Assembly: GCF_011044495.1 (NCBI RefSeq)
Contig: NZ_CP049143.1
Location: 1,798,001-1,862,000 of the forward strand
DNA from: Roseimicrobium sp. ORNL1
Lineage (GTDB): Bacteria > Verrucomicrobiota > Verrucomicrobiia > Verrucomicrobiales > Verrucomicrobiaceae
DNA: 64,000 nucleotides
Reading direction: 5' to 3'
Of this stretch, positions 1 through 64,000 are shown in pieces (positions within the stretch are counted from its first letter, which is position 1; every line of letters starts with the position of its first letter). The notes under the pieces were generated by a model that was not told the origin of the DNA, did no database searches, and worked only from the letters and a program-made list of their open reading frames with translations. Position numbers and translations under genes: made by a program.

Positions 1-222
1 CATCCCTACGAGCCACAACCGGATCCTCTCGCCGTGCCACTTGCTGTGGCCTTGGTGGGTGTACCGGGGATGAATTGGCCCGGCTACTACGAGCTCCACA
101 CGGCGTTGCAGCGAAACAACAACACCTCCTCAGGTGGTTGCGGTTCCGGCTGTGGCAGCAGTGGGTGTGGTGGTGGTGGCTGCGGCGGAGGCGGATGCGG
201 TGGGTGTGGCGGTGGGGATTAA
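1..222 (+). CDS. C-terminal fragment of a Gly/Cys-rich-tailed membrane protein
   Basis: The reading frame is open from base 1, so the 5' part lies outside the window. About 73 residues are visible: a short region with a hydrophobic stretch (LAVALVGVPG), then a tail made almost only of Gly and Cys with some Ser. Such tails are known in the uncharacterised TIGR04222-type membrane proteins of many bacteria; that assignment is from memory of the tail style, since the diagnostic domain is off the window. Several in-frame GTG/ATG codons exist, but the frame clearly continues upstream. The stop overlaps by four bases the stop of the convergent gene at 219-668. Confidence 0.6.
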   Translation, partial: HPYEPQPDPLAVPLAVALVGVPGMNWPGYYELHTALQRNNNTSSGGCGSGCGSSGCGGGGCGGGGCGGCGGGD

Positions 223-668
223 GCCACCACATCAGGGACGAAGTCAGATGCCTTGCCTCGCACACGCGATAGCTGGATTCTTGAACGAAGGTAGGGAAAG
301 CCCTGCGGACGGAGGCTCAGGAGCCATCGGTGCTTTGGACCAAAGTCCAGGAGCAGACGCTCTTGGTCCAGGCACTCCATTCGATCAAGAGAGTACGAAT
401 TGAAGAGCCCTACAAACGAGCGGCGAGAAAGGAGGTGAAAGTCGTGAGAGCACAGAGTGATGTGGGTAATCTCCTCAAAAGGACAGTCGTAGTCGGTAAT
501 GAAGAGGTACCCCTGCGTGGTATGAAACTGATGCCGGAGCACACTTCCCTCAAGATGAAAGGGGATGGGTTTGCCGTCCCTGAATAGTTGAGAGTTGTTG
601 CCGAACCACTTCTGCACAGCGCTCGACGAAGGGCCAAGTGAGAACTCCGAAAGCTCGGTCATGACCAC
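219..668 (-). CDS. Hypothetical protein (149 aa)
   Basis: Not recognised. The protein is soluble-looking, with no signal peptide or membrane segment. It has an aromatic core (LFITDYDCPFEEITHI) followed by a segment suggesting a small beta-rich fold. Two starts are possible, ATG at 668 or 662; neither has a strong Shine-Dalgarno sequence. It is convergent with the Gly/Cys-tail gene and downstream of, but separated by a hairpin from, the metal importer, so it is probably transcribed alone. Composition looks coding rather than random, but the function is unknown. Confidence 0.6.
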   Translation of the reverse strand: MVMTELSEFSLGPSSSAVQKWFGNNSQLFRDGKPIPFHLEGSVLRHQFHTTQGYLFITDYDCPFEEITHITLCSHDFHLLSRRSFVGLFNSYSLDRMECLDQERLLLDFGPKHRWLLSLRPQGFPYLRSRIQLSRVRGKASDFVPDVVA

Positions 669-703
669 GTACCATCGGGGAAGGATGGAGTGGGCTCAAG
701 TGA

Positions 704-735
704 ATGTAGAAGGCTTCTCCAGAAGCCTCCTACAT
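704..735 (-). terminator. Hairpin ending the metal-import operon
   Basis: A near-perfect inverted repeat with arms ATGTAG-A-AGGCTTCT and AGAAGCCT-C-CTACAT, one mismatch in about 14 pairs and a four-base loop. It lies five bases after the stop of the permease gene on the minus strand. There is no clear U-run, so it may act as a terminator or as a 3' stabilising stem. Confidence 0.6.
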
Positions 736-739
736 CAAT

Positions 740-1591
740 TCAATTCACCACCTGCCGGTGCTTCGCAAACAGTCCATATTTCGGGCTGAACACATACGCC
801 ACACCAAACATGACGCCGAGCACCAGCACAATGGTGGAGCCGCTGTTCCAGCCGAGCAGGTAGGTGAGGAAGAACGCACCCGTAGCACCCAGGGCTCCGA
901 GAATGCCGCCGCCCAGGAAGATGGTGCGGGCGTTGTCCGAGCAGAGATACATGGTGGCACCCGGGGTGACCATGAGGCCCAGGCTCAGGATGCAACCCAC
1001 CGCCTGCAGGGAAGACAGCAGCATGAGGATCATGATGCCGAAGAGGGTGTAGTTCAGTGCGCGCACGGGCACGCCGAGACTGGCGGCGACATTGGGCTCG
1101 AAGAGGTAGATGAGCAGCGGGCGCTGCAGCACGGTGAGTGTGATTACCGACGTTGCAGCAATGCCGAAGGCGATCCACAGGTCCGCGTCCGTCATGCCCG
1201 TGATGCTGCCGAAAAGCCACTCACTGAGCTTCTGGGTCATGCCGAGACTCTGCAGGAGAATGTATCCACCTGCGAAGGCCGAGGTGTACAGGATGGCCAT
1301 GGAGGTATCCTGATCGAGCCGTGAGGTGCGCGACATGAAGAGCGAACCCATTCCAATGAACAGCGCGGCGATGATGGCGCCGGCAAGGGCGGTCCATTGG
1401 GTGAGACCCATGAAGAGCACCGCGAGTGCGATGCCCGGCAGCAGGCCATGGGACAGCGTGCCCATCTTCAAGGCGGACTTCCGCATCACCACGAATCCAC
1501 TCATGAATCCGTTGGCAAAACCAAAGAGTACACATGCCATCAGCGCGCGGCGCACTCCAACGCCGCTCATATAGTCCCAGAAATCAGTCAT
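740..1591 (-). CDS. znuB: Zinc/manganese-type ABC transporter permease (ABC-3 family)
   Basis: Integral inner-membrane permease of the ABC-3 family (ZnuB/MntB/TroB), 283 residues, the usual length. Hydrophobic helices run throughout, beginning at about residue 15. The segment around residues 35-50 (VVMRKSALKMGTLSHGLLPG) resembles the conserved N-terminal region of this family. It would form the channel for a divalent metal delivered by the binding protein at 2964-3866 and be driven by the ATPase at 1588-2370. The start ATG overlaps the ATPase stop (ATGA), which implies translational coupling. Zn versus Mn cannot be fixed from the permease; the His-rich partners favour zinc, so the symbol is by analogy. 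Confidence 0.88.
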   Translation of the reverse strand: MTDFWDYMSGVGVRRALMACVLFGFANGFMSGFVVMRKSALKMGTLSHGLLPGIALAVLFMGLTQWTALAGAIIAALFIGMGSLFMSRTSRLDQDTSMAILYTSAFAGGYILLQSLGMTQKLSEWLFGSITGMTDADLWIAFGIAATSVITLTVLQRPLLIYLFEPNVAASLGVPVRALNYTLFGIMILMLLSSLQAVGCILSLGLMVTPGATMYLCSDNARTIFLGGGILGALGATGAFFLTYLLGWNSGSTIVLVLGVMFGVAYVFSPKYGLFAKHRQVVN

Positions 1592-2370
1592 GATGCGTAA
1601 GCGGATTTGATGGATTCTTCCGTGAAGACTTCCTTCACCGGACCAAAGGCGACCTGCTGGCGTTTCAGCAACAGCACGTCATCGAAGATGGAAGAGACAG
1701 TTTGCAGATCGTGATGGCTCGCAATGAGCAGGCGGCCTTCCTTGGTGAGTTCGCGGAAAAGTTGTGAAAGGGCTTCCTGTGCCGGCTTGTCGAGTCCGGT
1801 GAAAGGTTCGTCGAGCAGGAGCACGTGCGCTTCTTGTGCCAGCGCACGGGCGATGAAGGTGCGCTGCTGCTGACCGCCGCTCAGCGCGTTGATTTGCCGC
1901 TTCTGCAGGTCAAGCAGGTTCATGGCGGTGAGGGCGCGCTCCACGATTTCTTCATCGTGCTTCGAGTAGCGCTTCCAGAGGCCGAGGTTCGGATAGCGGC
2001 CCATTTCCACGAGGCCGCGCACGGTGATGGGGAAGTTCCAATCCACGGCGCCACGCTGGGGCAGGTAGGCGATCTCATGGCTGCTGCTGACGAGCGCCTT
2101 GCCTCGCCAGAGGATGGTCCCCTGGTCAGGTCGCACCAAGCCGGCGAGGGACTTGAGCAGGGTGCTCTTCCCCGCGCCATTGGGGCCAATGAGCGCCATG
2201 CTGCGGCTGCATTCCGTGCGGAAGTTGATGCCCAGCAACGCCTGGATGTCGCGGTAGCTCACGGCGAGATTAGAAACTTCCAGCCGATGATGATGCGACG
2301 TGCTGTGGGTGCTATGACCCCAGCAGACATGCTCGTGATTGTGCTCGTGGCTATGCGTGTGAGTGTGCAT
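1588..2370 (-). CDS. znuC: Metal ABC transporter ATPase with His-rich N-terminal tail
   Basis: ABC ATPase, 260 residues. Walker A GPNGAGKST is at residues 62-70, signature LSGGQQQR at 163-170 and Walker B LLLDEP at 184-189, followed by the H-loop SHHD. Residues 1-28 contain twelve histidines in a (HT/HS/HE)n pattern, a probable cytoplasmic Zn2+-binding or buffering tail that canonical ZnuC lacks at this position. The start is accepted because the next in-frame Met falls just before Walker A and because the gene begins ten bases after the upstream stop. It pairs with the overlapping permease. Specificity (zinc) is inferred from the histidines here and in the porin. Confidence 0.88.
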   Translation of the reverse strand: MHTHTHSHEHNHEHVCWGHSTHSTSHHHRLEVSNLAVSYRDIQALLGINFRTECSRSMALIGPNGAGKSTLLKSLAGLVRPDQGTILWRGKALVSSSHEIAYLPQRGAVDWNFPITVRGLVEMGRYPNLGLWKRYSKHDEEIVERALTAMNLLDLQKRQINALSGGQQQRTFIARALAQEAHVLLLDEPFTGLDKPAQEALSQLFRELTKEGRLLIASHHDLQTVSSIFDDVLLLKRQQVAFGPVKEVFTEESIKSAYAS

Positions 2371-2380
2371 CGTAGGTCGC

Positions 2381-2827
2381 CTACCAGTGGAAGGTGTAGG
2401 CTGCGGAAAGTTGATTGCCGGCGGACCAGTTCGTCAGGCTGCGGTTTTCTTTTTCGCTGGGTTCCAGATCGAGGGTGAGAGCGGTGTCCGGTGTTCCCTC
2501 GGGCCAGGTCGCGGTGGCGAGGATCTCGAGCCCATCGGCGGGAATCGCGATTTCCGTGTTGAACGAGATGTCCGTTTCCTTGGGCTTCTGTTGCTCTGCA
2601 GCGAGCAATTCGTGACCATCCACCTTGAGGGACAAGGAGGTGGGCACATGGGCCAGTCGTACTCGAATGAAAGTGGGCACTTTTTCTGAGGCTGCCATCT
2701 CGACCTTGGAGGTAGTATGGACCGGCTTTTCATCCACCCTCGCAAAGGTCAGGCGTGCAAGCGGGATGGCGAGTAGCGCAAAGGCCACTACGAAGATGAA
2801 CACGTGAAGGGGAGGAAAGCCGCGCAC
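2381..2827 (-). CDS. Small membrane-anchored protein in the metal-import operon
   Basis: 148 residues, not assigned to a family. One hydrophobic segment (about residues 8-27) is followed by a roughly 120-residue domain that looks beta-rich and should face the periplasm. It contains no His-rich stretch or Cys pair, so there is no sign of direct metal binding. It lies between the binding protein and the ATPase, with only ten bases to the ATPase start, so it is very likely co-transcribed. A role as an accessory or scaffold of the importer is inference from position only. Confidence 0.65.
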   Translation of the reverse strand: MRGFPPLHVFIFVVAFALLAIPLARLTFARVDEKPVHTTSKVEMAASEKVPTFIRVRLAHVPTSLSLKVDGHELLAAEQQKPKETDISFNTEIAIPADGLEILATATWPEGTPDTALTLDLEPSEKENRSLTNWSAGNQLSAAYTFHW

Positions 2828-2891
2828 AAGGGGAGTGAGGTGAGATTGGGTTAGGCGTTAGACGCGATCCGGCGGGCGTCAAGGCACAGCA

Positions 2892-2919
2892 GGCGGATTG
2901 CCGTTTCCGGCAATCCGCC
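2892..2919. repeat. Perfect intergenic inverted repeat (12-bp arms)
   Basis: Arms GGCGGATTGCCG and CGGCAATCCGCC with a four-base loop, between the binding-protein stop and the small anchored gene. No U-run follows on the minus strand, so a partial terminator or mRNA-stabilising stem is more likely than full termination. Such a stem would allow more binding protein than ATPase and permease to be made. Confidence 0.6.
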
Positions 2920-2963
2920 CAAGGGGTGTGCTCTACCTTTTGAAGGGGAATTCATTCAAGTCA

Positions 2964-3866
2964 TCAGGGCTTCAACGCCTCGACGATGGCCGTTACATTG
3001 TGCTTCAGCATGGTTTCAAAAGTATGTGCAGCGGTGGAAGTGCCATCCGCCACCAGCGGCTTGCCCACCTTCACACCGGTCTCGCGGACGATTTCCGTGA
3101 GCACCTTGGGGTTCATCTGGTCATCGGCAAACACGGCACGGATGTGATGCTCCTTGATGAGCTTGATGGTGTCCGCCACATACTTGAGCGAAGCTTCATC
3201 TTCACGCGAGATGCCGAGGAGTGGGATGGTCTTAAAGCCATACTCCTTGCAGAAGTAGCTGAAGGACGCGTGCGAGGTCACGAGCTTGCGGTCGCTGCGG
3301 GGGATGGCTGAGATCTGCTCCTGCGCCCAGCTCTTCAGCGCGGCGAGTTTCTGGTCCACGGCCTCTGCGTTTGCCTTGTAAGTGGCGGCGTTGGCGGGGT
3401 CGGCCTTGCTCATGGAGTCGGCCATCACGCGGGCAGCGCGGCGCATGTTGTCCGCGCTGTGCCACCAGTGGGGGTCGATGCCGCCCGCAGTGTGCGCGGG
3501 GCAGCACATGAAGACTTCACTTCCTGCCTCGATCTTAATGCTGGGAATGGTGCGGCCCACTTCCACGACCTCCGCGCTGCCGGCGAAGGTGTCCGCGATC
3601 TTGGGCAGATAGGCTTCCAGCTTCTTGCCGCTGGCGAAGATGATCTTCACTCCCTTCATTGCGGCGAAGTCTTTCGTGGTGGGTTCGAAGTGGTGGGCAT
3701 CACCACCGGGCTTGAGGAGGTCAACGACCTCCACCTTGTCTCCGCCGACCTGGCGGGCGAGGTCACCCAGCAGTGGATGCAGGGCGGCCACCTTGAGTTG
3801 GGCGGAGGCGCTGGCGGTGAACATCACAGCCAGCAGGGCAGCGGCGAGTTTAAGCGGAGTTTTCAT
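2964..3866 (-). CDS. znuA: Periplasmic metal-binding protein (ZnuA/TroA family)
   Basis: 300 residues with a clear signal peptide (MKTPLKLAAALLAVMFTASASA). Likely metal ligands of the cluster A-I family are visible: His58/His59 in GGDAHHFEP, His133 in DPHWWH, His199 in TSHASFSYF, and an acidic residue near 248-249 in FADDQ. A CC pair at about residues 121-122 (FMCCPAH) is unusual and could be a disulphide or a second metal site. The long central His-rich loop typical of ZnuA is short here; His-rich loops occur instead in the porin upstream and in the ATPase. It would carry Zn2+ (less likely Mn2+) to the permease at 740-1591. Confidence 0.9.
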   Translation of the reverse strand: MKTPLKLAAALLAVMFTASASAQLKVAALHPLLGDLARQVGGDKVEVVDLLKPGGDAHHFEPTTKDFAAMKGVKIIFASGKKLEAYLPKIADTFAGSAEVVEVGRTIPSIKIEAGSEVFMCCPAHTAGGIDPHWWHSADNMRRAARVMADSMSKADPANAATYKANAEAVDQKLAALKSWAQEQISAIPRSDRKLVTSHASFSYFCKEYGFKTIPLLGISREDEASLKYVADTIKLIKEHHIRAVFADDQMNPKVLTEIVRETGVKVGKPLVADGTSTAAHTFETMLKHNVTAIVEALKP

Positions 3867-3953
3867 AGCGGACGAAGGCAGGGAAGGAATGCGATGGATC
3901 AGTGGGACTGAATAAAAGGCTACGCGTGAAACGTGGTGAGCGGCTCGGAGGTG

Positions 3954-5243
3954 TCAGCGGACTTCGGGGCCACCCCAGTTGAGGCCGACCTGAGCCCAGA
4001 CGCTGTGCTCATCGCCGAAGTCACTGGAGTGGTCATAATTGTACTGGGTGCGCAGGTAGAGGGTGCGCTGGGGATTCAAATAATAGGTCACGGACGGACT
4101 CACACGGAAACGCTCATCCAGTCCGGCATCGGCGACTCCTTCGACGTATTCACCGCGCAGGCCGAACTCGAGGCCGTTGTTCAGACCATACGCAAGGGCG
4201 CTGTAGATGCCGAACTCGGTGAAACTGCCGGACTCGGCGTGGTGTTCCTCCTCGTGCTCCTGATGTTCGGCATGCTCTTCCTCATGCTCGTGGTGATCGT
4301 GTTCAGCACTGGTACTGGCATCGAAGTGGCGGAGCATGCCCTCCGTGCGCCAGCGGAAGTAGCTGCCGCCGGTTTCGTAGCCGTTCTCGCGCCACTGGTA
4401 CTCGACGTGCAGGCCGTAGACCTGGGAGGTCTTGGAGAATTCATTGTCACCCCACGCACCGCTCGCGCCGAAGCGGAACTGGTGGAAGTCATTGTAGTCC
4501 CAGTTGTTCGTCCAGTTCGCCACGACGACGGTGTCATTGAAGAGTGCGCCCTCGGATTCAAAGGAGGTCTCTTCGTGCTCGTGCCCTTCATGCTCGTGGT
4601 CATGCTCATGCTCGGGCACTGCACCCACGCTCACACTGATCAGGGAGGTCCAGCTCACCGGCAAGGTCCAGGTGACCTCGCCGCCGATGGTGTAGAGCCC
4701 GTCATCGCCGAGGAAGCGGCCATTCACGAGATTGTTGTCCACAAAGTCCCAGCCGTGGGTGTGTGTCTGGTTGTGAAAACCGAAGCGATTGAGATACCGG
4801 CCACCGCGGACTTCGAAGCCGCCGGGGATGTTCTTGATTTTGCCAAACCACTCTTCGAATTCACCGTCCCAGTCGCGGGTATGGGCATCCTGGAAAAGGT
4901 GGTAGGTGCCGTAGGCCTCAAACCACTCGACCGGCCGCAGCGAGCCACCGAACTCGAAGCCCTGGATGGTCCAGCCGTCCGACACCGGGTCGTGATGACC
5001 CGCGCCGAAATGCTCGACATCGTCCGCAGTGGTCCCGCCGTAGACGCTTTGGAAATGGAAGTGGGGGAAGAGGATGCCGCCGAGGCTGACATTTTCACCG
5101 GTGAGCCAGTTGGGCTCGGTGGTGGAAACGGAAGAAGTTGTGGTTGAGTCTGTTGTGCTGGAAGAAGTGGTGGTGCCAGCAGTCAGGGAAGAGGCTCCGA
5201 GGGCGGAGGTAAAGCAAAACAGAGAGAGGCGGGAGAGCTTCAT
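3954..5243 (-). CDS. Outer-membrane porin with His/Glu-rich loops, zinc-uptake type
   Basis: 429 residues from the ATG at 5243, chosen because a signal peptide (MKLSRLSLFCFTSALGASSLTAG) follows directly. A Ser/Thr-rich linker comes next, then alternating aromatic beta-strand sequence typical of a 14-18 strand barrel. Two long His/Glu loops stand out at about residues 211-225 and 313-336, each dense in EH/HD repeats, and should lie on a barrel face as Zn2+-capturing loops. It is the first gene of the operon leading into znuA, so it probably carries the metal across the outer membrane. Family assignment is by fold pattern only; the C-terminus does not end in the classic Phe. Confidence 0.82.
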   Translation of the reverse strand: MKLSRLSLFCFTSALGASSLTAGTTTSSSTTDSTTTSSVSTTEPNWLTGENVSLGGILFPHFHFQSVYGGTTADDVEHFGAGHHDPVSDGWTIQGFEFGGSLRPVEWFEAYGTYHLFQDAHTRDWDGEFEEWFGKIKNIPGGFEVRGGRYLNRFGFHNQTHTHGWDFVDNNLVNGRFLGDDGLYTIGGEVTWTLPVSWTSLISVSVGAVPEHEHDHEHEGHEHEETSFESEGALFNDTVVVANWTNNWDYNDFHQFRFGASGAWGDNEFSKTSQVYGLHVEYQWRENGYETGGSYFRWRTEGMLRHFDASTSAEHDHHEHEEEHAEHQEHEEEHHAESGSFTEFGIYSALAYGLNNGLEFGLRGEYVEGVADAGLDERFRVSPSVTYYLNPQRTLYLRTQYNYDHSSDFGDEHSVWAQVGLNWGGPEVR

Positions 5244-5304
5244 GAGGTTGCTTGGGAGTGCTAGATTAACGTAATCGGGTCGCATTCGCCGATCAACTGC
5301 TTTT

Positions 5305-5317
5305 GCAATGAAATTGC
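5305..5317 (-). promoter_or_regulatory. Candidate Fur-family (Zur-like) operator before the zinc porin
   Basis: A short inverted repeat, GCAAT-GAA-ATTGC on the plus strand, about 62 bases upstream of the porin start in the only AT-rich part of the leader. Fur-family regulators bind AT-rich palindromes of this scale, and zinc importers are usually Zur-controlled. No zur gene is in the window, and five-base arms can occur by chance, so this is tentative. Confidence 0.3.
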
Positions 5318-5335
5318 GTTTAATGGGCGAGGTGA

Positions 5336-5480
5336 GGTGAAACGCAAAGCAGCGAAAGCAGCAAAGAACTCCAAGAACCAGGGGATGAGCCCCCTTGTTG
5401 GGCAGTCGCGCGGACAATCGGAGCCCCCAATGGCCTCCCTCAATGAAGCTCTTTGCTGCTTCGCTGCTTTGCGTTTCACC
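5336..5480. repeat. Long inverted repeat, GAACGCAAAG-like family, divergent copy
   Basis: Left arm 5336-5367 and right arm 5450-5480 are complementary over about 31 bases with one single-base indel. The left arm starts GGTGAAACGCAAAGCAGC. The 82-base centre holds no gene. The right arm ends 15 bases from the pstB stop. It belongs to the same style of AAAGAACGCAAAG-type palindromes as those at 11127-11293 and 25516-26120 but with a different core. It separates the pst operon from the zinc operon. Confidence 0.85.
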
Positions 5481-5495
5481 TGACTGGAGGTGTCG

Positions 5496-6266
5496 CTACT
5501 GGCAGCACAGGAAGTCTTCGAGCTCGCTTACGTTGGTGCTGCCTAGCACTTCTTCGGCGGTGCCGGAGCACAGGACCTGGCCCACGCCTTCGCGCACTCC
5601 GACGAAGGCGAGTTCATCGGCGACTTTGCGGGCCTGGCGGATATTGTGGGTCACGACCACGAGGGTGTGATGTTCCCTGAGACGAAGCATCAGTTCCTCG
5701 ATTGCCTCGGTGCTCTTCGGATCGAGGGCGCTGGTGGGCTCGTCCATGAGGACGACTTCGGGCTTGCTCGCGAGCGCACGGGCGAGGCAGAGGCGCTGCT
5801 GCTGGCCCACGGAGAGGCGCAGGGCAGGCTGCTTCAGGCGGTCTTTCACCTCGTTCCAGAGAGCGGTTTCACGCAGGGCGCGTTCGGCGGCCTCGGGCCA
5901 CTCGCGACGGGGGATTTCCCCGAGGTGCTTCACGCCGAAGATGACGTTTTGATAGATGCTCTTCGGAAACACCACGGGCTGCTGGAAGAGAATACCGATG
6001 CGCGCGCGCAGAGCATCCGGGTCGGTGCCGCTGCCATACACGGGCTTGCCGTGGAAAAGAATCTGGCCGATCACGCGGAGGTTTGGCGTGAGCTCGACGA
6101 GGCGATTGATGGACTTGAGCAGCGTGCTTTTCCCTGCGCCGGAGGGCCCGATGAATCCGAAGACTTTCTTTGTCGGTATCGTGAGGGTGGCCTCACGCAC
6201 CAGCGTGCGAGCGCCTGCGGTGACCGTGAGTTGTTGGATCTGCAGGATGGGGGCGGAATCAGCCAT
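5496..6266 (-). CDS. pstB: Phosphate ABC transporter ATP-binding protein
   Basis: 256 residues. Walker A GPSGAGKST is at residues 40-48, signature LSVGQQQR in the middle, Walker B VVLMDEPTSALDP, then the H-loop VVTHN. The sequence after Walker A (LLKSINRL) and FQQPVVFPKSIYQN are typical of PstB, which powers phosphate import at the cytoplasmic face of PstCA. The start overlaps the pstA end by eight bases. The C-terminus ends with a CC pair (FLCCQ). No phoU follows, which is unusual for a pst operon; the inverted-repeat element at 5336-5480 comes directly after. Confidence 0.95.
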   Translation of the reverse strand: MADSAPILQIQQLTVTAGARTLVREATLTIPTKKVFGFIGPSGAGKSTLLKSINRLVELTPNLRVIGQILFHGKPVYGSGTDPDALRARIGILFQQPVVFPKSIYQNVIFGVKHLGEIPRREWPEAAERALRETALWNEVKDRLKQPALRLSVGQQQRLCLARALASKPEVVLMDEPTSALDPKSTEAIEELMLRLREHHTLVVVTHNIRQARKVADELAFVGVREGVGQVLCSGTAEEVLGSTNVSELEDFLCCQ

Positions 6267-7113
6267 GATGCGCTTCTTCGTGAATCTTCAGGCGGGCGGG
6301 CAGGGCAATGAGGCTCAGGGTGAATACCAGGCCGAGCATCACCAGGGCGGTGCCCCAGATTTTTTCCGCCACACCGGGATCGAACGAATCCTGCACGAGA
6401 ATGAAGATGTGATAAGGCAGGCTGAGCACGGGGCTTTCCTTGATGCCCTTTGGAAGGGACGCGCCTGCAAAGATGGTCGCCGTGAACATGATGGGCGCGA
6501 TCTCACCCGCGATGCGCGCCAGACCCAGCAGCGAGCCGGTGATGATGCCGCTCATCGTTTGCGGCAGAATAACGGACCAGATGATCTGTGATTGCCGCAT
6601 GCCCAGGCCGGTGGCGGCTTCCACATACTTGCTAGGTAGTGTGGCCATGCGCTCCATGAGAGCGACGGTCACGGTGGGCAGCATGATGATGGCCAGCAGG
6701 AGGCCGCCGCTGAGCCACGACTTGCCCCAGCCGAAGTAATTTACAAACACGATGAAGCCGAAGATGCCGCATACGATGGAGGGCATGCCATTGAGCACAT
6801 AGAGCATGGTCTCCAGCGCGCGCTTGCGTGTTCCATCCCGCAGATAGACGCCATGCAGCAGCGCGAGCGAGATGGCCACGGGCAGCGTGGCGATGAGCGC
6901 AGTCAGCAGGAGAATGCCGGTGCCGATGATGTTGAAGAAGATGCCGCCGCTCGCGCCCACGAGCTTGATCTGCTCGGTGAAGAAGTGCCACGAGATGGCC
7001 GGCAATCCACGTCGCGCGATGGCCCACACCAACCACGCGAGAATGCCACACGCCAGCAACGCGCAGAGCGCGGTGATGCCACGGAAGAGATGATGCACCA
7101 GCTTACGACGCAT
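6259..7113 (-). CDS. pstA: Phosphate ABC transporter permease PstA
   Basis: 284 residues, about six membrane helices, BPD_transp_1 type. The segment around RYREAATGLGMR-like positions (here KYVEAATGLGMRQSQ) is the EAA loop that contacts the ATPase, and the sequence KGIKESPVLSLPYHIF is typical of PstA. It partners PstC and PstB to move phosphate across the inner membrane. The reading frame overlaps pstC by eleven bases and pstB by eight, so the three are translationally coupled. Confidence 0.93.
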   Translation of the reverse strand: MRRKLVHHLFRGITALCALLACGILAWLVWAIARRGLPAISWHFFTEQIKLVGASGGIFFNIIGTGILLLTALIATLPVAISLALLHGVYLRDGTRKRALETMLYVLNGMPSIVCGIFGFIVFVNYFGWGKSWLSGGLLLAIIMLPTVTVALMERMATLPSKYVEAATGLGMRQSQIIWSVILPQTMSGIITGSLLGLARIAGEIAPIMFTATIFAGASLPKGIKESPVLSLPYHIFILVQDSFDPGVAEKIWGTALVMLGLVFTLSLIALPARLKIHEEAHHG

Positions 7114-8002
7114 GGCGGTTGCGGGAGAAGAATTGGAGCGAGGCGCTGGCGAGCGTGATGCCCGCCACCATCAACATGAGAATCAGCGCGAGCCCGCAGA
7201 TGGCGCCCCAGTGGATGGGGTCACCATAGGCGATGTTCGTCTCGGAGCTGGCGAGTTTCGTGGTGATGGTCTGGCCGGACTCAATGAGCGGATTGATGGA
7301 AAGAAGCTTCTCCGGCCACTGATTGTCCTGACGACCCACGACGAGGAACACAGCAATGGCTTCCCCTAGCGCGCGACCAAGACCAAGAAGCAGTGCAGCG
7401 AGCAATCCCCGGGCGCTTTGAGGCAGGCTGACATGCAGGACGACCTCCGTGGGATTGAGACCCAAGCCACGCGCTGCGGTGCGCTGCGCCGATGGCACGC
7501 TGCGCAGGGCATCATCTGCCAGGGTCATCACAGTGGGTAGAATCATCACCGCGAGTAGTACCGCGCCAGTGAGCAGGGTGTCGCCACTCAGCGGGTCAAA
7601 GGGCGTGAGCAGGTCGTAGATCCAGTTCCGCAGGAAGAGAATGCCCAGCAGGCCATAGACCACCGCAGGCACACCGGCGAGAAGCTCAATGATAATCTTC
7701 ACCGTCAGCCGAAGTCGCGAGGGTAAGAACTCCGAGGTAAATATAGCTGCGCCGATGCCAACCGGGCCCGCGAGCAGCAGGGCTGTGAAGGACACCAGCA
7801 CTGTGCCAAGAATCATGGGTGCCGCGCCGAACTCATGCGTGCGCATGAACCACTTCGTCCCAGTCAGGAAGCCCCAGCCCTCGTGCTTCCACACGGGAAT
7901 GCTCTGCACAATAAGCAGCACCAACATGGCCACCATGATCCCGGCCGCGATGAGCGAGAAAAAGAAGGTCGATATTTTGGTGAAACTCCAGCGACTGACC
8001 AT
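7103..8002 (-). CDS. pstC: Phosphate ABC transporter permease PstC
   Basis: 299 residues with six predicted helices. The first hydrophobic segment is at about residues 12-32, and the PstC-type motif GVPAVVYGLLGILFL lies mid-protein. The EAA loop reads RTAARGLGLNPTEV, and GRALGEAIAVFLVVG follows, both characteristic of PstC. It forms the inner-membrane channel with PstA. It is separated from pstS by 116 bases that contain a strong stem-loop, which fits the lower permease than binding-protein expression seen in other pst operons. Confidence 0.93.
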   Translation of the reverse strand: MVSRWSFTKISTFFFSLIAAGIMVAMLVLLIVQSIPVWKHEGWGFLTGTKWFMRTHEFGAAPMILGTVLVSFTALLLAGPVGIGAAIFTSEFLPSRLRLTVKIIIELLAGVPAVVYGLLGILFLRNWIYDLLTPFDPLSGDTLLTGAVLLAVMILPTVMTLADDALRSVPSAQRTAARGLGLNPTEVVLHVSLPQSARGLLAALLLGLGRALGEAIAVFLVVGRQDNQWPEKLLSINPLIESGQTITTKLASSETNIAYGDPIHWGAICGLALILMLMVAGITLASASLQFFSRNRHAS

Positions 8003-8036
8003 TACTAAGAATTGAACGATGCGTATATGCGCAAGA

Positions 8037-8072
8037 ACGCCGTCATCGCAAGTTTCAACGCGATGACGGCGT
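8037..8072 (-). promoter_or_regulatory. 13-bp perfect stem-loop between pstS and pstC
   Basis: Arms ACGCCGTCATCGC and GCGATGACGGCGT, with a ten-base loop, within the pstS-pstC gap on the transcribed strand. There is no U-run, so it is more likely a partial terminator, processing site or 3'-stabilising stem for pstS mRNA than a full terminator. Confidence 0.7.
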
Positions 8073-8118
8073 GAGATGTATCAGTGGATTCCCCGTGGAG
8101 GACGGAGGAGTGGCAGGC

Positions 8119-8961
8119 TTACTTCAGGTCGGAGAGCTTCATGTAGCCGTGCTTCTTCACCAGGTCCTGACCACGCTCAGTGAGCATGAAGTCCACGAAG
8201 GTCTTTGTGTCGCCGGTGGGTTCGCCATTCGTGAGGAGGAAGAGAGGACGGCTCAGGGGGTAGGTGCGATTGGCGATGTTCTCGTTGGCAGGGGAGATTT
8301 CCTTGCCGTCTGCCGTCTTGATGCTCAGGGCGAAGACGGTCTTGCCATCGGCCCAGGAGGAGGAGAGCTGGCTGAGAGCGCCCTTGGTGGAGGCCACCTT
8401 GTTGCGGGTCTCTTCATTACCGCCCACTTCAGGGAAGCTCACCTGCGGAGCCTTCTTGGGGCTGCCGTATACCCAGTGCACGAAGACTTCCCAGGTGCCG
8501 CGTCCGGGCTCCTTGTTGAAGAAGGCAATGCGCTTGTCGGGTCCACCGAGGTCTTTCCAGTTCTTGATCTTGCCTTCGTAGATGTCGGCCGCCTGCTGTT
8601 TGGTGATGGACTTCACGCCACCATCCCACACGTCCTTGGAAACGATGAGGGCCACGGCATCTTCGCCCACCTGGATTTCCTTGAAGGTCACCTTGGGGAA
8701 CTTGGCGCGGTCGTCGTCACTTACGTGCTTGGAGATCATGCCAATCTGCACCAGTCCTTCACCCAGCATGGAGATGCCACCGGCGCTGCCGCCCTGGGTA
8801 TCAATCTGGATGTCCATCTTCTTTTCCGAACGCAGAATCTCGGAAGCTTCCGCGGCGGGAAGGTTCACGGTAGTGGAGCCATTGATCTTGAGGGTTTCTG
8901 CATGGGCTGTGAGAAGGGGAAGCCCAGCGAGTGCCAGCAAGGCGAGAATGTGCATCTTCAT
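8119..8961 (-). CDS. pstS: Periplasmic phosphate-binding protein
   Basis: 280 residues from ATG at 8961. This start places a signal peptide (MKMHILALLALAGLPLLTAHA) at the very N-terminus; an upstream ATG at 8979 would add six residues with two Cys. The mature protein begins with LKINGSTTVNLPA, and SAGGISMLGEG with SSSW and GRGTWEVFVHW further on match the phosphate-binding loops of the PBP_like_2/PstS family. It delivers phosphate to PstCA, encoded directly downstream. An inverted repeat (8960-8983) overlaps the start codon and could affect initiation. Confidence 0.92.
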   Translation of the reverse strand: MKMHILALLALAGLPLLTAHAETLKINGSTTVNLPAAEASEILRSEKKMDIQIDTQGGSAGGISMLGEGLVQIGMISKHVSDDDRAKFPKVTFKEIQVGEDAVALIVSKDVWDGGVKSITKQQAADIYEGKIKNWKDLGGPDKRIAFFNKEPGRGTWEVFVHWVYGSPKKAPQVSFPEVGGNEETRNKVASTKGALSQLSSSWADGKTVFALSIKTADGKEISPANENIANRTYPLSRPLFLLTNGEPTGDTKTFVDFMLTERGQDLVKKHGYMKLSDLK

Positions 8962-8983
8962 GCATGCGCATCTAGGCATGCAT
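8960..8983 (-). promoter_or_regulatory. Inverted repeat across the pstS start codon
   Basis: Perfect eight-base arms ATGCATGC and GCATGCAT with an eight-base spacer. The start codon of pstS lies inside the left arm. A second short palindrome, TGCCGT-TT-ACGGCA, lies at 9005-9018. Either could be an operator for a phosphate regulator, or the first could fold in the mRNA and hide the start. Neither matches the enterobacterial Pho box. Confidence 0.4.
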
Positions 8984-9189
8984 CGGGCTGGCGCAAGTGA
9001 AATATGCCGTTTACGGCAAATGTTTCCCGGGCAGGCACGGAGTGAGGTGGGGAGATTTTTGCGAACCCGTGGTTGAGATAGCGTTGACGGGAGTGGGGCT
9101 GCAGGTGCATCATGGGATGGCTGCGGAGTATTTTGCGAATCTCACCCCCGTAGCCGCTCCGGCTTGCGTATCAATCGATTGGGTGCGCC

Positions 9190-11094
9190 ATGAAAAACGA
9201 GAATGCAGAGGCTAACAGCCGCCCGAGACGCCGTCGCTGGCCCTGGGTGCTGCTGGTGTTTGTGCTTCTGCTGGGCGGGGGACTATGGGGGGGCTACGAA
9301 TGGGCCACGGCGAACGCGGTGCGCACGTTGAACAGCCGCCTCGCGGAGAGGAGTCTGTACCTGAGTTACACCTCAAGCTCATGGGTGCCATGGCGCGGCC
9401 TAGGGCTGGAGAACATGGCGCTGTATCATGATGAGGCGCGTACCAAGCCCATCATTTCCCTCAGCACGTTGGACGTCGAACTTCCCTGGCAGGAGATGGC
9501 GCAGAATCGGGAGTTCATCAGCCGGTGGAAAGTGCACGATGCCACGCTGGAACTGCATGATCCGAAGGGAAAGGTGACGCTGGAGCACGTGACGGTGGAC
9601 GCGGTGGTAAAGGACGGGGTCATTGAATACACCAAACTGGATCTGAAACATGGCCCCCGCCTGTTCGCCTTGTCCGGTGAGTTGCATCTGAATACGGACG
9701 AGAAGGGAGGGGAGAAGCCGGGATCGCTGGAGATGGATCTCGACCCCATGCGGTCCATCCTTGATGCGCTGGACTTCAAGAAGGACGCGGGGACGTTCTT
9801 GATCAGTGGCAAGGTATCCTTCGATGCGAGGGTCACGCCCATGGCCTGGAGTGCGGATCTGACCGGTGAAGGTGAGCACGTGGTGTGGCAGGGCGTGCCC
9901 ATGCGAAAGGCCGTGATGAAGACCGCGATGTCCCAGGACGGATTCACGGGTACCTGCAACATCGCCTTTCCTAAGGGCACGACAGATCTGGACTTGAGCC
10001 TCAAGAGCTGGAGAGACGCGCCGATGGTTTTCACGGGGAAGATTGCCGACTCCGGGGGACGCACCAATCAATGCAAAGGCACATACCGCGGGAAGGAAGA
10101 CGTGGTGACGGTGGAGGAGATGCAGGGAAAGGCGAACATGCTGGAGTTCATGGGAAACTTCCCCGCGATGAATGCACAATTGCCCAAGGAGGTGCATGTG
10201 CGTGAATATCCCGACATGGTGATGAAGAACCTCGTGTGGAAGACTGCCGAGGGCACCTGGGCCATGGAGTCTCTGCGTCTGCGGTCGCCTCTGGAACTGA
10301 GTGTGAAGGTGGAAGGACATGAACTCCTCGTGAATCAGTTGAAGGGAGATGTGTCCTACACCGGTGGAGCGTGGAAGTTCGCGGATGTCACCGCGAAGGT
10401 ATTGGGTGGTTCGGTTTCACTCCAGGGCAGACACGACGGCAAGGTGTTGCGTGATGCTTCGATCTCGGTGCAGAACGCGCGCATGGCAGAGTTGAGCCCC
10501 TGGATGGGGGAGAGTGGTTCTTCCTTTGGGAAGGCGCTGGCCTCGCTGAACTACAAAGGTGACTTCGCGGTCGAACCTGAGCACCTCACGGGGTCAGGCT
10601 CGATTCAGATTGAGAATGCACCGACGATGCACGTGCCGTTGCTGGATGCGACCTATACATTGTTTGCTGCGCTCATACCCGGATTGAAGAAGGAGGATGG
10701 CAATGGTGAGATGCGCGGGCAGTTCACCAGCAAGCAGGGCGTGTTGAACTTCTCCAGTTTCCAGGCCAGCGGGGGTTCTATCACGGTGACGGGCGCAGGC
10801 AGCGTGGATTTGGTAAATCACACCATATCAGGCAAGGCTCAGGGAAGACTGCGAGGAGTGGGTGGGGTCGTCACCGCGCCCATCAGCCGATTGATGGAAA
10901 TGGAAGTGAGCGGTCCACTGGATGACATCCGCGTGAAGCCTGCGGGCGATGGGTTGGTCGGCAACGTGGTGGAAGGCACGGTGGATGTGGCGCGCGGTAC
11001 GATCAAAGGAGCAACGAAGGTCACGGGCTCCGTGGTGAAGGAAGGGGTAAAGCTGCCATTTCGTGCGTTGAATTTGTTCCGGAAGAGGGAGTGA
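9190..11094 (+). CDS. AsmA-like inner-membrane-anchored protein (634 aa)
   Basis: The N-terminus has a basic stretch (RPRRRR) and one membrane helix (about residues 17-38); the remaining roughly 590 residues face the periplasm and are beta-rich. The C-terminal part contains the pattern of the AsmA-like C-terminal domain: a short GEMRGQFTSKQGVLNFSSF block, then ITVTGAGSVDLVNHTISG, then SGPLDDIRVKPAG. Such proteins are thought to support lipid transport or outer-membrane assembly. The gene stands alone between pst and mod, divergent from pstS and convergent with modC. It has no recognised enzyme motif. The family call is moderately sure, the function inferred. Confidence 0.75.
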   Translation: MKNENAEANSRPRRRRWPWVLLVFVLLLGGGLWGGYEWATANAVRTLNSRLAERSLYLSYTSSSWVPWRGLGLENMALYHDEARTKPIISLSTLDVELPWQEMAQNREFISRWKVHDATLELHDPKGKVTLEHVTVDAVVKDGVIEYTKLDLKHGPRLFALSGELHLNTDEKGGEKPGSLEMDLDPMRSILDALDFKKDAGTFLISGKVSFDARVTPMAWSADLTGEGEHVVWQGVPMRKAVMKTAMSQDGFTGTCNIAFPKGTTDLDLSLKSWRDAPMVFTGKIADSGGRTNQCKGTYRGKEDVVTVEEMQGKANMLEFMGNFPAMNAQLPKEVHVREYPDMVMKNLVWKTAEGTWAMESLRLRSPLELSVKVEGHELLVNQLKGDVSYTGGAWKFADVTAKVLGGSVSLQGRHDGKVLRDASISVQNARMAELSPWMGESGSSFGKALASLNYKGDFAVEPEHLTGSGSIQIENAPTMHVPLLDATYTLFAALIPGLKKEDGNGEMRGQFTSKQGVLNFSSFQASGGSITVTGAGSVDLVNHTISGKAQGRLRGVGGVVTAPISRLMEMEVSGPLDDIRVKPAGDGLVGNVVEGTVDVARGTIKGATKVTGSVVKEGVKLPFRALNLFRKRE

Positions 11095-11126
11095 AGGTGA
11101 TGCGATGTCTGGGGAGATGGAACGAG

Positions 11127-11293
11127 ATCGGAATGGCCGCAAAAGAACGCAAAGAACACAAAAGTTTACTGAGGTGGCCGCTGTGACGTGGTGGCTCGAC
11201 CGAAGCAAGAAGCTGGCAGCGTGAGCCCTGCCCTGATGCATCCTCTTGGTTCTCTTTTTTGCGCTCTTTGCGTTCTTTTGCGGCTATTCCGAT
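11127..11293. repeat. Inverted-repeat element, GCCGCAAAAGAACGCAAAG family, without cargo gene
   Basis: Left arm 11127-11164 and right arm 11254-11293 are complementary over nearly 38 bases. Both contain ATCGGAAT(G/A)GCCGC followed by AAAAGAACGCAAAGA. The 89-base centre has no gene. The left arm is almost identical to the left arm of the gene-bearing element at 25516-26120. The right arm runs into modC and supplies its last codons and its TAG stop. It lies 33 bases after the stop of the AsmA-like gene. Confidence 0.9.
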
Positions 11294-11940
11294 GCTCCCT
11301 TCATCACGCGTCCTTCTTCCACGGTGAGGACTTCGTCGCAGATGGTCTGGAGTTCTTTCTGCGAGTGGGTCACGTAGATCATGGGAAGGTGCAGATCCTC
11401 ACGAATGCTGAGCAGGTAGGGGAGGATCTTTTCCTTCAGGCGATCATCGAGGCTGGAGAGCGGTTCATCGAGCAGCAGGATCTGCGGTGAGGCGAGGAGG
11501 GCGCGGCCGAGGGCCACGCGTTGTTTCTCACCACCGGAGAGGTTGTGCACGCGACGAGTGAGGAGAGGGCGGATCTCCAGTAGATCGATGATGTGATCCG
11601 CGTGGCTCGTGGTGGAGCCGTTGGGACGATGACCGTAGTAGAGATTCGAGCGTGTGCTGAGATGCGGGAAGAGCGCAAGGTCCTGCGGCACGTAACCCAC
11701 ACGGCGATGCTCGGGTGCGAGATTCACCTTGTCAGCGGTGTCGCAGAGCACGTGGTCATTCAGCACGATGCGACCGGAGGCAGGGCGGCGCAGGCCGGCG
11801 ATGATTTCGATGAGCGAGGTCTTCCCTGCGCCTGACGGACCACGGATGCCAGTCACCGGTGCGGTAAGGGTGAGATTCACGCCAAGTGTGAACTCCGCCA
11901 GTGGCAGGCTCACATTCTCAAGCTGCAGCTTCAGCGTCAT
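11284..11940 (-). CDS. modC: Molybdate ABC transporter ATPase lacking the TOBE/Mop domain
   Basis: 218 residues from ATG at 11940, chosen because it overlaps the modB stop as ATGA; a further in-frame ATG at 11979 would extend into modB. Walker A GPSGAGKTS, signature LSGGEKQR, Walker B ILLLDEPLSSLDD and H-loop VTHSQKE are present. E. coli ModC is about 350 residues with a C-terminal molybdate-binding TOBE domain; here the protein ends right after the ATPase domain (VEEGRVMKGASE). The final codons and stop lie in the right arm of the repeat at 11127-11293, so truncation by that element is possible. The mod operon places its role as energising ModB. Confidence 0.88.
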   Translation of the reverse strand: MTLKLQLENVSLPLAEFTLGVNLTLTAPVTGIRGPSGAGKTSLIEIIAGLRRPASGRIVLNDHVLCDTADKVNLAPEHRRVGYVPQDLALFPHLSTRSNLYYGHRPNGSTTSHADHIIDLLEIRPLLTRRVHNLSGGEKQRVALGRALLASPQILLLDEPLSSLDDRLKEKILPYLLSIREDLHLPMIYVTHSQKELQTICDEVLTVEEGRVMKGASE

Positions 11941-12608
11941 GGTACGCGCCTCCTGCGTGAAAGCGTTTCGCTGATCCACAGGGCTATGAAGGCCATGATG
12001 ACGGCGACCACCAGCAGCTTCATCGCTTCGCTGTCATGACCAGTCTGCACATGTTGGTAGATGGCGAGGGAGAGGGTGGACGTTTCGCCCTGAATGAAAC
12101 CAGCCACCATGATGGTGGCGCCGAACTCACCGAGTGCTCTCGCAAACGCCAGAACCACGCCCGCGGCGAGCCCACGCCGTGCGAGAGGAAGGGTGACGGT
12201 CCAGAAGACGCGCCATGGACTTGCGCCCAGTGTGCGTGCGATGCCTTCCAGTCGTACCGGCACTTCTTCAATTGCGGTGCGCATGGAGCGCACGAGGAGA
12301 GGGAAGGACATCACACCAAGCGCGATGAGCACGGCCTTCCAGGTGAAAACGATGTCCACGTTGAAGCTCTCATGCAGCCAGCCTCCGATGGGGCCGCGGC
12401 GACCAAGGAGCTTCAACAGAATGAGACCCGTGGCCACCGGCGGCAGTACGAGGGGCAGCGCCACGAAGGTCTCCACGAGAGACTTGCCTGGCCACTCCTT
12501 CCGCGCCAGCAGCCAGGCGATGGCCACGCCGGGTGGCAGGATCAGCAGCACACTCAGGGCGGATACCCAGGTAGTGAGCCAAATCGTCTGCCATTCTTCG
12601 GCGGTCAT
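11937..12608 (-). CDS. modB: Molybdate ABC transporter permease
   Basis: 223 residues with five to six hydrophobic helices, ModB/CysW-like. PPVATGLILLKLLGRRGPIG in the first half and the EAA-type loop (EGIARTLGASPWRVFWTVTLP) followed by ALGEFGATIMVAGF are characteristic of molybdate/tungstate permeases. It forms the inner-membrane pore used with ModA and ModC. Both ends overlap neighbours by the ATGA pattern: its start with the small gene at 12605-12880 and its stop with modC. This implies one coupled transcript. Confidence 0.93.
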   Translation of the reverse strand: MTAEEWQTIWLTTWVSALSVLLILPPGVAIAWLLARKEWPGKSLVETFVALPLVLPPVATGLILLKLLGRRGPIGGWLHESFNVDIVFTWKAVLIALGVMSFPLLVRSMRTAIEEVPVRLEGIARTLGASPWRVFWTVTLPLARRGLAAGVVLAFARALGEFGATIMVAGFIQGETSTLSLAIYQHVQTGHDSEAMKLLVVAVIMAFIALWISETLSRRRRVP

Positions 12609-12880
12609 TTTTGATCCTTATTCGCAGATCTCTCCAGCGCGTTGAGTGCCCACTCTATGTCCGGAAGAAGTGACTCTTGATAGTCGCTGAGGCTTTTAAA
12701 TCCGTCAGTGCGGACGAAGACTTCCTTCGCTTGCATCAGGCTGAGGGGAAAGAGCTGTCTGAGGAGAATAATACAAGCCGAGAATTCATGACCTTTGGCA
12801 CGCATCGCAAAGCAGATGGTCTCAGGGGCATCGCCCCTGAGCTTCATCGCTTCGTACGTGGAGTATTCTTCCGGCTGCAT
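12605..12880 (-). CDS. Small protein in the mod operon, bL12 C-terminal-domain-like
   Basis: 91 residues from ATG at 12880; a longer frame to 13039 exists but would run into modA. The sequence MRAKGHEFSACIILLRQLFPLSLMQAKEVFVR resembles, in pattern, the helix-loop-helix of the ribosomal protein L7/L12 C-terminal domain (IxxLRxxxxLxLxEAK). Small stand-alone relatives of that domain are known in several bacteria, but function is unclear. Its stop overlaps the modB start as ATGA, so it is made with the transporter. A role in molybdate uptake is inferred only from this position. Confidence 0.6.
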   Translation of the reverse strand: MQPEEYSTYEAMKLRGDAPETICFAMRAKGHEFSACIILLRQLFPLSLMQAKEVFVRTDGFKSLSDYQESLLPDIEWALNALERSANKDQK

Positions 12881-12938
12881 GCGTGGGTTCCCGCTGGACT
12901 GGCATCCAACATGAGGTGCATCCCGCCGGCTTTCAAGC

Positions 12939-13724
12939 TCAAGGAACTTCGGGCAGCACCACAAAGCCGAACTTCTCAAACACCGCCTTCGCTTCAGGGG
13001 TATCGAGGAAATCCAGGTATTGCTTCGCGGCCTCCGCATGGGACGAGCTTTTCAGAGCGGCCATGGGATAGGTGATGACCGGGCCTTCGCTCGCGGGCAC
13101 TTCGAAGGCGATTTTCACCTTCTTGGAGATGGCGGCATCGGTCTTGTACACGATGCCAGCATCCACATTGCCGGATTCCACCGCCGCGAGGGCGGCGCGC
13201 ACGTTTTCCGTGGCGATGACCTTGGGCTCGACCTTGTCCCAGAGGTTCATCTTGGTGAGCCACTCCTTGCCGTAGATGCCTGCGGGCACGGCTTTGGGAT
13301 CGGCGAAGGCGACCTTAGCCACGCCAGCTTCGGCCAGCGTCTTGCCTCCAGCGATCTCCAGTTTGCTGTCGGAGGGCACTACCACCACGAGGGCGTTGGA
13401 GAGTTGGTTCTCCTTGGTGGCCACATTGACGAGGCCTTTCTTTTCCAGGCCTTCCATCTTCGCAAGGTCGGCGGAGATGAAGACATCGGAGGGAGCGCCT
13501 TCTTCAATCTGCCGCGCAAGCTGGCTGGAGGCACCGAGGTTCAGCTCAATCCTGCCACCGGTCTTCTTTTCATACAGGCCGTGAATCTCCTTCAGCGCGT
13601 CGGCGAGACTTGCTGCGGCGGAAACACGGAGGGTGGGTGTCTGGGCCTGCATGGTGGTCGTGACCAGGGGCAGGAGGACGCCCGCGGCCAGAAAGGCACG
13701 GGCGAAGAAGGTCGATCTATTCAT
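12939..13724 (-). CDS. modA: Periplasmic molybdate-binding protein
   Basis: 261 residues with a signal peptide (MNRSTFFARAFLAAGVLLPLVTTTMQAQ). The mature protein opens with LRVSAAASLADALKEI, the signature start of ModA, in which the AASL serine contacts molybdate. GASSQLARQIEEGAPSDVFIS and the later TENVRAALAAVESGNVDAGIVY region are also conserved in the family. It binds molybdate or tungstate and passes it to ModBC downstream. The gene lies 35 bases after the porin gene and 58 before the small gene, so it is in the same operon. Confidence 0.94.
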   Translation of the reverse strand: MNRSTFFARAFLAAGVLLPLVTTTMQAQTPTLRVSAAASLADALKEIHGLYEKKTGGRIELNLGASSQLARQIEEGAPSDVFISADLAKMEGLEKKGLVNVATKENQLSNALVVVVPSDSKLEIAGGKTLAEAGVAKVAFADPKAVPAGIYGKEWLTKMNLWDKVEPKVIATENVRAALAAVESGNVDAGIVYKTDAAISKKVKIAFEVPASEGPVITYPMAALKSSSHAEAAKQYLDFLDTPEAKAVFEKFGFVVLPEVP

Positions 13725-13759
13725 GGGAGGATATCGCGGACGGTTGAGGATTCGCGTGG

Positions 13760-15211
13760 TTAGAAGTTGAAGGTGGCCTGCACGTAGACCCAGTCTGCGC
13801 CGGTCGCGCCGCCATTGGCAGGCACGCGGCCCACCGAGCTCTTGATATAGTCGCCCGGGAAGAAATGGCCATAGCCAACTTGCAGGTCGGACCGCGGAGT
13901 GGGGGAGTAGCGTACCAGCAGGTCCAGTTCGGAGCCTACGAAGGAGTCAAAGCTGGGGTTTCTGCCGTAGCCGTTGACATTGCGACCGGAACCGGACTCG
14001 GGGTAGAAGAAGTCATTCGTATCTGCCAGCCAGAAGAGCAGGTAGTCCAAGGAGACGGTCAGCTTCTTGCTGGGCTTGATGGAGAAGGAGACACGGGGGC
14101 TGTTCGTGTTGCGCAGTCCCGTCAGGTCCATGAGACCGTAGAAGCGGTGGTTGGTGCCGAAGAGCTGCTCAAAGGTTTCCTGCTTGCCGTCGTTCGGGTC
14201 GCCGTCGCCGGAGCCGTAGTCATAGCCCAGGCCGACACGCGGCTTGCCCCACGCATTGGCAAAGGTGTATCCAAAGCTGCCGGTAATTGCATAAGACTGG
14301 AGGTCGAGTTCACGGCCTCCGCTAACCACTTCGCCGAACTGGCCAGCGCTTTCGAAGGTGAAATCCCAGTCCCCGAAGGCTTTCGGCAGCGACTTGATGC
14401 GCACGCCATAGGTGTACACGTCACGTTCGGAAGGACCGCCGACACCGGGCGCAATGGCATTCGGAGAGCCGGAGTCCACATTGCGGGCCAGGAAAAATGC
14501 CTGCGTCTCCAGTGTGCTCACGATTTCCTGTGAGGAAGCGTAGATGCCGGAGAAGAGATCCTCGTCGTTGGATTCATTGAAGTAATCGTCACGGGCGATG
14601 ACCACATTCGAGGCGAAGAGATCGATCCACGTCGCCTTGCCCAGGCTCCAGCGCACGTTCACCGCGTCGAAGCTGCGGCCCACGTTGCTCCAGTCACCGA
14701 TGCCGATGAAACGTTCATCACCGTAGAGCATTTCCTGGCGACCGACTTTCAGCGTGAGCGGGAAGAGCTTCGGGTCGCCGAGCTGGATGTACGCTTGATG
14801 CAGGTCGAAAGAGTCTTCATCCGGGCTGGGATCGCGTTCGTCGGAGGCGACCTGGGCACCGCGGCCCTGCACGAAAACCTTCAGCCAGCTCTCCGGCTGC
14901 CAGCCCACGTGGATCTTCTCGCGGAAGAGGAAGTAGTCGTTGCTGTTGTTCTGCCCGCGGCTGATGAAGTCACGGTTGGGGAAGGAGCCAGCGTCATCCT
15001 TCAGTTCATAGCGAGTGCGGAATTGCACGCCGAGGTCCCATTCGCTGAAGGCCGGGGACTGGCTGCGAAGGTAGTCATTGAGCAAACCGGCGCTGACCGG
15101 TTCCTTCGGTGGAGGAATGACAGGCGCCTTGGGAGAGGTGGCAGGTTCACCGGCCCAGAGGCAGGTGGCGGAGAGCAGGAGTGCAGAAGCACTGTTTCTC
15201 AGAGTCTTCAT
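13760..15211 (-). CDS. Outer-membrane porin of the molybdate operon (alginate-export/OprB-like barrel)
   Basis: 483 residues from ATG at 15211, where a signal peptide (MKTLRNSASALLLSATCLWA) follows. The mature protein has a Pro-rich N-terminus and then strong alternating aromatic beta strands, including FRTRYELKDDAG, VFVQGRGAQVAS and LKVGRQEMLYGDERFIG. This pattern is typical of the alginate-export/OprD-like barrels with 16-18 strands; it ends in aromatic FNF as barrels often do. It stands between modE and modA, directly after a ModE-like palindrome, so it is probably a molybdate or tungstate outer-membrane channel. Substrate is inferred from context. Confidence 0.85.
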   Translation of the reverse strand: MKTLRNSASALLLSATCLWAGEPATSPKAPVIPPPKEPVSAGLLNDYLRSQSPAFSEWDLGVQFRTRYELKDDAGSFPNRDFISRGQNNSNDYFLFREKIHVGWQPESWLKVFVQGRGAQVASDERDPSPDEDSFDLHQAYIQLGDPKLFPLTLKVGRQEMLYGDERFIGIGDWSNVGRSFDAVNVRWSLGKATWIDLFASNVVIARDDYFNESNDEDLFSGIYASSQEIVSTLETQAFFLARNVDSGSPNAIAPGVGGPSERDVYTYGVRIKSLPKAFGDWDFTFESAGQFGEVVSGGRELDLQSYAITGSFGYTFANAWGKPRVGLGYDYGSGDGDPNDGKQETFEQLFGTNHRFYGLMDLTGLRNTNSPRVSFSIKPSKKLTVSLDYLLFWLADTNDFFYPESGSGRNVNGYGRNPSFDSFVGSELDLLVRYSPTPRSDLQVGYGHFFPGDYIKSSVGRVPANGGATGADWVYVQATFNF

Positions 15212-15264
15212 GGTTGGGAGTCGATGTGTGAGTGTGTCTGTGAGGCGCGGTCGGATACGGCCTT

Positions 15265-15288
15265 CGATATATTCAGTCAAATATATCG
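15265..15288 (-). promoter_or_regulatory. ModE-like operator before the porin-modABC operon
   Basis: Perfect palindrome CGATATAT-N8-ATATATCG, about 54 bases upstream of the porin start. Known ModE boxes have the form CGnTATAT-N6/8-ATATAnCG. Together with the modE gene immediately upstream, this is strong evidence for molybdate-responsive repression of the porin and mod genes. Confidence 0.8.
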
Positions 15289-15349
15289 ATGATGAATTGG
15301 GTTCATGGAAGACATGAAGTGCCATGAAAAGCTGGGCTGCGCCCCGTGC

Positions 15350-15730
15350 TCAGGCCTTGAGCAGGCCTGCCAGTTTTTGCTGGGTCTTTTCGATGGCGCG
15401 GGAGGCTTCCTGTTCCATCTGGCGGTAGAGTTTCAGGACCTGTTCGCCAGTTTCCGTGAGTGTGGCGCCACCCTTTTCACTGCCACCTCGCGAGGAGGAG
15501 ACGAGTGGCTCGCGGAATCCTGCGTTCATGGTTTTCACGTGGAGCCAGGCGCGGTTGTAGGACATTTCCATGCGTCGTGCGGCCTCTGAGATGGAGCCGG
15601 TTTCCGCGATGTGGGCCAGCAATTCCGCTTTGCCTGGGCCGAGGACGAGGTCGTTCCCCCGGTACATGCGGAAGCGCGGAAACACACGCGGTTTCCCGGT
15701 GCCGGATGCGGACTTCTTGGTGGCAGCCAC
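15350..15730 (-). CDS. modE: Short ModE-type winged-helix regulator (DNA-binding domain only)
   Basis: 126 residues. The HTH of ModE/LysR type is clear: LAHIAETGSISEAARRMEMSYNRAWLHVKTMN, then the wing ending in GGATLTETGEQVLKLYRQME. E. coli ModE has about 262 residues with two molybdate-binding TOBE domains; these are absent here. Such short ModE forms are known. It likely binds the palindrome at 15265-15288, which separates it from the porin. It follows the ArsR gene by 33 bases, so the two may be co-transcribed. How molybdate is sensed without a TOBE domain is unclear. Confidence 0.88.
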   Translation of the reverse strand: MAATKKSASGTGKPRVFPRFRMYRGNDLVLGPGKAELLAHIAETGSISEAARRMEMSYNRAWLHVKTMNAGFREPLVSSSRGGSEKGGATLTETGEQVLKLYRQMEQEASRAIEKTQQKLAGLLKA

Positions 15731-15763
15731 GGGACTCGGGAAAATAGCGGTGGCCTGGGCTGA

Positions 15764-16069
15764 CTACTTCGGCAGCTTGTTGAAATCAAAGGTGCAGCAC
15801 CCGAGGTCCAGCACGTTGTTGTTATCGCTCAGGTGGCTGCGGAAATCCTCTGCCAGGGAGTAGAGGCGTTGCTGGCCTTGTTTCTCCGTCTGGAGCAGGC
15901 CGGCCTCGCGCAGTACGCGGAGATGTTTGGAAACATTGTACTGCGTGATGTCCAGCGACTCCGCGATTTCATTCACGCTACGCTCCTTTTTTAGGAGCAT
16001 GCGCACCATGCGCATTCTGTTTTCCTCACCGAGCGCTTTGAGTGCGTGAATGCAGTCGAACTTTTTCAC
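15764..16069 (-). CDS. ArsR-family winged-helix regulator
   Basis: 101 residues. The ArsR fold is clear: LKALGEENRMRMVRMLLKKERSVNEIAESLDITQYNVSKHLRVLREAGLL, followed by a wing (QRLYSLAEDF). Classic ArsR (CVC) or SmtB metal motifs are not seen; the Cys residues are Cys5 and a CC pair near the C-terminus (LDLGCCTFDF). These could sense a thiol-reactive signal or metal. It is divergent from the outer-membrane-like gene at 16272 and the exported rhodanese at 17004, with palindromes in the shared gap, so those genes are candidate targets. It is upstream of modE. Confidence 0.85.
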   Translation of the reverse strand: MKKFDCIHALKALGEENRMRMVRMLLKKERSVNEIAESLDITQYNVSKHLRVLREAGLLQTEKQGQQRLYSLAEDFRSHLSDNNNVLDLGCCTFDFNKLPK

Positions 16070-16148
16070 AGGCGACTTCTAACGCAATTACGGGAAATCG
16101 GCAAGTCCGCTGGTGTGTGCAACTGCGGGAAACGAAAATGTTCTGAAA

Positions 16149-16206
16149 GTTTCGAAACAGGTTGTTGCTCTGGTGCGTCTTCATTTATATGCGCACATAA
16201 GCATAT
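16149..16206. promoter_or_regulatory. Two palindromes in the ArsR-divergent intergenic region
   Basis: The perfect palindrome GTTTCGAAAC lies at 16149-16158. A second inverted repeat, ATATGC-N8-GCATAT, lies at 16187-16206. ArsR-family proteins usually bind AT-rich inverted repeats of this size, and the gap between arsR (start 16069) and 16272 is where autoregulation would occur. Which one is the operator cannot be told. Confidence 0.5.
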
Positions 16207-16271
16207 GTAGGCTCTCCCCAAGCGGCCCGCATGTGCCTTGTTTGCGCTCCCCTCGCATCACACGCTCCCAC

Positions 16272-16946
16272 ATGAAACGACACTTCGTATCCGTCTCCCT
16301 TGCACTCACCGCACTCTGCGGCTCCCTCTCCGCCACCCCCAGCGGCTTGAACAATATCCCGACCGCAGACGTCACTCCCATGGGTGTGGGCGTCATCCAG
16401 GCATTCTCCAATTTCGGCAATGACGTCGATTCGGATTTCAATCTGGGCTTCAAGACCGGCCTGGATGTTTTCGGGCAGAAGTTTGAGCTCGGCGCCGACT
16501 CCCACATTCTGCCGGACAAAGGTGGTCCCGTGGTGTTCCATGCGAAGTACTCGCTGCCCTTCGGTGAAGGGCTCCCGACGCTGGGCCTCGGTGTGGCGAA
16601 CATCGCCCTCACCAACGATGACCGCGACCGAGCCGGTGACCCCTTCACGTATGCGGTTCTTTCCCATGACTTCGGTGGGATGTTCCGCGCCCACGCCGGC
16701 TACGGCTTCCAGACGGACAACAACTCCGTCCTCCTCGGATTGGACAAGACCTTCAAGGTGCTGGAGCGCGACCTCGTGCTGCGCACGGACCTGATTCAGA
16801 TTGCGGATGAGTCCGACTGGATGGCCAGCTTCGGCTTCCTGTATGCCCTTCACGAGCACGTGGTGCTGGAGTCCTGGATGAGCCAGCCCTTCGATGATGG
16901 GGATCCCATTTTCACCGTGAAGCTGAATTTCGTCCTGAAGTTCTGA
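16272..16946 (+). CDS. Exported beta-barrel-like protein of unknown function
   Basis: 224 residues from ATG at 16272, where a signal peptide (MKRHFVSVSLALTALCGSLSA) begins; a longer frame to 16113 is out of place. The mature part has alternating hydrophobic/polar strands with many Gly and Asp (PMGVGVIQAFSNFGNDVDSDFN, then LRTDLIQIADESDW) and ends with KLNFVLKF, a terminal Phe typical of outer-membrane barrels. It is likely a small outer-membrane protein. It is 57 bases before the rhodanese gene and divergent from the ArsR regulator, so these may be one regulated unit. Not assigned to a family. Confidence 0.7.
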   Translation: MKRHFVSVSLALTALCGSLSATPSGLNNIPTADVTPMGVGVIQAFSNFGNDVDSDFNLGFKTGLDVFGQKFELGADSHILPDKGGPVVFHAKYSLPFGEGLPTLGLGVANIALTNDDRDRAGDPFTYAVLSHDFGGMFRAHAGYGFQTDNNSVLLGLDKTFKVLERDLVLRTDLIQIADESDWMASFGFLYALHEHVVLESWMSQPFDDGDPIFTVKLNFVLKF

Positions 16947-17003
16947 CATCCGCCCACCTCAAAAAAAACTAGCAGCAGACAGTCATTGTCATCGTTCGAA
17001 CCC

Positions 17004-17945
17004 ATGAAACCCAGACCCAAGACACTCGCGCTCCTGGCTGCCACCGCCCTCCTCTCGGGAGTCGCTGGCACGGCCTCGGCTGAAATCGGCATCATCTCGC
17101 CGGAAGAGGCCAAAAAGCTCATCGAAACCTCCGATGCGGCCAAGCGCCCCATCGTGCTGGATACCCGCGGCGGCTACAAGGACTACTTCCGCGGCCACCT
17201 GCCCACGGCGCACCACATCAACTTCGACACCCTGCGTGGTACGGATCACGGAGTGCCGGTGCAGTACCTTCCTGCGGACCTCACCAAGGCGCTCCTGCTC
17301 CGCGCGGGCGCCACGGCAGGCCGCACCCACATCATCTACGCCACGGGCGAACAGCTCCCGAATGATGAAATCCTGAGCGCGAGCATGGTCGCCTTCGTGC
17401 TGGAGAAGTACGGCATCGAAGACATCAAGATCGTGGACGGTGGACTCCCCGCCTGGAAGGCCGCGGGTTTCAAGCCCACGCAGGAATACTACGGCAATCC
17501 CGAAGGCAATCTGCCGAAGAAGGGTCATCCCGAAGTGGCGCTGACCGTTGAGGAAGTGATCGCCCAGAAGGACAAGCCCGGCCACATCCTCGTGGATGCG
17601 CGCCCCATGAATGAGTACCTCGGCCAGGACGAAATCTGGCTGCGCAAGGGGCACATCCCCGGAGCGATCAGCTTCCACTGGGCGAAGCTCATGGAGAAGG
17701 ACAACACGCATAAGTTCAAGAAGTATGAGGACGTGAAGGCCGAGCTCGAAGCGGCCGGCATCACCAAGGACAAGGAAATCCTCTGCTACTGCGGCACCTC
17801 GCGTGAGGGCAGCCTGCTGCGCTTCTACTTGAAGCATGTGGCCGGCTATCCTAACGTGCGCCTCTACGAAGGCGCCTGGAAGGAATACGTGTGGCTCAAG
17901 GACAAGTCCCTGCCTGCGGAAACGACCGAGAACAAGGCGAAGTAA
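17004..17945 (+). CDS. Exported tandem-rhodanese sulfurtransferase, first domain inactive
   Basis: 313 residues from ATG at 17004; the alternative TTG at 16986 is weaker. A signal peptide spans about residues 1-26, so it acts in the periplasm. Two rhodanese domains follow. In the first (residues 30-160) the active-site Cys position reads IIYATGE, with Ala113 in place of Cys. In the second (about 180-300) the loop CYCGTSREG has the likely catalytic Cys263. The two-domain form resembles thiosulfate or 3-mercaptopyruvate sulfurtransferases. It lies after the outer-membrane-like gene and ends at a strong terminator. Substrate unknown. Confidence 0.9.
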   Translation: MKPRPKTLALLAATALLSGVAGTASAEIGIISPEEAKKLIETSDAAKRPIVLDTRGGYKDYFRGHLPTAHHINFDTLRGTDHGVPVQYLPADLTKALLLRAGATAGRTHIIYATGEQLPNDEILSASMVAFVLEKYGIEDIKIVDGGLPAWKAAGFKPTQEYYGNPEGNLPKKGHPEVALTVEEVIAQKDKPGHILVDARPMNEYLGQDEIWLRKGHIPGAISFHWAKLMEKDNTHKFKKYEDVKAELEAAGITKDKEILCYCGTSREGSLLRFYLKHVAGYPNVRLYEGAWKEYVWLKDKSLPAETTENKAK

Positions 17946-17986
17946 CCTGACCCTTTAGCTAGCGCCTGGTTGGTGTTGGTATCTCA

Positions 17987-18033
17987 GCATGTCCCGTCGC
18001 ACTGGTGAGCGGCGGGGCATGCTGTTTTCTTTT
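17987..18033 (+). terminator. Rho-independent terminator after the rhodanese gene
   Basis: A 14-base stem, GCATGTCCCGTCGC paired with GCGGCGGGGCATGC (two G-U pairs), with an eight-base loop, is followed by a T-rich tract TGTTTTCTTTT. It ends the rhodanese transcript before moaA. Confidence 0.85.
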
Positions 18034-18100
18034 GGGGCCTGCCTGTCCCCTGTCACAAGGACTTTGCTGGAAGGCCTTACCGTGCGTATCCTTGGGATAG

Positions 18101-19162
18101 ATGTATTCCGAGTCCGGCACTGCCCCCACAGCCACCACGGTATCCCCCGTGGTGCGGGACGGGCTTGGCCGAGCGCTGACGGACCTGCGCCTCTCCGTGA
18201 CGGACAGGTGCAATTTCCGCTGTACCTACTGCATGCCGAAGGAACTCTTTGGCGCTTCGCATGCGTTCCTGCCCAAGTCGGAGATTCTCTCGTTTGAGGA
18301 GCTGGCCCGCATCGCCCAGGTGTTTGTGGGACTGGGCGTGGAGAAGATTCGCCTCACCGGTGGCGAGCCCCTGCTGCGCCGTGAGCTGGATGTGCTGATT
18401 GCACGCCTCGCCGCGATCCCGGGAGTGCAGGATCTCACACTGACCACGAATGGCTCCGCGCTGGTGAATCTGGCGCCTGCCTTGCGCGCGGCTGGATTGA
18501 GCAGGCTCACGGTGAGTGTGGATGCGCTGGATGACGCCGTATTCCGCGCGATGAATGACGTGGATTTCCCCGTGCACCGGGTGCTGGCGGGGATTGATGC
18601 GGCGCTGGAGGCGGGCTTTGGTCCCATCAAGATCAACACGGTTGTTAAGCGTGGCGTGAATGAGCAGGAGATTCTGCCACTGGTGCGCCGGTTCCGCGGG
18701 CCGCAGTATGTGCTCCGGTTCATCGAGTACATGGATGTGGGGAATTCCAACGGCTGGCGCATGGAACACGTGGTGCCTGCGCGTGAGATTCTGCAGCGTA
18801 TCGAGCAGGCCTTTCCGCTGGAGCCGCTGCCGGCACACGCACCTTCAGAGGTGGCCCGGCGCTACCGGCACCGGGATGGGGGAGGGGAGATTGGAGTGAT
18901 TTCGTCCGTCACCGCGCCCTTCTGCCGGGACTGCACGCGTGCGCGTGTTTCTTCGGACGGGAAGCTGTACACCTGCCTGTTCAATGGGCAGGGGCATGAC
19001 TTGAGGAGTCTGTTGCGCGACGGCGCCACGGATGAAGAGTTGGCGGATTTTGTGCGTGGGGTATGGCACAAGCGGGATGACCGCTACAGTGAGCTGCGGG
19101 CCCACCAGCCACAACAACCGCAGCAGGTGGCGAAGGCAGAGATGTCCCGCATTGGCGGCTGA
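18101..19162 (+). CDS. moaA: GTP 3',8-cyclase (molybdenum cofactor biosynthesis)
   Basis: Radical-SAM enzyme that turns GTP into 3',8-cyclo-GTP, the first step of molybdopterin synthesis, 353 residues (normal is about 330-350). The N-terminal [4Fe-4S] motif CNFRCTYC has Cys37, Cys41 and Cys44. The second cluster motif FCRDCTRAR with a further Cys in LYTCLF is near residue 270-290. The protein ends in the conserved Gly-Gly (MSRIGG). Other moa/moe genes are not in the window. The nearby mod operon supplies the metal. No Moco riboswitch was recognised in the 67 bases between the terminator and the start. Confidence 0.96.
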   Translation: MYSESGTAPTATTVSPVVRDGLGRALTDLRLSVTDRCNFRCTYCMPKELFGASHAFLPKSEILSFEELARIAQVFVGLGVEKIRLTGGEPLLRRELDVLIARLAAIPGVQDLTLTTNGSALVNLAPALRAAGLSRLTVSVDALDDAVFRAMNDVDFPVHRVLAGIDAALEAGFGPIKINTVVKRGVNEQEILPLVRRFRGPQYVLRFIEYMDVGNSNGWRMEHVVPAREILQRIEQAFPLEPLPAHAPSEVARRYRHRDGGGEIGVISSVTAPFCRDCTRARVSSDGKLYTCLFNGQGHDLRSLLRDGATDEELADFVRGVWHKRDDRYSELRAHQPQQPQQVAKAEMSRIGG

Positions 19163-19243
19163 GCCGGCTCTTTCACGGTGATTGTGCGAGGGAGTTGTTT
19201 GTTCGCTTGGCAGCGGAGAACTGGCGTGGGAGAATCGTCGGGA

Positions 19244-19831
19244 ATGAGCAAAAATACCTTGGGAAGATGGATGGCCGCTGCGGTGCTGGTGATGGCGACG
19301 GGTGCCGTGTGGGGCGAAGGGCCGGACTACACCATCGAGCCCGGTAAGAGGGTCAGCGCAGTCACCCGCACCACCACCCTTTCGGAGCTCCAGACAGCCT
19401 ATGGGCCAAAAAATGTGAAGGCCACGGACCTGCCGGGTGTGGAGGGCGAGACCATCAAGGGCGCCATCGTGCTGGGCGGCACAGACCGTGAAATGCACGT
19501 CATCTGGGATCCCGAAAACCCGGAGAAAGAGGCTCTCGAAGTGGAGTTGGTGGGCAAGGCGTGGGACTTGGAAGGCCTGAAGCGGGGCGCCACGCTCGCG
19601 GAGGTGGAGAAGGCCAATGGAGCTCCCTTCAAGATGACCGGTTTTGGGTGGGACATGGGTGGCTATGCCCTTTTTGAGAAGGGAAAACTGGCCGGCAAGG
19701 TCATGGTGCGTTTTACTTCCACGGGCCCTCAAAGTGATGACATCCAGGGGGACCGGCAGATACCCAGCACCCACGCCGGACTCCGCGCCGCCAAGCCCGT
19801 GGTGGAAAAGGTTTCGATTTTTTTGAAATGA
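19244..19831 (+). CDS. Exported hypothetical protein (195 aa)
   Basis: The ATG at 19244 is preferred because it gives a signal peptide (MSKNTLGRWMAAAVLVMATGAVWG). The mature protein contains LQTAYGPKNVKATDLPG and later TLAEVEKANGAPFKMTGFGWD. This duplication of a G-x-T-L-x-E-L/V-pattern suggests two similar small domains, reminiscent of motifs in proteins with SmpA/BamE-like folds, but no firm family could be assigned. It is 81 bases after moaA on the same strand and could share its transcript. Function unknown. Confidence 0.65.
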   Translation: MSKNTLGRWMAAAVLVMATGAVWGEGPDYTIEPGKRVSAVTRTTTLSELQTAYGPKNVKATDLPGVEGETIKGAIVLGGTDREMHVIWDPENPEKEALEVELVGKAWDLEGLKRGATLAEVEKANGAPFKMTGFGWDMGGYALFEKGKLAGKVMVRFTSTGPQSDDIQGDRQIPSTHAGLRAAKPVVEKVSIFLK

Positions 19832-19986
19832 GTTGCGAAAAGGTTCGTCAAAACAAGCTCGCGAAATGTTGTTGCACCCCACCGCCCAGACGCTAGACTT
19901 CGCGCCACTTTTTCCGATCTGATGCTCAGGCATTAAGTGGAGACAGTGTCGGCTTTCGGTGTGCAATCCTTTTTCCCCTTCCTGCC

Positions 19987-21063
19987 ATGGCCAAGAAACC
20001 TGCAAAGACTACCGCCAAAAAACCTTCGAAACCCGCGAAGGCTGCCAAGCCCAAAGCGCCAGTTAAGAAGGCCGTAGTGAAAAAGGCTGCTGCCAAACCT
20101 TCTGCCAAGCCCGCAAAGAAACCTGCCCCTGCCCCCAAAAAAGCTGCCGCCGCCCCAAAGAAATCCGCAGCAACGGCCAAACATCAGCCGGTGAAGGGCA
20201 AACCCCAATCCCCCGACGTGAAATCCCCCAAGAAAGAATCTTCCAAGCCAGCCGCCGCCAAGCCTGCCGCCTCCGCCAGCAAGACCACCAAGACGACGAG
20301 CAAGCCCGTCAAGACTCCCGCCGCAGCCGCCAAGCCGGCTCCTGCCCCCGCGCCCGCACCTGCTGCGGCTCCCGCAGCGAAGACGACGAACGGGAACGGC
20401 AAGCCTGCAGCTGCCGCCAAGGCTCCGGCGAAGGCGCCTGGCAAAGCTCCGGCAGCGGCCCCGGCCCAGTACGCCCCCCTGCCCAAGGTCATCAAGCAAA
20501 GCCCGCTCGAGGCTTCCGCTGACCTGGTGCTCAAGCCTGCCTACAACCCGAAGAAGCTTCCTCCTTTCTTCAAGAAGCAGCACCAGCGCCTCATTGAGCT
20601 CCGCAGCGCCCTCTCCGACCTCATGGAAGGCATGGCCGCTGAGACCCTGCGCTCCCGTCCGGAAGGCAGCGATGCCTCCGTGGGCGGCATGCACATGGGA
20701 GATGCCGGCAGCGACGCGTATGACCGCGACTTTGCCCTGAGCATGCTCACCAAGGAGCAGGATGCGCTCTACGAAATCAACGAAGCGCTTGAGCGTATGG
20801 ACCGTGGTGTCTACGGCCTGTGCGAGCTGTCTGGCAAAAAAATCCCGGATGAGCGTCTCGAAGCCCTGCCCTACACCCGCTATACCCGCGAGATGCAGGA
20901 GCAAATTGAGCGCGATCAGATGGGTGGTGGCCGCTTCCGTCGCCCCATCGTCAGATCGGTGTTTGGCCTTGATGAAGAAGGAGAAGGAGATGAAGACGAT
21001 GAAGAAGGCGAAACCAAGGATTCCAGCCCGACTGAATCCTCGCTTGACTTCATGAAAGAGTAG
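19987..21063 (+). CDS. DksA/TraR-family protein with histone-H1-like tail and lost zinc ligands
   Basis: 358 residues. Residues 1-160 are a Lys/Ala/Pro-rich low-complexity tail, like histone H1 or bacterial H1-like proteins. Residues 190-310 are DksA-like: a helix (QHQRLIELRSALSDLM), an acidic tip with Asp243 and Asp246 in GSDAYDRDFALSML, a second helix, and the finger region VYGLCELSGKKIPDERLEALP. DksA has four zinc Cys; here only Cys279 remains, with Ser, Thr and Met at the other positions. The C-terminus is acidic. DksA binds RNA polymerase; the tail may bind DNA. It is followed closely by rpmG and rpsR. Confidence 0.85.
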   Translation: MAKKPAKTTAKKPSKPAKAAKPKAPVKKAVVKKAAAKPSAKPAKKPAPAPKKAAAAPKKSAATAKHQPVKGKPQSPDVKSPKKESSKPAAAKPAASASKTTKTTSKPVKTPAAAAKPAPAPAPAPAAAPAAKTTNGNGKPAAAAKAPAKAPGKAPAAAPAQYAPLPKVIKQSPLEASADLVLKPAYNPKKLPPFFKKQHQRLIELRSALSDLMEGMAAETLRSRPEGSDASVGGMHMGDAGSDAYDRDFALSMLTKEQDALYEINEALERMDRGVYGLCELSGKKIPDERLEALPYTRYTREMQEQIERDQMGGGRFRRPIVRSVFGLDEEGEGDEDDEEGETKDSSPTESSLDFMKE

Positions 21064-21086
21064 TCCATTCTACCGGCCCACTTTTT

Positions 21087-21260
21087 ATGCCTCGCGATAT
21101 CATCACCCTCGAATGCACCGAAGCCCGTCCGGCAGGGATGCCTCCCTCCCGCTACGTGACCACGCGCAACAAGAAGAGCCCGAACACACCTGGCCGTCTG
21201 GAGAAGGTGAAGTTCAATCCCTTCATGCGCAAGCGCACCCTGCATCGCGAAGTTCGCTAA
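21087..21260 (+). CDS. rpmG: 50S ribosomal protein bL33 (zinc-free form)
   Basis: 57 residues, starting with ATG at 21087: MPRDIITLECTEARPAG then RYVTTRNKKSPNTPGRLE and KFNPFMRKRTLHREVR. This is bL33. Zinc-binding bL33 has CxxC near the N-terminus and another CxxC-like pair later. Here the first is CTEA with one Cys, and the later pair is FNPF, so it is the Cys-minus type. It is 23 bases after the DksA-like gene and 37 before rpsR, in an apparent operon. Confidence 0.95.
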   Translation: MPRDIITLECTEARPAGMPPSRYVTTRNKKSPNTPGRLEKVKFNPFMRKRTLHREVR

Positions 21261-21297
21261 GCTTGGGCCTCGACCTGTCTCTTTCCCGTAGAACCTC

Positions 21298-21537
21298 ATG
21301 CAACCGAAGACCAAAGAACGTCTGATCGCCTTCCGCAGGCACAATCGCAAGCTGCCCCGTCGCCGCATCGACCTCCCCGCGGAACAGATCACCTACAAGA
21401 ATCCTGAGCTTCTCGCCAAGTTCTGCACGGAGACCGGAAAGATCCTTCCCCGCCGCGTTACCGGCGTGGCTGCCTGGGTTCACCGCAAGATTACCAAGGA
21501 AATCAAGCGCGCTCGCGCCGTGAACCTCCTCAAGTAG
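21298..21537 (+). CDS. rpsR: 30S ribosomal protein bS18 (zinc-free form)
   Basis: 79 residues. The core [19 protein letters not shown] followed by [17 protein letters not shown] is diagnostic of bS18, which binds the central domain of 16S rRNA with bS6. Zinc-binding bS18 forms carry a CxxC at the N-terminus and a Cys in the TGTC motif. Here the N-terminus has no Cys and the motif reads TGVA, so it is Cys-minus. In many genomes rpsR sits with rpsF and rplI; here it is instead with rpmG. A terminator follows. Confidence 0.96.
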
Positions 21538-21572
21538 TCGATCTCGACTTCGCAAAGTTCCTTTGCTTTTTG

Positions 21573-21607
21573 AAAAACGTTCCGGTCTCGCGGCTGGAAC
21601 GTTTTTT
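21573..21607 (+). terminator. Rho-independent terminator after rpsR
   Basis: The stem AAAAACGTTCC pairs with GGAACGTTTTT around a short GC-rich loop, with a T-run from the stem itself. It separates the ribosomal genes from folE2, so folE2 probably has its own promoter or depends on read-through. Confidence 0.85.
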
Positions 21608-21642
21608 GTCTCCAAGACGAACCGCCGCGACCGATTTGACCG

Positions 21643-22434
21643 ATGCCTGCTTCCAAGTTGCACGACACCCAAAACCAGAGTGATGCCCGTGGCATCCCGA
21701 TTGATCGTGTAGGCGTGAAGGGGCTGAGATTCCCCCTGAAAATCCGGGACCGGGACCAAGCGGAGCAGAGCACGGTGGCGGTGGTGTCACTGGCGGTGGA
21801 CCTGCCCCATCATTTCAAGGGCACGCACATGTCCCGTTTCGTGGAAGTGCTGCATTCGCACGGACAGGTGCTCACGGTCGGAGACATCGCCGGCATGCCC
21901 CGCGAGCTGCTGAAGAAGCTGCACGCGGACAAGGCGCACGTGGAGTTCCGCTTTCCGTGGTTCCGCAAGAAGAAGGCCCCTGCCACCAAGGCGGAGGGTC
22001 TCATGGACTACGGCATCATCTTCGAGGTGAATGCCGAAGCTGAAAAAGTGGACTTCGTGGTGACCGTGGAAGTGGCCGTCACGACGCTCTGCCCGTGCAG
22101 CAAGGCCATCAGCACCCACGGTGCACACAACCAGCGCGGCGTGGTCACCTTCTCCGTGCGCTTCACGGAACCCGTGTGGATTGAAGAGCTGGTGGATCTG
22201 GTGGAGGCCAGCGCCAGCAGCGAACTCTACAGCCTGCTCAAGCGTCCGGACGAAAAGGTGGTCACCGAGCGTGCTTACGAGAATCCCGTCTTCGTGGAGG
22301 ACCTCGTGCGCAATGTGGCCCTACGCGCCAAGCAGCACCCGCAAATCACCTGGTTCAAGGTGGAGGCGGAGAACTTCGAGAGCATCCACAATCACAACGC
22401 GTATGCGTTGATTGAGCAGACGGTGGAGCGGTAG
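21643..22434 (+). CDS. folE2: GTP cyclohydrolase FolE2 (type IB)
   Basis: 263 residues of the COG1469 family, which makes 7,8-dihydroneopterin triphosphate for folate or queuosine. RGIPIDRVGVKGLRFPL at the N-terminus and the VEVAVTTLCPCSKAIS motif with two conserved Cys, then HNQRGVV, are typical of FolE2. In other bacteria this family substitutes for the zinc enzyme FolE when zinc is scarce and is often under Zur control. It is 36 bases from the rpsR terminator and convergent with the MBL hydrolase. A Zur box was not recognised upstream. Confidence 0.95.
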   Translation: MPASKLHDTQNQSDARGIPIDRVGVKGLRFPLKIRDRDQAEQSTVAVVSLAVDLPHHFKGTHMSRFVEVLHSHGQVLTVGDIAGMPRELLKKLHADKAHVEFRFPWFRKKKAPATKAEGLMDYGIIFEVNAEAEKVDFVVTVEVAVTTLCPCSKAISTHGAHNQRGVVTFSVRFTEPVWIEELVDLVEASASSELYSLLKRPDEKVVTERAYENPVFVEDLVRNVALRAKQHPQITWFKVEAENFESIHNHNAYALIEQTVER

Positions 22435-22446
22435 AAGCTCTGCGGT

Positions 22447-23466
22447 TCAGGCGCTGGCGCTGGTTTCGATGCCCCAGTGCTCTGGATAGTGCGTGTTGGG
22501 AAATGCCTCGCGCGCTTCTCGCAGCATCTCCTGCCATTCGGCGCGAGCATAGCGGTCGGAGACGTGGAATAGGATGAGCTTTTCCACGCCGGCACGTTTT
22601 GCCAGTTTAGCGGCCAGCACCGTGGTCATGTGGTAGTTCTTCCGCGCCAGCTCGATGTCTGCATGCCGGTATTGGCCTTCGCAAATGATGGTGCCACAAC
22701 CGTGCAGCGATTCTGCGAGGCCTTCCATAGTGGAGTCGTCCAAGAGGAAGTCTGTGAGGTAGGCGGTGGAGTCACCCTTGGACTCGGTCATCAGCGCATC
22801 CTGCAGGGATTTCACATCATGTGGCGCGCCCTCGATCAAGAGTGGTGGTGAGTCTGAAGACGCGTCCTTCAGTTGCTTCAGCCAGGGACCAGGTTTCAGA
22901 CCCAGACTCGCCAGCTTGGATGTATCCACATTGCGACGTGAGTGCTCCTCCACGAGATAGGCGATGGAAGGCGTCTTGTGATCCATCGTGAACGCCTTCA
23001 CGGTGCCACCTGCGCCACTCCACACGATGCCCTGATGAGGGCGAGATGACTCCTGATGCGCGATGCTGAAGGCTTCGCCGAGGTCGAAACGGGTCGTTCG
23101 GATTTCCGATTCGTGGATTTCAGAGACACGCCATTCACCCGGCTCACCAGCTTGCAGGTTCCAGAGGAATCCCTGAAATCGGTGCTGCAGGATCTGCGCG
23201 GTGCCGGGAGGTCCCCAGATGTGATTGGGCTTGGTGAGTCGATCGTAGGTGCAGCGGAAGAATGAATCGAAGCCCGCCACATGATCGATGTGCAGGTGGG
23301 AAAAGAAGAGCTGATCCACATTGCTCACCTCCGCGAATGGGAGCGTCGAGGCACAGTCCTCCCCGCAATCGAACAGGAGCCGCTCCAGCGACTTGCCGCT
23401 GTCGATGCGCAGGAACAGGGCATTGTCGCACCCGGCCTCACCCAAGACGACGTTTGTGAGACTCAT
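22447..23466 (-). CDS. MBL-fold hydrolase, RNase Z-like
   Basis: 339 residues. The metal site HLHIDHVAG (residues 57-65) gives the HxHxDH motif, preceded by LLFDCGEDCAS. FDSFFRCTYDR and the central part without an obvious RNase Z exosite suggest an RNase Z-like or related phosphodiesterase subgroup. The later ILFHVSDRYA supplies the last His. Two zinc ions would be bound. Such proteins may process tRNA 3' ends or hydrolyse cyclic nucleotides; the sequence does not decide. It is 57 bases after the NagB fusion gene on the same strand, so it may be co-transcribed. Confidence 0.85.
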   Translation of the reverse strand: MSLTNVVLGEAGCDNALFLRIDSGKSLERLLFDCGEDCASTLPFAEVSNVDQLFFSHLHIDHVAGFDSFFRCTYDRLTKPNHIWGPPGTAQILQHRFQGFLWNLQAGEPGEWRVSEIHESEIRTTRFDLGEAFSIAHQESSRPHQGIVWSGAGGTVKAFTMDHKTPSIAYLVEEHSRRNVDTSKLASLGLKPGPWLKQLKDASSDSPPLLIEGAPHDVKSLQDALMTESKGDSTAYLTDFLLDDSTMEGLAESLHGCGTIICEGQYRHADIELARKNYHMTTVLAAKLAKRAGVEKLILFHVSDRYARAEWQEMLREAREAFPNTHYPEHWGIETSASA

Positions 23467-23523
23467 GTGGATGAGGTGGGAGCGAGCCCGTGACGAGCAG
23501 TGGAGGTCGTGGCCCGGCCTACT

Positions 23524-25407
23524 CTACACCTTCCGCCACCGCTGGAAGCTCTCGATGGCTTCGTAGTTCGCCAGACCGAGGGAGTCGTACTGGTGTGCCG
23601 TGTGCTGGTTCACCTTGGTGACTTCGCCTTCCATGCTGGTAAGGGACTGGTAGCGGGTCAGCGCGCGCGCCTTGCGCTCGAGCTGCATGGGGCTGGCGGG
23701 TACGGCCATGTCGATTTCCCAAGGCTCCAGAGCCTTCTCACGACCGCGGTAGAGCCAGACGGAGCAGGCAGCCACCCAGTCCTCGTGCTGGAGTTCGGCG
23801 AGCGCCTGCTCCAAGGCTCGGAAGCTGAGTGCGGCCACGCTTGAAGGGTCAGCGGCATCACCGGTGACGTAGATTTGGTGCGGGCGGAATTCCTTGAGCA
23901 GTTTCACCACTTCCGCAGTGTCTTCCTGACCCAGCTTGAAGCGGCGATAGCGGCCGCGCTCGTAGAAGGGGAGATTGAGGAATTGGACCTTCTCCTGACC
24001 CACTCCCAAGGCGTGAGCGGCGTCGCGGAGTTCGCCACGCAGAATCAAGCTCTTGAGCTGGCGCAGGGCGGGCTGGTCTTCGCCGAATTCTCCCTTCTCT
24101 TCCAGCAGGCGCAGGATGTGGCGGGCGTAGTCCGTCTGCTCATCCCAGCCCTCGGGCGAGAGGGTGGCGATTTCCTGGAGGGTGCTGGCGAACTTGTCCG
24201 CTTCACTGTCGGCCACGCGCAGGCTGCCGCTGCTCATGGCGACGAGGCGGATGTCATGACCCTGCTCCACGAGGCGGTCGACGGTACTGCCGAGGCTCAC
24301 CACCGCGTCCTGGGGCTCCGGGCTCAGGATGAGGGAGCGCTTCGGGTACGGCTTGGCGCGCTCGGGGCGGAAGGTGTCGTCCGCATTAGGCTTGCCACCG
24401 GGCCATCCGGAGATGGTGTGCTGCAGCTGGTTGAAGATATTGATGTTCAGCTTGTACGCCGGGCCCTGCTCGCTCAGCAGGTCGGAGAGACCATGCTCGT
24501 TGTAGTCCTCGTCGATGAGCTTGAGCACGGGGCGGTTCATGCTGGCGGAGAGCCAGCACACCGCGCGGCGGGTTTCGCTGGGGGACCACTTCACAGGACC
24601 GACGAGCCATGGCAGCTTCACGCGAGTCAGTTCACGCGAGGCGCCCTTGTCGACGAAGAAGCGTGCTTCTGGATGCTCCTGCAGGAAGGAGGCGGAGACA
24701 GCGTCTGTCACGGCGCCTTCCACGGCTTTGGCCACCACGCCGGCCTTGTTTTCACCCCAGGCCATCAGCACAATTTTTTTGGCGCGCAGGATGGTGGAGA
24801 CACCCATGGTGATGGCGAAGCGCGGCACGTTTTCTTCACCACGGAAGTCCGCCGCGGCGTCTTGGCGCGTGATGCGGTCCAGCGTGATGCGGCGCGTGAG
24901 CGACTCGCGGGAGGAGCCGGGTTCGTTGAAGCCGATGTGGCCCGTACGACCAATGCCCAGAATCTGGAAGTCCACACCACCAGCGGCATCGATCATCTCC
25001 TCATACGCGCGGCAGTGTTCGAAGACTTGATCGCCGGGCACCAAGCCGCTGGGGAGGTGGATGTTTTCCTTCGGGATGTCGATGTGATCAAACAGCTGAT
25101 CACACATGAAGCGGTGGTAGCTCTCTGGGTGCTCCGGCGTGAGGCCGTAGTATTCGTCCAGGTTGAAGGTCACCACATTCTTGAAGCTCAGCCCTTCCTC
25201 GCGATGCAGACGGATGAGCTCGCGATAAAACGAAACGGGTGTGGAACCCGTGGCCAGACCAAGAATGGCATTCTTCTTTTTCGCCGCGCGGGAAGTGATG
25301 AGTTCCTTCACCTCCTGGGCGAGAGCAGCAGCGGCAGCAGCCGAGCTGTCATGAATGATGGTCGGTATCTTTTCGTAGGCCTCGGCGGCGGAGCGGCGCT
25401 TGGACAT
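23524..25407 (-). CDS. nagB: Glucosamine-6-phosphate deaminase-like protein fused to a degenerate LmbE/PIG-L domain
   Basis: 627 residues, more than twice a typical NagB. Residues 15-290 are NagB-like: LATGSTP (51-57), FNLDEYYG with Asp84, and GIGRTGHIGFNEP (151-163) with His157 and Glu162. At the place of E. coli catalytic Asp141 there is Thr155. Residues 350-600 resemble the LmbE/PIG-L deacetylase fold, but the usual HPDDE metal motif reads SPEPQD (362-367), so metal ligands are changed. The NagB-LmbE architecture is known in Bacteroidetes relatives. The reaction would convert glucosamine-6-phosphate to fructose-6-phosphate and ammonia, if it is active. Confidence 0.85.
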   Translation of the reverse strand: MSKRRSAAEAYEKIPTIIHDSSAAAAAALAQEVKELITSRAAKKKNAILGLATGSTPVSFYRELIRLHREEGLSFKNVVTFNLDEYYGLTPEHPESYHRFMCDQLFDHIDIPKENIHLPSGLVPGDQVFEHCRAYEEMIDAAGGVDFQILGIGRTGHIGFNEPGSSRESLTRRITLDRITRQDAAADFRGEENVPRFAITMGVSTILRAKKIVLMAWGENKAGVVAKAVEGAVTDAVSASFLQEHPEARFFVDKGASRELTRVKLPWLVGPVKWSPSETRRAVCWLSASMNRPVLKLIDEDYNEHGLSDLLSEQGPAYKLNINIFNQLQHTISGWPGGKPNADDTFRPERAKPYPKRSLILSPEPQDAVVSLGSTVDRLVEQGHDIRLVAMSSGSLRVADSEADKFASTLQEIATLSPEGWDEQTDYARHILRLLEEKGEFGEDQPALRQLKSLILRGELRDAAHALGVGQEKVQFLNLPFYERGRYRRFKLGQEDTAEVVKLLKEFRPHQIYVTGDAADPSSVAALSFRALEQALAELQHEDWVAACSVWLYRGREKALEPWEIDMAVPASPMQLERKARALTRYQSLTSMEGEVTKVNQHTAHQYDSLGLANYEAIESFQRWRKV

Positions 25408-25611
25408 GGTCGTAGAGTGAGGTGGAAAGCGAACGTGCGTGCGTGCGAGCCGCCAACATCACGAGCGGCTGGCACATTGCAAGTGGCGGGGTGACGTCAG
25501 GGGAGAGGTAGCGCGATCGGAATGGCCGCAAAAGAACGCAAAGAGCGCAAAAAGTGATGAGGTCCTGGGTGGTGTTGTGTATTGGAGGGGTGGAGTACTG
25601 CTTGGGCATAG

Positions 25612-26016
25612 TTATCCGCGATGGGAATCATCTCGGGATTGGTCCTGCGACAATGCGTACTTTCTGATCTGGAACTTGTAGGAGCCGAAGTTCATGAGAA
25701 GGCCGTGCTCGATACGCGTGGACTTTAGATAGCCAAGTAATTGAGCGGCGTGTTGCTGGAGCAAAGTGCTCACTGCCTTCAGTTCCACCAAGATAACACC
25801 TTCAATCAGGAGGTCCGTGAAGTACTCCCCGACCACCGTGCCATCTTCATCCAAAACGGACACAGGCTGCTGTTGTCCTACCAACAACCCTTGTTTCCGA
25901 AGACGGTGCGCCAAGGCATTCTCATACACTTTTTCCAAGTGCCCATGCCCATGATACAAATGGATATCATAGGCCGTCTGCCGCACCAAGTTGCATAGCT
26001 CATTGATGGAACGCAT
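25612..26016 (-). CDS. GxxExxY protein (PD-(D/E)XK-like fold)
   Basis: 134 residues. GHLEKVY at 25-31 gives Gly25, Glu28 and Tyr31, the GxxExxY signature. GEYFTDLLIEGVILVELKAV at 63-82 holds Asp68 and the E-x-K pair Glu78/Lys80, the PD-(D/E)XK nuclease-fold arrangement; QHAAQLLGYL follows as the usual helix. These proteins are widespread, occur in many near-identical copies in some genomes, and have no settled function. The gene is centred in an inverted-repeat element and has a promoter-like sequence inside the element, so it looks like self-contained cargo. The nuclease fold is known from family analyses; activity is not shown. Confidence 0.9.
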   Translation of the reverse strand: MRSINELCNLVRQTAYDIHLYHGHGHLEKVYENALAHRLRKQGLLVGQQQPVSVLDEDGTVVGEYFTDLLIEGVILVELKAVSTLLQQHAAQLLGYLKSTRIEHGLLMNFGSYKFQIRKYALSQDQSRDDSHRG

Positions 26017-26024
26017 GGAGCAAA

Positions 26025-26054
26025 TAGATATGCCCAGCCATTAGGTCCTGGCAA
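26025..26054 (-). promoter_or_regulatory. Promoter inside the repeat element for the GxxExxY gene
   Basis: On the minus strand, TTGCCA (26049-26054) and TATCTA (26025-26030) are separated by 18 bases. Transcription would begin about eight bases from the -10, almost at the ATG (26016), so the message would be leaderless or nearly so; no Shine-Dalgarno sequence is seen. Confidence 0.4.
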
Positions 26055-26150
26055 ATGCCTGCAAAACTTTTTCAGCCGTTCATTAATTTTTGCGCTCTTT
26101 GCGTTCTTTTGCGGCCATTACCATCACTCACCACCCCAAAGAGCGTTGCG

Positions 26151-26846
26151 TCACTCCTGCCAGTCCGCCGCCGTGCCCACGCTCTTGGTCTTGCTCAGGC
26201 GGTTGCCGCGTCGGGCATCAGCGACGGCGAGCATGGTGGCTTCGCAGGCGTCGGCGATGATGTCGAAGCGCTCGGTGGAGATCCATTCCTTCTTCACCAT
26301 CCAGGTGCCACCGACACCGACCACGGGCTTGAAAGGAAGGTACTCGGGGAAGGTTTCCAAGGTGATGCCGCCGGTGGGCATGAAGCGCATGTTGGGGAAG
26401 GGGCCGTGGAGCGCTTTCAGCATCTTGATGCCGCCGCTGGCTTCTGCGGGGAAGAATTTCACGCATTCCAAGCCGAGGTTCGCGGCCAGCATGACTTCCG
26501 TGGCCGTGGTGGCGCCGGGGATGATGAGCACCTGCCGGGCCTGGCAGTGACGCACGAGTTCGGCATCGATGCCTGGGGTCACGATGAACTGCGCTCCGGC
26601 GGCGATGGCTTCATCCGCCTGAGCCGGGGTGAGCACCGTGCCGGCGCCGACGAGCAGGCCTTCCTTGGCGAAGGCGGCCATGCGCTTCAGAATCTCCAGG
26701 GCGGCGGGCGTGCGGAGGGTGACTTCCGCGCAGGGCAGGCCGCCGTCCAGCAGCGCATTGGCCAGAGGCTCAGCATGGGACACGTTTTCCAGGATGATGG
26801 CGGGGACCACGCCCAGTTGCTCAATGCGAAGGAGATGCTCGTGCAT
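26151..26846 (-). CDS. eda: KDPG/KHG aldolase
   Basis: 231 residues. The Schiff-base lysine is Lys129 in GLECVKFFPAEA, and the general acid/base pair is Glu41 and Arg45 in AEVTLRTPAAL; GAGTVL and the MPTGGI phosphate-binding loop complete the active site of the class I TIM-barrel. The enzyme splits 2-keto-3-deoxy-6-phosphogluconate to pyruvate and glyceraldehyde-3-phosphate in the Entner-Doudoroff route or in hexuronate degradation. No edd or KDG kinase lies beside it. It is transcribed alone on the minus strand, with the repeat element just after its stop. Confidence 0.92.
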   Translation of the reverse strand: MHEHLLRIEQLGVVPAIILENVSHAEPLANALLDGGLPCAEVTLRTPAALEILKRMAAFAKEGLLVGAGTVLTPAQADEAIAAGAQFIVTPGIDAELVRHCQARQVLIIPGATTATEVMLAANLGLECVKFFPAEASGGIKMLKALHGPFPNMRFMPTGGITLETFPEYLPFKPVVGVGGTWMVKKEWISTERFDIIADACEATMLAVADARRGNRLSKTKSVGTAADWQE

Positions 26847-26994
26847 GCGTGCACGCTAGCCAGTCACCGGCTGCGCCGCAATCCATGAATTCCCCTAGTC
26901 GCTCAGGCCCCGGCCGGGGTGCGAACGGCGGAGGAAACTCCTTGCGCCCGGGGTCAATTTGTTTGAGTCATCCGATTCCTTTTCCAACCCGCAC

Positions 26995-28302
26995 ATGTCC
27001 CAGACCAGCCTCCCCTCCGTCCGCCCTTCCGAACTCGGCAAGCCCATCTACATCGGCTCCGTGCAGCACCTCTATGCCGTGCCGGGCCGTGATGACCTGA
27101 TGGTCTGCGAAACGACGAACGCTGGCAGCGTGTTCGACGTGGGCAGCATCTTCGACATTCCCGGCAGCGACGTCGCCCGCGCCACCTTCCGCCACGCGCT
27201 CTACACCCGCATGGGCAAGCCTGAGACCTGGGCCAAGGTGCGTGACGCCATCGTGGCTGACCCCGATCTGCCCGCCTATTTCAAGGAGGACATCCAGAAG
27301 GGACCGCTCGAAACGATGCTGCGCGAAGGCGCAAAGACCCACCACGTGGGCATGCTCGATGGAGACACGGGCGTGATTGCCACCGAAGGCATGCCAGCGA
27401 AGCCCAGCACCTACAACGTCGTGCGCCGCTTCCCCATCATGAAGCCGGTGCAGAAGACCTTCCTCGGCACCTATGTGTATGACTACGCCATGTTCCACCA
27501 GGCGGGCACGTATGTGATTCCGCTCGAGAGCATCGTGCGCTTCGGGATCACCGGCGGCTCCTCCGTGTTGAAGAAGTACGGCAGCCTCACGGACTCCGGC
27601 AAGCGCGCCTATGAATCGGAACTCGGTCTGACCAAGCCCATGCAGGCCTGGCAATTCCTGGAGAAGCCCATCTTCGACCTCACCAGCAAGCACGAGCCGG
27701 AAGATCGCAACGTCTCCAAGCAGGAAGCGCTGCTCATGAGCGGCCTGGAGGCAGAGGCCTTCGTCTCCGTGATCAAGATGACCATCCTCGGCGCCTGGGC
27801 CGTGCGTCAGCTTCTGGACGAAATCGGTCTGCTGCTCTGGGACATCAAGTGGGAGTTCGCCGTGGACAATGGCGACTTCTACTACGTGGACACCATCGAC
27901 ACCGACAGCTTCCGCGCCACCAGCTTCCTTGAGACAGACGGCAAGAAGCTCGTGCTGCACTACAACAAGCAGGCCATGCGCGACTACTACAAGATCGTGC
28001 ACGCCGACTGGTTCGCTGGCGTGAACGACGCGAAGAAGGAAGCCAACAAGAGCGGCGTACCCTTCAAGCAGGTGCTCAAGGAAGGCCAGGCCGCCGGCAA
28101 GTGGCCGAACACCCCTGTGGTGGATCCCGAATTCCTCGCCCTGCAGGCGAAGAAAATGGACCTCATCCGCCTGCACGTGCTGGGCGGCGGCGACACCGCG
28201 AAGGTGAAGTCCGCGCTGAAGGATGTGGGTGTGGCCGAAGTCGAGTTCTACCGCGCGCGTGGTCTGTTCGATGAGTACGCGAAGGCGAACTCGGTGGCGT
28301 AG
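26995..28302 (+). CDS. purC: SAICAR synthetase, long form
   Basis: 435 residues from ATG at 26995. The PurC pattern YIGSVQHLYAVPG (the usual G-K-x-x-x-x-Y entry), GSIFDIPGSDVARATF and WAVRQLLDEIGLLLWDIKWEFAVDNGDFYYVDTIDTDS with the catalytic D/E residues is clear. The enzyme condenses CAIR with aspartate using ATP in purine synthesis. Bacterial PurC is usually about 240 residues; this one is much longer, with extra internal segments and a C-terminal tail of about 60 residues whose function is unknown. It is followed by a strong terminator. Confidence 0.88.
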   Translation: MSQTSLPSVRPSELGKPIYIGSVQHLYAVPGRDDLMVCETTNAGSVFDVGSIFDIPGSDVARATFRHALYTRMGKPETWAKVRDAIVADPDLPAYFKEDIQKGPLETMLREGAKTHHVGMLDGDTGVIATEGMPAKPSTYNVVRRFPIMKPVQKTFLGTYVYDYAMFHQAGTYVIPLESIVRFGITGGSSVLKKYGSLTDSGKRAYESELGLTKPMQAWQFLEKPIFDLTSKHEPEDRNVSKQEALLMSGLEAEAFVSVIKMTILGAWAVRQLLDEIGLLLWDIKWEFAVDNGDFYYVDTIDTDSFRATSFLETDGKKLVLHYNKQAMRDYYKIVHADWFAGVNDAKKEANKSGVPFKQVLKEGQAAGKWPNTPVVDPEFLALQAKKMDLIRLHVLGGGDTAKVKSALKDVGVAEVEFYRARGLFDEYAKANSVA

Positions 28303-28361
28303 TGGTGCGGCGGTCTGATTTTCGGACCGCTAATAGCAGCTAACGAACGCTGATTTTTTGG

Positions 28362-28395
28362 GCGGGCTCTCGTAGTGAGAGCCCGTTTTTGTTTT
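28362..28395 (+). terminator. Rho-independent terminator after purC
   Basis: Stem GGGCTCTC and GAGAGCCC with a five-base loop, then GTTTTTGTTTT. A textbook intrinsic terminator 60 bases after the purC stop. Confidence 0.9.
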
Positions 28396-28436
28396 GTGAT
28401 GGCATGGATTCACCGTGTCGTGGTAAAAGTGGCGGC

Positions 28437-28697
28437 ATGAGTGAAGAGGCCCGTCATTGTTCCATCTGTGGTGACCTCCTGGTAGAGGTCGAAGCGGCGC
28501 TGAACCGCACGTGGGGAAATGTTATTGCTACGGGCTTTGGGAGCTCCGTGCTGGAGATTAGAAATGGGAAGGCGGACTGGATGCCCTTCATGACACCGGA
28601 CCGCAGTGCGCGGGGATTGTATTGCACCAAGTGCGGGTCACTGACGATTGCGCCAACGTTGGGAGAGCATCGGCGGGCGCTTGGGTTGGAACCGTGA
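28437..28697 (+). CDS. Small protein with two CxxC pairs
   Basis: 86 residues from ATG at 28437. CSICGDLL near the N-terminus and CTKCGSLT near the C-terminus form a likely zinc-ribbon-like knuckle pair around a roughly 50-residue insert. The insert (TWGNVIATGFGSSVLEIR) looks beta-rich. It is similar in style to small PF-type zinc-ribbon proteins that bind nucleic acids or proteins, but no family was recognised. It begins about 40 bases after the purC terminator and has no obvious partner. A longer frame exists to 28389 but lacks a better start. Confidence 0.65.
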   Translation: MSEEARHCSICGDLLVEVEAALNRTWGNVIATGFGSSVLEIRNGKADWMPFMTPDRSARGLYCTKCGSLTIAPTLGEHRRALGLEP

Positions 28698-29251
28698 TTC
28701 CCGTCAGAGCCGGTCGTGTCGTATTGACATGCCTATCCCCAGCATGCCCGCAGTCGTGTTGATTTCTCCCCCACTAGTTGTTTGCGCGGCATCCGGCGAT
28801 GGCGCAGGGAAGGCTGTGTGTGCTGGTGGAGGATACGTTGTTCTTCGCCGCTGCGCGCTACCCGCTACCCGCTGTGCTTCCATCAATGCGCATCGGCCAT
28901 CGCGCTCGGCAGCACTGTATGCTCATGACATCACTACCCGCCCATAGGGAAACTTGTGTGGCGAAGCCACCTTGGACTGCGCGCAGCCCTGCTGCCGCTT
29001 TCCAGAGTCCACAGCCTGCTGTGGCGATGGTGGCACTCGCTCGTAAGGTGATATGTCCAGAAAGCTTGGCGACTTCGTCGCAGTGTAGTGTGCAGCAGGC
29101 TGCACTGGGGAAAGCGGCAGCAGGGCTGCACGCAGTCCAGGGACGCTTCGCGTCACAGCATCCGAATCAATCGCATGATTTACGCCTTGAGAGGCCGGAC
29201 TGAGATACGGTCGTCGCTCCGCGACTGAGCAGCCACCCTTGCTATGAATGG
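28698..29251. other. 554-base non-coding stretch with a long inverted repeat
   Basis: No credible gene was found: the open frames here are short, overlapping and compositionally poor. The main feature is the inverted repeat at 28974-29138. The flanks add smaller hairpins such as GTGGCGAAGCCAC (about 28959-28971) and GTCGCTCCGCGAC (about 29212-29224). These resemble modular REP/BIME-like elements. The 28700-28960 part shows nothing recognisable. Confidence 0.6.
28974..29138. repeat. Long inverted repeat (about 49-base arms)
   Basis: Arms 28974-29022 and 29090-29138. The first 30 bases (starting GGACTGCG and running through CAGCCCTGCTGCCGCTTTCC) match with a single mismatch; the inner parts match less well. 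A 67-base centre separates them. It sits between the zinc-ribbon gene and the SLC13 transporter. The pattern is unlike the GCCGCAAAAGAACGCAAAG family, so it is a separate repeat type. Confidence 0.85.
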
Positions 29252-31030
29252 CTACAACGGCCAAACCCTTGGCACCAGTACGATGGCCACCACAAAAATG
29301 ACCAGTGTGAGTGGCCCACCGACACGGAGATAGTCGAAGAACCGGTAGCGTCCCGGCCCATAGACCATGAGGCACGCGGGCTCGAGAGGCGTGAGGTAGG
29401 AGCAGCTTGCGGCGACGGCGACCATCATGGCAAAAGTGCGGGGATTCACGCCGAGTTGCAGGGCTGTCTGGATGGCCACGGGTAGAACCACCACGGCGGC
29501 GGCTTGGTTGGACATGGGTTGGGTGAGGAGCACGGTGAGGGCGAAGAAGGCGCTGAGCAGCCAGAGAGGGCCGGCGTGGCCCACCCAATCCACAATCAAA
29601 TCGGCGAGATACGCGGCGGTGCCGGTGTGCTCCATGGCGACACCCAGTGAGAGCATGGAGGCCACGAGCACGAGAACCTTCCACTCCACGGCCTGATAGG
29701 CTTCCTCCGAGCTGAGACACCGCGTAACGAAGACGGCAAAGACACCCAGCATCACGGCCACGGGCAGTGTGACCAGTTTGAACGTGGGCAGGAGTATCAC
29801 CAGCAGGAAGATGATCATGGCCCACGGTGCATGCTTCACCTTGGGGCGTTCCCCCTCCAGCATGCCGAGGATGCTGAAGACGCGCTGGTCACTCACACGA
29901 ATCATTTGCTCACGACGTCCCTGCACGAGCAGGATGTCGCCCACCTTGATGGGAATGGTGCTCATCTTCTTGTGCATGGTCTCACCGTGGCGGCTGAGGC
30001 CCAGCACTTGCAGGTCATAACGCTCGCGGAATCCGGCGTTCTTGAGTGTGCGACCAATGAGGCGTGAGCCGGGCAGTACCAGTACCTCGGCGAGTTCCTG
30101 TTCATCCGGTGTGATGGCGGGATCAGAAAGCTTCACGTCCGCCTTGATGTCGATGCCGGGAATATCCTTGATGCGCACGATGTCATCCGAACTGCCTTCC
30201 ACGATGATGACATCACCACCTCGCAGCATGGAGCCGGCGCGTGGCTCGTAATATTCATCCTTGTTGCGGATGATGCGCACGAGGGTGAGTTCCAGGTCAC
30301 GCCCGAGACCGGACTTGGCCACGGTCTTGCCTGCGAGAGGGGAGTCATCGTGGATGAGAAGCTCAAACAGGTAGGGGCGCACCACCAGTGTGGAATCCTC
30401 CTCAGAGGAAGCACCAAAGCGATCCGGCACGAGTTTCCTTCCCACGAAAATCATGTAGAGCACCCCTAGCACGGCGATGGGCACACCTACCGGCGCCATT
30501 TCGAACATGCCCATGGGTGCCATCTTGTGCTGCTGCATCAGGCCGCTCACCACGATGTTCGTGGAGGTGCTGATGAGCGACACGGAACTGGAAACAATGG
30601 ACGCAAAGGCCAGCGGCATGAGCAGCTTGCCCGGACTGATTTTCGCTCGCTTGGCGATGCCGAACACCACCGGGATGAAAAGCGCCGCTGCAGCCGTGTT
30701 GCTCATGAAAGCGCTCAGTCCCGCCGCTGCGACCAGCAGCACGATATACAGCACCTTGGGATTCGTGCCTGAGTGCCGCAGTATGGTACGGCCCATCAAG
30801 TCCACCACGCCCGTTCGCACCAGGGCCGCTGTCATGATGAGCAGGCCGAGGATAAGGATGAAGGTATCACTGCCAAAGCCGGCAAACGCCCGGTCCAGCG
30901 GCACGAGTCCAAAGAGCGTGAGTGAAAGCAGCAGTCCCAGCGCCACTACATCAGCGGAAATCCATTCAAAGGAGAAGAAGACCAGGGCAGCGGTCGTGAG
31001 TGCCAGCAGAATGGCTATGTCAGGAGTCAT
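29252..31030 (-). CDS. SLC13-family anion transporter with TrkA-C domains
   Basis: 592 residues from ATG at 31030; a further ATG at 31087 would add 19 residues with no signal. Two hydrophobic blocks (about residues 1-190 and 380-590) with NTAAAALFIPV and NQAAAVVVLPVAI, typical of the DASS/SLC13 family, flank a roughly 180-residue central cytoplasmic part with two RCK_C/TrkA-C-like repeats (SGLGRDLELTLVRIIRNKDE and LVLPGSRLIGRTL). These proteins often carry sulfate, phosphate or other anions with sodium. The substrate is unknown. The neighbour at 31161 is divergent, sharing a 130-base promoter region. Confidence 0.85.
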   Translation of the reverse strand: MTPDIAILLALTTAALVFFSFEWISADVVALGLLLSLTLFGLVPLDRAFAGFGSDTFILILGLLIMTAALVRTGVVDLMGRTILRHSGTNPKVLYIVLLVAAAGLSAFMSNTAAAALFIPVVFGIAKRAKISPGKLLMPLAFASIVSSSVSLISTSTNIVVSGLMQQHKMAPMGMFEMAPVGVPIAVLGVLYMIFVGRKLVPDRFGASSEEDSTLVVRPYLFELLIHDDSPLAGKTVAKSGLGRDLELTLVRIIRNKDEYYEPRAGSMLRGGDVIIVEGSSDDIVRIKDIPGIDIKADVKLSDPAITPDEQELAEVLVLPGSRLIGRTLKNAGFRERYDLQVLGLSRHGETMHKKMSTIPIKVGDILLVQGRREQMIRVSDQRVFSILGMLEGERPKVKHAPWAMIIFLLVILLPTFKLVTLPVAVMLGVFAVFVTRCLSSEEAYQAVEWKVLVLVASMLSLGVAMEHTGTAAYLADLIVDWVGHAGPLWLLSAFFALTVLLTQPMSNQAAAVVVLPVAIQTALQLGVNPRTFAMMVAVAASCSYLTPLEPACLMVYGPGRYRFFDYLRVGGPLTLVIFVVAIVLVPRVWPL

Positions 31031-31160
31031 CAGTAGTGGGAGCGGGCGAACGGTGGTGGTGTGTTGCCTCTGCAATGGAATCGCCAAACGGAGGCTGGCC
31101 GGAGGCGAGAATGTGTGAGTTTTGATTCCGCCGCCCTACGGATTCTGCTTGCATACAGGG

Positions 31161-31520
31161 ATGGATTTTTATTGCGACCAGGTGTTGAGCGGCAAGGTCC
31201 AGGTGCAGAAGCTGGTGGAGACAGAGCATGCGCTCGCCTTTCACCACACGCAGCCTTACTGGCCGGTGCACCTCGTGATTATTCCGAAGAAGCACATCGG
31301 CTCGCTCGCCACAGTGGAGGGGGATGACCTACCCATTGCACAGGAAATGCTGCGCGTGGCCGCAGACTTGTGCCGGCAGGTGACGGAAGAACATGGCGGC
31401 TGCCGTCTCTCCACCAACAGCGGCCACTACCAATCCACGAAGCATCTGCATTTCTACATTCACCATGGCAAGAGGCTGAGGAATGAGGATGGAAGTCCAG
31501 TGGTGCCGCCTACACCCTAG
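31161..31520 (+). CDS. HIT-family nucleotide hydrolase/transferase
   Basis: 119 residues from ATG at 31161 (CAGGG sits just before); a TTG at 31122 is less likely. The histidine triad reads HLHFYIHHG with the first His of the triad at about residue 98, near the C-terminus, as in HIT proteins. PVHLVIIPKKHIGSL in the first half is also conserved. HIT proteins cleave nucleoside phosphoramidates or dinucleotides. It is divergent from the SLC13 transporter and 16 bases before the next gene on the same strand. Confidence 0.88.
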   Translation: MDFYCDQVLSGKVQVQKLVETEHALAFHHTQPYWPVHLVIIPKKHIGSLATVEGDDLPIAQEMLRVAADLCRQVTEEHGGCRLSTNSGHYQSTKHLHFYIHHGKRLRNEDGSPVVPPTP

Positions 31521-31536
31521 TCAAACACCTACCGCA

Positions 31537-31926
31537 ATGCACTTTCCCTTCGAGATACGAATTGCGATGCCAATCCTGATTGGCCTTGTGGCGCTGGTGG
31601 TCTTTATCGTGGCCGAATGGCGTGTGAGGCAGCGAGGTGTCCGGGTCGCCATCGCCGCGGGTTCCCTTCTAGCCCTCGCAGCCGCCGTCTGGGATTTCAA
31701 GAATCTGGAGAAGCAATGGGAACAGCACTTCCTGCTGTATTCCACAGGACAGACCTTTCTTCAGATCGAAGCAATGCTTGAGCGTGGAGAGCAGGCTGAG
31801 GTGGAGCAGGTGCTCAAGAAGTGGGAGAGCGATGGCTCGCTCTATCACTTGAGCCGTGTCCAACTTGAGGACATCCGTGAAGAACTGTTCCGAAACGAAC
31901 CTGCCGGCATTGAAAAGCAGAGATAG
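31537..31926 (+). CDS. Small membrane protein with C-terminal coiled segment
   Basis: 129 residues from ATG at 31537. Two hydrophobic segments lie at about residues 10-28 and 37-54; the rest is a charged, helix-rich cytoplasmic or periplasmic tail (KNLEKQWEQHFLLY, then QIEAMLERGEQAEVEQVLKKWE). Not assigned to a family. It follows the HIT gene closely and is followed by the small CxxC protein 15 bases later, so the three are probably one transcript. Confidence 0.65.
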   Translation: MHFPFEIRIAMPILIGLVALVVFIVAEWRVRQRGVRVAIAAGSLLALAAAVWDFKNLEKQWEQHFLLYSTGQTFLQIEAMLERGEQAEVEQVLKKWESDGSLYHLSRVQLEDIREELFRNEPAGIEKQR

Positions 31927-31940
31927 ATGGAAGCCAAGTC

Positions 31941-32333
31941 ATGATCCTTCCCGGCCACATCAGTGACGAAGCGCACTTTGTTTTCAATGGCTTTGCCCAT
32001 CTGCTGACGGAGACGGAGAGGCTCGCTTGGAGGAATCTCCAAGTGCAGTTCAAGCGGCACCATTCGGAAGATGATGCCACGAGGAGGGGGCTCTCGAACT
32101 GGCTGCATCACTCGCCGGAGGTGGGGGCCCTGCTCGCGGATGGTCCGGAGCGCTTCTACCGCCGTGTAGTTCGCAGGCTGTACGATGAACGGCGCGCTGA
32201 CTTGAACCTGTGTCCAAAGTGCGGCTCTCTCTGCCGGACACCCGAGGCCTGTCTCTGCCCCGCCTGCAACCACACATGGTATCACCTGCGCGGTGCACCC
32301 AACGACTCTTCCGGAATCCAACCTCCACCTTGA
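31941..32333 (+). CDS. Hypothetical protein with C-terminal Cys clusters
   Basis: 130 residues. The N-terminal two thirds look helical (HISDEAHFVFNGFAHLLTETERLAW). The C-terminal part contains LCPKCGSLCRTPEACLCPACNHTWY, with two CxxC pairs and extra Cys in between, probably a zinc ribbon. It begins fifteen bases after the previous gene. No enzyme motif is visible and no family was recognised. Confidence 0.7.
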   Translation: MILPGHISDEAHFVFNGFAHLLTETERLAWRNLQVQFKRHHSEDDATRRGLSNWLHHSPEVGALLADGPERFYRRVVRRLYDERRADLNLCPKCGSLCRTPEACLCPACNHTWYHLRGAPNDSSGIQPPP

Positions 32334-32408
32334 CACCACCCCTTCTTCGAGCACCCATATACCGTCGCTACCATACGACTTTTTCCGTCCCATTCACCCC
32401 CACTTCCC

Positions 32409-32855
32409 TTGATCAAGACCTACGAAATCGCCGGCAAGTTTGAGCACGAAGCCAATGCAGCCTCCCTGTTGTATGCGCCTCCGGCGAAGCCGCTGATGTT
32501 TCGCAAGACGATGCGCTACCTCTTTGATTATGAGGGGGATGAATCCGCGTTGGACGCGTTCGTGAGCAAGGTGCTGGTAGACGCCATCAGCCAGGAGGAG
32601 CACCACGACGGAGCGCCCTTGTGGCCGAATGCGAACCTCATTCTCGACTACGGCATGAAGGGCGGCGCCCTGGACCTCGAAAAGGAGGCCATCCTCAGCT
32701 ACTACCGCACGCTTTCCCAGCCCGCCTTCACGCTGAAGAAACTCACGCTCAAGACGCGCTTGTATGTCTTCGGCGAGGGTGCGGAGCCTTCCATCTTCGT
32801 GCGGGATATTGTGAATCCGGCGATTCACACCCACGAAGTGCTGAAAGCTGCCTAG
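32409..32855 (+). CDS. Hypothetical protein (148 aa), TTG start
   Basis: The likely start is TTG at 32409; the first in-frame ATG would cut away about 30 well-formed residues. The sequence KTYEIAGKFEHEANAASLLYAPPAKPLMFRKTMRYLFDYEGDE and VFGEGAEPSIFVRDIVNPAIHTHE is regular and coding-like but not recognised. No signal peptide or membrane segment. It ends 50 bases before the TPR gene on the same strand. Function unknown. Confidence 0.6.
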   Translation: MIKTYEIAGKFEHEANAASLLYAPPAKPLMFRKTMRYLFDYEGDESALDAFVSKVLVDAISQEEHHDGAPLWPNANLILDYGMKGGALDLEKEAILSYYRTLSQPAFTLKKLTLKTRLYVFGEGAEPSIFVRDIVNPAIHTHEVLKAA

Positions 32856-32905
32856 GCTGCGGGCGTTTTTTTCCGCTCAGGATTTTGCCCGGTGCCACGG
32901 TGCCT

Positions 32906-35900
32906 ATGAAGCAGCAGGTCGCTACATTCACCCAGCAGAGCCGGCCGCAACAGGCTGTCCGGCATCTGGTGGTGCTTCTGGCCGCGGGAATGGTGACGTG
33001 CGGCGGCATCATTTCGCTTTACGCCGGGCCGTCCGTAGAACGGCGGCACACGGGTCGGGAGATTATCCGAACCCAGGGGTGGGCCTCCGTGCCGTACTGG
33101 AGACAATTGCGGGATCAGGCGGACAGCCTCATGGGGTGGGGTATCTACGACAGGGCGGCCAAAGCGTATGAATTCGCGGACGCTGTCCTGGTCACCCAGA
33201 AGGGAATGACGCATCCGGATACCTTGCGAAATCGCGTGGATCTGGCGGACGCGCTGTTGCGTCTGGGAAAACCCGAGGGAGAAAAGAAGCTGATCGAGGC
33301 CTATGGGTTCCAGAGGAAGCACCTGGCGGCGGACGATCCCGACATTCTCCGCACACGTCATTTGCTGGCCAGCCTGATGATTGCCCGGTGGCAGCTCCCG
33401 GCAGCGGAAAAGGAACTGAAGGCCGTGATCGCTCTTCGGGCAAAGCGCCTGGGACCCGGTCACTCCGATACCCTCTCAAGCCGGGAGAACCTGGCCTATG
33501 TGTACAATATGATGCTCGATTATGAGGCTGCAGAGCAGCAACTCAGGGTCGTGCTTGCTGCGGACATCTTGACCTTCGGGCCCATGTCTCTCCAAACTTG
33601 CGCGACGCGTGAGCGGCTCGGCGAGTGTTTTCAGAATCAGAGCAAGTTTGATCAGGCTCTGGCGGAATTCCGCGCAGTGATGATGATCGTGGAGGATGAG
33701 TTTGGTCCGAGGCATCCGCTGACCTTCCGGGCCCATCGTCGCCTGGCGAAGATCACCTATGATCAGGGAAAACACGAGCAGGCGGAAGAAGAGTATCGAG
33801 CACTGGCCGCAAATCTTTTGGTGACACTGGGGCCGGACAGCTGGGAAGTTCTTCCATTCAGGGAGGGGATTGCGGACTGCCTGAGCGCGCGGGGTAAGCT
33901 GGCTGAAGCAGAAGAGATCCTGAGGAAGGCCCTGGCGAATTGTGCCAAGGATCCTGGCGAGACTACGCCGCTGATGCAGAGCTTGCGCGCGAATCTCGCG
34001 CATGTGCTCATGGAGGAGCGCAAGCTGGATGAAGCAGAGCTGCTCTTCAACGCGGTGTTGGATCAGCGAACCAAGATGTTGGGGCCCAATCATCCTGTCG
34101 TTCTGGACTCCATGAACGATTTGGCGGCATGCAAGATTGCCCGGGGCGACCTTCGCGGCGCTGAGTTCAATCTGCGCGGCTTGGTGAGGCGGCGCGAGGA
34201 GGTTCAGGGATACAACCACCCGGCAACTTGGTTCTCTCGAATCTACCTTGCGGATGTGCTGCGGATGAACGGCAATCCGGAGGAGGCTCTGCCTCTCTTC
34301 GAGGGGGTGCTGAGGTACAATTCGGCCACGCTTGGTCCCTTCCATCCTTATACCCTGAAGGCGGTCAACAACGTGTCGATCACCCTCTCCGCCCTGGGGA
34401 AGGAGGAGGAATCTTTCAATCTCCAGAACAAATTGCTGAAAGAGCGGATCCGCGTCATGGGAGCTGATCACCCTGACACGTTGAAGAGCCGGCTCAACAT
34501 CGCGGTGAATCTCTCCACGGCCGAGAGATATCGCGACGCGGAAATCAACTTCATCGAAGCAATCCTGACGGCTGAGAAGACGCTGGGGATGACGCACATG
34601 CTCACCCTGAAATCGATGTTCGCCTACGGTGAGATGCTGGCACTTCTGCGAAGGGGTTCGGATGCCGAGGCGGTGGCCAGGCAGGGTATCCGGAGTACGA
34701 CGGGGTTCAGTGAGGACGATCAGGATGCACTCCGGTTCAAGGCAATGCTGGGGGTGAGTCTGGTGCTGCAGAATCGGGCCAAGGATGCCGAGGCGGTTGC
34801 CGATGACTATGAGCGCCTGCTCGAACGGCGTCAGGGCCTGCTGGACTGGGAGGCCATCCTGAATGCCAACATGGTGATCTGGGTACACCTGGCCGAGGGA
34901 AGGAACAAGGAGGCGGGGGAACTTCTGGCCCGCAATATGATGCAGATGAGATCCATGGGGTACAACGACAGTCATGCGCCCTACATTCGGATGCGGTGCA
35001 TCGAGGCCCTCTTGCTGCATCTGGCCGGCAAGAAAGAGGAGGTGGCATATCTCACCAAGGAACTGGAGCCACACATCAGAGAGTGCTTCCGGGACGGCGA
35101 GCCCATTCTGCTTTTCGCGCGCGGCCTGCAACAGCGGAAGGGACCGATTTCGATCCCGACGATCATGCATGCAGTGGAGTTTTCCCGCTACAAACCGCAG
35201 AGTCTGCTCACGGATCAACAGCGGAAGGCGGGCATGTACTTTCCGCCGAACACACCGTTTGAACAAAGGAGGCGGGTCTACGAAGCCTTTGATGAAGCCC
35301 AGACGCTGGCCGACAGCAAAGAGCACGAGAAGGCGCTCGAAAAGTTTGGCGCCTATTTGAAGGTTGTCGCCGAAGTGGCGGGTGAAGGGACCATCGGTTC
35401 CATGACCGCGCATCTTTGCCTGGCGCGAGAAGCGGTGCTTTGCAATCGCGATGATGTGGCGCAAGAGCACGCGAAGAAAGCGGCGGGTGTGCTGAAGAAT
35501 CTCGGTGAGGAAAAGGGAGTAGAGCTGGTGACCTTCGTCCTGAAGAATCTCGCCGTGCAGGCGGAGAGGGGCAACATCAAGGCCGCCACCACGCTCGGGA
35601 ATATGCTTCTTGAAGCCTGCTCGCAGGCGATAGGCCCCGACCAATTTGTCACCTTCCGCCTTACATCCATCAAAAACGACATGGCGATCATGGCGAACGA
35701 GCCCGGCGCCGGGGAAGAGCTTCAGGCGCTCATCAAGCGAATGGAGGCCAAGAATGGCAGCGAAGAGGGCGGCACCCTGTTGGAGAAGGTGAAATTGCTG
35801 CGCCTGTATTTGCAGAAGGGGGATTACCACGCTGCGCACGCGCTGGCTTTCCGTATCGAGAACCCCGTGAAGCGGGTCTTTGGGGAGACTTCAGACTCCG

Positions 35901-36346
35901 CCATCAGTGTGCGTGAAGGCCTCGCCGCCGCGCTGGAAGGCCAGGGGCTGCGGAACCTGGCCGTGACTGAGACGAAGATGGTGCTGGCCGATAGCGAACG
36001 CATCGCGGGCAACGAGGCCCTGGCCACGGTAATGACGCGGCACCGCCTTGCACTGATGCTGGCACGCAGCGCGCAGTTTGACGAAGCTCTCAGATTGCAT
36101 CAGATCAACTACAAAATCCTCCAGCATCCCGGTACGGAGAAGCAACCGGTGATGGTGGAAGTGCGGATGAACATGGCCTATGCGCTGCTCAATCTGCGCC
36201 GCCCTTCGGAGGCGTTGGAATTCGCGAAGGCGGCCTACGATGGCGCACGTGCGACCTTGGGTGCGGACAGCCCGCTCACGGATATAGCGAAGAAAATCCT
36301 GGATGAGGTGCGTGCACACGCGGCTTCCCAAGGCGTCACCAGGTAG
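32906..36346 (+). CDS. Large TPR-repeat protein (1146 aa), kinesin-light-chain type
   Basis: The ATG at 32906 is used; an open frame further upstream to 32621 overlaps the previous gene. A membrane helix lies at about residues 17-40. After it come many TPR_12-type repeats with the regular LGPxHPxTLxxxxxLAxxLxxxGKxxEAE pattern, first clearly at about residue 90 and continuing to about 610, then a less regular middle and further helical repeats to the C-terminus. Such proteins act as protein-interaction scaffolds; no enzyme domain was found. The membrane anchor places the repeats in the periplasm or cytoplasm, not decided. Function unknown. Confidence 0.88.
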   Translation: MKQQVATFTQQSRPQQAVRHLVVLLAAGMVTCGGIISLYAGPSVERRHTGREIIRTQGWASVPYWRQLRDQADSLMGWGIYDRAAKAYEFADAVLVTQKGMTHPDTLRNRVDLADALLRLGKPEGEKKLIEAYGFQRKHLAADDPDILRTRHLLASLMIARWQLPAAEKELKAVIALRAKRLGPGHSDTLSSRENLAYVYNMMLDYEAAEQQLRVVLAADILTFGPMSLQTCATRERLGECFQNQSKFDQALAEFRAVMMIVEDEFGPRHPLTFRAHRRLAKITYDQGKHEQAEEEYRALAANLLVTLGPDSWEVLPFREGIADCLSARGKLAEAEEILRKALANCAKDPGETTPLMQSLRANLAHVLMEERKLDEAELLFNAVLDQRTKMLGPNHPVVLDSMNDLAACKIARGDLRGAEFNLRGLVRRREEVQGYNHPATWFSRIYLADVLRMNGNPEEALPLFEGVLRYNSATLGPFHPYTLKAVNNVSITLSALGKEEESFNLQNKLLKERIRVMGADHPDTLKSRLNIAVNLSTAERYRDAEINFIEAILTAEKTLGMTHMLTLKSMFAYGEMLALLRRGSDAEAVARQGIRSTTGFSEDDQDALRFKAMLGVSLVLQNRAKDAEAVADDYERLLERRQGLLDWEAILNANMVIWVHLAEGRNKEAGELLARNMMQMRSMGYNDSHAPYIRMRCIEALLLHLAGKKEEVAYLTKELEPHIRECFRDGEPILLFARGLQQRKGPISIPTIMHAVEFSRYKPQSLLTDQQRKAGMYFPPNTPFEQRRRVYEAFDEAQTLADSKEHEKALEKFGAYLKVVAEVAGEGTIGSMTAHLCLAREAVLCNRDDVAQEHAKKAAGVLKNLGEEKGVELVTFVLKNLAVQAERGNIKAATTLGNMLLEACSQAIGPDQFVTFRLTSIKNDMAIMANEPGAGEELQALIKRMEAKNGSEEGGTLLEKVKLLRLYLQKGDYHAAHALAFRIENPVKRVFGETSDSAISVREGLAAALEGQGLRNLAVTETKMVLADSERIAGNEALATVMTRHRLALMLARSAQFDEALRLHQINYKILQHPGTEKQPVMVEVRMNMAYALLNLRRPSEALEFAKAAYDGARATLGADSPLTDIAKKILDEVRAHAASQGVTR

Positions 36347-36395
36347 AGCACCCAATAGTCACGAACGGAGGTTGGAAAGTGAGAGACTGGTCTAT

Positions 36396-38075
36396 TCAGT
36401 CCCCGCTGCTTGAGGATTTCACCGGTGGTTCATCCAGCGGTATGTCCACCACGATGGGTCGGTGATCGGAGAATTTCGGCTTTACGCTGTCGTTGAATTC
36501 CGCCAGTGTTTCCCCGAAGTGCGGGGCGAAACGGTAGGATGCTTTGTCGTCTGTCGGAGACTTGAGATGGCCGGAGCGGACGAAGAACCAGTCCAGGCGA
36601 TATCGGCCAATGGGGCCGATGGGGCGGCGCACACTGAAGGTGGTGCGGTGTCCCCAGAGACGGTGTTCGTTGCTGTTTGCCAGCGTGCGTGAACTTCGAT
36701 TGATGGAACGGTCGGCATCGCCGCGGAAATCAAAGGCCGTGCCATCTGCGAAGCGGTGATCCCGCACCTGCTCGAACATGCCTCGCACTGGGTTGGGGAA
36801 GAGGATCGGAATGTCCGGGGCGAGCGGGTTCTGGAAGTTCTTCAGCACATTCACAATGCTGCGTTCACGATAGCCCGGCACCACCGTCCCGGTGACGAGA
36901 TCGGAAACCCGGGCGGCGGTTTCGAGAAACGCTTCTGGAGAGTTCACCTGGCGCCAGACGACTCTTACCAGCGAAGTGGGGCTCAGGTCATCGGGTGCGG
37001 AGTTGTGATCACCAGCCATGATCACCGGATGGGTGACGTCTTTGATTTTGCCAAGAATCTCCACCATCTGCTCCTCGCGACCTTTCGGAGTGGTTTTGAT
37101 CTCAAGGTGGTTGTTCACCACGGTCACGACACCGCCCGGCACCTGTGGAACCGCGATGTCCACGCGGAAGAAGCAGCGTCCACCGACCTTCAGTTCACGG
37201 CGAATCTCGGAATCGAAGGCGATCTTGCTTCCGAGCCTGCGACCGTGCTCCACGGCATCGGCTTTCTGCCGTTCCCCCTCATGCCAGTCATACACCTTCT
37301 TCAAGGGCACGACTTGCGCACTGACAATGGGGTAGCGTGAAAGCACTGCGGAACCAAAGCCGCCTTTGTAGCGTGCCTTGTCGATGGGCAGGAATTGCTT
37401 CTCTCCTTTGCGGTCCACGGACACCGGTTCCAGTCCGAGCATCACGGGATCCACTTCCACGGCCTGCACGGCGTAGGCGTAGTTCATGCCCAGTGCTTTC
37501 GCGAGCGTGCGAGTCGCATCGATGTAGCCTGAGCGGCTCACGCCAATGTCCATCTCCTGGAGGAAGATGACATCCGCGCTGGCGAGCCGCTCGCGCTGGC
37601 GCAGGAGTTCGGCGTGGGCGCGTTTTCCGGGCGTGCGTTTTTGTTCGCTCAGCATTTCCTCGTAAGCAGCTTGCGAACTCAGGGCTTCAGCGGCGCTCGT
37701 GATGTGAAGGGATTTTTCAATGTTCCAACTCGCCACGCGCAGGAAGTTGCCAAGAGTGGGCGTGCTGGCCTCGACGGGTCGCTTTCCAGAGAGGTAGGCG
37801 CTGTTGTCTACGATGGGAGTGCGCCAGAGTGTGTCGAGTTTCGACTTCAGTTTACCCTGCGGCTTGGGATTGCTGGCGAGGCCCACGGCTTCATCGTACG
37901 TGGGGAAGGCGGGTTCCACATGGCGTGCCAGCCTGCCAGGCATGGAGGACGGAAACTTCACCGCTGCGTGGCGCTCCACCTGGGTGGTGAGGAAGGCGTT
38001 TTTCTTGGAGGCAGTGCATCCCGTCATCAGGACATGCAGCACGGGCAACATCAGGATGGTTTGTCCCGTGCGCAT
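36396..38075 (-). CDS. Lipoprotein of the endonuclease/exonuclease/phosphatase family
   Basis: 559 residues from ATG at 38075 (preceded by AGGGATGG); ATG at 38114 is an alternative. The signal ends in the lipobox LMTGC, so the protein should be a lipoprotein. An EEP-fold domain follows: SWNIEKS at about residue 114, FLQEMD, VVNNHLEIK, GDHNS and, at the C-terminus, SDHRPIVVDI, together giving the usual Asn, Glu, Asp and His. The segment at about residues 45-60 is like a linker. It could hydrolyse nucleic acids or phosphodiesters in the periplasm or at the outer membrane. The C-terminal SSSSGD is a disordered tail. Confidence 0.85.
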   Translation of the reverse strand: MRTGQTILMLPVLHVLMTGCTASKKNAFLTTQVERHAAVKFPSSMPGRLARHVEPAFPTYDEAVGLASNPKPQGKLKSKLDTLWRTPIVDNSAYLSGKRPVEASTPTLGNFLRVASWNIEKSLHITSAAEALSSQAAYEEMLSEQKRTPGKRAHAELLRQRERLASADVIFLQEMDIGVSRSGYIDATRTLAKALGMNYAYAVQAVEVDPVMLGLEPVSVDRKGEKQFLPIDKARYKGGFGSAVLSRYPIVSAQVVPLKKVYDWHEGERQKADAVEHGRRLGSKIAFDSEIRRELKVGGRCFFRVDIAVPQVPGGVVTVVNNHLEIKTTPKGREEQMVEILGKIKDVTHPVIMAGDHNSAPDDLSPTSLVRVVWRQVNSPEAFLETAARVSDLVTGTVVPGYRERSIVNVLKNFQNPLAPDIPILFPNPVRGMFEQVRDHRFADGTAFDFRGDADRSINRSSRTLANSNEHRLWGHRTTFSVRRPIGPIGRYRLDWFFVRSGHLKSPTDDKASYRFAPHFGETLAEFNDSVKPKFSDHRPIVVDIPLDEPPVKSSSSGD

Positions 38076-38233
38076 CCATCCCTGTCTTGTCGTTCCTGAA
38101 GCAATCAACCGCATGATACGCCGCGGATCTACCTAAGTAGAGGAGTTGCGGCAAGGTGAAATCGCCTCGCAGACGGGACATCGGGCAACTCGCAATTTGC
38201 GACGATCTTGTGGACGCAAATCGAAGCAACGAA

Positions 38234-39544
38234 TCATGGAAAATAAAAGCGACGCATGACAGGGCTAATGCCGCGCTCCGCACGCGCGGCAAGTTCCTTC
38301 AGCGCGAATTCCGCGTGGTAGTTGTCCTTGTTCCGTGCCAATCCTCGCTCCAGAGCTGGGATGCCCTCCTCGCGATGCGCAGACAGGATCGCCAGGCTGA
38401 ATTTTTCTTCCTCCATGTCGAGGCGCTGTTGCAGGAGGTCGAGGTCGGCAAGCCACTTCTTGCTGCCGGATGCGACGACAATTTCCGGGGCGAGATACAG
38501 ATGCGGCTTGCTGCCTGCCAGGAGCTCTCGCATGAGGGCTTCGTCTTCCACGCCAGTGATGGTTGAAATCAACACTTCCCACACGCCGCGGGCCTCCAGC
38601 GTGGTTTCTTGTGATTGCTGGGCACGCAGCAGCGGCACGGCGGGCGCCCCAAATCGGATAAGGGATTCCATCTCGCGAAACATCCAGGTACTCCCGCTCA
38701 GATAGTAGTTGCCTGAGTGGGATTCCTGGAAGGGAACAAACCGATCTCGCCAGCTCTTCATGGAGTACTTGATGCGGTCCGTCTGGCCCATGGAGCGCAC
38801 GGCCTTCCATTGGTCCTGGAGTTGCTGGCGAAGGACCACCAGGGTCTTCGCCTGCTCTTCCAGAAATGCCTCCCTTTCCCCGGGTGGGCCGAGCCCGCAC
38901 CTTCGCATGGGAATCTCTGCGGGTGGTGTCCCCAAGTAGGTCGTTGCAAACTGGAAAAGCGGTTTGCAGTCGTGAGGCGTGGTCGCGGATTCCAGTTTTT
39001 GCATCACCCTGTCCATGATAGCATCGTCAGCCACCTCACCTAGTGCTTCGTACATCGCTTCTTTCGCTTGCTTTGTGAGATCGTATTGCAGGGATTCTGA
39101 CATCGGGGGGGAGGGCAGACTTTCGATGGCCTGCACCAGGGTCTCACGAATGGTTGCCGCTTCCGTCATGGCGACCGGTCGCAGCACTGGGCGCTGTGGC
39201 GCGTCAATGCGGCATTGGTTGCAACTTCTCTCCGCTGCTTCCTTGCCGCGAATCCATGGGCTGATGATGATGGCGAGTTCATAGGCTGACCGGCCTTTCG
39301 CGCCGGTGTCTCCGCTCCGAATGCGCTCCAGCAACGAATGGATGAGAGTCGATTGCTGAGACTCGAGTGCAGCTTTTCCCTGGGCAACTACCTCCACATG
39401 ATCGCTCACCAAGAGTTCCACGATGCGACTGGACTCCCCGGCGGATGCTGGGGCCGGGTTCTCTGCCGCGCTAGATGAGCTGAACGGCAGGGATAGGCAT
39501 GCCGTGGTGACTGCAAATACCAGAGAGTGGAGAGCCGCTTTCAT
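38234..39544 (-). CDS. Exported alpha-helical protein (436 aa), function unknown
   Basis: ATG at 39544 is chosen because a signal peptide (MKAALHSLVFAVTTACLSLPFSSSSA) follows; the frame starts further upstream at 39637 without one. The mature part is helix-rich (AESTLIHSLLERIRSG-like blocks, then EALMRELLAGSK and LQQRLDMEEEKFSLAILSAHREEG), suggesting HEAT-like repeats. Cys residues appear in pairs (CNQC). No enzyme motif was recognised. It is divergent from purL, separated by about 200 bases. Confidence 0.7.
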   Translation of the reverse strand: MKAALHSLVFAVTTACLSLPFSSSSAAENPAPASAGESSRIVELLVSDHVEVVAQGKAALESQQSTLIHSLLERIRSGDTGAKGRSAYELAIIISPWIRGKEAAERSCNQCRIDAPQRPVLRPVAMTEAATIRETLVQAIESLPSPPMSESLQYDLTKQAKEAMYEALGEVADDAIMDRVMQKLESATTPHDCKPLFQFATTYLGTPPAEIPMRRCGLGPPGEREAFLEEQAKTLVVLRQQLQDQWKAVRSMGQTDRIKYSMKSWRDRFVPFQESHSGNYYLSGSTWMFREMESLIRFGAPAVPLLRAQQSQETTLEARGVWEVLISTITGVEDEALMRELLAGSKPHLYLAPEIVVASGSKKWLADLDLLQQRLDMEEEKFSLAILSAHREEGIPALERGLARNKDNYHAEFALKELAARAERGISPVMRRFYFP

Positions 39545-39745
39545 GAGTTGTTGCTGGGCAAGACGTGGTGTGGCTCGGATTCTTGGGGGTTTGATGGAAA
39601 AAGACAAGCTTTTCAACGAGGGAGGGACTTGCGTCAAAGGCTGGGCTGCGGGAGCGAGAGCTGCACCTCAAATTTCGCGGGGCTCGTACCCCCGGCCACT
39701 TTCTCCACCCCCGCCATTGACCCGGCCCGGATCCGGGGGCAAAGC

Positions 39746-42178
39746 ATGGGTCCACCACAAGCTGCTTCCCGCGCCTTGCATACTCATCCTACCGCCACCG
39801 GCCGCGCCGTTTTCCGTCACATCCCCATCACCTCGCTTTCTGGGGATGAACTGCTCGCACTGAGCCAGAAACACAAGCTCTCCCTCTCCCGCGAGGACAT
39901 GCTCGCGGTGCAGAAGATCTTCCAGGAGGAGAAGCGTGAGCCCACCGACGTGGAGTTGGAGGTCATCGCCCAGACTTGGAGTGAGCACTGCAAGCACCGC
40001 ATCTTCGGCGCACGCATTGAGCACAGTGTGAACGGGAAAGCGGAGGTCATCGACAGCCTTTACAAGACCTACGTCAAGGCGGTCACCGCTCGCATCATGG
40101 CGAAGAAGCCGGGCTTCGTGCTCAGCGCCTTCACGGACAATGCCGGCTTTGTGAAGCTGGATGACAAGCTGGCAGTGTGCCTCAAGGTGGAGACGCACAA
40201 TCACCCCAGCGCCATTGAGCCCTACGCGGGTGCGAACACCGGCCTCGGCGGCGTGATTCGCGACATCCTCGGGGCTGGCAAGGGCTCCAAGCCCATCGCT
40301 TCGCTGGACGTATTTTGCTTCGGTCCGCCCGATACGAAGCAGGAGGACATCAAGGCCAAGGATGTGATTCACCCGCTCGGCGTCATGCGCGGCGTGGTGC
40401 GTGGTGTGCGCGACTACGGCAACCGCATGGGCATCCCCACGGTGGCCGGGGCCATCCAGTTCGACGACACCTACATTTACAACCCGCTCGTGTTCTGCGG
40501 CACGATGGGTGTCATCCCGATTGGCGACATCGACAAGGAAGTGAAGCCGGGTCAGTTGCTCATCGCAGCGGGTGGTCGCACCGGTCGCGATGGCTTGAAG
40601 GGCGCGACGTTCTCCAGCGTGTCCCTCACCACGGCGAGTCACGAGGAAGACCAGACCGCCGTGCAGATCGGCAATCCGATCGAAGAGAAGAAAGTTTCCG
40701 ATTTCATCCTCGCGGCACGTGCGCAGGGATTGATTCAGTTTGTGACCGACTGCGGCGCTGGCGGATTCAGCAGCGCGGCGGGTGAAATGCTCAGCGAAGT
40801 GGGTGGGGAAGTGTGGCTCGACCACGCACCGCTCAAGGAGCCCGGCCTGGAAAGCTGGCAGGTCTTCATCAGCGAGAGCCAGGAGCGCATGGTCATCTCC
40901 ATCGAGGAGAAGGATCTCGATGCGATGCAGAAGCTCGCGGCTGTGTATGAGACCGAGCTCTGCGTGCTGGCCAAGGCCGATGGCACCGGCATTCTCAAAG
41001 TGAAGCACCATGGCGAAATGGTGTGCGAACTCGACTGCCGCAAGCTTCACGAAGCGCCCCGCCGCCACATGAAGGGCGAGTGGACGGAGTCCACCGATGA
41101 AACCGCCGGATTCACCTTTGAAGAAGGTTGGGAAGATCTGCTGCGCGGACTGCTGGCCGATTTCGCGATCGTCTCCCGCGAGCCCATCATCCGCGAGTAT
41201 GACCACGAAGTGCAGGGCAATACCTTGCTGAAGCCGCTCGCTGGCGCACAAGGAGATGCGCCGCAGGACGGCTCGGTCATCCGTGTGGATGGCAGCCAGC
41301 AGTGCGTGGCTCTTGGCCTGTCGCTGCTTCCTGAGTGGGGCAAGAACGACCCGCTTCTCATGGGCCGTGCGTGTGTGGATGAATGTGTGCGCCAGCTTGT
41401 GGCCATGGGCGCGAATCCCGAGCGCATCGCCATTCTCGACAACTTCTGCCTCGGCAATCCCGACGACCACCGTGAACTCGGCGCGCTCGTGGAGTCCTGC
41501 AAAGGCATGGCGCAAACTGCTGAGACCTACGGCACGCCTTTTGTCTCCGGCAAGGACAGCTTCTACAACTACTTCAAGACGGACGAAGGTCCCGTGTCCA
41601 TCCCGTGCACGCTGCTCGTCAGCGGCTTCGGCGTGGTGGAAGATGCCAAGCACATCGTGGGCGCCAGCGTGCGTCGCACGGGCAGCAAGCTCTGCCTCGT
41701 CGGCGACACGACCCCTGGTCTCCGCGGTGCTGTGCTCGTGAAGGGCATGCAGTCCCAAGCGGGTCAGCCGGCGAATTTCGACGAAGCGAAGGCGCTCGAG
41801 AACTACCGCGCCTACTACACGCTCGTGGAAAAGGGCGTGGTGCTCTCCGCACACGACGTCAGCGAAGGCGGCCTCGGTGTCGCGCTCGCGGAAATGGGCT
41901 TCTCCGGCAAGGCAGGTCTTAGTGTGGATCTCTCCAAGGTTCCCACCAAGGGCGCCTGCGAAACCGCGGAAGTGCTCTTCGGCGAAACGCCCGGCCGTAT
42001 CGTACTGGAAATCGCTCCTGAGAATGCGCACCTTGCAGAAGCGCTTGGCTTCCCGGTCATCGGTGAAACCACGGCAGATGGAAAACTCAGCATCACCAAG
42101 GGTGGTGAGTCGCTCATCAATGCCTCCATCGGTGAGCTCAAGCCCATCTGGAAGCAGGGTCTGGTGAACTACTATTGA
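39746..42178 (+). CDS. purL: Phosphoribosylformylglycinamidine synthase, large subunit
   Basis: 810 residues from ATG at 39746, which has GGGGGC just before it; the open frame goes further upstream but has no better start. QTWSEHCKHRIFG, VETHNHPSAIEPYAGANTGLGG and VTDCGAGGFSSAAGEM are diagnostic of PurL. It uses ATP and ammonia to convert FGAR to FGAM in purine synthesis. It is a small-type PurL without its own glutaminase domain and is followed by purQ. A separate purS, normally the third subunit, was not found in the window. Confidence 0.95.
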   Translation: MGPPQAASRALHTHPTATGRAVFRHIPITSLSGDELLALSQKHKLSLSREDMLAVQKIFQEEKREPTDVELEVIAQTWSEHCKHRIFGARIEHSVNGKAEVIDSLYKTYVKAVTARIMAKKPGFVLSAFTDNAGFVKLDDKLAVCLKVETHNHPSAIEPYAGANTGLGGVIRDILGAGKGSKPIASLDVFCFGPPDTKQEDIKAKDVIHPLGVMRGVVRGVRDYGNRMGIPTVAGAIQFDDTYIYNPLVFCGTMGVIPIGDIDKEVKPGQLLIAAGGRTGRDGLKGATFSSVSLTTASHEEDQTAVQIGNPIEEKKVSDFILAARAQGLIQFVTDCGAGGFSSAAGEMLSEVGGEVWLDHAPLKEPGLESWQVFISESQERMVISIEEKDLDAMQKLAAVYETELCVLAKADGTGILKVKHHGEMVCELDCRKLHEAPRRHMKGEWTESTDETAGFTFEEGWEDLLRGLLADFAIVSREPIIREYDHEVQGNTLLKPLAGAQGDAPQDGSVIRVDGSQQCVALGLSLLPEWGKNDPLLMGRACVDECVRQLVAMGANPERIAILDNFCLGNPDDHRELGALVESCKGMAQTAETYGTPFVSGKDSFYNYFKTDEGPVSIPCTLLVSGFGVVEDAKHIVGASVRRTGSKLCLVGDTTPGLRGAVLVKGMQSQAGQPANFDEAKALENYRAYYTLVEKGVVLSAHDVSEGGLGVALAEMGFSGKAGLSVDLSKVPTKGACETAEVLFGETPGRIVLEIAPENAHLAEALGFPVIGETTADGKLSITKGGESLINASIGELKPIWKQGLVNYY

Positions 42179-42236
42179 TTGGTCCTCATCTCCCGTCTCT
42201 TCGCCCCGCATATCCCTTTTCTCCTCTCTCCCTTCA

Positions 42237-42947
42237 ATGGCTGCTACTCCGAAAGCACTCCTCCTCAAGTTCCCCGGCACCAACTGCGATGCCGAGACGG
42301 CCCGCGCACTTCAGTCCGTGGGTTTCGAGACGCAGGTGATGCCCAGCGCGCTGCTGGAGCCTCATGCGCTCGATGACGTGCAGATGGTCGTCTTCTCCGG
42401 CGGCTTCAGCTACGGCGACTACGTGATGTCCGGCCGCTTCGCGAAGCTCACCACACTCTCGAAGTTGGGTGATGGCCTGCGCAAGTTCGTGGACAAGGGC
42501 GGCTATGCCATGGGCATCTGCAACGGCTTCCAGATCCTCACGCAGCTTCATCTGCTTCCCGAGGGCAGCCTCATTCACAACACCAGCGGTCGTTTCATCT
42601 GCCGCTGGGCAGGCTTGAAGAAGAACAGCGCGAGCCCCTATCTCAGCGAAGTGCCGGATGAGTTCGAGCTTCCCGTCGCGCATGCGGAAGGTCGCTTCGT
42701 GGGCATCGATGATGCCGCCGGTGACTATGTGAAGAATGGCCGAGCTGCGCTGCTCTATACGAGTGATGTGAATGGCAGCACGCATCAAATCGCCGGCCTG
42801 CAGGACGAGACCGGTCGCGTGTTTGGTCTCATGCCGCACCCCGAGCGCTTCACCTCGAAGCAGCATCACTATGATGCAGACTGGAGCGGCGCCGAGCACG
42901 GCTGGGGCTACTACATGTTCCGAAGCGTGTTCGCGGCGATGAAGTAA
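42237..42947 (+). CDS. purQ: FGAM synthase glutaminase subunit
   Basis: 236 residues of class I glutamine amidotransferase. The nucleophile lies in MGICNGFQIL, and the His/Glu pair in GLMPHPERFT; FSGGFSYGDYV is the conserved early motif. It supplies ammonia to PurL, encoded 58 bases upstream. Slightly longer than the typical PurQ of about 220-230 residues. Confidence 0.96.
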   Translation: MAATPKALLLKFPGTNCDAETARALQSVGFETQVMPSALLEPHALDDVQMVVFSGGFSYGDYVMSGRFAKLTTLSKLGDGLRKFVDKGGYAMGICNGFQILTQLHLLPEGSLIHNTSGRFICRWAGLKKNSASPYLSEVPDEFELPVAHAEGRFVGIDDAAGDYVKNGRAALLYTSDVNGSTHQIAGLQDETGRVFGLMPHPERFTSKQHHYDADWSGAEHGWGYYMFRSVFAAMK

Positions 42948-43008
42948 GGAGTGCAGTGCGCTGGTGCGTGGAAGGTCACGCGCTCAGGCGTGGTGTGTTC
43001 TTTGGATT

Positions 43009-43039
43009 AGCCGCAAAAGAACGCAAAAAACGCAAAGAA
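43009..43039 (+). repeat. Solo arm of the GCCGCAAAAGAACGCAAAG repeat family
   Basis: One orientation only: AGCCGCAAAAGAACGC then AAAAAACGCAAAGAA. It matches the left arm of the elements at 11127 and 25516. No inverted partner was found nearby, so it is a remnant or a single insertion, about 60 bases after purQ. Confidence 0.8.
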
Positions 43040-43070
43040 GGATCTGAGGGCGGTGGAGTGGTGCATCACT

Positions 43071-43216
43071 TCAAGGAGTGGGGGCATTCTTGTCCCCATG
43101 GTTGCGTTGCGACGCCTTGAGGTGAAGGCAAGTCCTCAACACTCGAGGTAGTTTGCCAGTGTACGAGGGAAGGCGCTGCAGACCGAAATGGGAGCAGGAA
43201 TGCTCCCACTCCTTGA
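43071..43216. repeat. Inverted repeat of a third type, beside a small gene
   Basis: Left arm 43071-43098 and right arm 43189-43216 share TCAAGGAGTGGGxGCATTC and its complement, with about 24 of 28 bases matching. The centre is 90 bases and contains no gene. The right arm ends five bases from the stop codon of the gene at 43221-43427. A small hairpin, GAGGC-TAC-GCCTC, follows at 43217-43229 and overlaps that stop. Confidence 0.8.
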
Positions 43217-43220
43217 GAGG

Positions 43221-43427
43221 CTACGCCTCTGAGGTGGTATTTGTGCTCGTGGCTTTCTTCTTGCCGGAGTACACGGGCTCGATGCGTGGATCCCATTCTT
43301 GCGGAATCATCGGCGAACCCCAGCGGGCATTTTCTGCTTTGGCGTCTTCGTAGGCGAGTTGTCCAGCACGCAACGCCCGTTCTGTAGAAGGGCTCATCTT
43401 GCGAGGTTGGTCTTCCTTGATGCTCAT
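43221..43427 (-). CDS. Small hypothetical protein (68 aa)
   Basis: From ATG at 43427; longer frames exist but lack a good start. The sequence STERALRAGQLAYEDAKAENARWG is helical and charged, then PMIPQEWDPRIEPVYSGKKK. It ends with TSTNTTSEA, whose last codons lie inside the repeat hairpin. Not recognised. The gene is well conserved in composition with its neighbours but too short to be sure. Confidence 0.45.
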   Translation of the reverse strand: MSIKEDQPRKMSPSTERALRAGQLAYEDAKAENARWGSPMIPQEWDPRIEPVYSGKKKATSTNTTSEA

Positions 43428-43520
43428 GCTTGTCAAAAGGGTGACGGGTGAGGGACTCGTCCGGCATGCGTGGCCTGCATGGAACGTTTGTCCGGTTCCA
43501 GCGTCAAGCCTCGCCACTGC

Positions 43521-43919
43521 TCAAGCAGCAGAAGGTATCTTCGCTCCGCCCATGTGAATGGGGCGATCGAAGTGCGAGGCGTGGAACTGCATGCCGCGTT
43601 GCAGCGTGTTGCGGGTCGCCTGGATGTGGGCAATGACCTCGATGCGGCGCAGCAGGGATTCGAAAGACTCTTTCCGCACGGCACTGAGCTCCCGGGACGC
43701 TGCATCGAGCTGGGAGCGGTATTCTTGGACCAGGTCAAGGGCGAGGCTGGCGCGTCCATGCTCGCCAAGAGAGAGGTAGGCCAGGCAGAGGGCCACCTCG
43801 TTGAGAAGGGAAGGTTCGGCAGTGAGGGACTCCAGCCCAAGTCGCAAGTTCTCCACCTCGGCCTTCAGGGACCTTTCGAGCGCGTTGGGGCGCGAGAATG
43901 GAGGGTGGGAGAGTTTCAT
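43521..43919 (-). CDS. Hypothetical helical protein (132 aa)
   Basis: From ATG at 43919. The sequence is almost wholly alpha-helical (ALERSLKAEVENLRLGLESL, EVALCLAYLSLGEHGRASLALDLVQEY, KESFESLLRRIEVIAHIQATRNTLQR), which suggests a small helical bundle. No membrane segment. Not assigned to a family. Other frames overlap it but are shadows. It is followed on the other side by the dcw leader. Confidence 0.55.
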   Translation of the reverse strand: MKLSHPPFSRPNALERSLKAEVENLRLGLESLTAEPSLLNEVALCLAYLSLGEHGRASLALDLVQEYRSQLDAASRELSAVRKESFESLLRRIEVIAHIQATRNTLQRGMQFHASHFDRPIHMGGAKIPSAA

Positions 43920-44577
43920 TGAGGCAGGCGCGAAGCCTGACAGGGGTTGCCTCAGAAATCTAAGAAAACGACATCGCGAGTCTATAAATTTGTATTGATA
44001 TTCATAAAATATTCCCGCGTGAGTACTACCCGTCAGCCCATGTTTTCAAATCTTCTCCGATGAAAAGTCGGGTTTCAGCGAGATTACGAGGGTCTTTTGT
44101 AAATTTTCGCGACTTGCGGTGGTCATGGCTGTAGACCGCCTTCTTGATGGTGAAAGGTTGAATTAATGATTAGATCGGCCCCGTCCTCCGGAGCCCTGCC
44201 GAGGGGCGAAAATGGCGGGCAAGGGGCGTTGACTTGGGGGCAATCAGTCCTAAGGACAGGCGTCCGTGGCCTGCGCAGAAGTGCCCTTTTACGCTCGCAG
44301 CATTTTCAATTATCCATGATTGCCAAAGGACGAAAATCTTGATAGTTAAGAGGTGCTAACAGTTTAGGGTATTTCTGGCACGTCTCGCTGTTGTTTCTGC
44401 TTCTTTCTGACCGCAATGCCATACCCCGTGACCATGCCCGTGCCACTCTGGAGGATGATTCCGCGAGTGCGGGCATCCCTCGCGGCATGGGGGAAAGGGG
44501 TCGTGCAGGAGTTCACGAAAGGCCCTGAACCGTGGTCTTGGGAGATGGCTGCACTCGGTGCCTGTGCCATGGCCTCG
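43920..44577 (+). promoter_or_regulatory. Leader region of the dcw cluster
   Basis: About 650 bases without a clear gene. The part at 43970-44140 is AT-rich. At 44203-44242 there are GG-rich units spaced ten bases apart (GGGGCGAAAA, TGGCGGGCAA, GGGGCGTTGA, CTTGGGGGCA), similar in spacing to MraZ boxes (TGGG repeats), though mraZ is not in the window. A possible -35 TTGACT is at 44229-44234, and the palindrome GTCCT-A-AGGAC at 44247-44257 lies near a weak -10. RNA genes such as tmRNA, RNase P and SRP RNA were not recognised. Confidence 0.4.
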
Positions 44578-45597
44578 ATGCCTTCGCGGCACGGTTACGG
44601 CCAAGATTCCGGTGGTGCCGCTGGCTTGACTGAGAACTCTTCCTCCTTCAAGGCATCATTCGACCCTCTGGCCTATCACGCTCCCGTTCTGCCGGAGGAA
44701 GTGATTCACTATCTCCAACCAGCACCGGGGAAGATCTTTCTGGACTGCACGCTTGGCGGTGGAGGTCACAGTGAGTTGCTGCTCGCAGCGGGCGCTGAAG
44801 TCATCGCCCTTGATCAGGATGCAGAAGCCCTGGCCCACGCACGGCAGCGCCTGCAGCAGTATGGGCCGCGCTTCCGCGCGTTTCAGTCGAACTTCCGCCA
44901 CTTCCCCACAGTGCTGGAGGAGGCCGGTATCACCGCTGTAGATGGCATCCTGGCTGACCTCGGTGTTTCCTCACATCAGCTCGATGACGCGCCACGTGGC
45001 TTCTCGTTCATCCGCGAGGGACCGCTTGATATGCGCATGAATCGTGATGCCGGCCAGACGGCGGCGGATCTGGTGAATCATGCCGAGCCCGGTGAGCTCG
45101 TTCGCATCCTGCGTGAGTACGGCGAGGAGCATAATGCGAAGCGCATCGTGCGCGCCATCGTGGATCGTCGTGAGCAGCGTCCCTTTGAGACCACGCTGGA
45201 TCTGGCGCAGGTGATCGAGTTGGTGATCCCGCGTCGTGGCAAGAAGACACATCCTGCCACGCTGACGTTTCAAGCCCTGCGACTGGCCGTGAACGAAGAA
45301 ATGACGGTGTTGGACGAATTTCTCGCTCAGGCGCCGCAGTGGGTGAAGCCCGGTGGCCGCATCGCCTTGATTTCCTTCCACTCCGGAGAGGACCGTCCGG
45401 TGAAGCAGGCCTTTGCCCGCTACTCCACGGAGTGGCTTGACCGCCCCGAGTGGCCCGAGCCCAGGCGCAATCCAGATTTTTGCATGCGCTTGCTTTCTCG
45501 TAAGCCCATCGAAGCCACGGAAGCCGAATTGAAACGCAACCCACGCTCACGTAGTGCCAAGCTGCGTGTCGCGGAACGCCTGCCCACTTCTGCATGA
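44578..45597 (+). CDS. rsmH: 16S rRNA m4C1402 methyltransferase
   Basis: The SAM-dependent methyltransferase begins clearly at YHAPVLPEEVIHYLQ, with DCTLGGGGHSELLL as motif I, DGILADLGVSSHQLD and the FQALRLAVNEEM and LISFHSGEDRPVKQAF motifs, all typical of RsmH (MraW). The start is uncertain: ATG at 44578 gives 339 residues, close to the usual 310-320; the open frame to 44416 would add 54 poorly conserved residues. No strong Shine-Dalgarno sequence helps. It opens the dcw cluster, and its stop overlaps the ftsL-like start as ATGA. Confidence 0.93.
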   Translation: MPSRHGYGQDSGGAAGLTENSSSFKASFDPLAYHAPVLPEEVIHYLQPAPGKIFLDCTLGGGGHSELLLAAGAEVIALDQDAEALAHARQRLQQYGPRFRAFQSNFRHFPTVLEEAGITAVDGILADLGVSSHQLDDAPRGFSFIREGPLDMRMNRDAGQTAADLVNHAEPGELVRILREYGEEHNAKRIVRAIVDRREQRPFETTLDLAQVIELVIPRRGKKTHPATLTFQALRLAVNEEMTVLDEFLAQAPQWVKPGGRIALISFHSGEDRPVKQAFARYSTEWLDRPEWPEPRRNPDFCMRLLSRKPIEATEAELKRNPRSRSAKLRVAERLPTSA

Positions 45598-45989
45598 AGC
45601 GCGAGGAAATCAACATGCCCCGCCATCGCAACCAACCACGTGCTGCCCATGCGCAGTCCTCGCAGGTTGGGCTGGGCATTGTGCTCATGCTTATTGCCGT
45701 CACTGTGGGTGGTGCTGCCCTGGTGAAGACGCTGGTGAAAAACAAGACGCACGCCATCGGTCGCGATCAGCAGGCGGTGGAGCGCCAGATTGCCTCGCTG
45801 GATCAGGAGATTCGAGCGCTGGAACTGAGTATCAAAGAAGTACTCGCGCCGAAGCATCTCAAGGATCGTCTTGCTGCGCAGCGCACCCAGCTCAAGGAAA
45901 TCGAGAAGAAGAACATTATCAACGTACCCGCGGTGCCGATGGCAAAGCTGCCCCCGCCCGCGTCTGATTCAGGCTCTGTCCAGCCATGA
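45594..45989 (+). CDS. ftsL: FtsL-like cell-division protein
   Basis: 131 residues: a short basic cytoplasmic part, a membrane helix at about 25-44, and a coiled coil at about 55-105 (RDQQAVERQIASLDQEIRALELSIKE), then a Pro-rich tail. FtsL sequences are hardly conserved; the identification rests on this architecture and on its place between rsmH and ftsI, joined by ATGA overlaps on both sides. It would connect FtsB/FtsQ and FtsWI in the divisome. Confidence 0.8.
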   Translation: MKREEINMPRHRNQPRAAHAQSSQVGLGIVLMLIAVTVGGAALVKTLVKNKTHAIGRDQQAVERQIASLDQEIRALELSIKEVLAPKHLKDRLAAQRTQLKEIEKKNIINVPAVPMAKLPPPASDSGSVQP

Positions 45990-47950
45990 AGAACTCGCAG
46001 AAAGCACCCCCAGATATCAACCGCTGGTTGCCCGCACGCATGGTGCTGGTGACGGTGTTGTTGCTGGCATGCTTCGGCGTGGTGGGGTGGAGGCTGTACC
46101 AGGTCCAGGTGAAGGAGCACAAGATGTGGCTCGCCCGCACGGAGGCCATGCTGCGCACGAAGCGCACCTTGCCCGCGATGCGTGGACCCATCCGCGACCG
46201 CAATGGCGAACTCCTCGCGCATGACAAGATGCTGCACCAGCTCTGGGTGCACACCCACCGCATGCGGGATATCAACGACGTGACCGCGCGCCTCGCCATC
46301 CTGGAAAAGCGCACGCCCAAGGCCATCGCGCGCGAGATGGAGCCGGAGCAAATCTTCACGCTCTATCGCCAGCATGTTGCCCGGCTGCTGGCCTGCACTG
46401 CGGAGAATACGACGAAGCCCTCGGCAGGCGCGCTCGCCGAGATGGAGCGCGTGCTTTGCAGCGAGAAGCCTTCGGAATTTGCCTGGCTCGCGCCCATGTC
46501 AGAGGATCAAGCGGCGACGTGGCGGACCATGCTGGAGCAGAATCGCATCGTGGCGGTGACCATGCGTCCGTTCGTGCGTCGCTTCTATCCCTCCGAAGAT
46601 CGGCTCACGCATGTGCTGGGTTATGTGAATGATCGCTTTGCGGATCCGGAGACCGGTGAGCTCATCAGCCAGGGAGAACTTGCCTCACATCGCCAGGCGC
46701 GCCGCCTGCAGGTCGGGCTGGAAGGCATCGAGGCAGTGTTTAACAAGGAACTCACCGGCAGCGATGGCTACCAGTGGATCGAGCGCGATCGCAAGGGCCG
46801 CGAACTCACGGCGTTCCGCGGAGAGACCGTGCAGCCATCGCACGGGCATGATGTCATGCTGACCATCGACCTGCATTTGCAGGACGCGCTGGAGGAAGTG
46901 CTGGAGGAAGCGAATGAATTCTACCGTCCGAAGCGGATCATCGCCGTGCTCGTGGAGCCGAAGAGCGGTGAAGTCCTCGCGATGGCCAGCCGCCCACACA
47001 TCCGCCGCGATGCGCAAAATGGCGTGACGCCGAATCTCGCCGTGAGTACGCCGTATGAGCCGGGTTCTGTGTTCAAGGTGGTGACCTACGCTGCCGCATT
47101 CGATGCGAAGGTGGCGTCGCCCAACGAGATGCTGAACATTGATTCTTCGCTCCGTGTCTTCGCGAAGCTGAACATTAGCGACCATTGCCAGAGCGATGTC
47201 AGCGTGATGCAGGCCTTTGCCCAGTCCAGTAATCGTGCGGCCTATCTGCTCGCCGCGAGGTTGGGGGAGAAGCGATTCCTGAAGAGCGTGCGTGACTTCG
47301 GTTTTGGCGCGCCCACCGGCATTGAGCTCACGAATGAATCAGGCGGTGTGGTGCACAAGCCCGGTACGCCCACGTGGGATGGACTTACCTTCTCCCGCAT
47401 GGCGTATGGACACGCCATGACGGTCACTCCTTTGCAGATGTGCATGGCAGTGGCGGCGATCGCGAATGGTGGCAATCTGATGAAGCCGCAAATCGTGAAG
47501 GAGATTCGCGATCAGAAGGGCGATCTGCTGCGCCAGTTCGAGCCGCAGGTGGTGCGTCGTGTGTGCAGTGACAAGACTGCGAAACTCATGACGCAGGCCA
47601 TGGTGGGTGTGGTGCAAAGCCCCAAGGGTACTGGCGCCCGTGCTGCGGTGGATGAAATCATCGTCGCCGGGAAGACCGGAACGTCGCAGCTCTACAAGAC
47701 CGTTGGTCGCGGAGGTGTGGCAGAGGGCCACTACTGCGTTTCTTTCGCTGGTTTTGCCCCTGCGGACAATCCCAGCTTGTGCGCTATCATCGTGGTGGAT
47801 GATCCCTCCGAGTCGGAGGAAACGGTGAGCGGTGGCAAGCTCGCCGCACCCATCTTTGCCCAGCTTATGGATCGCTGCTTGCGAACCATGGCCATCGCTT
47901 ACAACGGCAAGACCGTAACCGCATCTGATCGTAAAGGAGAAGGCCAGTGA
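45986..47950 (+). CDS. ftsI: Division transpeptidase, penicillin-binding protein
   Basis: 654 residues, longer than E. coli FtsI (588). A membrane helix (about 18-40) is followed by a dimerisation-like domain and the transpeptidase domain with SxxK as SVFK (361-364), SxN as SSN (414-416) and KTG as KTG (563-565). It crosslinks septal peptidoglycan. Between residues 95 and 200 there is an extra helical segment that may account for the length. Starts with ATGA overlap on ftsL and its stop overlaps the murE start. Confidence 0.95.
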   Translation: MKNSQKAPPDINRWLPARMVLVTVLLLACFGVVGWRLYQVQVKEHKMWLARTEAMLRTKRTLPAMRGPIRDRNGELLAHDKMLHQLWVHTHRMRDINDVTARLAILEKRTPKAIAREMEPEQIFTLYRQHVARLLACTAENTTKPSAGALAEMERVLCSEKPSEFAWLAPMSEDQAATWRTMLEQNRIVAVTMRPFVRRFYPSEDRLTHVLGYVNDRFADPETGELISQGELASHRQARRLQVGLEGIEAVFNKELTGSDGYQWIERDRKGRELTAFRGETVQPSHGHDVMLTIDLHLQDALEEVLEEANEFYRPKRIIAVLVEPKSGEVLAMASRPHIRRDAQNGVTPNLAVSTPYEPGSVFKVVTYAAAFDAKVASPNEMLNIDSSLRVFAKLNISDHCQSDVSVMQAFAQSSNRAAYLLAARLGEKRFLKSVRDFGFGAPTGIELTNESGGVVHKPGTPTWDGLTFSRMAYGHAMTVTPLQMCMAVAAIANGGNLMKPQIVKEIRDQKGDLLRQFEPQVVRRVCSDKTAKLMTQAMVGVVQSPKGTGARAAVDEIIVAGKTGTSQLYKTVGRGGVAEGHYCVSFAGFAPADNPSLCAIIVVDDPSESEETVSGGKLAAPIFAQLMDRCLRTMAIAYNGKTVTASDRKGEGQ

Positions 47951-49464
47951 AAATTCGTGATTTAATCAAAAACTTGGAAAAACCCGTCGTGAGCGGAAGC
48001 CTCGATACCGAGGTGGAGTCGCTTACTTATGATTCACGCAAGGCCAATGCCGGCGTGGTCTTTTTTGCACTTCGTGGCAGCAAGACGGATGGCCATGACT
48101 TCATCGGGAATGCACTCGAGCAGGGTGTCTCCGCCGTGGTGGCGGAAACCGCGCCACCGGACGATTGCAAGGTGGTGTGGCTGCACGTGAAGAACACCCG
48201 CATCGCTCTCGCAGAGATGGCGGCGGCGCTGTACGGCCAACCGGCGAAGAAGCTCAAGCCCATCGGTGTCACTGGTACCAATGGCAAGACGACCACGGGC
48301 TTCCTGCTGCATCATCTGCTGAATCATGCCCAGATCCGCTGCGGACTCCTTGGGACGGTGGTGTTTGACACGGGAGGAAATCTCAAGACCGCCACGCATA
48401 CCACGCCCGAGTCGCTGGAACTGCAGGGCCTGCTGGCCGAGATGGTGAACAACGGATGCCGCGCGGTCGCCATGGAAGTGTCCTCGCATGCGCTGCATCA
48501 GCATCGCGTGCACGGCGTGCCCTATGAGGTGGCCATCTTCTCCAACCTCACGCAGGACCATCTCGATTATCATGGGACGATGGAGGATTACTTCATCGCG
48601 AAAATGAAGCTCTTCGAGATCACCGCGGCACATCCGAAGGGAAAGTTGCTCATCAACACGGATGACAAGTGGGGTCGCCAGCTTGCGGACAAATACCAGT
48701 CCCATCCCGGATTGATCACCTACGGCTTCGGCCCGCTCGCGACCTTCCGCGTGGGCGACCCACGTTATGACCTCACCGGCACTACGTTTGAGTTGCATCA
48801 CAAGGGGCGTCAGTTCCTGGTGCGCACACCGTTGATTGGTCAGTTTAATGTTTACAACACGGTGGCCGCGGTGGCTGGCGCGTATGCTGCGGGCTGTAAT
48901 CTTCGCGAAGCTGTTCGCGCCATGGCGCAGGCTCCGCAGATCCCGGGACGCATGGAGCGCGTGTCGCCAGACAACAACCGCTTCCACGTCTTTGTGGATT
49001 ACGCGCACACGCCGGACGGCCTCGTCAATGCCCTCTCCACGGCGCGCGCGCTTCGTCCTTCGCGCATCATCACCGTGTTTGGTTGCGGTGGCGATCGTGA
49101 TCGCCTCAAGCGTCCGCTCATGGCGAAGGCGGTGGAGGACAGCAGCGACGTCTGCATCCTCACCAGCGACAATCCCCGCATGGAAGATCCCCAGCGCATC
49201 ATGGAAGACGCTCGCAAGGGCTTCACCCGTGAGAGCCACATGCTGGTCGTGGATCGCAAGAAGGCCATCGATACCGCGTTGCAGGGCGCGCGCGATGGCG
49301 ACATTATCGTCATTGCCGGCAAGGGCCACGAACCCTATCAGGATATCCAGGGCGTGAAGCATGACTTCGACGATCGCAAGATCGCTCGCCAGCTTCTCGA
49401 CCGCAATACGCGTATCAAAGGCGAGATTCGCCTGAAGAAGCAGCAGGAGGGAGGCCGGCCATGA
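47947..49464 (+). CDS. murE: UDP-MurNAc-Ala-Glu:meso-DAP ligase
   Basis: 505 residues, starting with GTG at 47947, overlapping the ftsI stop (GTGA). The P-loop GTNGKTTT lies at 110-117, and DNPR at 408-411 is the motif for meso-diaminopimelate, so the peptidoglycan is of the mDAP type. It adds the third amino acid in the cytoplasm. Next is murF, joined by ATGA. Confidence 0.97.
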   Translation: MKIRDLIKNLEKPVVSGSLDTEVESLTYDSRKANAGVVFFALRGSKTDGHDFIGNALEQGVSAVVAETAPPDDCKVVWLHVKNTRIALAEMAAALYGQPAKKLKPIGVTGTNGKTTTGFLLHHLLNHAQIRCGLLGTVVFDTGGNLKTATHTTPESLELQGLLAEMVNNGCRAVAMEVSSHALHQHRVHGVPYEVAIFSNLTQDHLDYHGTMEDYFIAKMKLFEITAAHPKGKLLINTDDKWGRQLADKYQSHPGLITYGFGPLATFRVGDPRYDLTGTTFELHHKGRQFLVRTPLIGQFNVYNTVAAVAGAYAAGCNLREAVRAMAQAPQIPGRMERVSPDNNRFHVFVDYAHTPDGLVNALSTARALRPSRIITVFGCGGDRDRLKRPLMAKAVEDSSDVCILTSDNPRMEDPQRIMEDARKGFTRESHMLVVDRKKAIDTALQGARDGDIIVIAGKGHEPYQDIQGVKHDFDDRKIARQLLDRNTRIKGEIRLKKQQEGGRP

Positions 49465-50840
49465 TCCCGCTCACCGTCCAGATGGTGACGGAGTTCTGCG
49501 AGGGCAGGCTCATCAAAGGTGACGCACAGCGCATCTGCCGCAGTGTCAGCACGGACTCACGCAAGCTCGTGGCGGGCCAGCTTTTCATCGCACTGGTCGG
49601 TGAGAAGTTCGACGGGCATGACTTCGTGAACCAGGCTTCGCAAGCCGCCGCGACCGCTGTGCTGGTGAGCAAGCTTCCTGCGGATACGGGATCGCTGAGC
49701 TGCGCAGTCATCGAAGTGCCGGACACACTTGTGGCTCTGCAGAAGCTGGCCGCACGTCATCGCCAGCTTCTCAAGCCACTCGTCGTCGGCATCACCGGCA
49801 GCAATGGGAAGACCTCCACCAAGGATCTCACGCTAGCCGTGCTGCGGAAAAAGTATGAGGCCATGGCCACGGCGGGGAACCTGAACAACCACATTGGTGT
49901 GCCCCTCACGCTGCTGAGCATGGAGGAGCAGCACAACTGCGGCGTGGTGGAAATGGGCATGAACCATCCCGGGGAGATCGCGCCGCTTGCGGAGATCGCC
50001 CGGCCGGATGCGGCCATCATCACGAACATCGGCATCGCCCACATTGAGTACATGGGTTCGCGTGAGGCCATCGCCCTGGAGAAGGGCACGCTCGCGGAAG
50101 CCGTGCACCCCGGTGGTGTCGTGGTGTTGAATGCCAATGACGACTTCACGCCAGCCATCGCCGCCCGTTGCAAGGCGCGCGTCATCACCGCCGGTGTGAA
50201 TGCCGGTGAGGTGCGCGCCACCATTCATGAAAGCGGCGCCCAGGGCACACGCTTCACGCTCGATTTTGGCGGGACAGCGCAGGTCCAGATTCAGCTCGCT
50301 GTACCAGGCGAGCACATGGTGGGAAATGCAGCCCTGGCAGCCGCATGCGCCTGGCATCATGGTGTATCACCAGATGAGATTGCTGCCGCGCTCGGAGCTG
50401 CCTCACTGACCAAAGGCCGCCTGCAGGTGAAGTCCTGGCGCGGCGTGGTGTTCCTGGATGATTCCTACAATGCCAACCCGGACTCGATGAAGGCCGGGCT
50501 GAAGACCCTGCAGACCATGCAGGTGAAGGGGCGCCGCGTGGCTGTGCTGGGCCGGATGGGCGAACTCGGTCCGCATGCCGAGCAGGGCCACCGGGAGGTG
50601 GGCGAGTTCGCCGCGCGCTGCGGCATGGGCGCGGTCTACACCGTGGGTCCGGAGGCCGCTTTAATCTCCAATGCCTTCACCGCCAGCGGCGGCACGGGCG
50701 AAAGCAGGAACTTCACCTCGCATGGCGAGTGTGCCGAGCATCTCCGGGCCTGGCTTCAGGAAGGTGATGCTGTCTTGTTGAAAGGGAGCCGCTCCACGGC
50801 GATGGAACAGGTTCTCAATCACCTGGAAACCTCCCCATGA
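49461..50840 (+). CDS. murF: UDP-MurNAc-pentapeptide ligase
   Basis: 459 residues, ATP-dependent addition of D-Ala-D-Ala. GITGSNGKTSTKDL is the P-loop, with NNHIGVPLTLL and the EMGMNHPGEI block next, and the C-terminal FLDDSYNANPDSMKAGL motif. Starts and ends with ATGA overlaps on murE and mraY. Confidence 0.96.
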   Translation: MIPLTVQMVTEFCEGRLIKGDAQRICRSVSTDSRKLVAGQLFIALVGEKFDGHDFVNQASQAAATAVLVSKLPADTGSLSCAVIEVPDTLVALQKLAARHRQLLKPLVVGITGSNGKTSTKDLTLAVLRKKYEAMATAGNLNNHIGVPLTLLSMEEQHNCGVVEMGMNHPGEIAPLAEIARPDAAIITNIGIAHIEYMGSREAIALEKGTLAEAVHPGGVVVLNANDDFTPAIAARCKARVITAGVNAGEVRATIHESGAQGTRFTLDFGGTAQVQIQLAVPGEHMVGNAALAAACAWHHGVSPDEIAAALGAASLTKGRLQVKSWRGVVFLDDSYNANPDSMKAGLKTLQTMQVKGRRVAVLGRMGELGPHAEQGHREVGEFAARCGMGAVYTVGPEAALISNAFTASGGTGESRNFTSHGECAEHLRAWLQEGDAVLLKGSRSTAMEQVLNHLETSP

Positions 50841-52057
50841 TCCACTGGCTCACTGAACTCCGAGAGCACCTCGCTGCGGACAGCTTCCTTGCGAAGCTGT
50901 TGAATGTTTTTCACTACCACACATTCCGCGCGGGCGGGGCCTTCCTCACGGCCTTCCTGCTGTCGCTGATGTTTGGGGAGCGGGTGATCCGCAAGCTGAT
51001 CTCGCTCAAGGTGGGCCAGCCCATCCGGAGCAAGGAGGAGGTGCAGAAGCTTTTCGACCTCCATGGCAAGAAGGCTGGCACCCCCACCATGGGTGGCGTG
51101 TTGATGCTGGGTACCTTTGTCGCTTCCGTCCTGCTCTGGACAGACTGGCACAACCGGCTCGTGTGGATCTGCCTCATCACCACGCTGCTTCTAGGTTTGC
51201 TCGGGTTCTGGGATGACTACGAGAAGGTGGCGAAGAAGAACTCCAAGGGTGTGAGTGCCCGCTTCAAGCTCGTCTGGCAGTTCAGCGTCGCCATCGTGGC
51301 TGCGTGGGTTCTCGCGTACGCCATGCCAGACGGCACGGTCACCACCAGCCGCACCACCTTCACCCCCGTCACGGATGCCATCACTTCCACAACCCCGGCC
51401 GGCGCGACTGTGCTCAATGAGGTGAAGCTGCCGGTGAGCTACCGCAGCCTGGTGCTGCCCGGCTTCAAGGAGCCTCTCATCGAGGATATGGGTATCTTTG
51501 CCGTGGTGCTGTTTGCATTCATCATCGTCGGCTTCTCCAATGCGGTGAACCTGACCGACGGTCTTGATGGCCTGGCCACGGGGTGTTCCATCAGCACTGG
51601 GTTGGCATATGCCGCGTTTTGTTATCTTACGAGCAACGTCACCTTCTCGAACTTCCTGTTCATCCCTTATTTCCGCCTTGCGGATGAGATGACCATCGTG
51701 GCCATGGCCATGGTGGGAGCGTGTTTCGGGTTCCTCTGGTACAATTGCCAGCCCGCCCGCATGTTCATGGGTGACACCGGCTCCCTGGCCCTCGGCGGTG
51801 CCATTGCGACTCTGGCCATTGCCTGCAAGCAGGAGATCCTGCTGCTCATCGTGGGTGGCGTGTTCGTCATGGAAGCCGGCTCGGTGATGATCCAGGTGGC
51901 CAGCTTCAAGACGCGTGGGGTGCGTGTGTTCCGCATGTCCCCCATCCACCATCACTTTGAGCTGGGCGGGTGGAAGGAGAGCCAGGTGGTCGTGCGCTTC
52001 TGGATGCTTTCCATCATCTTCGCCCTCATCGCTCTTTCGACGCTCAAGCTCCGCTAG
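50837..52057 (+). CDS. mraY: Phospho-MurNAc-pentapeptide transferase
   Basis: 406 residues with about ten membrane helices. The active-site Asp motifs are visible as FWDDYEKVAKKNS, the NLTDGLDGLATG loop and the SPIHHHFEL sequence in the C-terminal third. It makes lipid I by transfer to undecaprenyl phosphate on the cytoplasmic face. It is longer than the typical 360 because of an extra segment of about 45 residues (about 160-205) between helices. ATGA overlap with murF; 19 bases to murD. Confidence 0.97.
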   Translation: MIHWLTELREHLAADSFLAKLLNVFHYHTFRAGGAFLTAFLLSLMFGERVIRKLISLKVGQPIRSKEEVQKLFDLHGKKAGTPTMGGVLMLGTFVASVLLWTDWHNRLVWICLITTLLLGLLGFWDDYEKVAKKNSKGVSARFKLVWQFSVAIVAAWVLAYAMPDGTVTTSRTTFTPVTDAITSTTPAGATVLNEVKLPVSYRSLVLPGFKEPLIEDMGIFAVVLFAFIIVGFSNAVNLTDGLDGLATGCSISTGLAYAAFCYLTSNVTFSNFLFIPYFRLADEMTIVAMAMVGACFGFLWYNCQPARMFMGDTGSLALGGAIATLAIACKQEILLLIVGGVFVMEAGSVMIQVASFKTRGVRVFRMSPIHHHFELGGWKESQVVVRFWMLSIIFALIALSTLKLR

Positions 52058-52076
52058 CTCCATTTCGCTTCATTTC

Positions 52077-53453
52077 ATGGCCTCCACTCCACAACAGCAC
52101 ATAGCCATTCTCGGAGCCGGTCGCAGTGGTCTCGGGTCGGCGCGTCTTGCCCGCAAGCAGGGTGCGGTGCCGGTGGTTTTTGATGAAGGTGATCCGGTGA
52201 AGCTGCGGAAGGCTGTCGAGGACCTGGAGCGTGAGGGATTCCGTGTGGTGCTCGGCCTGGAGGGAGCCAGGGAAGCCTGCGCTGCGCAGAAGTTTGATCT
52301 GGTGGTGACCAGTCCGGGGCTCGATGCCGGATGGCCGCTGCCGAAGGTGTTCACCGACGCGGGCGTCCCTCTGATTGGCGAAATGGAGTATGCCTGGCGT
52401 GCGCTCAGCCACATTCCCGTGGTGGGCATCACCGGCACAAATGGCAAGACCACCACCACGGAAATCGTGGAGCGCATGTTCAACGTGTGCGGTCGCCGGA
52501 CCATCGCCTGTGGGAACTACGGCCACGCCATCAGCGAGGTCGCGGTGGCCGAGGCTGAATATGATGTGCTCACGGTGGAGGTGAGTTCTTTCCAGGTGGA
52601 GACCATCACCAGCTTCCGTCCCACAGTGGCACTGTGGCTGAACTTTGCGCCGGATCACCTCGACCGTTATCCGGACAATGAAGCCTACTTCGCGGCGAAG
52701 AAGCACATCTTCGACTACATGACGGAGGAGGACTTCGCCGTAATCCGTGCAGGCGAGCCACTGGGGGAATTGAAGCCGAAGGTAATCACCTTCACCACAG
52801 AGGCTGGCGTGGAAGCGGACTTCCAGCTTCTGAATGACAGCGTGCTCTTCCGTGGCCAGCGCATCGCTCATGTGTCCGATCTGCCTCTGAAGGAGCGGCA
52901 CAACATCGAAAACCAGATGGCCGCCCTCGGCGCCGGCTGGGCGATGGGGCTGAAGTTCGAGGAGCTCGTGCCGGCCCTGGCGGGTTATGAACCCGCGAGA
53001 CATCGCTGCGAATTCGTCGCGGAGGTCGATGGCCGTCGTTACATCAACGACTCGAAGGCCACGAACCTCCACGCTTTAGAAACTTGTTTAAAATCGCAAG
53101 ATAATCCGGTAGTGTTAATTGTTGGTGGCAAAGAAAAGGGTCTCGATTATACTCCTTTTCGTCCGCTCCTTCGGGAGAAAGTCACCGCCTTGGTGACCTT
53201 GGGCGAGATCGGAGAGAAGCTTGCGGCCCAATTCTCCGATCTGGTGCCGTGTGAACGGGTTGCAACAGTCCAGGATGCCGTCGTTTCCGCCACGGAAATG
53301 GCCCGTCCAGGGCAGAGCATCGTGTTCAGTCCGGGGACTTCATCATTCGACATGTTCAGCGGCTACGCGGAGCGGGGCAATGTGTTCCGCGATGCCGTGC
53401 TCAACCTTTCCAGCGCCAAGCAACCAACCCAAACGAAGGAGACGCTGTCATGA
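52077..53453 (+). CDS. murD: UDP-MurNAc-Ala:D-Glu ligase
   Basis: 458 residues from ATG at 52077. The P-loop GTNGKTTT is at 120-127; FAPDHLDRYP and YINDSKATN are Mur-ligase motifs. It adds D-glutamate to UDP-MurNAc-Ala. The part at about 53070-53155 is conspicuously AT-rich with TTA, AAT and AGA-like rare codons in a GC-rich gene. The stop overlaps the LysM gene start as ATGA. Confidence 0.95.
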   Translation: MASTPQQHIAILGAGRSGLGSARLARKQGAVPVVFDEGDPVKLRKAVEDLEREGFRVVLGLEGAREACAAQKFDLVVTSPGLDAGWPLPKVFTDAGVPLIGEMEYAWRALSHIPVVGITGTNGKTTTTEIVERMFNVCGRRTIACGNYGHAISEVAVAEAEYDVLTVEVSSFQVETITSFRPTVALWLNFAPDHLDRYPDNEAYFAAKKHIFDYMTEEDFAVIRAGEPLGELKPKVITFTTEAGVEADFQLLNDSVLFRGQRIAHVSDLPLKERHNIENQMAALGAGWAMGLKFEELVPALAGYEPARHRCEFVAEVDGRRYINDSKATNLHALETCLKSQDNPVVLIVGGKEKGLDYTPFRPLLREKVTALVTLGEIGEKLAAQFSDLVPCERVATVQDAVVSATEMARPGQSIVFSPGTSSFDMFSGYAERGNVFRDAVLNLSSAKQPTQTKETLS

Positions 53454-54523
53454 AACCCAAGACGACTCCCAAGAAGCCAGAGGACTTCAATTCGGACAAG
53501 TTCTGGCGACACTACGTGGCCACGGATGCGGCCGATGCCGACATGCTCGAAGACGAAAACAAAACCGGGAACGCCAGTCGCATCTTCATTTTCCTGTTGC
53601 TGCTCCATGCCTTCTTCATTGGAGCCGTGGTGCTCTACAATCTTGTCGCTGATCGTCCGAAGCCTGCGTTCGTGGATGCTACAGCGCCGACGCCGAAATC
53701 CGGAGATTCCGGCAAGTTCACGCCGCCTCAAGTGATTCCGGGGAAGACCAAGGAGTACATCGTCGCCTCGGGTGACTCCATCAAGACGATCGCGGACAAG
53801 ACCGGCACTCCTGCAGATGAGATTGTCAGGCTCAACGGCCTCGATCGTGGCAACTCGATCACTGCTGGCAAGAAGCTTGTGGTGCTCGACAATTCGCCGC
53901 CGAAGGCTGCCGCCGTAGCTCTTCCTCCGCAGGTGCCGCAGCCCGGCCCCACGCCGCAGGAGACGGTGGTGGCCGTACAGCATACCACCAAGCCGGGGGT
54001 CATGGAGACCTTCCGCGCCGTGGAGCCGGTCAAGGCGATAGCGCAGCCCACGAAGATGGTCGTCCTCGACATGCCGCCGGAGAAAGTGGAGGCCGTGGCA
54101 CAGACCCGCCCCATGAAGGTGGAGGATAAGCTTCCTGAGGAGCCCAAGCCTGCGAAGAAGCACGTGGAAGACTCCCTGCCAGTGGCCAAACCCGTGGAAA
54201 CGAAGCCCGCTCCTGCGAAGCCTGCTGAGCCCAAGCCCGTCGCCAAAGTGGCCGAGCCCAAGAAGACGCCGGCGGCTGAGCCTGCTGTCGCTGCGGCCAA
54301 GCCCGCGGAAGCAAAGCCTGCAGCTGCGAAACCCGCCACCGCCAAGCCTGCCGCGGCCAAGCCCGGGAATGGCGCCTCTCACACGGTGAAAGCGGGCGAG
54401 ACGCCCTATGCCATCGCACGGAAGTACGGCGTGACGCCGGATCAACTCATGCGCTTCAACGGCATCAAGGACGCAAGCAAGCTGAAGATTGGCGCCGTAC
54501 TTAAAGTACCGCCGAAGCAGTAG
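53450..54523 (+). CDS. Membrane-anchored protein with two LysM domains in the dcw cluster
   Basis: 357 residues: cytoplasmic N-terminus (about 1-44), membrane helix (45-64), first LysM domain at about 102-146 (KEYIVASGDSIKTIADKTG, ending KKLVVL), a long Pro/Ala/Lys-rich linker (about 150-310), second LysM at the end (HTVKAGETPYAIARKYGV, ending GAVLKVPPK). LysM domains bind peptidoglycan glycan chains. The cytoplasmic start and the dcw position suggest it links the divisome to the wall. ATGA overlap with murD; 49 bases to ftsW. Not a standard dcw member. Confidence 0.9.
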   Translation: MKPKTTPKKPEDFNSDKFWRHYVATDAADADMLEDENKTGNASRIFIFLLLLHAFFIGAVVLYNLVADRPKPAFVDATAPTPKSGDSGKFTPPQVIPGKTKEYIVASGDSIKTIADKTGTPADEIVRLNGLDRGNSITAGKKLVVLDNSPPKAAAVALPPQVPQPGPTPQETVVAVQHTTKPGVMETFRAVEPVKAIAQPTKMVVLDMPPEKVEAVAQTRPMKVEDKLPEEPKPAKKHVEDSLPVAKPVETKPAPAKPAEPKPVAKVAEPKKTPAAEPAVAAAKPAEAKPAAAKPATAKPAAAKPGNGASHTVKAGETPYAIARKYGVTPDQLMRFNGIKDASKLKIGAVLKVPPKQ

Positions 54524-54572
54524 AAGGGTCTCAGTTTTCAGAGTCTGAGAAGGTCCGTACTGGAGACTCCGC

Positions 54573-55751
54573 ATGCATCGCGCCAGCCTCTACATTTTGC
54601 TCTTCTCCGTAGCCTTGCTCTCGGCGTTTGGCATCGTGATGCTGGCGAGCACGGGCTACTATCTGGAGGAGGGTGAGAAGCAGACCTACGCCACCATGAA
54701 TAACCAGGCCACGTGGCTTGGGCTGGCCGTTGTCGTGGCGGTGGTGGTGGCATTCTTGAATCCGGAGAAGCTGTACGAGTACCGCTGGTGGATCTTCGGC
54801 GTCGCCCTGGTGGGTTTGGTGATGTGTTATGTGCCTTTCTTCGCCAAGGAGATCAATGGCGCCCGCCGCTGGGTGAGCCTGCACTCCCTGGGTCTGGACA
54901 GGCCGAGCTTCCAGCCCTCGGAAGTCGCGAAGCTCGCCATCATCATCGTGCTCGCGGGATGGTTCGCGCGGTATGAGCCCCTGACGCGGGAGTTCATCGG
55001 TGGTTTCGTGAAGCCCGGATGTCTGCTGGCGGTCACGGTGCTGTTGATCGCGGGTGAAGTGGATCTGGGCACGGCGGCGCTCGTCACTGCCGTGGGCGTG
55101 TCGCTCATGTATGTCGCCGGCACGCGCTGGTACTACCTGGCCGCTGTGGTGGTCGCTGCAGGCGGGGCATTGGGGCTGGCGATTCGTCTCACGCCCAACC
55201 GCGTGGCACGCATCATGGCCTTCCTGGATCTTGAGAAGTACAAGGATGAGATTGGCCTTCAGCAGTGGCGCGCGCTCATGGCCCTCGGCAGCGGGTCGTA
55301 TGAGGGCGTGGGAGCGGGGGACGGGCGCATGAAGCGCGGCTTCCTGCCGGAATCGGAGACGGACTTCATTTTTCCAAACGTCGGTGAAGAGCACGGTCTG
55401 TATGGCACGCTGTTGATTATGGGCCTCTTCATCAGTGTGTCGATTGCCGGCATGATCATCGCCCATCGCGCTCCCACCCGGTTCATGCGGTTGGTGGCTG
55501 TTGGCATCACCGTCACTCTGGCGCTGGAGGCTCTCATCAACATGGGCGTCACCACGGCACTGTTGCCCAACAAGGGACTGCCGCTTCCCTTCGTAAGTTA
55601 TGGCGGCACGAACCTCCTCTTTGCGATGATCAGTGTGGGCATCCTTGTGGCCATCCACCGCAAGTCGTTCGGAACGGTGGCAAGGAAGGACTTGCTGGAA
55701 ACGCGCCGGGGCGGTATGAGAGCCGCCACCCATGGCGCGCATTCTCTTTGA
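54573..55751 (+). CDS. ftsW: Septal peptidoglycan polymerase FtsW
   Basis: 392 residues with about ten membrane helices of the SEDS family. INGARRWVSLHSLGLDRPSFQPSEVAKLA and the C-terminal LPFVSYGGTNLLFAM match FtsW/RodA, and SETDFIFPNVGEEHG is the loop carrying the conserved acidic residue. It polymerises glycan strands from lipid II at the septum with FtsI. It starts after CTGGAGA. A gap of 258 bases follows before murG. Confidence 0.95.
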   Translation: MHRASLYILLFSVALLSAFGIVMLASTGYYLEEGEKQTYATMNNQATWLGLAVVVAVVVAFLNPEKLYEYRWWIFGVALVGLVMCYVPFFAKEINGARRWVSLHSLGLDRPSFQPSEVAKLAIIIVLAGWFARYEPLTREFIGGFVKPGCLLAVTVLLIAGEVDLGTAALVTAVGVSLMYVAGTRWYYLAAVVVAAGGALGLAIRLTPNRVARIMAFLDLEKYKDEIGLQQWRALMALGSGSYEGVGAGDGRMKRGFLPESETDFIFPNVGEEHGLYGTLLIMGLFISVSIAGMIIAHRAPTRFMRLVAVGITVTLALEALINMGVTTALLPNKGLPLPFVSYGGTNLLFAMISVGILVAIHRKSFGTVARKDLLETRRGGMRAATHGAHSL

Positions 55752-56009
55752 CAACCGCAGCCCGCTCACCAAGGCGGGTTCCGGTCTTTTGCGCCCCGAT
55801 CACGTGCAACACGTATCCGCCATTTTTCCATGGTTTCGAGAAACTCGAAAAGGTTTCCGCTTTTATCCCGCAAGGAATGCTGACGCGCAGCGATCTCAGA
55901 TCGTTGCTTCCAGTTTCTTACCACCCACCCATTTTGAATCGCCCTCGCGCCTGCGACTCCATTCCGCCCCCGGAGTCCCGTGCAGCGCAGGACCAACCCT
56001 TTCTGCTCG

Positions 56010-57263
56010 ATGAAGAACCCGCGCAAAAAGAACAAGCACCAACGCCACCAGAATCCCAACCAGAAGCAGCAGCAGAAATCAAATCAGCCGGCGCCCAATG
56101 GCAGGCAGGTGGAGCAAAGGCAGAAGCAGCAGGGCACAAACACGGCAGGTGCACAGAAATCCTCCGGGAAGAAGCACTACCTCATCGCGTGCGGCGGCAC
56201 GGGCGGGCATCTCTTCCCCGGCATCGCGGTTGCTGAGATTCTCCAGGGGCGCGGCCATGACGTGACCCTGTTGATCAGCGAGAAGAAGATCGATGCGCTG
56301 GCGGCCAGCGGCCACAGCAAGCTCACCTTTGAAAAGATGCCCTTCCTGGCCATGCCCAAGCCATGGTCACCCAAGATGGCGGGCTTCATGATGGGCGTGT
56401 GGAGCGGCCTCAAGCGATGCAAGGAACTCATCCGCAAGCACCAGACGACTGCGGTGCTGGGCATGGGGGGCTTCACCTCGTTTGCCCCGGTGCTGGCGGG
56501 CAGGCAGTGCAAGGTGAAGACCTTCATTCACGATTCCAATGCCATCCCGGGGAAGGCGAACAAACTGACTGCCCGGTTCTGCGATGAAGTCCTGCTGGGA
56601 TTTGAGGAGTGCGGCCAGTATTTCCCTGAGAAAAAAGTGAAGCGCACCGTGGGAACGCCGGTGCGCAGTGCCCTGCTCTGGGCGGCGACGGAAACCTCGG
56701 AAGATCCGTATGCCTTCTTCAACTTGAACAGGGACCTGCCCACCTTGCTGGTCATTGGCGGAAGCCAGGGTGCCCGTGGCATCAACAACGCCGTGGCGCA
56801 TTCGCTTGACCAACTCGATGCACTAGGCATTCAGATCCTGCACATCACCGGTCCGGGGGACTACCAGGAGATGACAGATGCTTATGCTCCGAAGGAAATC
56901 CGGCTCCGCTCGCATGTGGCCGCCTTCTGCCACCGCATGGACCTCGCGTACCGCGTGGCGGATGTCGCCCTCGCCCGCAGTGGTGCCTCCACCCTTGCGG
57001 AGCTGGCCACGTTTGGCGTGCCCAGCATTCTGGTGCCGTATCCTTATGCGGCCGACGATCACCAGACGAAAAACGCGGCCATCTTCGACAAAGCGGGGGC
57101 TGGTCTGATGATTAAGGAAACAGACCTCTCACCGGAAGAACTGACAGCCCAGGTCCGCCGGCTCATCCAGGATCAGGAGCACCATCAGAAGATGCAAACC
57201 GCAGCCCGCACCATGGCGCACCCCAAGGCAGCCGTGGCGATTGCGGATGCCTTGGAAGAATAA
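56010..57263 (+). CDS. murG: Lipid II synthase MurG with a Gln/Asn/Lys-rich extension
   Basis: 417 residues from ATG at 56010. The glycosyltransferase starts at YLIACGGTGGHLFPG with GGTGGH at 62-67. VLGMGGFTSFAP, IHDSNAIPGKAN and GGSQGARGIN are the further MurG motifs. It adds GlcNAc to lipid I at the inner face of the membrane. The first 54 residues, rich in Gln, Asn, Lys and His, are not part of the known fold and are unusual. After murG the dcw cluster ends; the convergent gene at 57335 follows. Confidence 0.95.
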   Translation: MKNPRKKNKHQRHQNPNQKQQQKSNQPAPNGRQVEQRQKQQGTNTAGAQKSSGKKHYLIACGGTGGHLFPGIAVAEILQGRGHDVTLLISEKKIDALAASGHSKLTFEKMPFLAMPKPWSPKMAGFMMGVWSGLKRCKELIRKHQTTAVLGMGGFTSFAPVLAGRQCKVKTFIHDSNAIPGKANKLTARFCDEVLLGFEECGQYFPEKKVKRTVGTPVRSALLWAATETSEDPYAFFNLNRDLPTLLVIGGSQGARGINNAVAHSLDQLDALGIQILHITGPGDYQEMTDAYAPKEIRLRSHVAAFCHRMDLAYRVADVALARSGASTLAELATFGVPSILVPYPYAADDHQTKNAAIFDKAGAGLMIKETDLSPEELTAQVRRLIQDQEHHQKMQTAARTMAHPKAAVAIADALEE

Positions 57264-57297
57264 GGACTGAACAGGCAAACGCGCATGATTTCCGGCT

Positions 57298-57319
57298 CGC
57301 GGGCTCCTGAGAACCCGCG
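57298..57319. terminator. Hairpin between convergent murG and Roadblock gene
   Basis: CGCGGG and CCCGCG form a stem with a ten-base loop, in the 71-base gap between convergent stops. Neither side has a U-run; it may weakly block read-through in both directions. Confidence 0.45.
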
Positions 57320-57334
57320 GACGAAGAGGGCTGG

Positions 57335-58288
57335 CTAGCTGCCTCCCACTTCCACGGAAAGAACGAGAGCCTCCCGCAGGGAAGCCGCTGCCGATTCCGT
57401 CAGGACGGGGGCATCGACTAGGATCACCGTCACCAGCCCGAAGCGGGTGGAGCAGGGCAGTACATGCACGTCACCGAGGTCGCCCACGTTGACCTGCAGG
57501 ATGCCCAAGGGTTGGTGCAGGCTGCCTGCACTGGCTCGCAACTCCTGCTGCACCGCAAGCATGGCAGAGACAATCAGCGAGGGATGGGTGGGTACTCCCC
57601 ACAGCATATCGCCGTGGTCATCTGCCAGGAGGATTTCTGTGGCCCCGGTGAGGCGGGCAGCCCAGTGGGTGAAATTCTCCAGACGCTCGGTGATGGGCCC
57701 TTCCATGGGCTGGAAGGCGGGAGCTATGGCGGAAATCGGGGCAGGGGAGGCCTCTTCTTGGGCAGCTTCAGGAACAGAAACAGGCGCGGGCGCGGGAGCT
57801 GGAACCGGAGCGACGGCCTCGACAGGAGGTGCCGGTGCAGGTGCTGGTGCTGGCTCGGGACGCAGGCTTGAGAGTGGCGGCAGCTGGCTGAGAGGCGGAG
57901 GTGCCGGGGGTGCCATGGGCGCTTGTAGAGGCGCAGCCGAAGGTGGTGCAGCCTGCACCGCAGGTGGTTCATCTTGAATCAGTCCTGCATGCTTGGCTCG
58001 ATCCCGAATCACGCGCAGCTTCTCGCGAATCAGCACCACATCGGCACTGGGAGGCTGGGGCTGCTGCGGCTGAGAGATTGACGCCGGCGCGGAGAGAGCG
58101 CTGGGGGCAGGCTCCGAGTTGTTGGTGGCCGGTTCCGGTCCCTGTGGCAGGAGCGGTTGCTGGCGGGGTTGAGAGGCATCCGGCAGCGTCTGGATATCCC
58201 AGCCGCCTCCTGTGCCTGTTGATGTGGTCCCGTGTAACAGCGCAGCCAGAGCCCGCACTTCGTCAGGTTCAATCCAGGAGACTTGCAT
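57335..58288 (-). CDS. Pro-rich protein with C-terminal Roadblock/LC7-like domain
   Basis: 317 residues from ATG at 58288, overlapping the ParA stop by 20 bases. The N-terminal 60 residues have an acidic helix, the middle (about 60-200) is Pro/Ala-rich and disordered, and the C-terminus (about 210-315; TERLENFTHWAARLTGATEI, then LLADDHGDMLWGV, SMLAVQQELR-like helix) resembles the Roadblock/LC7 fold. Such domains serve as GTPase-associated scaffolds in MglB and others. Its coupling with a ParA ATPase suggests a positioning pair. Domain assignment is by pattern. Confidence 0.75.
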   Translation of the reverse strand: MQVSWIEPDEVRALAALLHGTTSTGTGGGWDIQTLPDASQPRQQPLLPQGPEPATNNSEPAPSALSAPASISQPQQPQPPSADVVLIREKLRVIRDRAKHAGLIQDEPPAVQAAPPSAAPLQAPMAPPAPPPLSQLPPLSSLRPEPAPAPAPAPPVEAVAPVPAPAPAPVSVPEAAQEEASPAPISAIAPAFQPMEGPITERLENFTHWAARLTGATEILLADDHGDMLWGVPTHPSLIVSAMLAVQQELRASAGSLHQPLGILQVNVGDLGDVHVLPCSTRFGLVTVILVDAPVLTESAAASLREALVLSVEVGGS

Positions 58289-59075
58289 GGCTTTGGAGCT
58301 GGTCTTTGCGGGTGCTGAGTCCGGTGCGGTCTTCGATGTCGGCGGCGAGTTGATCAAACAGGAGAGCGGTGGCCGGCGGATTCTTGCGGAGCAGGCCGAG
58401 GGGCAGGCCATGCGCGCTGGCTTCGAGGAAGAGGGGGTCGCGTGGGATGGCCTGATTGAAGAGGAAGGACGCGGGAAGCATCTCGCGGAGTTCGCGGGCC
58501 ACTTTCAGGCTGGCCTCGTGATTCGCCATGAGCATGGTGAGCAGAATGCCGGCCACGCGCACCTGGGATCCTTCCGACCGGAAGCGGGCCAGTGTCTCCA
58601 GCAGCAGGGGGACGCTGCGAACGGCGAGGGGCTCCGCCTGCTGGGGAACGAGCACCCAGTCCGAGCCGCGCACGGCCACCTCGGTGATGCTGGTCAGGCC
58701 TGCGGCGGTGTCCATGAGCACCACGTCGTAGCCGAGGATGTCGCATTGCCTCAGCAAGTCCTGAATTTTCTGGGGTGCATCGTCCACGCGACCCGCCTTC
58801 AGGAAGGCGTCCGGCACGCCGCAGGGCAGGATGCTGAACTCCGGCAGGCGCGTCGGCAGGACGTAGGGCCGCACGTTTCCGCCCGACATGAGGAAGTCAT
58901 AAAATCCACGCTTCTTCCGGGTGTTCCTGCTCAGGGAGAGCCCGATGCCGCCCTGGGGGTCTGTGTCGATGAGAAGAGTATTCCAACCGCGGCGAGCGAG
59001 GGCGTGGCCGAGATTGATGCAGACGGTCGTCTTTCCGACGCCTCCTTTTTGACTGGCAGTGGCGAGAGCTATCAC
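58269..59075 (-). CDS. ParA/MinD-family ATPase without ParB
   Basis: 268 residues. The deviant Walker A KGGVGKTT is at residues 10-17, LLIDTDPQGG is Walker A' with DPQG at about 39-42, and VVLMDTAAG is Walker B. ParA-type ATPases use this motif for segregation or positioning of cargo. No parB is present. The partner overlapping its stop is the Roadblock-like gene, so the pair may position a protein rather than the chromosome. Symbol left empty as the role is not decided. Confidence 0.88.
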   Translation of the reverse strand: MIALATASQKGGVGKTTVCINLGHALARRGWNTLLIDTDPQGGIGLSLSRNTRKKRGFYDFLMSGGNVRPYVLPTRLPEFSILPCGVPDAFLKAGRVDDAPQKIQDLLRQCDILGYDVVLMDTAAGLTSITEVAVRGSDWVLVPQQAEPLAVRSVPLLLETLARFRSEGSQVRVAGILLTMLMANHEASLKVARELREMLPASFLFNQAIPRDPLFLEASAHGLPLGLLRKNPPATALLFDQLAADIEDRTGLSTRKDQLQSHASLLD

Positions 59076-59220
59076 GTGGGTGAGGTTAGCGAAGATCGCC
59101 GGCTTTGCAGCGAAATGTTCGCGTTACATGGCGCAGGTTGGCAAAAGTCTTTACTGACGGAGGGCAGTTTACTAGGATCGAAGGACTTTCCCCAAAAAAT
59201 CACGAGACCAAGCGCCATAC

Positions 59221-60702
59221 ATGAAACTGAAGTTCAAGTTTACACCCCTGTTTGCGAGCCTGCTTTTGGCTTTGGGTATCGCCCATGCGGACACCATCAC
59301 CCTGAAAAGCGGAGAGAAACTGGAGGGGAAGGTCCTCAACGAAACGGACACTGAGGTCATCCTCGAATACAACCTCACACCGAAGATCAAGGACAAGAAG
59401 ACCATCCAGAAGGCGGACATCCAGGAGATGATCCGCCTCACCCCGGCCCAGCTGGCGTATGCCGAGCAGAAGCTGGGCGAGGTGCTTCCCACGCCAGACT
59501 TGATGACCGGTGGCGACTACGAGCGCGTCATCCAGGACAAGCTGCGCACCTTTGTGGCGAAGTTCCCCGGCACCCCCGAAGCTGCGGAGGTCGAGAAGAT
59601 GATCACCATCCTCTCTGAGGAGAAGAACAAGGTCGTGAATGGCCAGGTCAAGATGCAGGGCGAGTGGCTGGATGCCGCGACCGCCAAGCGTCAAGCCTAC
59701 AACATCGAGGCCTACCGCGCCCGCATCGCGATGAAGGCGGCGATGGAGGGGACGGATGAGAAACGTTACCGCGAAGCGCTGAGACTGTTTGAAAAACTGC
59801 GCACCCAGTATGGTGCTTCCACGCAGTATGTGGACGCCATTCCTGAGGCATTGGAAATCCTCAATTTGTACCAGAAGCAGCTTTCTGTCATGGTGGCCGA
59901 GCACCCCGTGATCACGAAGCAGCGGGAGGACGGCCTGAAGACACTGCAGGGTGCGGACCTCGCCCTCACCAAGTCTTCCATCGATCAAGAGGCACGCGCC
60001 TTCAAGAGCGCAGTCGAGGCCCAGACCAAGCAGAAGATCAAGTGGCGTGATGTCTACAAGTTTGACATCAAGTCCATTCAGGCAGCCATGGACACGGTGA
60101 ACAAGGAGGCGGCAACGCTCAAGGCCACCGACCAGGCCGCTCTGCGGAGCGAGAACGAAGAGCTGAGCGCCGTGCTCGCTAACATTGTGGACGAAAAGCC
60201 CGCCGAAGCGGAAGCCGGATTGGAGAAGCTGCGCGACCTGAAGACCGCGATGGTGAACAAGACCGAGATGGCTCGTGTCGAGAAAGAGCTCCGTGCGCTG
60301 AAAGAGCGGATGAGAGCGCAGCAGAAGGCTGGCGGAGCCATGGCGGTGGCTGCTTCCACCGACGCAGACGCCGAAAATCCTTCGGCCAATCCCATCGAGG
60401 AAGCCATGCGCCAGCGTGAGAAGGAGAAGCAGGAAAAAGCTTCCGGCAAGACCTCGTCCGCTACCACCAAGGACAAGAAGTCGTCGGAGTCCGATGACAA
60501 GAAGGACACGAAGAGCGACAAAAAGACCACAAAAGCGAAGTCCTCCTCCGAAAAGCCCAAGACTCCTGCGACCACCACTCCAGAGCCCGAGCCCGGCATG
60601 CTCGCCAAGATCAATGACTACATCCCCTACATTGGCGGTGGTCTGTTGCTGGTCCTCATCCTTGCCATGGTCCTCGGAAAGAAGAAGAAGGCCGACGCCT
60701 GA
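59221..60702 (+). CDS. Exported protein with coiled region and C-terminal membrane anchor
   Basis: 493 residues. A signal peptide (MKLKFKFTPLFASLLLALGIAHA) is followed by a domain starting TITLKSGEKLEGKVLNETDTEVILEYN, a pattern like small SH3-like beta barrels. The helical middle (about 100-400) is charged and coiled-coil-like. A Lys/Ser/Thr-rich low-complexity part follows, then a C-terminal membrane helix (about 466-485) ending in KKKK. A PTPDL motif occurs at about residue 90, seen in an uncharacterised verrucomicrobial family. It is followed by a terminator. Function unknown. Confidence 0.75.
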   Translation: MKLKFKFTPLFASLLLALGIAHADTITLKSGEKLEGKVLNETDTEVILEYNLTPKIKDKKTIQKADIQEMIRLTPAQLAYAEQKLGEVLPTPDLMTGGDYERVIQDKLRTFVAKFPGTPEAAEVEKMITILSEEKNKVVNGQVKMQGEWLDAATAKRQAYNIEAYRARIAMKAAMEGTDEKRYREALRLFEKLRTQYGASTQYVDAIPEALEILNLYQKQLSVMVAEHPVITKQREDGLKTLQGADLALTKSSIDQEARAFKSAVEAQTKQKIKWRDVYKFDIKSIQAAMDTVNKEAATLKATDQAALRSENEELSAVLANIVDEKPAEAEAGLEKLRDLKTAMVNKTEMARVEKELRALKERMRAQQKAGGAMAVAASTDADAENPSANPIEEAMRQREKEKQEKASGKTSSATTKDKKSSESDDKKDTKSDKKTTKAKSSSEKPKTPATTTPEPEPGMLAKINDYIPYIGGGLLLVLILAMVLGKKKKADA

Positions 60703-60737
60703 TTCAAGACCTCCGGTCTGGCTTCCCAGTCCGTTTC

Positions 60738-60784
60738 AGGGCGCGTCCCCCGCTTGCGAGCGAGGTTGACGCGCCCTTCTCTTT
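60738..60784 (+). terminator. Rho-independent terminator before hisB
   Basis: Ten-base stem AGGGCGCGTC and GACGCGCCCT, with a 20-base loop holding a smaller hairpin (CGCTTGCGAGCG), and a T-rich tail TCTCTTT. It ends the preceding gene, so hisB needs its own promoter. Confidence 0.8.
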
Positions 60785-60810
60785 GGCGGTAATTGCCCGT
60801 TCAATCTCCC

Positions 60811-61407
60811 ATGAGCGCAGCACGCACGTCCAAACAACATCGAAAAACCGCGGAAACCGACATCAGGCTGGAACTGAATGTGGACGGAACCGGTGTGTCA
60901 GACATCAAGACCGGCATCGGTTTCTTTGACCACATGCTCACGTTGTTTGCGAAGCATGGACTGTTCGACCTGAAGGTTCAGGCGAAGGGGGACATCGAAG
61001 TCGACTTTCACCACACGGTGGAGGACACCGGCATTGTGCTGGGGAACGCCTTTCGTGAAGCCCTTGGAGCGAAGACCGGCATCACCCGGTACGGTCACAT
61101 CCTGCTGCCCATGGACGAAACCCTGGCCCAGGTGGCCGTGGACCTGAGCGGGCGTGCATTCACCGTTTTCCGCGCCCCAGAGCGGGTGGATACCATCGGC
61201 ATCGGCTTCCACTTCCAACTGGTGGAGGAATTCGTGCGTGGCTTTGCCAACGCCGTCCTCGCGAACGTGCATGTGGAGATCCAATACGGGAAGGATGCCC
61301 ACCACATGGCGGAGGCCATCTTCAAAGGGCTGGCCCGTTCGCTGGATCACGCCACGAAACTGGACCCCCGCGTCACCGGCGTGCCCAGCACGAAGGATGT
61401 GCTCTAG
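60811..61407 (+). CDS. hisB: Imidazoleglycerol-phosphate dehydratase
   Basis: 198 residues, the single-domain HisB (dehydratase only). FFDHMLTLFAKHGLFDL, FHHTVEDTGIVLG and the C-terminal HHMAEAIFKGLARSL give the His-rich motifs that bind two Mn2+ ions. It makes imidazole-acetol phosphate in histidine synthesis. hisH follows, but with a 126-base gap rich in palindromes. Confidence 0.96.
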   Translation: MSAARTSKQHRKTAETDIRLELNVDGTGVSDIKTGIGFFDHMLTLFAKHGLFDLKVQAKGDIEVDFHHTVEDTGIVLGNAFREALGAKTGITRYGHILLPMDETLAQVAVDLSGRAFTVFRAPERVDTIGIGFHFQLVEEFVRGFANAVLANVHVEIQYGKDAHHMAEAIFKGLARSLDHATKLDPRVTGVPSTKDVL

Positions 61408-61412
61408 CGATT

Positions 61413-61491
61413 GGAGATTTGAAATTTTAAATCTCCGATGTCTTGAGGCTTCTGAAGCGAACGGCCTGGTCCCTGGAGGGACAGCCGTTCG
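61413..61491. repeat. Palindromic segment between hisB and hisH
   Basis: First inverted repeat, GGAGATTT-N8-AAATCTCC, at 61413-61436. Second, CGAACGGC and GCCGTTCG around an inner TCCC/GGGA stem, at 61458-61491. An AT-rich direct pattern (CTGAATACTGACAACTGATC) continues after the second hairpin. No gene is here. In related genomes, such blocks are often dispersed small repeats; here it interrupts what should be a compact his operon. Confidence 0.7.
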
Positions 61492-61533
61492 TACTGAATA
61501 CTGACAACTGATCACTGCTTACTTTTTCTCCCC

Positions 61534-62154
61534 TTGAACCTCGGAATCCTCGATTATGGCGCCGGAAACTTGCGCAGTGTGCGCAATGCCTTCCTTGCGG
61601 TGCAGCAGCCTGCCACCTTCGTCTCCGCGCCGGAGCATTTTGACGCGCTCGACATGCTTGTGTTTCCGGGCCAGGGGGCATTCGGCGACTGCGTGCGCCA
61701 GCTCAAGGAAACCGGCCTCTGGGCACCGCTGAAGAAGTGGCTGGCAGAGGAGCGCCCCTATTTTGGCATCTGCCTCGGGTACCAGCTTCTCTTTGAGAAC
61801 GGAGAGGAGAATCCAGGAGTCGAGGGCTTGGCAAAGTTTGAGGGTTCCGTAGTCCGGTTTCCTTCCCAGCCCGGGCTGAAGATCCCGCACATGGGGTGGA
61901 ACAAGGCGCGCTTCACGGATCCCGCCCATCCCGCATGGAAGGGCATGGGAGAAGATGAGACTTTTTACTTCGTGCACTCCTATTTCCCGCAGCCCAAGGA
62001 TGCCTCCCTGGCCGCCTGCCTGACGGACTACAGCGGAGAATTTGTGAGCGGCATCGCGGCGAAGAATCTTCTGGCGGTGCAGTTCCACCCCGAGAAGAGC
62101 CAGCAGGCGGGTCTCACGCTGCTGAAGAATGCGCTGGAGTATCTGGGGAGGTAA
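61534..62154 (+). CDS. hisH: Imidazole glycerol phosphate synthase glutaminase subunit
   Basis: 206 residues, TTG start at 61534 (NLGILDYGAGNLRSV is the exact HisH N-terminus, so the start is well supported). The nucleophile lies in GICLGYQLLFE, and the pair in QFHPEKSQ completes the triad. It supplies ammonia to HisF, which is not in the window. It is convergent with surE at 62175. Confidence 0.96.
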   Translation: MNLGILDYGAGNLRSVRNAFLAVQQPATFVSAPEHFDALDMLVFPGQGAFGDCVRQLKETGLWAPLKKWLAEERPYFGICLGYQLLFENGEENPGVEGLAKFEGSVVRFPSQPGLKIPHMGWNKARFTDPAHPAWKGMGEDETFYFVHSYFPQPKDASLAACLTDYSGEFVSGIAAKNLLAVQFHPEKSQQAGLTLLKNALEYLGR

Positions 62155-62174
62155 TCCCGTGCCCAGATTCGGCG

Positions 62175-62891
62175 CTACAGCCGGAGGCGCGAAACGGAAA
62201 TCTTCCCGCCAAAGCACGCCTCGACATCCGAGCCCGGCTCCACGGGGCGGTCTGCGTAGCGCGCGGTGTATTTCAAGGTGCGGTGGCCGGGTGGTGTATC
62301 AGCTGTTATCACGTCCTCATAGGCCACATTGAGCGGGAGGCGGCAGGGGGTGGTGGCGATGCGCTCGGGCAGTTCTCGTTCTCCGGGAGGGAGATGAGGG
62401 AGATTCACATTCCAGAGTTCTCCATTCGACAGCGGGTGGGTAACTAGCTCCTGGAGAAGCTGTGCTGTCCAACGTGCGACTCGCGACCAGTCCAGCGCGA
62501 TGCCGGAGATGAGGTAATGCGAAACCGCGATGGCAGGGATGCCGTGGTAGGCGGCTTCACGGGCGCCCGCCAATGTGCCGGAGATGGGAATGTCCTGGCC
62601 CATGTTTCCTCCGGCATTCACTCCGGAGAGCACGAAGTCCGGTTCGATGCCGAGGGCAAAAAGCCCGAGTCGCACACAGTCCGCGGGCGTGCCGCTGGTG
62701 TGGTAGCGGTTTTCAGATTCCTGCACCGTAGTCAGGAGCTGATGGGTGGTGAGGCTGTGACCGCACTGGGAACGCTCACTGGATGGAGCGACGACGCTGA
62801 ATGTGGCGCCGGGAATGAGGGATACCGCTTCCGCCATGGCAGAGAGGCCGGGGGCGTGAATGCCGTCGTCGTTCGTAATGAGGAAATGCAT
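62175..62891 (-). CDS. surE: 5'-nucleotidase SurE
   Basis: 238 residues. ITNDDGIHAPG at the N-terminus (Asp8, Asp9) and the SGVNAGGNMGQD loop provide the metal ligands of the SurE fold; APSSERSQCG is also conserved. It dephosphorylates nucleotides and short polyphosphates. It is 17 bases after the Lon-domain gene on the same strand. Confidence 0.95.
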   Translation of the reverse strand: MHFLITNDDGIHAPGLSAMAEAVSLIPGATFSVVAPSSERSQCGHSLTTHQLLTTVQESENRYHTSGTPADCVRLGLFALGIEPDFVLSGVNAGGNMGQDIPISGTLAGAREAAYHGIPAIAVSHYLISGIALDWSRVARWTAQLLQELVTHPLSNGELWNVNLPHLPPGERELPERIATTPCRLPLNVAYEDVITADTPPGHRTLKYTARYADRPVEPGSDVEACFGGKISVSRLRL

Positions 62892-62908
62892 CAGGCGCTC
62901 AGCTTAGC

Positions 62909-63541
62909 TCAGTTGCACTTCTTTTTCTGAAGCGCCGCCAACAGCATTTCGTAACGCTTGATGAGGGAGACTTCGGCGAGGAGTTTTTGCTGCAGCTTTG
63001 GGCAGCGGGTGAAGTGGTAGCTCAGCACATCGCACACGAGTTCAGGATCATGGGTGCCTTCCAGGGCGGCTCGCAGTTGTTTTGCTTCTTCGATGCAGGC
63101 GTTTGCGAAGAGTTCCAACACCTGGCGTTTGAGTTCGCGGGCACGGTCCAGGTCTTCGGGGAGGGTGGCCACTGGCTCAATGGTGGCGACTTTGAAAGGC
63201 TTCTCCTGCACCCATCCCGTGAGTCGAATGCGGCGGAGTCCCAGAAGCAGGAGTTGCGATGTGCCGTCCGACTGCTTCACACAGGCACGTACAAGTCCTG
63301 CGGTGGTGTAAGGCTGTACGGGTGACCCTTCCTCCGTGCTCTCACGAGAGCCCACACAGAACATGCGATTGGTGCTCAGCACATGGGTGAGCATCAATCG
63401 GTAGCGTTCCTCAAAAATGTACAACGGAAGCAGGCACCCCGGAAAGAGGTGGCAGTCCGTCAGTACCATGACCGGCAGCCTGTCCGGCAGGGTGCGGTCT
63501 TCTGGGGGATTGGGATCGAAGGTTTGCGAGCTGGAATCCAT
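62909..63541 (-). CDS. Lon substrate-binding-domain protein (no protease domain)
   Basis: 210 residues. LPVMVLTDCHLFPGCLLPLYIFEERYRLML is the typical start of the Lon N-terminal (LON_substr_bdg) domain, with the FCVGSRE and VKQSDGTSQLLLLGLRRIRL segments following. ATPase and protease domains are absent, so this is a stand-alone Lon-like domain protein. Such proteins are thought to bind unfolded or specific proteins, but the role is unknown. It ends with KKKCN. surE follows with a 17-base gap, so they probably share a transcript. Confidence 0.88.
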   Translation of the reverse strand: MDSSSQTFDPNPPEDRTLPDRLPVMVLTDCHLFPGCLLPLYIFEERYRLMLTHVLSTNRMFCVGSRESTEEGSPVQPYTTAGLVRACVKQSDGTSQLLLLGLRRIRLTGWVQEKPFKVATIEPVATLPEDLDRARELKRQVLELFANACIEEAKQLRAALEGTHDPELVCDVLSYHFTRCPKLQQKLLAEVSLIKRYEMLLAALQKKKCN

Positions 63542-63614
63542 GGGCAGGTGATCAACACCGTGCGGTTACCCGTGGATTACGCGCCGGAGCAGCGTCTGGG
63601 TTGAGAGATTCCTC

Positions 63615-64000
63615 TCATGAAAACAACGCGCGCACCGGCGTGCCGCCATCCGTGATGGGCACCGGACGGGAGCCATCCATCAGTTCCTTCGTCGGGTCAA
63701 CCCCCAAGGCTGCATGAATGGTGGCATGGAAGTCCGGCAGGCTTACCGGATTCTCCACGATTTGCTTCGAAAGTTCATCGGTGACCCCATAGGCGCCGCA
63801 GTGCTTCAGCCCGCCACCCGCGAGTACCATGGAGAAGCAGGTGCCCTGGTGACCGCGGCCACCACGACCATCAAACTGCGCAGGGCGACCAAATTCCGTG
63901 CCGATTGCAATCAGAGTCTTATCGAGGAGCTTCTTGTCGCGGAGGTCGGTGATGAGCGCGGCGAGAGCGGCGTCGAGTTCCTTGATCAAAAGATGCTGTG
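63615..64000 (-). CDS. DUF1501-type protein, C-terminal fragment
   Basis: The frame is open through the right edge, so the N-terminus lies beyond the window. About 128 residues are visible: [56 protein letters not shown], and VTDEL with the terminal [11 protein letters not shown]. These match the C-terminal third of DUF1501 (alkaline-phosphatase/sulfatase-fold) proteins, abundant in Planctomycetota and Verrucomicrobiota. In them this gene is often paired with a DUF1549/1553 cytochrome-type protein, which would be on the other side of the edge. Confidence 0.9.

Follow-up and report, generated by a model that had tools for sequence, protein, structure and literature searches.

Two inverted arms enclose a complete GxxExxY gene in the window, the stretch of 64,000 nucleotides from Roseimicrobium sp. 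ORNL1 analysed here, and the question raised by this locus is what ties such a gene to such arms. The first-pass annotation proposed a transposon-like unit, with gene-less copies as its non-autonomous derivatives. GxxExxY is a named family that is barely studied and has no settled role, and a search of the open-access literature found no link between this family (PF13366, TIGR04256) and repeats. We propose, with a probability of roughly 0.6, that GxxExxY serves, as a dedicated enzyme, an interspersed palindromic repeat of its own, in an arrangement resembling that of REPIN and RAYT, with an unrelated RecB/Cas4-like putative nuclease as the enzyme.

The unit in the window and its protein

The features of the window are listed below, with strands in brackets.

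25515–25560 (+): left arm with the core GGAATGGCCGCAAAAGAACGCAAAGAGCGCAAAAA; 46 of 46 nt are the same in the sister species G002
25612–26016 (−): GxxExxY gene, 134 aa, predicted PD-(D/E)XK fold, defined by an ORF and profile matches
26080–26125 (−): right arm, an inverted copy of the left arm, with few differences in G002
11127–11293 (no strand): gene-less element, an inverted pair of window-type arms
43009–43039 (+): solo window-type arm, with a diverged counterpart at the aligned place in G002
28326–28354 (+): arm-like solo copy belonging to a second repeat family (CGCTAAT type, ACCGCTAATAGCAGCTAACGAACGCTGAT), with 3 mismatches

The arms of the gene-bearing unit are 46 nt each, 91% complementary and separated by 519 nt. 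The unit is bordered on one side by an ORF in which Glucosamine_iso and PIG-L domains occur and on the other by a KDPG aldolase gene; a 627-aa ORF at 23524–25407 (−) joins glucosamine-6-phosphate isomerase and PIG-L deacetylase domains in one frame. The initial reading of one complete gene between two inverted arms, of the same arms without a gene and of a solo arm held at all three places. Matches to the 15-nt arm core with up to three mismatches numbered 8 in the window (1.39 expected; none of 100 shuffles reached 8). Five of these were exact and every one fell inside the described arms, and the remaining three, each with three mismatches, are probably due to chance. Folded as single-stranded DNA, the gene-less pair at 11127–11293 formed a long hairpin (−46.3 kcal/mol, z −7.1; one pair folded). 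A promoter-like sequence of its own had also been ascribed to the gene, and this was not borne out by a scan of 25480–26180, which covers the sigma-70 type alone and returned 0 matches with 0.7 expected by chance. Rfam gave no match at gathering score between window positions 10500 and 44000, which argues against a known RNA in this region.

Profile searches assigned the window protein to TIGR04256 GxxExxY (2e-32, 111.9 bits, cut-off 35) and PF13366 PDDEXK_3 (4e-30, 104.9 bits, cut-off 22). These were its only family matches, and neither a HUH nor a Y1 domain was found. The PD-(D/E)XK-like core first read from D68, E78 and K80 agrees with the PF13366 match, and D68, E78-x-K80 and Q92xxxY96 were invariant among 23 aligned relatives; we take this set of D, ExK and QxxxY to be that of the RecB/Cas4 branch. 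The AlphaFold2 model (pLDDT 93.4, pTM 0.84) had structural neighbours that were mostly PD-(D/E)XK proteins, with middling scores: AdnA, Cas4 SSO0001, lambda-type exonucleases, restriction enzymes and Hjc. The best Foldseek E-values were those of an AdnA nuclease chain (5e-4) and Cas4 SSO0001 4ic1 (2e-3), and the latter was also a middling match in VIA (Z 9.3, rmsd 7.8 Å over 110 residues). Another neighbour, Rep15, is not known to be a nuclease. Sequence relatives with a solved structure yielded no credible match, the one hit having an E-value of 0.53. The GxxExxY protein of the window is therefore predicted to belong to the PD-(D/E)XK superfamily and is a putative nuclease. It resembles the RecB/Cas4/lambda-exonuclease branch in its predicted fold and in the invariant D, ExK and QxxxY, and differs from it in standing alone, in its length of 134 aa and in its association, which is with dispersed repeats and not with CRISPR or recombination. 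With a single cysteine, it would not hold a Cas4-type Fe-S cluster.

Arms and GxxExxY genes in the source genome and a sister species

The source genome (G000) is a single contig of 7.96 Mb. The genome search for arms that had been suggested as a check returned 60 copies of the 25-nt arm core with up to three mismatches (31 forward, 29 reverse) and none with the reversed-pattern control. They formed 19 inward-facing pairs with total lengths of 127–982 nt; one of the 19 carried a GxxExxY gene, that of the window, and tblastn inside the other 18 found no remnant of this gene. Within 1.2 kb, 19 of 21 neighbouring arm pairs faced inward, 1 faced outward and 1 was in tandem. About 25 arms were solo, since 3 of the 28 unpaired entries were a duplicate, an arm paired elsewhere or a chance match in coding sequence. 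An alignment of 64 distinct arm rows showed a conserved block of about 34 nt, running from GGAATGGCC (GGAATGGCCGCAAAAGAACGCARAG) to CAAAA, with abrupt ends and unrelated flanks.

G000 has four GxxExxY genes. Window-type arms surround that of the window only, each of the other three lies between its own, different inverted arms, and one gene was found per arm family examined. A single copy per repeat family is usual for RAYTs. One paralogue has a CGCTAAT-type arm that occurs in 66 copies in G000 (control 1), and the family's own GxxExxY gene is found at G000:5837470-5837811, 4.0 Mb from the copy at window 28326–28354. The first-pass annotation had held that GxxExxY genes without the window's arms would speak against its proposal. 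Taken literally, the three paralogues are such genes; as they have inverted arms of their own, the absence of the window's arms does not refute the association of gene and arm. No PADLOC anti-phage model matched the window protein or paralogue L032 at E 0.1, and partial matches were recorded for L031 and L033 at E 0.02 and 0.04.

The unit is also found in the sister species G002, at the same locus (6.0 kb aligned at 86.6% DNA identity), an arrangement that had been expected to count against movement. Comparison of the window's gene between the two genomes gave a dN of 0.052 and a dS of 1.21, which is near saturation, and the dN/dS of 0.04 indicates strong purifying selection. Together with the shared locus and the identical left arm, this shows that the gene-bearing unit is old and selected. 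From the sequences compared, gene-less units appear less stable. Eleven sites of G000 were queried and 9 could be placed in G002, with strongly diverged junctions. The element was cleanly absent from G002 at one site (30 nt, against 206 nt in G000), and three sites had a shared or diverged arm pair. Another site was gene-less in G000 (L005, G000:1915301-1915436) and gene-bearing in G002 (L260, gene at G002:C19:67800-68180), the G002 unit having a different arm subtype (GCCGCAAAAAGACGCAAAAA) from the L005 pair. Of the others, one had another arm type, one unrelated sequence without arms, and two aligned on one flank only; none of the nine gave an exact empty site.

The position of the arms is relevant to what they do. 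Few of them fall within long ORFs (16 of 59, compared with 1623 of 2000 random positions), and 16 of 39 sites are between convergent genes, so that a role in transcription termination could also be possible. This placement, and the identity of the left arm over 46 nt in G002 despite a dS of 1.2, would suit arms that are binding sites for self-regulation or genome upkeep (a terminator, or a landmark for replication or repair), with copies maintained by the host and not spread by the enzyme. We consider this explanation unlikely, if one to be taken seriously: it accounts neither for the sharp boundaries of the arms in unrelated flanks nor for the fact that paralogues have dispersed repeats of their own (60 and 66 copies in two G000 families).

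A conventional transposon would have the arms as its terminal inverted repeats, GxxExxY as its transposase and the gene-less pairs as cut-and-paste MITE derivatives. The likeness to an insertion sequence with MITEs is clear in the inverted ends around one gene and in the gene-less copies that share them, and both the L005/L260 site and the site of 206 and 30 nt can be read in the same way. The GxxExxY unit differs from an insertion sequence in having no known transposase family, one gene per G000 arm family and no target duplication. Direct repeats at the 19 pairs had a mean of 2.16 nt, against 2.08 nt with shuffled partners, and the longest was 5 nt (two pairs), a comparison that leaves room for short or decayed duplications; some known insertion-sequence families produce none. 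GxxExxY is also nearly absent from plasmid and phage collections: tblastn with paralogue L032 matched 7 of 72,556 plasmids and 0 of 50,697 phage records, and a motif scan (A2) of IMG/VR left 1 confirmed locus. Purifying selection, the lack of target duplication, one gene per arm family and the same locus in G002 argue against an actively jumping transposon, as do the different arms of the four G000 genes and the 18 pairs lacking any remnant of the window's gene. The initial proposal stands in its description of a unit whose arms recur in gene-less copies and is disfavoured where it implies active jumping. We regard a conventional transposon as improbable; an arrangement like that of REPIN and RAYT suits the data better than a transposon accompanied by MITE derivatives.

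PD-(D/E)XK homing endonucleases are a further case of a small nuclease gene associated with a presumed target sequence, and the L005/L260 site might be explained if the nuclease cut gene-less arm pairs and repair through arm homology copied the gene in. The genome G030, where another arm pair lies within 0.7 kb of a gene-bearing unit, would be in line with such a conversion. Many filled arm pairs would then be expected, yet only 1 of the 19 pairs in G000 carries a gene, and the arm subtype of the G002 unit is not that of the G000 pair at the same site. The target-like arms of GxxExxY, unlike those of a homing endonuclease, lie on both sides of the gene, are inverted and occur in multiple copies without it. 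Homing-type conversion is accordingly a doubtful account of the locus.

Inverted arms, heptamers and the match between arm and protein

To place these results in the family, we took the GxxExxY loci with the highest scores in each genome or scan, a choice that leaves weakly matching members under-represented. Among further genes from a family search, 23 of 29 lay between inverted repeats (700-nt flanks compared, E ≤ 0.01). Scanning one genome per species, we obtained a set of named loci, the best 80 of at least 578 matches, whose record titles included Verrucomicrobiota, Bacteroidota, Acidobacteria, Planctomycetes, Chloroflexi, Cyanobacteria, Proteobacteria and others, with one Methanosarcinales MAG contig among the loci listed. 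In these best 80 of at least 578, the association of gene and arm seen in the window recurred in many phyla. Scoring the best inverted repeat between the 300 nt upstream and the 300 nt downstream of the gene, with a threshold of 30, we found a repeat across 62 of the 77 usable named loci (3 of the 80 had short flanks); shifted windows within those loci gave 4 of 407 and swapped flanks 12 of 227, and the median scores were 41, 19 and 19, respectively. In the same named set, 64 of 79 GxxExxY genes were flanked in this way, compared with 1 of 83 other ORFs of 100–260 aa. The low counts in shifted, swapped and other-ORF controls, and the empty reversed control in G000, argue against chance or low complexity as the source of the arms.

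The first full set of best-scoring loci had 131 of 161 genes flanked by inverted repeats (67 of 82 from whole genomes, 64 of 79 named), after 5 of 166 had been dropped for a short flank or an identical protein. Held-out loci gave 52 of 60, against 12 of 238 with swapped flanks. Over all best-scoring loci examined, 183 of 221 GxxExxY genes were between inverted repeats and 38 had none scoring at least 30. The units were short, with a median of 531 nt. Recurrence of the flanking arm elsewhere in the genome was tested for three arm families. A flank holding its own palindrome, on one or both sides, was found at 26 of 131 genes and at 0 of 131 with shuffled flanks. A layout of palindrome, gene and palindrome, in which each flank has its own palindrome, was observed at L147, L201, L086, L080, L083, L091, L110 and L113.

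The arms share a grammar of heptamers. Arm pairs contained 4.41 CRCNNNG units on average, compared with 0.63 in shuffles, and 94 of the 131 flanked genes had at least three. Their starts were mostly 8, 9 or 10 nt apart (107, 145 and 33 cases), and the sequence before them was most often TTAAC (22), TGAAC (9) or TTCAC (8). Examples of tandem heptamers are TTAACCACAGAGG-CACAGAG, ACCGCCAAG-ACGCCAAG-ACGCCAAG and ACCACGACGG-CACGACGG, and related units in other clades are CAGGATT, CGCTAAT, CACGGAA and GCAGAGG. Mirrored heptamer arrays were present on both flanks of 34 of 79 genes and 0 of 83 control ORFs (named loci, best 80 of at least 578).

The arrays also occur together with the gene. TIGR04256 was detected in 228 of the 387 genomes of a phylum sample, and a three-heptamer pattern was found at least three times in 101 of these 228, compared with 7 of the 159 negative genomes (odds ratio 17, P 2e-20); the reversed control gave 9 positive and 0 negative genomes. 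At one genome per genus the median P was 2e-8 (worst 2e-6 in 200 draws), which argues against a kinship artefact in presence and absence. The other 127 positive genomes had fewer than three arrays, among them the window's own genome with 0, because its arm variant does not fit the three-heptamer pattern. The seven negative genomes with at least three arrays (G386 with 33, G345 with 15, G365 with 12 and four with 3–4) may represent gene loss, incomplete assembly or counter-evidence.

Within the family, the arm type goes with the protein subfamily. In 59 family genomes, window-type arms were present in at least 2 copies in G000 (60), G002 (28), G030 (25) and, with 2 each, G022, G026, G040, G049 and G051. 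These are 8 of the 16 genomes that contain the window's subfamily (a protein sharing at least 53% identity with that of the window), compared with 0 of the 43 without it (P 6e-6 with a two-arm threshold picked after the counts were seen; rank test P 0.002). The other 8 of the 16 have fewer than 2 such arms, and G007, with a 50-aa fragment of 70% identity that was left out, was counted among the genomes without the subfamily. CAGGAT-type arms had a median of 32 in the 21 genomes with the corresponding clade (at least 51% identity), against 2.5 in the other 38 (P 1e-7). The exceptions were 4 of these 38 genomes (G013, G003, G020, G037), with 22–65 arms; arm-rich genomes with no detected cognate gene, these four included, possibly reflect orphan repeats, gene loss or incomplete assemblies.

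Similarity between proteins was correlated with similarity between their arms over 131 genes (r 0.436, 0 of 500 permutations as high), and separately in 64 named loci from the best 80 of at least 578 (0.19) and in the 67 others (0.49), with no permutation as high in either. On the 78 rows with usable spacers, the Mantel r was 0.385 for the arm and −0.001 for the spacer between arm and gene; the arm therefore follows the protein beyond the shared descent of neighbouring DNA. By subset, the spacer gave 0.047 in the named loci (best 80 of at least 578) and 0.087 in the whole-genome loci (39 of 500 permutations reached this value). For the 50 nt outside the arms, r was −0.005 overall and 0.097 in the named subset (best 80 of at least 578; 1 of 500 as high), so arm boundaries were not always fully captured. 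The overall values for spacer and outside sequence argue against mere co-inheritance of flanking DNA. Mapped on the protein tree, arm classes required 57 changes, compared with a mean of 88.4 and a minimum of 81 in 1000 label shuffles (120 rows). That GxxExxY is a passenger hitch-hiking between arms spread by another enzyme such as a RAYT, as the known dispersed palindromic repeats served by a RAYT in trans might suggest, is very improbable, given that the protein follows the arm sequence and not the adjacent spacer and that, for two arm families, dispersal goes with the cognate subfamily.

The match extends to single positions. Base 5 of the heptamer was tied to residues 8–9 in the N-terminal helix. 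A prediction rule fixed before 60 new loci were fetched, reading residue 9 first and then residue 8, was right at 22 of 27 held-out loci (P 0.001); 2 of the 29 rows gave no prediction, and 23 of the 52 flanked held-out loci were excluded, as they contained at most two CRCNNNG units. Residue 8 alone (T with G, A with A), a simplification made after the held-out rows had been seen, was right in 50 of 54 cases in the first set and 26 of 27 held out, 76 of 81 in total. T or A occupies residue 8 in 81 of 123 rows and the other 42 (S, G and others) give no prediction; rows with S were mixed at base 5 (18 A, 14 G). The other columns tested, columns 7–10 left out, predicted base 5 at 74% at most. An independent-pairs test of residue 8 against base 5 was not significant, with 1 pair on supported branches and 7 on all, on a tree that is poorly resolved because the protein is so short. 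Independence from phylogeny therefore rests on the 74% ceiling of the other columns.

A proposed pairing of repeat and enzyme and its relation to known systems

Under our preferred reading of GxxExxY as the dedicated enzyme of its own repeat, each subfamily would recognise its own arm, a tandem of CRCNNNG or a variant with one unit per 8–10 nt, often after TTAAC and mirrored on the opposite side. The gene would be flanked by the arms that its product recognises, with tens of gene-less copies per genome, many of them inward-facing intergenic pairs able to fold into hairpins. The enzyme would bind the hairpin and cut or nick it, probably while the DNA is single-stranded at replication; gene-less units might in this manner be copied or moved in trans, and the gene itself would be kept by vertical descent. 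Direct binding of the arms by GxxExxY is strongly implied, cleavage and dispersal of the arms are inferred with moderate strength, and a use of single-stranded hairpins is weakly supported.

Two papers (PMC3116915, PMC3733652) describe the repeats of the RAYT/REPIN system as short, palindromic, extragenic and hairpin-capable, arranged in inverted doublets, and RAYT genes as flanked by repeats or terminal inverted repeats, with particular RAYTs near particular repeat groups. The unit studied here resembles a REPIN or REPtron, including its TIRtron variant, in its hairpin-capable inverted doublets dispersed between genes and in an enzyme gene flanked by repeats. It differs in its enzyme, which in a REPtron is the RAYT (TnpA-REP), a Y1 HUH transposase, and here is a predicted PD-(D/E)XK protein without a HUH or Y1 match, and also in the tandem heptamers of its arms, with their period of 8–10 nt in units of median 531 nt. 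The GTAG foot of REP is missing from the consensus of the conserved 34-nt block in the window's arm family (64 arm rows). Given the lack of a HUH/Y1 match, and of GTAG in the window's arms, we read the unit as a parallel system on a PD-(D/E)XK nuclease and not as a member of the REPtrons. By its parts, GxxExxY with its arms fits no known kind, and by its architecture the REPtron is nearest.

The results point to a partnership of repeat and enzyme that is widespread and apparently unrecognised. We lean, by somewhat more than even odds, towards the broader view that GxxExxY and its arms constitute a second, independently evolved prokaryotic class of repeat plus enzyme, present in many bacterial phyla and perhaps in Archaea, in which a minimal RecB/Cas4-like nuclease would read heptamers through its first helix (residue 8 to base 5) and maintain or spread its own palindromes. 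If so, unexplained short repeats in many phyla would gain an origin, interspersed orphan repeats like TTAACCACAGAGGCACAGAG would in many cases be explained, and bacteria would have a parallel to REPIN/RAYT built on an unrelated enzyme. The 183 genes with arms would amount to a ready-made protein–DNA recognition code, of which a first base–residue rule passed a held-out check, and the matched pairs open to experiment the question of whether DNA can be moved by a bare PD-(D/E)XK nuclease.

Frames of about 275–300 aa at L093 (G041:C88), G017:C256 and G042:C44 carry a tandem of two GxxExxY domains. The one examined, L093, had no flanking arms (inverted-repeat scores of 16 and 14) and may be a fused dimer that no longer depends on the repeats.
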